This document shows positions 1 to 32,980 of a stretch of DNA of 32,980 nt, piece after piece. Below the pieces are notes generated by a model, which worked only from the letters and a program-made list of their open reading frames with translations, did not search any database and was not told where the DNA came from. Position 1 is the stretch's first letter, and each line of letters opens with the position of its first letter. The translations under genes and the position numbers were made by a program. This DNA comes from Fibrobacterales bacterium. Lineage in GTDB: Bacteria; Fibrobacterota; Fibrobacteria; Fibrobacterales; CADBQJ01. The DNA lies in the NCBI GenBank assembly GCA_017650365.1, contig JAGCEZ010000065.1:1-32980 (forward strand). The letters are read 5' to 3'.

Positions 1-1
1 C

Positions 2-2226
<2,225 letters not shown>

Positions 2227-2230
<4 letters not shown>

Positions 2231-2685
2231 GGAACGGGAAGGAATTTTGCGGAACGGCTGCGGGGCGGATCGCCGCTCTCGCCCTCTGCGCGCTCCTCTC
2301 CGGCTGCGGCGAGACGGGCGAGTCCGAGGACGAAATCGCCCGCGTGGGGCGTTCCGTCCTCCTCCTGCGCGACCTGGAGCTCCGGGCCCCCGCGGACCTT
2401 CGCGACGCCCGGAGCCGCGAACAGAAGCTCCAGACCGTGAAGAACTGGGTGAACGACGAGACGCTCGCCCAGGAGGCGCGGGCGAAGGGGCTGGACAAGT
2501 CCCCGGAATTCCGCCTCCTCGTCTCCGACTTCGAGCGCATGGTGCTCGCCGACGCGATCCGGAGGGAATTCCGAGACTCCGCGCGCTTCGCCCGCCACCT
2601 CGACTCCCTCAAGCTCTCGATTCCCATCGCCATACACCCCGAACGCATCCCGGCGGATCGGGCCGAAAACAGGGGAACCCCATGA
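2227..2685 (+). CDS. Lipoprotein resembling the SurA N-terminal chaperone region
   Basis: A predicted 152-residue lipoprotein with hydrophobic signal segment (about residues 14-26) and lipobox LSGC at 24-27, so mature protein would be lipid-anchored at Cys27. The rest is charged and helical; the stretch VKNWVNDETLAQEARAKGL resembles the N-terminal helical domain of SurA/PpiC-type chaperones, but no parvulin domain follows. The TTG start overlaps the mfd stop and the TGA stop overlaps the ATG of surA (ATGA). It is therefore likely co-translated with surA, and a role beside SurA in handling outer-membrane proteins is plausible but inferred. The start is uncertain because TTG is chosen from the overlap and from placement of the signal peptide, with no strong ribosome site. 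Confidence 0.75.
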
Positions 2686-3974
2686 CCTCCAGACGCATCC
2701 TCTCCGCCGCGCTCCTCGCCGCCGCCCTCTCCTGGTCCGCGGAGCTCTACGACCGCGTCGAGGCGGTCGTCGGGAGCGAGCCGATCCTCCGCTCCGAGCT
2801 GATGGAGGCGGCGGGGCAGTTCCGCTCGCAGCCGGGCTACGGGCAGCTGAACGACCTGGAGCTCCGGAAGAAGGTCCTCTCGGCCATGATCGACGAGAAG
2901 GTGCTGCTCGCCCGCGCCGAAATCGACTCCGTGACGATCGACCCCAAGGAGATCGACCAGCGCGTGGACGACCACATCCAGCGCATCGCCCGCCGCCAGC
3001 GGATGACGATCGACCAGCTCGCCCAGGCAGTCCGCCGGCAGATGGGGATCGACGTCTCGGTCTTCCGCGAGCGCCTGCGCAAGAGGTTCCGCGAGGAGGC
3101 GCTGCTCCAGAAGATGCGCGCGAAGTACATCGGCGAGGTCAAGCTGACCCCCAAGGAGGTCGAGCGCTTCTACGCCGAGAACAGGGCCGACCTCCCGCCC
3201 CAGCGCCAGTGCGTCCGGATCTCGCACGTCCAGGTGAAGATCCTCCCGAAGATGGAGGAGCTGGAGAAGGCCCGGAACGGGGCCGTCGCCGCCCTCGCCG
3301 AGCTCGACAAGGGCGCCGACTTCGCGCAGCTCGCCGCGAAGCTCTCCGCCGACGCCTCCACCGCCTCCTCGGGCGGCGACCTCGGCTTCGTCCGCCGCGG
3401 CGAGCTCGACCCGAAGTTCGAGTACGTCGCCTTCGGGCTCGAGCCCGGCGAATGGAGCCGCGCCCCGCTCTACACGCGCGCCGGCTACCACGTGGTCAAG
3501 CTCCTCGACCGCCGCGACAACGAAATCCGCCCGGCCCACATCCTCTTCGGCGTCGTCCCCGGGCCCGAGGACACGCTCGCCTTCCGCAGGGTCGCCGACT
3601 CCCTGAAGGCCGCCGCCTCCGACAGCGCGGCCTTCGCGAAGATCGCCTCCGAGCGCTCCGACGACGAGCAGACCAGGGCGAAGGGCGGCGACCTCGGCTG
3701 GTTCCAGCGCGCCGACCTCAACATCGACTACGCCCCGATCGTCGAGACGCTGAAGCCCGGCGAGGTCTCGGACCCCGTCCTGATCGACGACTCCTGGCAT
3801 CTCTTCCGCCTCTCGGCGCAGAGCGAGCTGCGCGAGCTCAACCTCTCCGACGACTGGGCGACGGTCGAGGAATACGCCCTCGACCGGCGGACGCAGGAGA
3901 AGATGCGCGCTTTCGTGGAGAAGTGGCGCCGCGAGGTCCCGATCGAGATCCGCGACCCCGAGCTGCGGCGGTAG
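2682..3974 (+). CDS. surA: Periplasmic peptidyl-prolyl isomerase/chaperone SurA
   Basis: A 430-residue SurA-family chaperone that would escort outer-membrane proteins across the periplasm. A signal peptide occupies residues 1-20 (ending SWSA). The helical SurA N-terminal domain spans about 21-165 (ELYDRVEAVVGSEPILRSEL is the family's typical opening). Two parvulin-type PPIase domains follow at about 178-275 (SHVQVK ... GGDLGFVRRGEL) and 283-378 (AHILFG ... GGDLGWFQRADL), each keeping the GGDLG-W/F block. Length and order match E. coli SurA (428 residues). The ATG at 2682 is chosen because it directly precedes a proper signal peptide and forms an ATGA overlap with the upstream lipoprotein gene; a longer in-frame extension from 2247 is merely a frame of that gene. 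ftsE follows one base after the stop. Confidence 0.93.
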   Translation: MTSRRILSAALLAAALSWSAELYDRVEAVVGSEPILRSELMEAAGQFRSQPGYGQLNDLELRKKVLSAMIDEKVLLARAEIDSVTIDPKEIDQRVDDHIQRIARRQRMTIDQLAQAVRRQMGIDVSVFRERLRKRFREEALLQKMRAKYIGEVKLTPKEVERFYAENRADLPPQRQCVRISHVQVKILPKMEELEKARNGAVAALAELDKGADFAQLAAKLSADASTASSGGDLGFVRRGELDPKFEYVAFGLEPGEWSRAPLYTRAGYHVVKLLDRRDNEIRPAHILFGVVPGPEDTLAFRRVADSLKAAASDSAAFAKIASERSDDEQTRAKGGDLGWFQRADLNIDYAPIVETLKPGEVSDPVLIDDSWHLFRLSAQSELRELNLSDDWATVEEYALDRRTQEKMRAFVEKWRREVPIEIRDPELRR

Positions 3975-3975
3975 C

Positions 3976-4665
3976 ATGATCCACTTCCAGCACGTCACAA
4001 AGACCTACAAGGGGAGCTGGAAGGCCCTCGACGACGTCACCCTGCAGATCGCGAAGGGCGAGTTCGTCTTCCTGACCGGGCCCTCGGGCGCGGGCAAGAG
4101 CACGCTGCTGAAGATGATCTACATGGACGAGCGGCCCGACGCCTTACGCGGCGGGCAGGTGCTCGTCTCGTTCGGGAGCGAGAACGTCTACGACTCCAGG
4201 CAGACGCGCGACGCCGAGATCCAGCGCTTCCGGCGCATGCTCGGGATCGTCTTCCAGGACTTCAAGCTCCTGGACGACCGCGACGTCTTCGAGAACATCG
4301 CCTTCGCGCTGCGCGTGACCGGGCACCGCAGCTCCGACATCCGCGCCCGCGTCTTCGAACTGATGGCGCTGACGGGGATCTCGCACCGCCGCAACGCCTT
4401 CCCGCACACACTCTCCGGGGGCGAACGGCAGCGCGTCGCGATCGCCCGCGCGATGGCCAACGACCCGCTCCTGCTCGTCGCCGACGAACCGACCGGCAAC
4501 CTCGACCCCGAGAACGCGCGGCGCGTCTTCGACATCCTGCGGAAGATCAACGAGCGGGGGACCACGGTCGTGATGGCGACCCACAACCCCGAGCTCTACG
4601 GCAGCAGCCCGTTCCGCCGGCTCATCCTGGACCGCGGGCGCCTGGCGGCGAAGGACTACATCTAG
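3976..4665 (+). CDS. ftsE: Cell-division ABC transporter ATPase FtsE
   Basis: A 229-residue ABC ATPase of the FtsE/LolD/MacB class. Walker A GPSGAGKST is at 35-43, the Q-loop glutamine at 94 in VFQDFKLL, the signature LSGGERQR at 146-153, Walker B LLLVADEPTGNLD at 165-177 and the switch histidine at 203. The opening MIHFQHVTKTYKGSWKALDD, the QDFKLL segment and the length are typical of FtsE, which with FtsX controls septal peptidoglycan hydrolases. Unusually, no ftsX permease follows; the next gene encodes a small two-helix membrane protein. It starts one base after surA stops, so the two are co-transcribed. An alternative is another small transporter ATPase of the same family. FtsE is favoured by sequence pattern only. 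Confidence 0.85.
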   Translation: MIHFQHVTKTYKGSWKALDDVTLQIAKGEFVFLTGPSGAGKSTLLKMIYMDERPDALRGGQVLVSFGSENVYDSRQTRDAEIQRFRRMLGIVFQDFKLLDDRDVFENIAFALRVTGHRSSDIRARVFELMALTGISHRRNAFPHTLSGGERQRVAIARAMANDPLLLVADEPTGNLDPENARRVFDILRKINERGTTVVMATHNPELYGSSPFRRLILDRGRLAAKDYI

Positions 4666-4908
4666 ATGCCGCTCCGACTCGTCCGCGCGCTCATGGCCGC
4701 CGCCGCCCTGCTCCTCCTCGGCGCGGTCTGGCTGGAGGAGAACCGCCCGGGAAACGCCCTTCCCGCGGGCGTCGAATGGGCCCTGGCGGCGCTGATCGGG
4801 GGACTTCTGCTCTACGACCGGCTCCGGGCGAGGCGAAAAAGCGGTTCCTTTGAAAAAAATCAGGAAACAAAGTCCGCTTTTTCGCCCAAAAATGTAAAAG
4901 GAAGATAG
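4666..4908 (+). CDS. Small predicted membrane protein after ftsE
   Basis: An 80-residue protein starting immediately after the ftsE stop. Two hydrophobic segments are visible, at about residues 5-23 and 36-50, joined by a short acidic loop and followed by a basic tail (RLRARRK). The last 25 residues are low-complexity and polar, and they are encoded by an AT-rich stretch containing a large inverted repeat, so the genuine C-terminus may owe more to a regulatory DNA element than to protein function. It occupies the position where ftsX would be expected but is far too short (FtsX is about 300 residues with four helices). No family is recognised. Confidence 0.6.
   Translation: MPLRLVRALMAAAALLLLGAVWLEENRPGNALPAGVEWALAALIGGLLLYDRLRARRKSGSFEKNQETKSAFSPKNVKGR
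4833..4885. repeat. Long inverted repeat at the end of the ftsE operon
   Basis: GCGAAAAAGCGG at 4833-4844 is repeated in exact reverse complement at 4874-4885. Inside it, CTTTG (4848-4852) pairs with CAAAG (4868-4872). The resulting stem-loop has 12 plus 5 base pairs and sits in strikingly AT-rich DNA. No T-run follows, so it is not a textbook terminator; it could be an mRNA-stabilising or processing structure, or a protein-binding site. Confidence 0.65.
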
Positions 4909-4918
4909 AGGATAACCT

Positions 4919-6598
4919 ATGCTGACTTTCCGTCCGTTCGTTTGCGCCTGTCTTCTTCTCCCCGCGTTCGTCTTCGCCCAGGCCGACACCGCGTCCAAGC
5001 CCGCGGCCCCGGCGCAGGCCGCCTCCTCCCCCTACGTCGTGAACGGCCGCCTCGACCTCGCGAAGCTCACCGCCCCCGACGGCAAGGAGATCGCCGACTA
5101 CGAGCTCCGCCGCTCGATCGTCAGCGACTCCGCCTTCCACCTGGAGCAGGAGATCGACCAGGTGCGCGAGAAGGTCGCCGAAAGCTACGCCCCGCTCTCG
5201 GCCCGGGGCGAGTTCGAGACCGCCGAGGAGTACGAGGCCCGCAAGAAGCAGTGGGAGGCCGGGCTCGAGGCGAAGATCGCCCCCGCGCTCGAGCCGCTGC
5301 GCGCCCGCCACGCCCAGCTCGTCGAGGCCGAGCAGACCATCTGGAGGAACCGCGGCGCGCTGGCCGGCAACCTCGAGCTCCGCTCGGTCCCGAAGGGCGC
5401 CGAAGTCTGGGCCGGGAACGACTCGCTCGGCATCACCCCGCTCAAGCTGAAGGAGATCCCGCCGGAGCCGGTGGAATACGTCTTCAAGCTCGAAGGCCAC
5501 CAGCCCTTCCACTACATCGTCGCGGCCGAGCCCGGCCGGTCCATCGACCGCCAGGTCGAGCTGATCGAGAACACGATCTACCCGCAGACCAGCGAGATCA
5601 ACATCTCCGAGCTGCTGCTGACCAACACCGACGACATCAACGAGTTCGAACGCCGCCTCACCGTGATCTCCGCGCGCCGCGAACGCGCGATCCAGGAGTA
5701 CGCCGACGTCCGCGACGGGATGCGCCGCGACTTCAAGGCTCCCGACCCCAAGGGCGAGTACGAGACGGCGCGCGAATACAAGAAGCGCGTGCAGGCGCAC
5801 CAGGACGAGCAGAAGGAGGCGCTGGACGAGCTCGAGCGCAGGCACAGGAAGTACCTGGAGAAGCTCGACAAGGGCGCGAAGATCCTGAAGGACTACATCG
5901 TCGCCTCGCAGGCCACGCTGCTGACGCTCGACGTGCCCGCGCACCTGGTGCAGATCGACCGCTACAACCCCGACAAGAAGAGCTTCGGCATCGTCGCCGA
6001 CTACGACCGCGGGCAGCACCGCTTCCACCTGAGCGGCGGCATCCCCATGCCGATCGACAGCGCGAAGAAGGTCTCGTGGGACCACGAGAACGTCAAGCTG
6101 ACGGTGCAGTACTACAACCTCGCCTTCGAGCAGGGCGGCTTCACCTGGTATCCCGCCTACGCCGGGGCCAAGGTGACGAACGACGGGAAGACCTATCCGG
6201 TCAACGCCGTCTTCCACCTCCCGAACGAGCTGACGCAGGACCCCGGCTACGCGCGCATCGCCGCGAAGCAGGACTCCCTCTCCTCCGGCAAGCTGAAGCC
6301 CGAGGGGCTGAACGCCACCGACCTCAAGAGCGCGTTCAACCCGGTCGAGGCGCTCCGTCCGACCAACTGGAAGATCCCGATCGCCGTCGCGCTGCTGGCC
6401 GTCGGCGTGGGCGGCGTGGTCTGGGGGCTCGTGGAGAACGCGGCCGTGGACGACGCCGCGGACATCAGCCCCTACGCCCCGCCCTCCAAGTACAAGAAGG
6501 CCAAGGACGACGTCGACTCCCACAAGACGATGCGGACCGTCGGCTACGCCGTCGGCGGCGCGGGCCTGCTCGCCGGAACCCTGGTTTTCTGCTTCTAG
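4919..6598 (+). CDS. Secreted PEGA-domain protein with C-terminal membrane helices
   Basis: A 559-residue protein with signal peptide (residues 1-20, ending VFA) and an Ala/Pro-rich stretch. One PEGA-type beta domain lies at about 151-215 (LELRSVPKGAEVWAGNDSLG ... TPLKLKEIP ... VFKLEGHQPF), a fold common in surface or envelope proteins that bind carbohydrate or protein. Two long helical, charge-rich regions flank it, each carrying the motif GE(F/Y)ETA-EY--R (about 98-109 and again near 280), an internal duplication. Two hydrophobic segments end the protein (about 486-504 and 541-559), the last nearly at the C-terminus. The function is unknown; an envelope-spanning structural role is a guess. 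The ATG at 4919 is chosen because the signal peptide follows directly; GAGG lies upstream. Confidence 0.85.
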   Translation: MLTFRPFVCACLLLPAFVFAQADTASKPAAPAQAASSPYVVNGRLDLAKLTAPDGKEIADYELRRSIVSDSAFHLEQEIDQVREKVAESYAPLSARGEFETAEEYEARKKQWEAGLEAKIAPALEPLRARHAQLVEAEQTIWRNRGALAGNLELRSVPKGAEVWAGNDSLGITPLKLKEIPPEPVEYVFKLEGHQPFHYIVAAEPGRSIDRQVELIENTIYPQTSEINISELLLTNTDDINEFERRLTVISARRERAIQEYADVRDGMRRDFKAPDPKGEYETAREYKKRVQAHQDEQKEALDELERRHRKYLEKLDKGAKILKDYIVASQATLLTLDVPAHLVQIDRYNPDKKSFGIVADYDRGQHRFHLSGGIPMPIDSAKKVSWDHENVKLTVQYYNLAFEQGGFTWYPAYAGAKVTNDGKTYPVNAVFHLPNELTQDPGYARIAAKQDSLSSGKLKPEGLNATDLKSAFNPVEALRPTNWKIPIAVALLAVGVGGVVWGLVENAAVDDAADISPYAPPSKYKKAKDDVDSHKTMRTVGYAVGGAGLLAGTLVFCF

Positions 6599-6605
6599 GA
6601 GACGC

Positions 6606-7220
6606 ATGATGAAGAACTTCGCAAGGATCATCGCTCCTCTCGCCCTCTTCGCGCTGGCCGCCGTCGCGACGGTCGCCTGCTCCGACCCCGAGATCGACCA
6701 CTACACCAACCCCGGCAGCGACGTCTACCTCGACAGGCTGCTCGGGATCGAGGGCGCCGGCGACAACGCCGACTCCGTCCTCTTCGCCATGGCGAAGTCC
6801 GTCGGCTGCTACTCGACCGCCAAGACCGACACGATCACGCCCCACGACACCGCGGGCGCGCTCGAATGCATGCGCGAGTGGCTCGAGGCCAACGAGGACT
6901 CGCTCCTGGCCGCCAACGCCCCCGCCTCCTCGGAGAAGGGGAGCAGCGCGAAGTCGTCCTCCGCCTCCGGCTCGTCCGACGAAGGGGAGTCCTCCGAGGG
7001 CGACGCCAGCTCCTCCTCCGATGAGTTCCCGGGCTACGACTGCGAGAACATCCTCGAATGGGAGCGCGGCGTCCCCGCCACGATGTACGAGGACGGGCTC
7101 TGCCACCACGAGGTGGAGGGCGCGGACTTCGTATTCGAATGCCTCGAGGAGACGATGTGCAAGTCGGTGACCCCGGGCACGAACATCTCCGTCTGGCGCG
7201 AAAAAGGCCCCTGCCGCTAG
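6606..7220 (+). CDS. Ser-rich linker lipoprotein, function unknown
   Basis: A 204-residue predicted lipoprotein with lipobox ATVAC ending at Cys25, followed by SDPE. A mostly acidic domain (about 26-104) is joined by a Ser/Glu/Gly-rich linker (about 107-139, runs such as SSSS) to a compact C-terminal domain rich in cysteine (Cys146, 166, 179, 185, 203) that may be disulfide-bonded. Poly-Ser linkers of this kind are typical of Fibrobacter secreted enzymes and binding proteins. No catalytic motif is recognised. It follows the PEGA gene by 7 bases with AGGAGA just upstream, so both are likely one operon. Two adjacent ATGs (6606 and 6609) are possible starts. Confidence 0.85.
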   Translation: MMKNFARIIAPLALFALAAVATVACSDPEIDHYTNPGSDVYLDRLLGIEGAGDNADSVLFAMAKSVGCYSTAKTDTITPHDTAGALECMREWLEANEDSLLAANAPASSEKGSSAKSSSASGSSDEGESSEGDASSSSDEFPGYDCENILEWERGVPATMYEDGLCHHEVEGADFVFECLEETMCKSVTPGTNISVWREKGPCR

Positions 7221-7252
7221 CCCTTTCCACCGCGCCCCCTCTTCCGCTTGGC

Positions 7253-7260
7253 TATCTTTC
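7253..7260 (+). promoter_or_regulatory. TAnnTTT-type promoter box before gatB
   Basis: GGCTATCTTTC stands 23 bases before the gatB start. It matches the box found before most operons in this window (TAtcTTTC against TAnnTTTG). No clear upstream box is seen at the expected distance. Confidence 0.55.
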
Positions 7261-7283
7261 TCCCGCCAGAAGCAGGAGAAAAG

Positions 7284-8759
7284 ATGGCCGACTGGAAGAA
7301 TGTCATCGGACTCGAAGTCCACGTTCAGCTCAAGACCAAGACCAAGCTCTTTTGCGCCTGTCCCGTGGAGACCGGCGCCCGCCCGAACAGCCACGTCTGC
7401 CCGGTCTGCCTGGGGATGCCCGGCGCTCTCCCGACGGTGAACGCCCAGGCGCTCGAATACGCCATCCGGCTCGGCCTCGCCCTGCACTGCGAAATCGACC
7501 CGCGCCCCATGTGGACGCGCAAGAACTACTTCTACCCCGACCTCCCCAAGGGCTACCAGGTCACCCAGACCGGCGGCCTGCCGTACTACGACCACCCCGT
7601 CTGCAAGAACGGCTGGCTCGACATCGAGCTGGAGGACGGGACGACCCGCCGCATCGGCATCACCCGAATCCACATGGAGGAGGACGCCGGCAAGCTGATC
7701 CACGACATGTCGCCCTCCGAGTCGCACTTCGACGCGAACCGCTGCGGCACGCCGCTCTGCGAAATCGTCAGCGAGCCCGACATCCGCACGGCCAAGGAGG
7801 CGGTCGCCTACCTGACCAAGCTCAAGCAGATCGTGGAGTACACGGGCGTGGGCGACGCCGACATGGAGAAGGGCAACCTCCGCTGCGACGCCAACATCTC
7901 GATCCGCCCGAGCGAGGACGCCCCCTTCGGCACGCGCGCGGAGATCAAGAACCTGAACAGCTTCACGCATCTGGAAAAGGCCGTCGAGGCCGAGCGCGAG
8001 CTGCAGATCGTCACGCTGGAGTCCGGCGGCGTCGTGGAGCAGTGCACCAAGCGCTACGACGTGGCCAACAACCGCACGATCGTCATCCGCACCAAGGAAG
8101 ACGCCTTCGACTACCGCTACTTCCCCGAACCCGACCTCCCGCGCCTGACCGTGACGCCCGAACTGGTCGAGAAGGTGCGCGCCTCGCTCCCCGAGCTCCC
8201 CGAGGACCGGCGGAAGCGCTTCGTGGACGCGCTCGGGCTGACCGCCTACGACGCGCGCGTGCTCTGCGCCGAAAAGCCCGTGGCCGACTGGTTCGAACGA
8301 GCCGCCGCGGCCTCGCCCAACCCGAAGCTGGTCGCGAACTGGATGATGACCGAGGTGCTCCGCGAGGCCCGCACGGGCGCGGACGGCGCGACGATCCCCG
8401 CGTCGCAGGGGCTTCCGAACCTCAAGTTCTCGCCCGAGCAGCTCGGCGAACTGGTCGCCCTCATCGAGAAGGGGACCATCTCCTCCAAGATCGCCAAGAC
8501 CGTCTTCGCGGAGATGGTCTCCGCGGGCGAATCGCCCGAGGCGATCGTCAAGGCCAAGGGGCTGGTGCAGGTGAGCGACGTCGGCGCCATCACGGAAGCG
8601 GTCCGCAAGGTCGTCGAGGCCAATCCCGCGCCGCTCGAGGCCCTGAAGGCCGGCAACGCCAAGCTCCGCGGCTTCTTCGTGGGCCAGGTGATGAAGGCGA
8701 TGGCGGGCAAGGGCAACCCCGCGCTGATCAACCAGGCCCTGGACGGCTTCCTGAAATAG
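7284..8759 (+). CDS. gatB: Aspartyl/glutamyl-tRNA amidotransferase subunit B
   Basis: GatB (491 residues) is the kinase/transamidase subunit of GatCAB, which converts misacylated Glu-tRNA(Gln) or Asp-tRNA(Asn) to the amide forms. The opening (VIGLEVHVQLKTKTKLFC) is the family signature. Two cysteine pairs, C24-A-C26 and C39-P-V-C42, match the zinc knuckle of GatB proteins that carry one. The family block MEEDAGKLIHD is present, and the C-terminal YqeY-like tail ends in GQVMKAMAGKGNP. Translation is set at 7284, not at the upstream 7248 codon, because AGGAG lies 5 bases before it and the homologous protein begins there. gatA and gatC are not nearby. A small membrane protein and birA follow closely. 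Confidence 0.96.
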   Translation: MADWKNVIGLEVHVQLKTKTKLFCACPVETGARPNSHVCPVCLGMPGALPTVNAQALEYAIRLGLALHCEIDPRPMWTRKNYFYPDLPKGYQVTQTGGLPYYDHPVCKNGWLDIELEDGTTRRIGITRIHMEEDAGKLIHDMSPSESHFDANRCGTPLCEIVSEPDIRTAKEAVAYLTKLKQIVEYTGVGDADMEKGNLRCDANISIRPSEDAPFGTRAEIKNLNSFTHLEKAVEAERELQIVTLESGGVVEQCTKRYDVANNRTIVIRTKEDAFDYRYFPEPDLPRLTVTPELVEKVRASLPELPEDRRKRFVDALGLTAYDARVLCAEKPVADWFERAAAASPNPKLVANWMMTEVLREARTGADGATIPASQGLPNLKFSPEQLGELVALIEKGTISSKIAKTVFAEMVSAGESPEAIVKAKGLVQVSDVGAITEAVRKVVEANPAPLEALKAGNAKLRGFFVGQVMKAMAGKGNPALINQALDGFLK

Positions 8760-8769
8760 CGGAGGGACC

Positions 8770-9099
8770 ATGCGCCGCGCCCGCCGGACCGCGTTCTTCG
8801 CAGCGCTCCTCCTCCTGGGGACGGCGCTCCCGGCCTCCGCGCGCGACATCGACTTCTCGCCCCTCGCGGGCGGCGGCGACCCCGACTCCATCTCGCAGGT
8901 CGGGGCCTGGGCCGAGGCCGAGCCCGGCGCCAAGGACTCCGTCTCCGAATCCGGCGGCCTGGCCGTCGAGACGAAGAAGGACCCGCCGAAGTACATCCAG
9001 CGCGACTTCGACCACAAGGAACAGGTCGTCGTCGGAAGCGCCATGATGGCCTGCCTCGCGCTGATCATGGTGACGATGAACAACTACAACCCCAAGTAG
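8770..9099 (+). CDS. Small exported protein with one C-terminal membrane helix
   Basis: A 109-residue product with a basic start (MRRARR), a hydrophobic signal segment and likely cleavage after ASA (residue 24). A Gly/Asp/Ser-rich acidic region follows, then a hydrophobic segment at about 87-103 near the C-terminus. GGAGGG lies 5 bases upstream of the ATG. It is 10 bases from gatB and one base from birA, so it is probably transcribed with both, yet nothing connects it functionally to tRNA amidation or biotin. No family is recognised. Confidence 0.75.
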   Translation: MRRARRTAFFAALLLLGTALPASARDIDFSPLAGGGDPDSISQVGAWAEAEPGAKDSVSESGGLAVETKKDPPKYIQRDFDHKEQVVVGSAMMACLALIMVTMNNYNPK

Positions 9100-9100
9100 G

Positions 9101-9820
9101 ATGGAGAAGCCCTCGCGCGTCCTCCGGTTCGACGTGCTGGACTCCACGCAGGAGTGGGCCCGCGCGCACCTGGACGGGCTGCCCGGGTTCGCGCTCGTCG
9201 CGGCCGCGCGCCAGACCGCGGGACACGGCCGCCGGGGCCGGGCCTGGCTCTCCGGCGAAGGCGGCCTGAGCTTCACGCTGGTCTTCGTCCCGCGGGCTCC
9301 CGCCGCCGCCCGCCCGCAGTACGCGCAGGTGGCGGCGATCGCGATGGCGCGCGCCCTCCGCGCCCGCCGCGGGGTCCCCGTCTCCCTGAAATGGCCCAAC
9401 GACCTCCTGGCGGCGGGCGCGAAGCTCTCCGGAATCCTGCTGGACTCCGCCGGCGCCGGTCCGGGGACGCGGATGCTGCTCGGCGTGGGAATGAACGTCC
9501 TCTCGGCGCCGGCGGTCGCCGACCGCCCGGTCTGCGCCCTGGCCGACTTCCTGGAGAACCCCCCGTCGCCCGACGAGGTCCTGGAGGAGATGGTCGACGC
9601 GATCGCGGAGGGGTTCGACCGCTTCGAACGCGAGGGCATGGCCCCGTTCGCGGCCGATTTCCGGACCTTCGACGCGCTCGTGGGGACCCGCCGCCGCCTG
9701 CTGACGGGGCGCGAGGAGCTGGAGGGCGTGGTGCTGGGCGTGACCGACGACGGCGCGCTGCGGTTCCTGCCCGACGGGGGAGCGGAGCGCGTCGTCTGGA
9801 GCGGGGAGATCCTGATCTAG
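9101..9820 (+). CDS. birA: Biotin--[acetyl-CoA-carboxylase] ligase, monofunctional
   Basis: This enzyme activates biotin with ATP and attaches it to the carboxyl carrier lysine of biotin-dependent carboxylases. In 239 residues it shows the ligase catalytic domain: the STQEWA motif near residue 15, the ATP/biotinyl-AMP loop GRRGRAW (43-49), KWPNDLL (97-103) and KLSGILLD (108-115), GVGMNV, and a C-terminal SH3-like region ending GAERVVWSGEI. The N-terminal winged-helix DNA-binding domain found in E. coli BirA is absent, so it should not act as a repressor. The stop codon is one base from the stop of the convergent lgt gene, leaving no room for a separate terminator. Confidence 0.94.
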   Translation: MEKPSRVLRFDVLDSTQEWARAHLDGLPGFALVAAARQTAGHGRRGRAWLSGEGGLSFTLVFVPRAPAAARPQYAQVAAIAMARALRARRGVPVSLKWPNDLLAAGAKLSGILLDSAGAGPGTRMLLGVGMNVLSAPAVADRPVCALADFLENPPSPDEVLEEMVDAIAEGFDRFEREGMAPFAADFRTFDALVGTRRRLLTGREELEGVVLGVTDDGALRFLPDGGAERVVWSGEILI

Positions 9821-9821
9821 G

Positions 9822-10721
9822 TCAGGGCTTTGCGGCGAGCTTCCGGTCGCGCCGGAGCTCCAGGAAGGCCCAGAGGAGCGCGCCCGCCATCATCGCGAAG
9901 CAGAGCGCCTGGCCGCGGCTCAGGTTCATCCAGCCCAGGCCGATGTGCGCGTCGGGCTCGCGGAAGAACTCGATGAAGAAGCGCACGACGCCGTAGCCGA
10001 AGACGTAGAGCGGTCCCATCAGGACGTGCGACTTCGGCCAGAGCCTGCGCAGCAGCGTCAGGACGCCGAAGAGCAGCAGCCCTTCGCCGAAGGCCTCGTA
10101 GAGCTGCGAGGGGTGGCGGAGCTCCTGCACCGGGTCGTTCGGGAAGTACATGCCGACCGCGCTCCTGGTCGGGCGCCCGTAGAGCTCGCCGTTCATGAAG
10201 TTCCCGAGGCGGCCCCAGGTGTAGCCGAGCGGAATCGAGTAGCAGAGGAGGTTGTAGTACTTCCTCCAGTCGATGTGCTTCTTGCGGGCGATTCCGATGG
10301 TGCAGACCAGCGCCCCGATCACGCCGCCGTGGAAGCTCATGCCCGCGATGCCCGCGAAGTGGCCGTGGGAGGTCGGGAAGACGATCTGCAGCGGGTGCGA
10401 AAGGTAGAAGGCGGGATTGTAGAAGAGGACGTAGCCCAGCCGCGCGCCGACCAGCACGCCGACGATCGCCCAGGTGAACATCAGCTCGAAGTGCTCTTCG
10501 GGGAAGTCGATCTTCTCGACGCGCATCGTCCGCTTCATCCAGAGCCAGACGGTCCAGAAGGCGAGCAGGTAGCCCACCCCGTACCAGCGCACGGCGAAGC
10601 CCGCCCCCGAGTCGGAACTGCCGAATTCGAACAGCTTGTCGCCGAAGAGCGTGAAGAACGCCGGGTCGAGATGCTGCGGGATCAGGCTCCACCAGGAGAG
10701 CGTCGAGGGGTCGATGGACAT
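9822..10721 (-). CDS. lgt: Prolipoprotein diacylglyceryl transferase
   Basis: Lgt transfers diacylglycerol from phosphatidylglycerol to the lipobox cysteine, the first step of lipoprotein maturation; this genome's many lipoproteins depend on it. The 299-residue polytopic protein carries the Lgt signature GRLGNFMNGELYGRPT (170-185), MSFHGG (128-133) with the essential His131 region, the VGARLGYVLFYNP segment and RHPSQLYE (202-209). The start is set at 10721, where the family N-terminus begins; the reading frame continues upstream only as antisense of prfC. There is almost no leader: only 39 bases separate it from the divergent prfC, and no ribosome site is evident, so leaderless translation is possible. 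Confidence 0.95.
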   Translation of the reverse strand: MSIDPSTLSWWSLIPQHLDPAFFTLFGDKLFEFGSSDSGAGFAVRWYGVGYLLAFWTVWLWMKRTMRVEKIDFPEEHFELMFTWAIVGVLVGARLGYVLFYNPAFYLSHPLQIVFPTSHGHFAGIAGMSFHGGVIGALVCTIGIARKKHIDWRKYYNLLCYSIPLGYTWGRLGNFMNGELYGRPTRSAVGMYFPNDPVQELRHPSQLYEAFGEGLLLFGVLTLLRRLWPKSHVLMGPLYVFGYGVVRFFIEFFREPDAHIGLGWMNLSRGQALCFAMMAGALLWAFLELRRDRKLAAKP

Positions 10722-10736
10722 GAGGTAGAAAGTAGC

Positions 10737-10744
10737 TAGATTTG
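10737..10744 (+). promoter_or_regulatory. TAnnTTTG promoter box before prfC
   Basis: AGCTAGATTTG is an exact TAnnTTTG match, 16 bases before the prfC start. The resulting leader would be about 11 nt and would still contain the AGAGGA ribosome site. On the other strand the same bases read GCTACTTTC, which may serve lgt. Confidence 0.6.
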
Positions 10745-10760
10745 GCCGCCCAGAGGACCT

Positions 10761-12323
10761 ATGAGAGACGAAATCGCCAAACGCCGCACCTTCGCCATCG
10801 TCAGCCACCCCGACGCCGGCAAAACAACGATGACCGAGAAGATGCTCTGGTACGGCGGCGCCATCCGCGAGGCGGGCCACGTGCGGGCCAAGCGCAACCG
10901 CAGGCACACCACCTCCGACTGGATGAAGATCGAGCAGCAGCGCGGCATCTCGGTCTCCAGCTCCGTCCTCAACTTCCCCTACGCGGGGTGCTGGTTCAAC
11001 CTCGTCGACACCCCCGGCCACGAGGACTTCTGCGAAGACACCTACCGCGCGCTGACCGCCGTGGACTCGGCGCTCGTCCTCATCGACTCGGTCAACGGCG
11101 TCGAAAAGCAGACCATCAAGCTGATGGAGGTCTGCCGGATGCGCAGCACCCCCGTCATCGCGTTCATCAACAAGATGGACCTCGACGGGCGCGACGTGCT
11201 CGACCTCCTCGACGAGATCGAGCAGATCCTGAAGATCCGCACGGTCCCCTTCACGCTCCCCATCGGCTACGGCAAGTCGTTCGCGGGCGTCTTCGGCATC
11301 CGCTCGAACACGCTGCACGCCCTCGGCGAAGAGGGCGAGGAGGAGATCAAGCTCTCCGGGATCGACGACCCCGAGCTGGACCGCCGTTTCCGCGAATCGG
11401 ACCTCGCGCAGCTCCGCGAGCGCCACGCCTTCGTGACCGGCGCGATGGACGCCTTCGACAAGGAGGCCTTCCTCGCCGGGAAGCAGTGCCCGGTCTTCTT
11501 CGGGAGCGCCATCCGCAACTTCGGCGTGAAGCAGCTGCTGGAGGCCTTCGCCGAGCTGGCCCCCGCCCCGCTGCCGCGCGAATCGGACCTCCGCGCCGTG
11601 GACCCCTTCGAGGAGACCTTCAGCGGCTTCGTCTTCAAGATCCAGGCGAACATGGACCCGAACCACCGCGACCGCACCGCCTTCATCCGCGTCTGCTCCG
11701 GCATGTTCGAACGCGGCGCCAAGGTCTTCCACTGCCGCACCGGCAAGCAGATCCGCCTCGCCGCCCCCACCGCCTTCATGGCGCAGAACAAGGAAGTGAT
11801 CGACCGCGCCTACGCCGGCGACATCGTCGGGATCAACGACCCGGGGATCTTCAACATCGGCGACACGCTCACGGCGGGGGAGAAGTTCCGCTACCGCGGC
11901 ATCCCCGACTTCACGCCCGAGCACTTCTCGCGCGTGGTGCTGATGAACCCGCTCAAGAGCAAGCAGCTCGTCAAGGGGATGGAACAGCTCTCCGAAGAGG
12001 GCGCCACGCAGCTCTTCGTGCCGGTCACGGGCTCGCAGTGCGTGCTCGGCGTCGTGGGCGAGCTGCAGTTCGAGGTGCTCCAGTGGCGGCTCCAGACCGA
12101 ATACGGCGCGGAGACGCGGTTCGAGCCGCTCTCCGTCTTCGGCGCCCGCTGGGTCGACGGCGAGCCCGAGGAGCGCGACCGCTTCCAGAAGAGCTGCGTG
12201 AACGACTGCTACCGCGACAAGAAGGACCGCCTGGTCTGCCTCTTCCCGAACGAATACCGCTACAACCTCGCGGTCAAGGAGTTCCCCGAACTCCGCTTCC
12301 TGGACAAGTCCCCGGAGGAGTAG
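10761..12323 (+). CDS. prfC: Peptide chain release factor 3
   Basis: RF3 is the translational GTPase that recycles RF1/RF2 from the ribosome after termination. At 520 residues it has the usual length. The G1 loop SHPDAGKTT is at 15-23, followed by the switch region RRHTTSDWMKIEQQRGISV, DTPGHEDF at 83-90 and NKMD at 137-140. The RF3-specific C-terminal region contains GELQFEVLQWRLQTEYG, which separates it from EF-G and EF-Tu. AGAGGA lies 4 bases before the ATG. Its stop codon abuts a repeat-and-terminator element shared with the convergent protease gene. Confidence 0.97.
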   Translation: MRDEIAKRRTFAIVSHPDAGKTTMTEKMLWYGGAIREAGHVRAKRNRRHTTSDWMKIEQQRGISVSSSVLNFPYAGCWFNLVDTPGHEDFCEDTYRALTAVDSALVLIDSVNGVEKQTIKLMEVCRMRSTPVIAFINKMDLDGRDVLDLLDEIEQILKIRTVPFTLPIGYGKSFAGVFGIRSNTLHALGEEGEEEIKLSGIDDPELDRRFRESDLAQLRERHAFVTGAMDAFDKEAFLAGKQCPVFFGSAIRNFGVKQLLEAFAELAPAPLPRESDLRAVDPFEETFSGFVFKIQANMDPNHRDRTAFIRVCSGMFERGAKVFHCRTGKQIRLAAPTAFMAQNKEVIDRAYAGDIVGINDPGIFNIGDTLTAGEKFRYRGIPDFTPEHFSRVVLMNPLKSKQLVKGMEQLSEEGATQLFVPVTGSQCVLGVVGELQFEVLQWRLQTEYGAETRFEPLSVFGARWVDGEPEERDRFQKSCVNDCYRDKKDRLVCLFPNEYRYNLAVKEFPELRFLDKSPEE

Positions 12324-12352
12324 TCGTTAGTGGTCAGGTGTTAGTCGTTAGC

Positions 12353-12383
12353 GGCCCGGGCATGATGTCCCGGGCCTTTCTCT
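12353..12383 (+). terminator. Rho-independent terminator after prfC
   Basis: GGCCCGGG (12353-12360), an 8-base loop and CCCGGGCC (12369-12376) form a perfect stem followed by TTTCTCTTT. It is placed directly behind prfC within the repeat element. Confidence 0.85.
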
Positions 12384-12394
12384 TTCCACGTCTT

Positions 12395-12407
12395 GCGCCG
12401 AAGGCGC
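12395..12407. repeat. GCGCC-GAA-GGCGC mini-hairpin, first copy
   Basis: A five-base-pair GC stem with a GAA loop. A longer copy of the same hairpin occurs after ilvC (17064-17078), also next to a terminator. Confidence 0.5.
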
Positions 12408-12480
12408 GACTATCCGCACTAACCCCTAACGACTAGTCCCTAATCACTGAATTTGCCGCCCTGGCACCTGGCGACTGTCG

Positions 12481-13578
12481 TTAGTGTTTCCTGGAGCCAT
12501 GAACATTGTCGTGGCTCTCGTCGCCGGGATCGTCGTTCCCGTGAATCATGTAAGTGCATTCCTCGAAGTTGTTCGTGGTGGGCTTCGGTACGACGCCGTA
12601 CTTGTTGAGCATGCCGCGGATGTTTTCGGCGTTGATGGCGAACGCGACGTTGTCGCTGTCGATAAGGAACGCGGTGGCGATCCCGATGACCTTCCCGTTC
12701 TGGACGACGGGACCGCCGGAATTGCCCGGCTGGACGGCGGCGTCGATCTGGAACATGCGCTCGTCCCCCATGAACCCGCGCTTTCCGGAAACGATGCCCC
12801 TGGTCACCTTGATGTCGATTCCCTGGTACCTGGTGTTGGGATACCCCCAGACATGGACGGTTTCGCCGAGAACGGGGGGCGTTCCGGAAATGGCGCACGA
12901 GCGCAGGCCGCCGTCGCGGACCTTGATGATGGCGAGGTCCAGCGCGCCGTCGTTCGTGCCGGAGATGATATCGAACCCGAGAGGGGTATTGACGCGCTCG
13001 CCGTCCCGCCAGAGCCTGAAATCGGCGACGCCGTCGATGACGTGCGAGTTGGTGACGAGGATGGAGTCGGAGATCGCGACGGCCGATCCGCTATGCCAGC
13101 TCGGCGCGTCGTCGGTGTCGGTGACGTAGTCGATCTTCCCGGAGAAGTACGAAGCGGACTTCTTGATGCGGATGACGTTGGCGTAGGTTTCCGCGAGAAC
13201 GAGCTTGGTCTCGACCGGAGCGTTTCCGGTCGAGTCGAAATACACGAAGTTGATGACGGAGATGGCGTCGCCGTTGCTGTTGGTGTCCATTCTCCACGAG
13301 GTCATCTTGGACTTCCACGTCGCGGCGCCTTCTACGAAGAGGAAGCTGGAATCAACAGGGGTGTAGTGCATCATGGCGACGAAGTCGTATCCGACTTCGT
13401 TCGTGACGGGCCTCTTCCCGGAGCACTTCGTGAGATAGCTGTTGCTTCCCCTGTTGTACTTGCACAGGCTGAACGCATTGTACTTGAACCGGATGTCGTA
13501 GTCTTTCGCGGACGCGGTCGCGAAGACGCCGAGCATGGCGACGAGCCCCGCGATGGCGAAAAGCCGTTTGCGTTCCAT
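12481..13578 (-). CDS. Secreted trypsin-like (S1/HtrA-type) serine protease
   Basis: A 365-residue exported protein; the signal peptide ends near residue 24 (TASA). Residues 25-150 form a domain I do not recognise, with two cysteines (39 and 52). A trypsin-fold protease follows: His179 in VTNSHVI, Asp214 in ALDLAII and Ser287 in QPGNSGGPV are the catalytic triad, and the motifs are those of the HtrA/DegP branch. No PDZ domain is present; instead a short His/Asp-rich tail closes the protein. It probably degrades or processes secreted proteins. GGAGGAGGA lies before the ATG, 30 bases after folA, so it may be read through from thyA-folA. Codon use looks somewhat more relaxed than in neighbours. 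Its stop lies in a repeat unit. Confidence 0.9.
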   Translation of the reverse strand: MERKRLFAIAGLVAMLGVFATASAKDYDIRFKYNAFSLCKYNRGSNSYLTKCSGKRPVTNEVGYDFVAMMHYTPVDSSFLFVEGAATWKSKMTSWRMDTNSNGDAISVINFVYFDSTGNAPVETKLVLAETYANVIRIKKSASYFSGKIDYVTDTDDAPSWHSGSAVAISDSILVTNSHVIDGVADFRLWRDGERVNTPLGFDIISGTNDGALDLAIIKVRDGGLRSCAISGTPPVLGETVHVWGYPNTRYQGIDIKVTRGIVSGKRGFMGDERMFQIDAAVQPGNSGGPVVQNGKVIGIATAFLIDSDNVAFAINAENIRGMLNKYGVVPKPTTNNFEECTYMIHGNDDPGDESHDNVHGSRKH

Positions 13579-13608
13579 CCTCGTCCTCCTCCGACCGGCG
13601 GCCGGCGC

Positions 13609-14136
13609 CTAGTCCCTGATTCTTTCCAGCACCACGAAACTCATCGCCGCCTCGTGGCGTTCGTCCGCGGGGTGTTCTTCGCGGCGGGTTTCGCGCCACC
13701 GCGAGCGGTCGAAGTCCGGGAAGCGGACGGGACTGCCGAAGTTCTTGTGGACCTCGGTCAGAAAGAGCACGGAGACCAGCGGCAGCGCCTGGCGGTAGAT
13801 CTCGCCGCCGCCGATGACGAAGGGGGAGAGGTCGCCGGAGGCGCGGGCGATTCCGACCGCCTCGTCCAGCGACCGGGCGACCGTCGCGCCTTCCGCGCTC
13901 CAGGCCGGGTCGCGCGTCAGGACGATGTTGAGGCGCCCGGGAAGCGGTCTGCCCATCGCCTCGAAGTTCTTGCGGCCGGAGATCACGGCGTGGCCGAGCG
14001 TCCGGGCCTTGAACCACTTGAAGTCGTCGGGCAGGTGCCAGAGCATCCTCTTCCCGTCGCCGATCGAGCCGTCGTCGGCCACGGCGGCGATGGCGCAAAG
14101 GCGGAATTCGGGTCCTGCGGGTTCCTGCGCGGACAT
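13609..14136 (-). CDS. folA: Dihydrofolate reductase
   Basis: DHFR reduces dihydrofolate to tetrahydrofolate with NADPH, regenerating the cofactor that ThyA oxidises. The 175-residue protein shows the substrate-binding WHLPDDFKWFK (33-43, with Asp38 equivalent to the catalytic acid), VISGRKNFEAMGRPLPGR (51-68) binding NADPH, the IGGGEIY block (108-113) and FLTEVHKNF. It follows thyA by 4 bases, an operon that couples dTMP synthesis with folate recycling. Start chosen at 14136, which adds about ten residues before the family core (RLCAIAAV); an inner start would be possible but none is better supported. Confidence 0.95.
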   Translation of the reverse strand: MSAQEPAGPEFRLCAIAAVADDGSIGDGKRMLWHLPDDFKWFKARTLGHAVISGRKNFEAMGRPLPGRLNIVLTRDPAWSAEGATVARSLDEAVGIARASGDLSPFVIGGGEIYRQALPLVSVLFLTEVHKNFGSPVRFPDFDRSRWRETRREEHPADERHEAAMSFVVLERIRD

Positions 14137-14140
14137 CGGG

Positions 14141-14935
14141 CTAGACGGCCACGGGGGCCTTGATGTGCGGATGGGCCGTGTAGTTCAGCAGCTCGAAGCT
14201 CTCGTACCTGAAGTCCTCGAGGTTGCGCACCGTCGGGTCGAGCCGCATCTGCGGCAGCGCGTAGGGGGTGCGCTTCAGCTGCTCGCGTGCCTGCTCCAGA
14301 TGGTTCAGGTAGAGGTGCGCGTCGCCCAGCGTGTGGACGAAGTCGCCCGGCTCCAGCCCCGTCACCTGCGCGATCATCATCGTCAGCAGCGCGTAGGAGG
14401 CGATGTTGAAGGGGACGCCGAGGAAGACGTCGGCGCTCCGCTGGTAGAGCTGGCAGGAGAGCTGGCCGCCCGCCACGTAGAACTGGAAGAGGCAGTGGCA
14501 GGGGGGAAGGGCCATCTTGTCCACGTCGGCCACGTTCCAGGCCGAGACGATCAGGCGCCGGGAATCCGGGTTTTCGCGGATCTGGCGCACCACGTTCGCG
14601 ATCTGGTCGATCTTGCGTCCGTCCGGCGCGGGCCAGGAGCGCCACTGGTGCCCGTAGACCGGCCCCAGGTCGCCGTTCTCGTCGGCCCACTCGTCCCAGA
14701 TCGAGACCCCGTTCTCCTTCAGGTAGGCGATGTTCGTGTCGCCGCGGAGGAACCAGAGCAGCTCGTGCACGATCGACTTCAGGTGCAGCTTCTTCGTCGT
14801 GAGAAGGGGGAAGCCGACCTTCAGGCTGAAGCGCATCTGGTGGCCGAAAATGCTTTTCGTCCCGGTCCCGGTGCGGTCGTTCTTCTCCACGCCTTCGTTC
14901 AGGACTTTTTCCAGAAGGTTCAGGTACTGATACAT
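14141..14935 (-). CDS. thyA: Thymidylate synthase
   Basis: ThyA methylates dUMP to dTMP using methylenetetrahydrofolate. The protein has 264 residues, exactly the E. coli length, and keeps the catalytic Cys146 in [11 protein letters not shown], the phosphate-binding [29 protein letters not shown] and the C-terminal folate-binding end [10 protein letters not shown]. It heads a minus-strand operon with folA and is divergent from a dUTPase gene, which makes its substrate dUMP. The 111-base gap between them carries opposing promoter boxes. GGGGG precedes the ATG. Confidence 0.98.
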
Positions 14936-14955
14936 CGGAATGCCCCCTTTTCGGG

Positions 14956-14963
14956 AAAATATA
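14956..14963 (-). promoter_or_regulatory. TAnnTTTT promoter box before thyA
   Basis: On the minus strand CTCTATATTTTCCC stands 20 bases before the thyA start (TAtaTTTT). It fits the recurrent box except that GC is replaced by TC in front and the last G by T. Confidence 0.5.
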
Positions 14964-15017
14964 GAGCCGGGAACGGCCTTCCGGCGCCATTTTCGAACGG
15001 AAATCGCCGTTTCCGGC

Positions 15018-15025
15018 TATCTTTG
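15018..15025 (+). promoter_or_regulatory. TAnnTTTG promoter box before the dUTPase gene
   Basis: GGCTATCTTTG is an exact TAnnTTTG match, 21 bases before the ATG, with a good ribosome site (AAGGAGA, 15033-15039) in between. Confidence 0.6.
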
Positions 15026-15046
15026 GCCCGGACAAGGAGACGCCCG

Positions 15047-15493
15047 ATGGACAAACTCGACGAACTTTTCGCCCAGCAGGAACAGCTCAACGACCTGGTC
15101 TTCCGCAAGCAGAACCTGCGCAAGCTCGACGGCACCCCCCTCACCACGCGCGACCTGGTGGAAATGGGCCGCTCCGACGACCCCAAGGGCCCCAACACCG
15201 ACACCAACCGCTGGCTCGGCAACTACCTGAAGGCCCTCCAGGACGAGTGCCGCGAACTGGGCGACGAGCTGCTCTGGAAGTGGTGGAGCAAGGACTCGCT
15301 CGACATGCAGAACATCCGGGTGGAGATCATCGACCAGCTCCATTTCTGGATGAGCCTGGCCCTCTGCGCCGGCATGGACGCCCAGAAGGTCTTCGACGTC
15401 TACGTCCAGAAGAACAAGGTCAACGTCCGCCGCCAGGAGACCGGCTACAGCAAGGCCACCAAGACCGAGGACGACAACCGCTCCATCGTCTAG
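15047..15493 (+). CDS. Dimeric (all-alpha) dUTP diphosphatase
   Basis: A 148-residue protein of the all-alpha NTP pyrophosphatase group, closest by eye to the dimeric dUTPases (dUTPase_2). The metal-binding helix motifs are visible: E67-C-R-E70 with following D73/E74, and E93-I-I-D96. The family's C-terminal segment YVQKNKVNVRRQETGY (119-134) is also present. It would hydrolyse dUTP to dUMP, keeping uracil out of DNA and feeding thymidylate synthase, encoded divergently next door. The ATG at 15047 follows AAGGAGA at a good distance; longer upstream frames run through thyA antisense. A MazG-type house-cleaning function is the alternative. Confidence 0.85.
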   Translation: MDKLDELFAQQEQLNDLVFRKQNLRKLDGTPLTTRDLVEMGRSDDPKGPNTDTNRWLGNYLKALQDECRELGDELLWKWWSKDSLDMQNIRVEIIDQLHFWMSLALCAGMDAQKVFDVYVQKNKVNVRRQETGYSKATKTEDDNRSIV

Positions 15494-15513
15494 CCCGCGC
15501 GGGCCCGATTTGC

Positions 15514-15521
15514 TAAATTGA
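15514..15521 (+). promoter_or_regulatory. TAnnTTG-type promoter box before ilvC
   Basis: TTTGCTAAATTGAACC lies 38 bases before the ilvC ATG and 20 bases after the dUTPase stop (TAaaTTGA). It is AT-rich within GC-rich surroundings. Confidence 0.5.
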
Positions 15522-15559
15522 ACCCGCTTTACACGTCCACCCTCCAATTGGAGACAACC

Positions 15560-17035
15560 ATGAACTACTTCAACACCCTCCCCCTGCGGCTGAAGCTCGA
15601 CGAAATCGGCCACTGCCGCTTCATGGAATCGTCCGAATTCAGCGACGGCGTCAACGCCCTCAAGGGCAAGAAGATCGTCATCGTCGGCTGCGGCGCCCAG
15701 GGGCTGAACCAGGGTCTGAACCTCCGCGACTCCGGCCTGGACGTCTCCTACGCCCTCCGCAAGGAGGCCATCGAGCAGAAGCGCGCCTCCTGGAAGAACG
15801 CGACCGACAACGGCTTCAAGGTCGGCGTCTACGAAGAGCTGATCCCCTCCGCGGACCTCGTCGTCAACCTCACCCCCGACAAGCAGCACTCCAAGGTGGT
15901 CTCCGCCGTCATGCCCCTGATGAAGAAGGGCGCCGGCCTGCTCTACTCCCACGGCTTCAACATCGTGGAAGAAGGGATGCAGATCCGCGAAGACATCACC
16001 GTGATCATGGCCGCCCCCAAGGGCCCCGGCACCGAAGTGCGCAACGAATACATGCGCGGCTTCGGCGTCCCCACCCTGATCGCCGTCCACCGCCGCAACG
16101 ACCCCGAAGGCAAGGGCTGGGCCTGGGCGAAGGCCTACGCCTGCGGCCTCGGCGGCCACCGCGCCGGCGTGCTCGAATCCTCCTTCGTCGCCGAAGTGAA
16201 GAGCGACCTGATGGGCGAGCAGACCATCCTCTGCGGCATGCTGCAGACCGGCTCCATCCTCTGCTTCGACAAGATGGTGGAGAAGGGCATCGACCCCGCC
16301 TGGGCGGCCCGCTTCGTGCAGGACGGCTGGGAAGTGATCTCCGAAGCCCTCAAGCACGGCGGCATCACCAACATGATGGACCGCCTCTCCAACCCCGCCA
16401 AGATCAAGGCGTTCCAGCTCGGCGAAGAGATGAAGAAGATCCTCCGCCCGCTGTACGAAAAGCACCAGGACGACATCATCTCGGGCGAATTCTCCTCCAC
16501 GATGATGGAAGACTGGGCCGCCGGCGACAAGAAGCTGCTCGCCTGGCGCGAAGCCACAGGCAACACCGCCTTCGAAAAGACCGCCTCCGCCGACGTCGAC
16601 ATCGACGAGCAGGAATTCTTCGACCGCGGCGTGCTGATGGTCGCCATGATCAAGTGCGGCGTGGAAATGGCGTTCGAAACCATGTGCGCCGCCGGCATCA
16701 TGCCCGAAAGCGCCTACTACGAATCGCTCCACGAAGTGCCCCTCATCGCCAACCTCATCGCGCGCAAGAAGCTCTACGAGATGAACAAGGTGATCAGCGA
16801 CACCGCCGAATACGGCTGCTACCTCTTCGCCAACGCCGCCGTGCCCATGCTCGAAGGCTTCATGAAGGGGATCGACACCGACGTGATCGGCAAGGTCTAC
16901 AACGAAGGCAAGTCGAACTCGGTCGACAACGCCGAGCTGATCGAAGTGAACGCCGCCATCCGCAACCACGACGTCGAAATCGTGGGCGAAGAGCTGCGCG
17001 AATCGATGACCAGCATGAAGAAGATCGCCCACTAA
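15560..17035 (+). CDS. ilvC: Ketol-acid reductoisomerase, class II (long form)
   Basis: IlvC performs the isomerisation and NADPH reduction in valine, isoleucine and leucine synthesis. The product has 491 residues, identical in length to E. coli IlvC and clearly of that long class: opening [20 protein letters not shown], the dinucleotide motif [72 protein letters not shown] and the duplicated C-terminal knotted domain ending MTSMKKIAH. Most Gram-positives and many Bacteria have the 330-residue class I, so the class is worth noting. The ATG at 15560 with GGAGA 5 bases before it is preferred to the upstream TTG at 15518, which lies in the promoter. A terminator follows. Confidence 0.97.
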
Positions 17036-17063
17036 CCAGCCGCCAGGGACTGGTCGAAAGCAA

Positions 17064-17078
17064 GGCGCCGAAGGCGCC
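17064..17078. repeat. GGCGCC-GAA-GGCGCC mini-hairpin, second copy
   Basis: A perfect six-base-pair stem with a GAA loop, 9 bases before the ilvC terminator. Its 13-base core is identical to 12395-12407. Confidence 0.55.
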
Positions 17079-17086
17079 GGAAAAAG

Positions 17087-17114
17087 AAAGGCCTCCCTCC
17101 GGGGAGGCCTTTTT
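17087..17114 (+). terminator. Rho-independent terminator after ilvC
   Basis: AAAGGCCTCCC (17087-17097), a 4-base loop and GGGAGGCCTTT (17102-17112) form an 11-base-pair stem running into five Ts. Confidence 0.9.
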
Positions 17115-17117
17115 CCG

Positions 17118-17342
17118 TTCAGCGGCGCGGACTACCACGGCTTCACGGCGCTGCCGGCAGGCTACTTCGACGGCCCGGAACTGGTGAAGAAGGGCGCCGG
17201 AACGGCGTTCTGGTCCGCCACGGAGTCCTCGGGGAACGCCGACAAGGCCTACGGCCTGCGCATGAGCGCCGCGGACGACAAGACGCCCGTGGCGGCCTTC
17301 GACAAGTTCTCGAAGCTCTCCGTCCGCTGCGTCCAGGACTGA
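17118..17342 (+). pseudogene. Remnant of a Fibrobacter major paralogous domain protein (C-terminal 74 residues)
   Basis: Between the ilvC terminator and the leuB promoter an open stretch without a start codon translates to 74 residues ending in TGA. The pattern GFTALPAGYFDG, FWSATESSGNADKAYGLRM and a final KLSVRCVQD matches what I know of the C-terminal end of the Fibrobacter succinogenes major paralogous domain (TIGR02145 type: GFSALP-G, WSATE, SVRCVKD). The rest of the gene is gone and no ribosome site is seen. It fuses upstream, in frame, into the ilvC terminator, so it appears truncated at or near that terminator. It is thus a decayed relic of a secreted/surface protein. This also accounts for most of the 370-base gap between ilvC and leuB. 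Confidence 0.75.
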
Positions 17343-18488
<1,146 letters not shown>

Positions 18489-18508
18489 CCCCGACTCGAA
18501 AAACGCAA

Positions 18509-18536
18509 AAAAGAGGCTCCGCGAGGGGCCTCTTTT
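18509..18536 (+). terminator. Rho-independent terminator after leuB
   Basis: AAAAGAGGC (18509-18517) pairs with GCCTCTTTT (18528-18536) around a 10-base loop, 20 bases after the leuB stop. Flanking AAACGC and GCGTTT can extend the stem. Confidence 0.85.
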
Positions 18537-18627
18537 CGCGTTTCCGGCCGCTGCGGGGCAGGGGAGCCGCGCGATGCGCAAAAGGCGAAAAGGATTGAAA
18601 AAACGCGAATTTTGTCGTTTTTCGCTC

Positions 18628-18658
18628 TTGCGGTGGTATGTATCCCTTTCTATACTTC
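18628..18658 (+). promoter_or_regulatory. Putative promoter of the seven-gene lipoprotein operon
   Basis: The 100 bases upstream of the first lipoprotein are strikingly AT-rich. A TTG (18628-18630) is followed after 20 bases by TATACTTC (18651-18658), a TAnnTTTG-like box with one deviation. The leader to the chosen ATG would be about 60 nt, the longest clear leader among the promoters proposed here apart from the mfd-internal one. Confidence 0.5.
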
Positions 18659-18676
18659 CAAATGAAATTCCACGCG

Positions 18677-18707
18677 TGCGGAGTTCACAACCCCTCCGCA
18701 TCGGGGT
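18677..18707 (+). promoter_or_regulatory. Two mutually exclusive leader hairpins before the lipoprotein operon
   Basis: TGCGGAG (18677-18683) pairs with CTCCGCA (18694-18700). Alternatively ACCCC (18690-18694) pairs with GGGGT (18703-18707), a stem that cannot coexist with the first. The ribosome site AGGAG (18713-18717) follows 5 bases later. This arrangement could switch translation, but the stems are short. Confidence 0.35.
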
Positions 18708-18726
18708 CACTCAGGAGATGAAACCT

Positions 18727-20121
18727 ATGCGTATCGCCAAAACCCTCGCCGCCTTCGCCGGCATGGCCTTGTTCTTCGCCTGCTCCGACGACACCACCAC
18801 CGTCAAGGTGGACGCCACGGACGAATCCAAGACGCTCGCCGACGTCGCGTTCAACACGCTCGCGGCCTACGACAACGAGCTCCTCGACTCGGTCGTGGTG
18901 GTCGAACTCGACTCCAAGGCCAAGCAGGTCTCCAAGAACGGCCGCGTGCTCTTCGAAGGGCTCACCCCCGGCGAACATCTCTTCCGCGTCTCCAAGAACG
19001 GCTACGCCGACCTGATCGTGACGGTCTCGATGGACCACGACGCCTCCTCGCCCGACATGCCGATCCTCCGCGACGAAGTGCGGACGGTCCACATGTACCG
19101 CGCCGGCCTGACGGTCAAGGGCCAGGTCCGCCGCGAAATGGCGGACGAAACGCACGCCGCGGCCGAAAACGCCAACGTGCTCCTGATCCCCGACGCGCCT
19201 CTGGAAGGCGAATGGGCGACGACCTCCTACGCCGCCGTCACCGACAAGAAAGGGTTGTACGAATTCACCGACATTCCCGAAATCGCGGAATACACCGTGA
19301 CGGTCGAAGTCCACACCGACGCCCAGGGCCGCACCTGGTACCCCGCCGACGTGATCAACGCCGAACACGCCCCCTCCGACCTGGTCGACACGCTGACCGC
19401 GGTCATCCTCACCCACGACAAGCCCAAGTACGTCATCGACCGCACCAACTACGCCACGCTCGGCGAAAAGGAAGCCTTCAAGGTGACCTTCTCCAACCCG
19501 GTCGACACCGTCTTCACCGTCAAGAACCCCCCGGTCGTCGCCAACCTGACGCAGGACGACACCGTCGCCGTCACCTGGAAGTGGTCCGCCGACGGCCACG
19601 TCCTCTCCGTCTCGCCCCTCTCGGGCCAGTGGCACCTCACCGACGAATACATGCTGCACGTCAACGGCTACGTCGACGCCTACGGCCAGGACCTGACCGA
19701 CTCGACCAAGTTCTGGGTCCCCTCCGCCGGCAAGCTGAGCAAGGTCTCCTCCTTCGCGCTCGACAGCGCCTTCTCCTCCACCGTGCTCTTCGACAACGAC
19801 CACCGCGAAGACGAGGACGACTGCCTCAGCGACACCGTCCAGGTCTTCTTCTTCTCCTGGAAGACCCAGAAGACGGCCGAAAAGTTCCGCCTCTACGTGC
19901 AGAAGGCCGACCGCAACGACTACACGCTGCTCGACGAAATCGACGTCGCCTCCGCGGACGACGACGGCAACCACAGCTACGTCTTCGACGCCGTGTTTTC
20001 CGGCATCGACGTCTTCTCCGACAAGGACGGCAACGTGAAGTTCGCGGTCGTGCCCTGCCAGGACCTCGAATGCCTGGCGATCTCCAAGGAAGCGGTGATC
20101 AGCCGCAACGTCTGCGACTAG
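18727..20121 (+). CDS. Tandem paralogous lipoprotein 1 of 7
   Basis: A 464-residue lipoprotein, lipobox LFFAC (Cys19) followed by SDD. It shows the plan shared by all seven. There is a linker with ESK (33-35). A first beta domain spans about 36-115 (LLDSVVVVE, KNGRVLFEGL-PGEHLF, NGYADL), of PEGA/carboxypeptidase-regulatory type. A second spans about 125-200 (VKGQV, TDKKGLYEFTDIPE). A SbsA-type Ig-like region spans about 245-330 (FKVTFSNPVD, WKWSADGHVLSVSPLSGQW). A C-terminal FN3-like module spans about 335-464 (FFSWK, FRLYVQK, LLDEID). Cysteines 366, 444, 449 and 463 are the conserved set. The ATG at 18727 has AGGAG at the right spacing; one at 18718 is too close to it. It heads the operon. 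A surface-structural or adhesive role is inferred. Confidence 0.9.
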   Translation: MRIAKTLAAFAGMALFFACSDDTTTVKVDATDESKTLADVAFNTLAAYDNELLDSVVVVELDSKAKQVSKNGRVLFEGLTPGEHLFRVSKNGYADLIVTVSMDHDASSPDMPILRDEVRTVHMYRAGLTVKGQVRREMADETHAAAENANVLLIPDAPLEGEWATTSYAAVTDKKGLYEFTDIPEIAEYTVTVEVHTDAQGRTWYPADVINAEHAPSDLVDTLTAVILTHDKPKYVIDRTNYATLGEKEAFKVTFSNPVDTVFTVKNPPVVANLTQDDTVAVTWKWSADGHVLSVSPLSGQWHLTDEYMLHVNGYVDAYGQDLTDSTKFWVPSAGKLSKVSSFALDSAFSSTVLFDNDHREDEDDCLSDTVQVFFFSWKTQKTAEKFRLYVQKADRNDYTLLDEIDVASADDDGNHSYVFDAVFSGIDVFSDKDGNVKFAVVPCQDLECLAISKEAVISRNVCD

Positions 20122-20140
20122 CCGAAGGAGGAACGACAAG

Positions 20141-21493
20141 ATGAACGCCAAATTCCTCGCATTCGGATGCGCCGCCGCCCTCGTGGCGGGCTGCGCGGAC
20201 GACACGACCAGCATCGACTCCCGCGAAGAGTCCAAGACCTCCGCCTCCGTGGCAATCCACGTGGCCGAGATCTTCGACGGCTCCAAGCTCGACTCCGTCT
20301 CCGTCCTCGACATGGGGACCAACGAGAAGAAGACGACCAAGGACGGCCGCGCGGACTTCCGCGAAATCTCCAACGGCGACCACGCCTTCCTTTTCTCCCG
20401 CGAAGGCTACGCCACGCTTCTCCTCGACTACGCCGTGAACCTCGACGGCGCCGCGGCCGCGCTCCCGATCGAACGCGACGAGGCTCCCGTCGTGAAGATG
20501 CACCGCATGGGCGCCCAGGCCACCGGCCTGGTCAAGTTCCAGCTGGCCGACGGCTCTCTGGTCCCCGCCGCGAATCAGACCGTGACGCTGTCGGCCGCTC
20601 CGGCCGCCGGCGAGTTCGTTCCCAACATCTACAGCGCCGAAACCGACAGCACCGGCCGCTATCTCTTCGACGACCTCCCCGAACTCAGCACCTGGGGCGC
20701 CACCGTGATCAACCCGGTGACCGAAGACGCGCTGGTCTGGCGCGCGAACGCCGTCGTCGGCGGCAACATCGTGCAGGGGCAGCTCCAGACCCTCAAGCAG
20801 ATCGTCCTCGCCCCCGACACCGGCCGCGCCGCGGTCGACAGCGTGACCTGGCATCTGGGCCTGAAGGATCCCTTCGTCGTCTGGTTCTCCGATCCGGTCG
20901 ACCTCTCCCGCGCCAAGTACGACGCGAACTCGGTCAAGCTCTACAACAGCTCCGAAGGCGGCGCCCTGATCGGGATTTCGCTCTCCTGGAGCAAGGACGC
21001 GCGCAAGCTGACCGTCTCGCCCGCCTCCGGCAGCTGGGAATACAGCGACACCTACGATTTCGAGTTCAACCTGACCTCCGTCCAGGGCAGGAAGTTCCCC
21101 GCCAACGTCTCCTACGAGGTCAAGAACGTCTCCAGCCTCGCCAAGATCACCGGCCTGAAGATCGTCTCCGCGCTCAGCGAAAACGACAACCCCTCCTGGA
21201 ACGGCGACGAAGACGATCCCTGCGTCGAGGACACCACGAGCACCATCGCGCTGGAATACGTCCCCGGCAAGGGCACGATCGCCGAGGCGTTGGTCTACGT
21301 GCAGAAGGACAACGGACTGTTCAAGTACTCCACGAGCGCCTACGACGGCGACACCTCGGTCGCCGTCACGGTCGACCTGCAGGACATGCCCGTCAAGCCC
21401 GCCTCGATTTCCGTCTACCTGCAGCCGTGCACCGACGCGGCCTGCCTGCCGTTCGACAAGAAGAACATCTACACCATTCCGGTCTGCGAATAG
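20141..21493 (+). CDS. Tandem paralogous lipoprotein 2 of 7
   Basis: 450 residues, lipobox VAGC (Cys18) then ADD, ESK motif at 30-32. The first beta domain carries KLDSVSVLD and KDGRADFREISNGDHAF with REGYATL. The second has AQATGLVKFQLADGSLVPAA and TDSTGRYLFDDLPE (168-181), the clearest copy of this Cna-B/carboxypeptidase-regulatory signature. The Ig-like region is at about 243-328 (WFSDPVDLSRAKYDANSVKL, SWSKDARKLTVSPASGSW). The final module has Cys361 in CVEDTTSTI and Cys430, 435 and 449. It begins 19 bases after paralogue 1 behind AAGGAGGAA. Confidence 0.9.
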   Translation: MNAKFLAFGCAAALVAGCADDTTSIDSREESKTSASVAIHVAEIFDGSKLDSVSVLDMGTNEKKTTKDGRADFREISNGDHAFLFSREGYATLLLDYAVNLDGAAAALPIERDEAPVVKMHRMGAQATGLVKFQLADGSLVPAANQTVTLSAAPAAGEFVPNIYSAETDSTGRYLFDDLPELSTWGATVINPVTEDALVWRANAVVGGNIVQGQLQTLKQIVLAPDTGRAAVDSVTWHLGLKDPFVVWFSDPVDLSRAKYDANSVKLYNSSEGGALIGISLSWSKDARKLTVSPASGSWEYSDTYDFEFNLTSVQGRKFPANVSYEVKNVSSLAKITGLKIVSALSENDNPSWNGDEDDPCVEDTTSTIALEYVPGKGTIAEALVYVQKDNGLFKYSTSAYDGDTSVAVTVDLQDMPVKPASISVYLQPCTDAACLPFDKKNIYTIPVCE

Positions 21494-21508
21494 CTGGAGG
21501 CGAGAACC

Positions 21509-22978
21509 ATGAAAAAACTGCTTTCGCTGCTCATCCTCTCGGTTCTTCCCTTCGCCATCGGCTGCTCCGACGACGTCTCCACGACCGGCGCCGAAGAGAC
21601 CGACGCCAAGGCCCGCGTGACCTTGGTCGTCCGGGGCGTCGACAACTCCCTGCTCGACTCCGTCAAGGTGGTCGAACTGGCCTCCAAGGCCAGGAAGACC
21701 ACCAAAAACGGCCGCGCGATGTTCGACGACCTCTCGGTCGGCCAGCACCGCTTCACGCTTTCCCGCGACGGTTATGCCACGCTGATCGTCGACGTGGACG
21801 TCGCCGTGGACGCGGCGACCGCCTCGATGGACGAAACGGCGATTGTCCGCGACCAGGACCACATCGCCGTGCACATGAGCCGCGCGACGGCCTCCGCCCG
21901 CGGCCGCGTGCTGCGCGACGGCGCCTCCGTCGGCGAAGTCTCCACGCTGGTCCCCGTCAAGGGCGCGACCGTGCACCTCTACGCCGAGCCCGTTATGAGC
22001 GGACGTCCCGGTCTCGACCAGTTCGGCCACCCCTTCTACCACTACGAAACGACGACCGACTCCGACGGCGTCTACCTCTTCGAAGGCCTGCCCGAGGTCG
22101 CGTCCTATTCCGCCAAGGCCGAACACCGGATCGACCTCGAACACGTCTGGCGCGCGTCCGCCGTGAAAAACGCCAGCGTCCTGCTGGACGACGGCGTCGA
22201 GGTCTTCGAGGACATGGTTCTCGCGCTCGACCTCAAGGCCTCCGACGACTCGCTGATTCTGGTCTCCGACAACGTCTCCGGTCGCTACCTCGCCCCGTCC
22301 GATTCCGTCGTCCTGGTCTTCAACCGAAAGATCAACAAGGACGACCAGTGGGTCTCCACCTTCTCCGTCTATACGATGGACGGCGGCATGCGCGAGATCG
22401 CGACGACCGCCGCGGTCGACGGCAACAGGATCGTGGTCAAGCCCGCGCTGGGGACCTCCTGGCGGAACAACAGCTGCTACGCCCTCGTGCCCGCCGACAT
22501 CGAGGACCAGGTCGGCCTCAAGTACGTTCTGTCGCTGCCGCAGCTGCCCTCCTTCTGCGTGCTGAAGGAGTCCGCCGTCGCCGGGTTCGAGTTCGACTCC
22601 GCCTTCACGGCGACTCTCGAAGACGCCTACAACGACAACGACTGCCTGAAGAAGAACGCGGCTTTCGCGCGCTTCAACTGGACTCCCTCCGCGAATCCGG
22701 GCGAGCCCGTGGTCGGCGTCTACGAACTCTACGTCTCGAAGAACGAAGGCAAGGACTTCGTCCTGGACCAGACGATCAACATGGCCGAAGGCGACACGCT
22801 GGTCACGGCGACCGTCGATCTCGACCCCGCGACGCTCGACGTCGACAAGGTCGCTTTCCAGGTCCGCACCTGCATGAAGTTCTCCGGAACGTTCTTCGGC
22901 GCCCTGGGCCTGGTGTCCGCCGACCCCTGCGGCGCGTTCCTCAAGAAGGCCGTCGAACTGGACGTCTGCGACGACTAA
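21509..22978 (+). CDS. Tandem paralogous lipoprotein 3 of 7
   Basis: 489 residues, the longest member. Lipobox AIGC (Cys19) then SDD; the ESK motif has changed to TDAK. The first beta domain is well kept (LLDSVKVVELASK, KNGRAMFDDLSVGQHRF, RDGYATL). The second carries an insertion before TTTDSDGVYLFEGLPE (181-196). The Ig-like part is divergent, around VVLVFNRKINKDD, and includes two extra cysteines (323 and 350) that could pair. The C-terminal cysteines are 379, 455, 474 and 487, with a hydrophobic insertion between the second and third. It starts 15 bases after paralogue 2 with GGAGG upstream. Confidence 0.9.
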   Translation: MKKLLSLLILSVLPFAIGCSDDVSTTGAEETDAKARVTLVVRGVDNSLLDSVKVVELASKARKTTKNGRAMFDDLSVGQHRFTLSRDGYATLIVDVDVAVDAATASMDETAIVRDQDHIAVHMSRATASARGRVLRDGASVGEVSTLVPVKGATVHLYAEPVMSGRPGLDQFGHPFYHYETTTDSDGVYLFEGLPEVASYSAKAEHRIDLEHVWRASAVKNASVLLDDGVEVFEDMVLALDLKASDDSLILVSDNVSGRYLAPSDSVVLVFNRKINKDDQWVSTFSVYTMDGGMREIATTAAVDGNRIVVKPALGTSWRNNSCYALVPADIEDQVGLKYVLSLPQLPSFCVLKESAVAGFEFDSAFTATLEDAYNDNDCLKKNAAFARFNWTPSANPGEPVVGVYELYVSKNEGKDFVLDQTINMAEGDTLVTATVDLDPATLDVDKVAFQVRTCMKFSGTFFGALGLVSADPCGAFLKKAVELDVCDD

Positions 22979-22990
22979 GGAGTGACGGAC

Positions 22991-24373
22991 ATGCGCTCTA
23001 AACTCTTTCTCTTCGCCGCGGCGCTGGGGGGCCTGCTTCTGGCGGGCTGCTCCGACGAGCTGACGGTAAAGGGCAACGACGAGTCGAAAGAGACGGGAAC
23101 GGTCGCGTTCGAAGTCCGCTCCGTCTTCGGCGGCGAATGGCTGGACTCCGTCGTCGTCCGCGACCTCCTTTCCGGCAAGAAGATCTCCACGAAGGAGGGC
23201 CGCGCGGTCTTCTCGGGCCTGCCCGTGGGCGAACGCCGGTTCACGTTCGAAAAGGAGGGCTACGCCACGCTGATGTTCCGCACGGAGGTGGCCCTCGACA
23301 CCCTCTCGCCCGACCTCCCCGTCGCGCGCGACCAGGACGTCGTCGTCGAGCTGCCCAGGCTCGGCGCGAAGGTCGTCGGCCGCGTCTATGCGCAGGAAGC
23401 GGAGCAATACGACAAGGAGGCGGTCCTCGGACCGGCGAAGAACGCCTCGGTGCATCTCCGCGTCTGGACGACGACGGGATGGCTGATGCCCTACGAATAC
23501 GAAGCCAGGACCGATTCCGCCGGCTGGTACGAGTTCGACGACCTGCCCGAATTCGGCGACAGCACCGAGATCTACATCTCCACCGCGGACAATCCGGTCT
23601 ACGACGGCAAGCGGCGATATCCGGCCTCTCTCTCGGAATACCCGAACATCCTCCCGGGCGAGACCTATCGCGTGGCGGACCTCTACGCCTACCGGGAAAC
23701 CGCCACTCGCGTCGCGCCGATCTCCACGAACTTCGCCGACGGCGTCGTGCGCGCCGACATGCCGTTCGAGATCCTCTTCTCCGAACCGGTCGACACCGCC
23801 GCGCACTGGCTCAACCGGTTCGAAGTCTATGACTCCTACTTGAGCAACAGAATCGCCGTCGCGGTTTCCTGGAGCGACGGCGGACGGAAGCTCTCCATCC
23901 GTTCCGCGACCGGAAAATGGACGGAAGGGAAGACTTACGAACTCGAACTCCGGGCGTACACGGCCGAAGGCGTCGAGATGGAGTTCAATGCCGATGTCTA
24001 CGTGGCCTACAGCGCGGAAATCGCCGCCGCGAAGGGGCTGGAAATGCTGAGCGCGGTCGACGCCATGGCCGCCGATTCGTGGGACGACGCCGCGAAGTGC
24101 CTGAAGCCCTCCACGAGCACGATCTACCTCGCCTGGAACAAGCCGAAGAACGCCGAGACGATCTTCCATCCCGCCTACCGCGTGGACGGCCTGGAGGACT
24201 TCGTCCTCTTCGACGAAATCCGGGGCGACACGGCGGTCGCGGTCGACGCCACGGCCTTGCCGAACCTGGCGGCGCGCAAGTCCGTCACGTTCGCCGTCCA
24301 GGCGTGCACCGAGCTCGAATGCGTTCCCGCCTCGGCGGGCAAGTCGCTCAAGCTCAATATCTGCGAACCCTAG
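22991..24373 (+). CDS. Tandem paralogous lipoprotein 4 of 7
   Basis: 460 residues, lipobox LAGC (Cys20) then SDE, ESK at 31-33. The first beta domain has WLDSVVVRDLLSGKKISTKEGR and FEKEGYATL, the second RTDSAGWYEFDDLPE. The Ig-like region has ILFSEPVDTAAHWLNRFEVY and SWSDGGRKLSIRSATGKW. The last module keeps Cys370 in CLKPSTSTIYLAW and Cys439, 444 and 458. The start is set at ATG 22991, since AAGGAG (22977-22982) is 8 bases before it. A GTG at 22982 would overlap that site. This member has more aromatic residues in the second domain than the others. Confidence 0.9.
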   Translation: MRSKLFLFAAALGGLLLAGCSDELTVKGNDESKETGTVAFEVRSVFGGEWLDSVVVRDLLSGKKISTKEGRAVFSGLPVGERRFTFEKEGYATLMFRTEVALDTLSPDLPVARDQDVVVELPRLGAKVVGRVYAQEAEQYDKEAVLGPAKNASVHLRVWTTTGWLMPYEYEARTDSAGWYEFDDLPEFGDSTEIYISTADNPVYDGKRRYPASLSEYPNILPGETYRVADLYAYRETATRVAPISTNFADGVVRADMPFEILFSEPVDTAAHWLNRFEVYDSYLSNRIAVAVSWSDGGRKLSIRSATGKWTEGKTYELELRAYTAEGVEMEFNADVYVAYSAEIAAAKGLEMLSAVDAMAADSWDDAAKCLKPSTSTIYLAWNKPKNAETIFHPAYRVDGLEDFVLFDEIRGDTAVAVDATALPNLAARKSVTFAVQACTELECVPASAGKSLKLNICEP

Positions 24374-24384
24374 GGAGGAACGAA

Positions 24385-25773
24385 ATGCGCAAGAAACTGC
24401 TCCTTCCGCTTCTCGCCGCCTTCGCCGGGCTGACCGTCTCCTGCTCCGACGAAACCGCGGCCTCCTGGTCCGAGGAATCCAAGACCAAGGGCCACGTCGT
24501 CTTCGACATCCGCTCGCTGCACGACGGCTCCCTCCTCGACTCCGTCGTCGTCGTCGAACGGGCCTCCGGAACCAGGCGCGTCTCCAAGAACGGCCGCGTC
24601 CTCTTCGAGGAACTCGATCCCGGCGAGCTGGCGTTCGTCTTCGAGCGCGAAGGCTACGCGTCGCAATGGCGGGTCTTCTCCGTCGACCTCGACGCCGTTC
24701 CGACCGACCCCATGATCGTCCGCGACGACGCCAAGACCGTGCGGCTGCACCGCACGGGCGCGCAGTTCGCGGGGCTGGTCAAGCGCCAGCGGTACGACGG
24801 AACGCTCGTCCCCGAGGCCGGCGTCCGCGTGATGCTGCACGCCGAGGCCGAACAGGGCGGCTTCCTTCCCGAAGTCTACGAGACGACGACCGACTCCGCC
24901 GGCGCCTATCTCTTCGACGACCTGCCCGAGCTGGCCAAGGTGGTCGAACTGCGCACCGACTTCGTCGTCGACGGCGAACTGCTCTGGGGCATGGATCCCG
25001 TCGAGGACAGCACCATCCTCCTCGACTACCTGGGCGAGAAGATCGTCCGGGCCGAGCCGCTGGTGCTCGAACCGCGCGACGCCGACGTCCTCCATCCGCT
25101 CTCGGCGAACTGGGACGGCCTTGTCGCCAAGGACACGCTGAAGATCCGCTTCTCGCATCCCGTGAAGACGGCCGCGCCAGACCTGGACGCCGGCTCCGTC
25201 GCCGTGTACAACATGACGGACGGCTGGACCGAGGTCGCGGTCGTCCTCTCCTGGAGCAAGGACCGCAAGACGCTGAACGTCGTCCCCGCCTCCGGCGGCT
25301 GGAACGTCGAAAAGCGGAACGACTACACAATCCATCTCGCCTTGACCGCCGACAACGGCAGCTCCTACGACGACTGGCTCGCCTTCCACACGACCTACAA
25401 CACCGCCGCGCTCTCCGCGCTGAAGGGGCTGAAGGTCGCCGAGGCGTTCAGCGAAAACGGAGTCTCGTCGCTCGGCTCCAAGTGCATCGCCGACACGACC
25501 GCCGAGGTAAAGCTGACCTGGACCGCGCAGCCCAAGGTGGAATACTACCGCGCGGCGTTCCGCCTCGTCGGAAGCGACGATCCGCAGTTCGTCCTGCTCG
25601 ACTCGCTCGCGAGCGACGTCGACTCGGCGTTCGTCTACGTGAACTACTGGACGACCTATCCGATCGAATCCAAGGTCTCGAAGGTGCAGTTCGCGGTCGT
25701 TCCGTGCAACCGGCGCGAATGCCTCTCCTACGAGGCTTCCGACGCGCTGACGCTGTCGATCTGCAAGAACTAG
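24385..25773 (+). CDS. Tandem paralogous lipoprotein 5 of 7
   Basis: 462 residues, lipobox TVSC (Cys20) then SDE, with EESK following. The first beta domain reads LLDSVVVVERASG, SKNGRVLFEELDPGELAF, REGYAS. The second reads FAGLVKRQRYDGTLVPEAGV and TTTDSAGAYLFDDLPE. The Ig-like region has IRFSHPVKTAAPDLDAGSVA and SWSKDRKTLNVVPASGGW, the same SWSKDRKTL string as in paralogue 7. The C-terminal module has CIADTTAEVKLTW and cysteines 441, 446 and 460. Its start lies 11 bases after paralogue 4 with GGGAGG before it; the upstream open frame from 23917 is only an overlap in another frame. Confidence 0.9.
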   Translation: MRKKLLLPLLAAFAGLTVSCSDETAASWSEESKTKGHVVFDIRSLHDGSLLDSVVVVERASGTRRVSKNGRVLFEELDPGELAFVFEREGYASQWRVFSVDLDAVPTDPMIVRDDAKTVRLHRTGAQFAGLVKRQRYDGTLVPEAGVRVMLHAEAEQGGFLPEVYETTTDSAGAYLFDDLPELAKVVELRTDFVVDGELLWGMDPVEDSTILLDYLGEKIVRAEPLVLEPRDADVLHPLSANWDGLVAKDTLKIRFSHPVKTAAPDLDAGSVAVYNMTDGWTEVAVVLSWSKDRKTLNVVPASGGWNVEKRNDYTIHLALTADNGSSYDDWLAFHTTYNTAALSALKGLKVAEAFSENGVSSLGSKCIADTTAEVKLTWTAQPKVEYYRAAFRLVGSDDPQFVLLDSLASDVDSAFVYVNYWTTYPIESKVSKVQFAVVPCNRRECLSYEASDALTLSICKN

Positions 25774-25784
25774 GGGGACGGAAC

Positions 25785-27227
25785 ATGAAACTCGGAAAAC
25801 TTCTGCTCTCCCTCGCGTTCCTCCCGGCGCTGCTCGACCTCTCCGGATGCTCCGAGCAGACCACGTACGACAAGTCCGACGAGTCGAAGGAACGGGGCCG
25901 CGTCTCGGTCAACGTCGTCGACGCCTCGGGCAATCTCCTCGACTCGGTCCAGGTGACCGAACTCCAGGGGAACAAGGTCAAGATCTCGAAGAACGGCGTC
26001 GCCACCTTCGACGACCTCACCGTGGGCACGCACCGCTTCCGCTTCCAGCGCGAAGGCTACGCCGCCGTGGAAGGCGAAATCGAGGTGGTTCTCGACGACC
26101 ATTCGGCGCAGCTGCCCGAACTGACCGTCGCGCGCGACAACGCGCACATCGTCTCGATGCACCGCCTCGGCGTCTCCGCGACGGGCAAGGTCGTCCGCCA
26201 GGTCTACGGCGGCGACTTCGAACCGGCCGCCGGCGTCGTCGTGGACCTGCGGCCCGGCGCGGTCAAGACCTCGAGCTTCGGCGGCGAGTTCTTCGTCCGC
26301 CACTACTTCGCGACGACCGACGAGAACGGCGTCTACCGCTTCGACGACCTCCCCGAATGGACCGCCTACGCCGTCTCCGCGCGCCCGACGGTCTTCGACG
26401 GGATGGAATTCCTCTCGCCGACGGTCACCGAAGAGGCCTGGCTCCTCTCCGAGACCGCCGTCGCGATGCCCCGCCTCGACATGACCGAACGCGAAGGCTC
26501 CGCCCTGCTCTCCTTCTCCGAAACGATCGAATCGGCGACGCAGCCGCAGGTCGTCCGCTTCAGCCGTCCCGTCTCCTTCCGGAAGGAATCGTCTTCCTCG
26601 CCCGAGGCGGTCGTCTGCGAGGACTACGGCCTGAACGATTCGTTCGCCAACAACATCGTCGTCAACGCCTCCTGGAACGCCGACTCGACGGTGCTTTCGA
26701 TTCTTCCCGCCTCCGGCTCCTGGACGCTGGGCTCCGCGTATGATTGCGAAGCCACCTATTCCACGCTCGCCGGCGACGACGTCGACATGGACATCTACTT
26801 CGAGATCGGAACGACGGAGAAGAGCTGGGAAATCGTTCCGCTGAAGGGGCTGGCGCTCGACTCGGCCTGGAGTTCCAACGGCGTCTACTCCTGGATCGGC
26901 GACTCCTGCCTGGCGGACACCACCTCGACAGTCCGGCTGCGCTGGGACGCCGACAAGAACCACTACGCGTACAGAATCTACTGGCGAATCGACGCCGGGG
27001 ACGTCTTCGAATACGAGACCAACAACGCCTACGGCCGCGATTCCCTGTGGACCTACTCCGGCAGCGGATACGACCAGTTCTTCACGTACGATTTCTACAG
27101 CAACGGCCCGGCCGAGAAGGTGACCTTCTACGTGGCGCCGTGCAAATACACCTGGCTTCCCGACGAACCCTTCTGCGCGCCGATCGACCTGAAGAAGGGC
27201 GTTGTCCTGCCCGCCTGCGAGGACTAG
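25785..27227 (+). CDS. Tandem paralogous lipoprotein 6 of 7
   Basis: 480 residues, lipobox LSGC (Cys22) then SEQ, the only one with no Asp at +3; DESK follows. The first beta domain reads LLDSVQVTELQGNKVKISKN and REGYAAV, the second TTDENGVYRFDDLPE. The Ig-like region contains a Ser-rich insertion (ESATQPQVV ... KESSSSPEA) and two additional cysteines. The C-terminal module has CLADTTSTVRLRW and cysteines 453, 464 and 478, with a longer spacing between the middle pair and several extra Tyr residues (SGSGYDQFFTYDFY). It starts 11 bases after paralogue 5; the ribosome site GGGGG is the weakest of the set. Confidence 0.9.
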   Translation: MKLGKLLLSLAFLPALLDLSGCSEQTTYDKSDESKERGRVSVNVVDASGNLLDSVQVTELQGNKVKISKNGVATFDDLTVGTHRFRFQREGYAAVEGEIEVVLDDHSAQLPELTVARDNAHIVSMHRLGVSATGKVVRQVYGGDFEPAAGVVVDLRPGAVKTSSFGGEFFVRHYFATTDENGVYRFDDLPEWTAYAVSARPTVFDGMEFLSPTVTEEAWLLSETAVAMPRLDMTEREGSALLSFSETIESATQPQVVRFSRPVSFRKESSSSPEAVVCEDYGLNDSFANNIVVNASWNADSTVLSILPASGSWTLGSAYDCEATYSTLAGDDVDMDIYFEIGTTEKSWEIVPLKGLALDSAWSSNGVYSWIGDSCLADTTSTVRLRWDADKNHYAYRIYWRIDAGDVFEYETNNAYGRDSLWTYSGSGYDQFFTYDFYSNGPAEKVTFYVAPCKYTWLPDEPFCAPIDLKKGVVLPACED

Positions 27228-27237
27228 GAGGAAAAAG

Positions 27238-28587
27238 ATGAAGCGCTCTGCCTGTTTTTCGTCCCTGCTCCTCTGCGGCGCCGCGTTCCTGTTCCTCGTC
27301 TCGTGCGCCGACGGCGAGGAGTACGGCGTCCGCGCCCGCGAAGAGTCCAAGACCACCGGGACGATCAGCCTCTACTTCTACCAGGAGCCGGAGGTCGACG
27401 CCCCCGTCGACTCGGTCGAAGTGGTGGAACTGGCCTCGAAGAAGAAGGTCTATTCCAAGAACGGCCTCGCGAAGTTCTCCGACCTCCCCGTTGGGGCGCA
27501 CCGCTTTTCGGTGAAACGCGACGGCTACGTGCCGTTCTACGCCGACATCGACCTGATCCTCGACGGCACCACGCCGAACGTCCCGATCGTCTCCGACCTC
27601 GCGAAGTACTACGGGCTCTTCCGCACGGGCGGCGTCCTCGTCGGGAAGGCCTACCACGGCGACGCGCCGGTCGACACCGTCTTCTCGCCCTTCGCCGGCG
27701 CGAAGGTCGTCGTGGAGAATCTCGACCTCGGCTGCGCCCCCTGCGAGCCGCTTGAACCCTGGCGCGACACCGCCGTCGTCGATTCCGACGGCGTCTACGC
27801 GTTCATGGGGCTTCCCGCCACCGCCGTCGTCACGCTGCGCCTCGCCCCGCACGACGACGGCGAACTGCGCTACGACGACGACACCGCGTTCGCCGAAGTG
27901 CCCCGGGAAGGCGACACCTCGTGGGTCGAAGACCTGCTGGCCAAGCTCCAGGCCGCCAAACTGCGCCTGATCTCGACGAACGCCCTCGCGATCGAAGACA
28001 CGACGGCGCTGAAGCTGACCTTCGACCGCACGGTCACCGAATACGTGCACATCACGCGGTCCATCCTCGTCACGCGCAAGGGCGGCGTGGGCCCCGTCGG
28101 CGTCGAGATCTCCTGGAGCAAGGACCGCAAGACGCTCTCCATCGCCCCCTCTTCCGGACGCTGGACCTCGATGGCCGAATACAAGGTCGAGTACGACCTC
28201 TGGGACGCCGCCGGCGGCCGCGACGCCGAACTGACCTTCGTCCCCGTCGGCACCGCGCTCAAGGCCCCGACCGGCCTCGCGCTCGACAGCGCCTACCTGG
28301 GCGGCACGTCGAAGTGGAACAAGAAGTGCGTCGAACGCGACGCCGACGAGCTCTACTTCTCGTGGAAGAAGGTGGACGGCGCGAACAGCTACCGCGTCTT
28401 CCTCGCCGACGAAGAGGACGTGGACTTCAACTTCGAGACCGAAGTCGCCGACCCCGAATTCGCCATCCTCGGCCCGCTGATGTTCGCGATCCGCGACCAG
28501 CTCTGGCTGCAGGTGATGGCCTGCGACGAAAAGGGCAACTGCGGCCCCTTCGCCAAGGAGCGGCTGACGATCAAGGCCTGCGACTAG
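27238..28587 (+). CDS. Tandem paralogous lipoprotein 7 of 7
   Basis: 449 residues, lipobox LVSC (Cys23) then ADG, with EESK following. The first beta domain reads PVDSVEVVELASKKKVYSKN and RDGYVPF, the second carries GCAPCEP, an extra CxxC-spaced pair, before DSDGVYAFMGLP. The Ig-like region has LTFDRTVTEYVHITRSILVT and SWSKDRKTLSIAPSSGRW. The final module has CVERDADELYFSWKK and cysteines 429, 435 and 448. The ATG at 27238 has AGGAGG 8 bases before it and begins a normal signal peptide; the longer frame from 27202 lies in paralogue 6. A strong terminator ends the operon behind it. Confidence 0.9.
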   Translation: MKRSACFSSLLLCGAAFLFLVSCADGEEYGVRAREESKTTGTISLYFYQEPEVDAPVDSVEVVELASKKKVYSKNGLAKFSDLPVGAHRFSVKRDGYVPFYADIDLILDGTTPNVPIVSDLAKYYGLFRTGGVLVGKAYHGDAPVDTVFSPFAGAKVVVENLDLGCAPCEPLEPWRDTAVVDSDGVYAFMGLPATAVVTLRLAPHDDGELRYDDDTAFAEVPREGDTSWVEDLLAKLQAAKLRLISTNALAIEDTTALKLTFDRTVTEYVHITRSILVTRKGGVGPVGVEISWSKDRKTLSIAPSSGRWTSMAEYKVEYDLWDAAGGRDAELTFVPVGTALKAPTGLALDSAYLGGTSKWNKKCVERDADELYFSWKKVDGANSYRVFLADEEDVDFNFETEVADPEFAILGPLMFAIRDQLWLQVMACDEKGNCGPFAKERLTIKACD

Positions 28588-28609
28588 CGGGCCTCCGAAA
28601 GGGAAAAAG

Positions 28610-28640
28610 AGAGCCTCCCGGGATCCGGGAGGCTCTTCTT
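28610..28640. terminator. Bidirectional terminator between the lipoprotein operon and dapA
   Basis: AGAGCCTCCCGG (28610-28621) pairs perfectly with CCGGGAGGCTCT (28625-28636) around a GAT loop. A T-rich tract follows on the plus strand, and on the minus strand CTCTTTTTCCC follows, so both converging transcripts can stop here. Confidence 0.9.
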
Positions 28641-28687
28641 CGTTCTTTCGCGGCGGGGCCGCCCGCGCCGTCCTTCCGGCGCGGAGC

Positions 28688-29644
28688 CTAGACGTGGTAC
28701 TTCTTCAGGCTCCCGGCCTTTTCGTTGATGAGCTTCATGATGCGGGCCGCGGCCTCGTCGCCGCGGGCGGTGTCCTTCACGCTCGTCATCGGCTGGAAGA
28801 GGGGGCTGTTGAACATCGTCCCGAGCGGAATCGGGTTCTTGCGGCAGAAGGTCGCCTCGACGTAGTCGCGCGCGGCGTCCTGCAGGTCGTCGCACTTCTG
28901 GAACTCGCCGGCCAGGAACGCCTTGTGCAGGTCCACGAAGATCTTCGCCGCCTCGGGGATGTTCGCCGTCGCGCTCACGAGGCCCGTGCCGCCCATCTCG
29001 AGCATGTCGATGAAGAAGCCGTCCTCGCCGCTCATCACGGCGAAGTCGTTGTCCTTCGTCTCGTTGATCACGCGCTTCGTGTCTTCGTGGAACTTCTCGC
29101 CGATGCGGAAGTCGACCGCCTGCTTGAGCCCGATGATGTTCCTGTCCTCGGAGAGGGCGATGAGCGTGTCGGGGTGGACGTAGCTCGCGGTGCGGCCCGG
29201 GACGTTGTAGATGATGATCTTCGCGCCGGTCTCGGAGCTGAGCGTCCGGAAGTGCTTTTCGATGCCCTCCTGAGAGGGGTTGTTGTAGTAGCCCGTCACG
29301 CAGAGGACCGGGACTTCCGCGATCTTGAGGACCTCCTCGATCATCTCGACCGATTCGCGGGTGCAGTTGGAGCCAGCGCCGGCGATCACCGGAACGCGGC
29401 CGTCCACGTAGTCGAGCGTGAACCTGACCACGTCGAGGTGCTGCGCGTGGGTGACCGTGGCGCTCTGGCCCGTGGTCCCCACGGGGAGAATGCCCGAGAC
29501 ACCGACAGCGACGAGGTCGTCGATCATCCGCCCCATCTTCCTGTAGTCGATGGAATTGCGGAGGTTCTTGGGGTCGTCGTCCTTCAGCGGGGTGAAGAGC
29601 GCGACGTAGACGCCGTGGAGGTCTTTTGCCGAGCGGATGGCCAT
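28688..29644 (-). CDS. dapA: 4-hydroxy-tetrahydrodipicolinate synthase
   Basis: DapA condenses pyruvate with aspartate semialdehyde in lysine and meso-diaminopimelate synthesis, needed for peptidoglycan. The 318-residue sequence has the pyruvate-binding GTTGQSAT (57-63), IAGAGSNCTRESVE, GYYNNPSQEGI, the catalytic Tyr146 in IIYNVPGRTA and the Schiff-base Lys174 in IGLKQA. It is slightly longer than the usual 290-300, with inserts in the C-terminal part, so a related aldolase (N-acetylneuraminate lyase family) remains possible, though TTGQSAT and the GR motif favour DapA. AAGGAG is placed 8 bases before the ATG. It is divergent from the phosphohexomutase gene; the two promoter boxes lie about 25 bases apart. 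Confidence 0.9.
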   Translation of the reverse strand: MAIRSAKDLHGVYVALFTPLKDDDPKNLRNSIDYRKMGRMIDDLVAVGVSGILPVGTTGQSATVTHAQHLDVVRFTLDYVDGRVPVIAGAGSNCTRESVEMIEEVLKIAEVPVLCVTGYYNNPSQEGIEKHFRTLSSETGAKIIIYNVPGRTASYVHPDTLIALSEDRNIIGLKQAVDFRIGEKFHEDTKRVINETKDNDFAVMSGEDGFFIDMLEMGGTGLVSATANIPEAAKIFVDLHKAFLAGEFQKCDDLQDAARDYVEATFCRKNPIPLGTMFNSPLFQPMTSVKDTARGDEAAARIMKLINEKAGSLKKYHV

Positions 29645-29673
29645 GGAATGCTCCTTGGAGGGCCTGTTCGCGG

Positions 29674-29681
29674 GAAATTTA
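29674..29681 (-). promoter_or_regulatory. TAnnTTTC promoter box before dapA
   Basis: On the minus strand TTGCTAAATTTCCC (TAaaTTTC) stands 29 bases before dapA. The same octamer (GCTAAATTTC) is found before leuB. Confidence 0.55.
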
Positions 29682-29705
29682 GCAACAGGGGAGGAGTCCA
29701 GTGGC

Positions 29706-29713
29706 TATATTGG
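29706..29713 (+). promoter_or_regulatory. TAnnTTGG promoter box before the phosphohexomutase gene
   Basis: TGGCTATATTGGACGG (TAtaTTGG) stands 38 bases before the ATG, the same distance as the box of ilvC. Confidence 0.5.
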
Positions 29714-29751
29714 ACGGCTGACGAAACTCCATTTTCCACAGGACGGGAACG

Positions 29752-31362
29752 ATGCAGCAGACCGCGGAAACGCTTTGGAAAGAACTCCTCGCCGGGCCCG
29801 GCGAACGCCGCCAGGAACTTCTCGACGCCGTGGAACGGCTCGTGCTGACCTCGACCGCCCCCGCGACCGTCTCGTTCGGGACCTCCGGCTGGCGCGGCGA
29901 GCTCGGCACCGAGTTCACGCTGCGCAACGTCCAGGTGGTGGCCGAGGCGATCGTCCAGCTCTACCGCGAGGCCGACAAGGAGCTCCTGCGCGCCCTGGGC
30001 GTGAAGGACTTCGCCGATTTCGCCGAGCGCGGGCTCCTGCTGGGCCACGACAACCGCTTCATGGGTCCCCGCTTCGCCGCGGTGGTCGCCGGCGTATTCA
30101 GGCGCCACGGCGTGCGCGTGGTCTATGCGGGCGAGGCGAGCACCCCCGAATACTCCGCCGGCATCGAGACGATGAAGATGGCCTGCGCGATCAACCTCAC
30201 CCCCTCGCACAACCCGGCCAACTACTCCGGCTTCAAGTTCAACCCGGCCGACGGCGGCCCCGCCGGCCCCGAGATCACGAACCGCATCACCGAGCTCGCC
30301 AACGCGCGCATGCCCTGGCACCAGTACGTCGAGGACGGCCCCTACGAAGGCGAGACGGTGGACCTGAAGAAGGTCTACGCGAAGTTCATCGAGTCCAAGA
30401 AGACGATCGACATCGACCTGGTCCGCAAGTTCGCGGCCTCCGGCGACGTCGCCATCGTGGTGGACTACGTCCACGGATCCACGCGCGGCCGCCCGCGCGC
30501 CGTGCTCGGGCCCGACGCGAAGCTGACCGAGCTCCGCACCGGGACCGACGTCCTCTTCGGCGGCATCGCGCCCGAGCCCTCGGAGGCGAACATGGCCGGC
30601 GTGGTCGCCGAGCTCGCCAAACGGACCGAGAAGTTCAAGGTCGGCGTCATCTTCGACCCCGACGGCGACCGCATCCGCCTGACCGACGGCACGCGCCAGA
30701 TCACGATGAACCACTTCGGCGCGATGGTCTTCCACTACTTCCACACGCGGCGCGGCTTCCGCGGCGTGCTCGCCAAGTCCGTGGCCACCTCCGACTTCGG
30801 CAACGCCATCGCCGACAAGCTGGGCGTGAAGATCTGCGAGACCTCCGTCGGCTTCAAGAACTTCCGTCCGTGGCTGCTGCCGGGCGCGAACCCGATGGCG
30901 GTCGCCGCGTTCGAGGAATCGGACGGCATCTCCGGCTGGAACAACACGCTCGAGAAGGACGCCCAGTTCGGACTGCTCTGCGCGCTCGAAATCGTGGCCC
31001 GCACGGGCAAGAACCTCGGGGAGTACCTCGACGACCTGCAGGCCGAGTTCGGGGCCTTCTATCCCGAGCGCTCCGGCTTCGCCGTGGACAAGTCGCTCGT
31101 CGGCGCCCCGCTCAAGGCGAAGGTCAAGGCGATCGGCGAGAAGCTCGCCGTCGGGCAGGAGGTCCCCGTGGGCTCCGGCTCGAAGAAGATCGCGAAGATC
31201 ATCACGCTCGACGGCGTGAAGGTGGTCTTCGAGGACAAGTCCTGGCTCCTCGTCCGCCCCTCGGGCACGGAGCCCAAGGTCCGCATCTACGCGGAATGCC
31301 GCATGGAGTCCGAGAAGGACGCGATGTTCGCGGCGGCCAAGGCCCTGTTCGACAACGCCTAG
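29752..31362 (+). CDS. Phosphoglucomutase/phosphomannomutase family enzyme
   Basis: A 536-residue alpha-D-phosphohexomutase, interconverting 1- and 6-phosphates of hexoses. Family motifs are all present: SFGTSGWRG (41-49), the phosphoserine loop TPSHNP with Ser152, the metal-binding DPDGDRIR (302-309), the sugar-binding EESDGIS, and the phosphate-binding RPSGTEPKVRIYAE near the C-terminus. Which sugar it prefers (glucose, mannose or glucosamine phosphates) cannot be told from the sequence by eye. The usual loop TASHNP reads TPSHNP. The region between domains 1 and 3 is long, which accounts for the length above the bacterial norm of 450-480. The ribosome site is AGGACGGG. Confidence 0.93.
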   Translation: MQQTAETLWKELLAGPGERRQELLDAVERLVLTSTAPATVSFGTSGWRGELGTEFTLRNVQVVAEAIVQLYREADKELLRALGVKDFADFAERGLLLGHDNRFMGPRFAAVVAGVFRRHGVRVVYAGEASTPEYSAGIETMKMACAINLTPSHNPANYSGFKFNPADGGPAGPEITNRITELANARMPWHQYVEDGPYEGETVDLKKVYAKFIESKKTIDIDLVRKFAASGDVAIVVDYVHGSTRGRPRAVLGPDAKLTELRTGTDVLFGGIAPEPSEANMAGVVAELAKRTEKFKVGVIFDPDGDRIRLTDGTRQITMNHFGAMVFHYFHTRRGFRGVLAKSVATSDFGNAIADKLGVKICETSVGFKNFRPWLLPGANPMAVAAFEESDGISGWNNTLEKDAQFGLLCALEIVARTGKNLGEYLDDLQAEFGAFYPERSGFAVDKSLVGAPLKAKVKAIGEKLAVGQEVPVGSGSKKIAKIITLDGVKVVFEDKSWLLVRPSGTEPKVRIYAECRMESEKDAMFAAAKALFDNA

Positions 31363-31384
31363 GAGCGCGTTTCCCGAACGCGGA

Positions 31385-31417
31385 AACCGCCGGCCGCTGG
31401 CCGGCGGTTCCTTTTTT
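31385..31417 (+). terminator. Rho-independent terminator after the phosphohexomutase gene
   Basis: AACCGCCGGCC (31385-31395), a GCT loop and GGCCGGCGGTT (31399-31409) are followed by CC and six Ts. It lies 21 bases before the stop of the converging chitinase-like gene. Confidence 0.92.
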
Positions 31418-31437
31418 CCGGGGCGCGGCAGGGGAGT

Positions 31438-32829
31438 CTAGTACCCGCAGCCCGTGGACTTGGAGCGCGAGTCGCTCACTCCGAGCTTCGAGAGATACTG
31501 GCCGTAGTAGGTCTCGCGGGCCTGCGCCTGCGTGCCGTAGTTGCCGCCGCACTCGATGCCGCCGTTGATGATCCTGGTGGTGGCGCCGAAGCCGGTGTTC
31601 CAGAAGGCCTGGTCGCAGCCGCGGTCCCACCAGAACCAGAAGGAGGTGGCGAAGGCCAGCCAGCCCTCGCGCGCCACGCGGTCGGGGTCGTTGAGCAGCA
31701 CGCTCTTGTCGCCGAAGAAGAATTCCGAGGCGGGTCCGTAGTTGCCGGGCCAGGAGATCTGCTTGGCCCCGCGGCCGTAGTAGTACTTGCCCGGGACCGC
31801 CTCGTAGCCGCCGCCCCACGATCCGCTGTAGTTGGCCGCGCAGGAGCCGTTCGCGCCGCAGATCTCCTCCACGTAGTAGAGGTCGGCCACCTCCTGCTTC
31901 CAGTGCGCGAAGACCGCCGCCATCTCCTGCTTCTGGCGGGCGACGTCGGAGCCGGCGCTCGCGCAGACGAAGTTGGGCACCTTTCCGAGCGCCTCGACGA
32001 AGGCGGCCCAGGTGTAGACCGGGTTGCGGTTGGGGAAGTAGCTCTCGAACATCGATTCGGTGAACCATTCCAGGATGCAGTGCGAGGCGCCCGAGGAGGC
32101 CGAGGAGGCGCCGGAGGCGCTGCTGGTCGGCGCGGCGCTCGAGGTGCGGACAACCGAGCTGTAGCCAGCGAAGGAGGAGAGCGGCTCGCCGGTGTAGATC
32201 GTCACCTTCTCGACCAGCGTGGAGTCGATGTTAGGTCCGCGCCACGGGTCTCCGGCGATGGCGAGGTTGTGGAGGTCGCCCGTGACGCCGTCGGGGTTCA
32301 TCAGGTGCGCGCCCACCTGGATGCGCGCGTCGCAGTCGTAGCCCTGCGGGACGATCCAGTCGCCGGCGAAGAATTCGAGCACGCCGCCTTCGGTCCAGCC
32401 GCGGACCATCGCGGCGTTGTTGTAGCCGATGTAGTCGGTTTCGAACTTGAAGTACGCGTCGGGGACCAGTGTGCGGATGCATTCGCCGATCTGGTAGGAC
32501 GACGAGGAGCGTTCCGCTTCGGACGACGAGACGTCGTAGACGGGCTCTTCGCCGAAGGGACGGTTTTCCGAGGCGCCGACGGAGCAGTAGTGGCGGGCCA
32601 GCGCCGTCGAGTCGGCGGTTCCGGTCGCGGAGTCGATCGGGAAGAGTTCCCAGAGGTCCTCGTTGAGCTCGCGGTATCCGGTGGCGGAGAAGTTCGACGG
32701 CAGCGGCGAGACCGGATCGGAGTCGCAGTCGTCCTTCTTCGGGCCGCTGCCGTCGTCGGAGCAGGAGGCGAGGGCGAGCAGGGCGCAGAGGGGGAACAGA
32801 ACGAGGGCGCGGTTCGTTTTCATGGTCAT
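31438..32829 (-). CDS. Lipoprotein with a GH19 chitinase/lysozyme-type domain
   Basis: A 463-residue lipoprotein; lipobox LASC (Cys23) then SDD. An unrecognised N-terminal half (about 24-225) contains one Ser-rich stretch (101-111) and a second linker (about 224-248, repeated SSAS). The C-terminal 215 residues are a GH19 domain: FPNRNPVYTWAAFVEAL (264-280), the equivalent of the helix with the catalytic acid (E313 in FAHWKQE), a second acid at E321/E322, YYGRGAKQISWPGNYG (350-364), LLNDPDRVA and TRIINGGIECGG (417-428). GH19 enzymes cleave chitin or, in some, peptidoglycan. The usual HETTGGW around the first acid is changed to KQEVADL, so activity is uncertain. ATG at 32823 is an alternative start. 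No strong ribosome site. Confidence 0.88.
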   Translation of the reverse strand: MTMKTNRALVLFPLCALLALASCSDDGSGPKKDDCDSDPVSPLPSNFSATGYRELNEDLWELFPIDSATGTADSTALARHYCSVGASENRPFGEEPVYDVSSSEAERSSSSYQIGECIRTLVPDAYFKFETDYIGYNNAAMVRGWTEGGVLEFFAGDWIVPQGYDCDARIQVGAHLMNPDGVTGDLHNLAIAGDPWRGPNIDSTLVEKVTIYTGEPLSSFAGYSSVVRTSSAAPTSSASGASSASSGASHCILEWFTESMFESYFPNRNPVYTWAAFVEALGKVPNFVCASAGSDVARQKQEMAAVFAHWKQEVADLYYVEEICGANGSCAANYSGSWGGGYEAVPGKYYYGRGAKQISWPGNYGPASEFFFGDKSVLLNDPDRVAREGWLAFATSFWFWWDRGCDQAFWNTGFGATTRIINGGIECGGNYGTQAQARETYYGQYLSKLGVSDSRSKSTGCGY

Positions 32830-32854
32830 CGTCCGGAAAGCGGGGGAGTCATGA

Positions 32855-32862
32855 GGAAACTA
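32855..32862 (-). promoter_or_regulatory. TAnTTTCC promoter-like box before the GH19 gene
   Basis: On the minus strand AAGGCTAGTTTCCTC (TA-g-TTTCC) stands 25 bases before the start. It is one base shorter between TA and TTT than the other boxes. Confidence 0.4.
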
Positions 32863-32917
32863 GCCTTTTCTCCCCGCGGGCATCTCCGGCGGCGCGGCAA
32901 AAAAGGGGTTTACATCC

Positions 32918-32980
32918 CTAGGCGCTCTGCTTTATCCAGGGCAGCGCCCGGGAGAGGCAGCCCGCGCCGCCCAGCTGCGA
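32918..32980 (-). CDS. Possible 3' end of an unidentified minus-strand gene
   Basis: From the right edge of the window a minus-strand frame stays open for 20 codons (ending LSRALPWIKQSA) and stops with TAG at 32918-32920, followed by the AT-rich gap before the GH19 promoter box. This is short enough to be chance; the codon use is mixed. No family can be named. Confidence 0.3.
   Translation of the reverse strand, partial: SQLGGAGCLSRALPWIKQSA

Follow-up and report, generated by a model that had tools for sequence, protein, structure and literature searches.

In Bacteroidota, lipoproteins are sent to the cell surface when the lipidated cysteine is directly followed by a polar and then by acidic residues; the export signals are SDDDD in B. 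fragilis and SDDFE in F. johnsoniae (PMC5080379). In Staphylococcus aureus, the lpl cluster of the nuSa-alpha island gathers many paralogous lipoprotein genes in the same orientation; these copies, which presumably shuffle, have kept a common core (PMC4470592). Paralogous surface proteins are also invoked for attachment in Fibrobacter succinogenes, in the form of its fibro-slime and type IV pilin adherence proteins (PMC3079729). Finally, strings of CnaB/Ig/FN3-like beta domains make up Gram-positive pilins of the BcpA/SpaA type and FN3 beaded proteins. The locus that we describe here recalls each of these systems: in a 32,980-nucleotide stretch (contig JAGCEZ010000065.1, hereafter the window) from a member of the Fibrobacterales that has a small genome and is related to Fibrobacter, a degrader of fibre in the rumen, seven paralogous genes in the same orientation encode lipoproteins built of such beta domains, most of them with acidic residues after the lipidated cysteine. 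Our preferred reading, to which we give a probability of roughly 0.55, is that they are lipid-anchored rods, displayed at the surface, which differ in their distal tips and serve attachment or docking. The locus touches on the question of how relatives of Fibrobacter hold their substrate without cellulosomes.

The array, its flanks and its putative transcription signals

Seven consecutive lipoprotein genes of 449–489 codons each occupy positions 18727-28587 of the window on the + strand; leuB precedes them, and the convergent dapA and then pgm follow. The features are as follows:

18508..18545, + strand, terminator-like hairpin with a T run after leuB (direct sequence reading: aaaagaggctcc-gcga-ggggcctctttt)
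18628..18656, + strand, promoter-like TTGCGG-N17-TATACT in the gap between leuB and copy 1 (found by eye; under the scan threshold)
18727..20121, + strand, copy 1, lipoprotein of 464 aa, mature N-terminus CSDDTT
20141..21493, + strand, copy 2, lipoprotein of 450 aa, mature N-terminus CADDTT
21509..22978, + strand, copy 3, lipoprotein of 489 aa, mature N-terminus CSDDVS
22991..24373, + strand, copy 4, lipoprotein of 460 aa, mature N-terminus CSDELT
24385..25773, + strand, copy 5, lipoprotein of 462 aa, mature N-terminus CSDETA; all-beta AlphaFold model
25785..27227, + strand, copy 6, lipoprotein of 480 aa, mature N-terminus CSEQTT
27238..28587, + strand, copy 7, lipoprotein of 449 aa, mature N-terminus CADGEE; most diverged; all-beta AlphaFold model
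28609..28637, strand not assigned, bidirectional terminator-like hairpin of 13 pairs between the array and convergent dapA

All seven genes come with a purine-rich, Shine-Dalgarno-like sequence and a lipobox, and none has an internal stop; the gaps between genes are, in order, 19, 15, 12, 11, 11 and 10 bp. Re-reading of the sequence bore out the initial annotation as to the seven tandem genes, their coordinates, lengths and gaps, and as to there being no enzyme gene within the array. The hairpin at 18508..18545 separates leuB from the array, and a sigma-70 promoter scan returned zero sites above threshold. The seven genes presumably form one independent transcription unit. Just one tandem repeat, a trivial one, lies inside the array. 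Its GC content (64–67%) and GC3 (0.88–0.94) are close to those of the neighbouring genes, values that lend no support to horizontal acquisition.

This layout bears on the possibility that the seven proteins are not independent binders but together build one heteromeric assembly at the surface, such as a fibre, scaffold or coat, whose subunits are translated in fixed proportions from a shared mRNA. A single operon with gaps of 10–19 bp and a terminator-like hairpin on both sides would suit such an assembly, as would the retention of seven intact copies at 25–33% identity; on the other hand, each copy carries its own lipid anchor, and the array contains no usher, sortase, pilus motor or donor-strand feature. 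We consider a heteromer unlikely.

Other parts of the window also hold envelope-type genes. The ORFs at 4919-9046, which follow surA and an ABC ATPase gene, are poorly characterised: they include, besides a protein of 559 aa that carries a PEGA domain, a lipoprotein of 203 aa (CSDPEID) and an ORF of 662 aa for which neither Pfam nor NCBIfam gives a match. At about 17201-17345 (+ strand), in the gap between ilvC and leuB, the reading ...FWSATESSGNADKAYGLRMSAADDKTPVAAFDKFSKLSVRCVQD* looks by eye like the C-terminus of a FISUMP (Fib_succ_major) protein. The window's pgm is 88% identical over 302 residues to that of a rumen contig labelled Fibrobacter succinogenes (L066; RUG14205) and, because of this identity, the window's genus is probably a rumen lineage that has been filed under the F. 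succinogenes name.

Age, architecture and divergence of the copies

With copy 5 as the query against the genome's own 2.08 Mb assembly, the other six copies are matched at E = 1e-24 to 1e-66, so that we judge the homology of the seven to be far beyond chance. The same search found no copy outside the array, and a wider mixed profile recovered the same seven. The mature proteins are 25–33% identical in pairs and share 33 invariant alignment columns. In a tree of 72 proteins, in which they were set against 65 Fibrobacterota homologues, the seven copies form one clade (support 99/93), within which copy 7 branches first and copy 3 next. Because of this single clade and the low pairwise identity, the seven are an old, lineage-specific tandem expansion from one ancestor. 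We rejected recent amplification and gene conversion, of which there is no sign: the longest exact DNA word common to two copies is 28 bp, and in other pairs it is 12–20 bp. The proposal that the copies are old and strongly diverged, and not a fresh amplification, is thus upheld by the tree, the all-against-all comparison and the lack of long identical DNA words alike.

The genus is represented by just one further genome, G041, whose single copy lies beside dapA and pgm, in an orientation relative to dapA that is opposite to that of the array. We considered this copy as a direct sister of the array; the tree does not contain that grouping, which is rejected at p = 0.012, a value to be read as unsure given long end branches (>1 change per site) and composition. 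The simplest history would be repeated tandem duplication at an old dapA-side locus in this lineage, followed by long divergence.

The copies might instead serve to raise the dosage of one protein, or be neutral remnants of duplication, without any division of labour; the identical domain order of all seven speaks for this. Yet dosage copies would stay alike and neutral copies would decay, and we see identities of just 25–33% with 33 invariant columns, zero broken copies and no long identical DNA tracts, which makes this explanation very improbable.

The initial annotation assigned one architecture to all seven proteins, including conserved cysteines near the C-terminus, and this holds: the lipobox is followed by an ESK linker, a pair of CarboxypepD_reg/CnaB-like domains, an Ig region of the SbsA/Big_5 type and, last, an FN3-like end. 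Pfam matches CarboxypepD_reg in all seven copies (over the curated cut-off in copies 1, 3 and 6 and under it in the others), with two such stretches in each of several copies. Among the seven, the SbsA/Big_5-type region has a weak match in copy 7 only (E = 0.14); in homologues, this third region is a Big_5 (SbsA-type Ig) domain that passes the Pfam cut-off, and the fourth region resembles, under the cut-off, FN3 and GH85_C/Ig-type beta domains. The lipobox is present in all seven, and the linker, described as ESK in every copy, is of that type in six and reads ETD in copy 3; most relatives are alike in both respects. The distal (C-terminal) domain has four cysteines in all seven copies, a feature that is absent from most relatives, some of which, G041 included, have one pair only. 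The four would probably form two disulphides, stabilising the domain outside the cell.

Neither Pfam nor NCBIfam has a model of the whole protein, and no copy has an NCBIfam match over the cut-off. The Pfam scans of the seven copies revealed no CBM, and we found no known binding site; nor is there a catalytic domain of a carboxypeptidase or peptidoglycan enzyme, the Pfam matches being to a non-catalytic, regulatory-like beta domain only. A sequence search against solved structures gave no homologue. Copies 5 and 7 were modelled with AlphaFold (pLDDT 70 and 76), both from the same seven-row alignment; the two models are all-beta with the same domain and strand order, and not the unrelated folds that would have spoken against a common architecture. 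Foldseek matches these models to beaded-domain surface proteins: BcpA pilin, bacterial adhesin extender repeats, SiiE, Aureispira GhpA and fibronectin. Because whole-length TM-scores are about 0.15–0.25, these model-based matches are indicative of a class of fold, not of a family. Against viral models, Foldseek returned generic Ig/FN3 phage tail-type proteins only, which are uninformative.

Divergence is not uniform along the protein. From the base outwards, pairwise identity within the array is 41, 33, 24 and 25% for domains 1–4, whereas equally deep single-copy homologues give a flat profile (35, 38, 34 and 32%). Division of labour in the outer half would leave such a gradient. The signal is modest, because one clade of single-copy orthologues has a gradient (72 to 44%) that is nearly as steep; specialisation of the copies, with the different ligands that the initial annotation proposed, is therefore a suggestion.

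A phylum-wide family and its neighbourhoods

Of 168 Fibrobacterota genomes, 81 contain the family according to a profile built from the seven copies; they are spread over several families of the phylum, and the matches go down to E = 2e-60 over nearly the full model. Homology is full-length, over about 430 positions. Most of these genomes have 1–4 matches each. The initial annotation saw no recognised system here. That stands insofar as the proteins belong to no named system and are covered by no curated family model; what the annotation overlooked is that they belong to a lipoprotein family found across Fibrobacterota. This family has no name, the array's peculiarity is its copy number, and the sevenfold operon is the family's largest tandem expansion among the genomes searched.

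In the neighbourhoods that we inspected, family members never stand more than two in a row; such a pair typically combines a short form with a long one that has additional beta domains at its C-terminus. In three Fibrobacteraceae genomes (G056 C49, G057 C144 and G145 C70; loci L046, L041 and L047), the long member has 722–742 aa and extra FN3-like repeats; this pairing is kept across genera. Its conservation would favour a heteromeric assembly, against which it must be set that one copy suffices in most relatives.

The neighbourhoods of 20 relatives reveal no fixed operon partner. They are mixed, and some are housekeeping (cysS, IF-2); in two loci a GH5 cellulase lies beside the family gene, and in another its neighbour is a VWA/InlB-repeat protein. 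As a separate observation, the array's own genome has three further tandem lipoproteins of 297, 349 and 396 aa with CSDGG/CGDDSS starts (L124 7826-11068; G000 contig 12); these have no informative Pfam or NCBIfam match, the Pfam scan having covered two of the three.

The own genome has 2 fibro-slime, 1 GH9 and 1 GH5 matches, compared with 5–10, 8–12 and 11–14, respectively, in three Fibrobacteraceae genomes; its FISUMP matches number 35. Given this scarcity of fibro-slime, GH9 and GH5, cellulose does not suggest itself as a ligand. Four F. succinogenes S85 lipoproteins with this type of domain, which may or may not belong to the array's family, were lower, not higher, on cellulose (PMC6851124).

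Proposed surface display and comparison with known systems

We scored the N-termini for [small/polar]-[D/E]-[D/E] directly after the lipidated cysteine (+2 to +4), in 527 kb of the own genome that yielded 43 lipoprotein candidates, six of them array members; copy 6, which the lipoprotein filter had missed, was added to the count by hand. The LES-like start, C-[S/A]-D-[D/E], occurs in five of the seven copies, copies 6 and 7 falling outside the motif, and in 7 of 37 other lipoproteins (Fisher p = 0.011, for a signal that was defined in another phylum, in Bacteroides/Flavobacterium). Many family members in other genomes are also outside the motif. Acidic N-termini also occur elsewhere among the genome's lipoproteins, in a GDSL esterase, a CE2 esterase, FISUMP proteins, the GH19 chitinase encoded near the window's end and some unassigned proteins; those that we checked are mostly expected to act outside the cell. 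This last point, together with the enrichment in the array, supports, but does not prove, the view that the acidic motif may mark Fibrobacterota surface lipoproteins, the array among them. To our knowledge, no lipoprotein export signal has been experimentally assayed in Fibrobacterota. Surface display, as first proposed, is something that we still infer, now with the LES-like N-termini of five copies in its favour.

The own-genome lipoprotein N-termini form two sets, one acidic (C[SG]DD) and one non-acidic (CASS, CAKG), which by analogy suggests that Fibrobacterota might use a lipoprotein export signal like that of Bacteroidota. The window itself encodes, at 31438-32823 (- strand), a lipoprotein (CSDDGSGPKKDD) in which Pfam recognises a GH19 chitinase domain (E = 4e-19); it is probably a chitinase, or an enzyme like lysozyme, that is displayed on the surface.

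The proteins could alternatively be lipoproteins of the outer or inner membrane that face the periplasm and act within the envelope in structure, as chaperones or in signalling. Surface export in Fibrobacterota is unproven, single-copy relatives sit in ordinary, changing neighbourhoods, and proteomics of S85 put lipoproteins of this domain type in a peptidoglycan group, apparently by domain name alone (PMC6851124). Against this weigh the LES-like N-termini and four-cysteine distal domains, a layout that resembles extracellular beaded proteins, and divergence that is fastest at the membrane-distal end; we regard a periplasmic role as rather unlikely.

For the preferred attachment or docking rods, we envisage the following. 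Seven paralogous outer-membrane lipoproteins would be made from one transcription unit and, after Lol sorting, the LES-like acidic N-terminus would lead to export to the outer face of the outer membrane. Each copy would stand off the membrane as an elongated beta-rod, its conserved base holding it in the envelope and its diverged outer half binding a surface; plant, microbial or host glycans or proteins are likely targets. The cell would thus present seven different attachment or substrate-docking proteins side by side. In favour of this reading we count the architecture and homology of the copies, the beaded-domain fold class, the LES-like starts and the kinds of protein that share acidic N-termini, the GH5 and VWA/InlB-repeat neighbours in relatives, the steeper divergence towards the tip, and the genome's few standard Fibrobacter fibre-degrading tools. 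Against it stand the copies and relatives that depart from the motif, the lack of a CBM or known binding site in the scans, the mixed neighbourhoods, the similar gradient in one orthologue clade and the S85 values on cellulose. Location at the surface, the ligands and the specialisation of the copies are what we infer from the sequences. A bolder extension, which we think unlikely, is that the array forms an attachment kit peculiar to this lineage and free of cellulosomes: lipid-anchored beta-rods, seven of them displayed together and each with its own tip, would have taken over adhesion where fibro-slime and GH5/GH9 proteins are few, possibly as one heteromeric surface layer.

The locus is of interest as a sevenfold expansion of a nameless, phylum-wide family in a genome where the customary adherence and cellulase genes are few. 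It hints at use of a Bacteroidota-like lipoprotein export signal by Fibrobacterota, and it offers a defined set of proteins for expression, localisation and binding screens.

The array's closest counterparts are its Fibrobacterota relatives, with 2x CarboxypepD_reg/Big_5/FN3, which have the same lipobox, ESK/EAK linker and domain order; these mostly occur as 1–4 copies, with at most two in tandem at inspected loci and some with extra FN3-like repeats, whereas the array has seven copies and a four-cysteine distal domain of its own. Five of its copies resemble Bacteroidota LES lipoproteins in the small or polar and then acidic residues after the lipidated cysteine (PMC5080379), here a putative export signal; the array belongs to another phylum and has no SusC/TonB-dependent partner. 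The lpl copies of S. aureus share a core and are thought to shuffle (PMC4470592); the array's copies are old and lack long common tracts, come from an unrelated organism, and match no curated lipoprotein family model in NCBIfam. Fibro-slime proteins, for their part, carry PA14/fibro-slime domains, unlike the array. Gram-positive pilins are sortase-linked, whereas the array's proteins are lipid-anchored at the N-terminus, and the structural likeness is at the level of class (TM-score about 0.25 or below). The array brings no new mechanism; it is a good new example of tandem surface-lipoprotein arrays, a kind already known.
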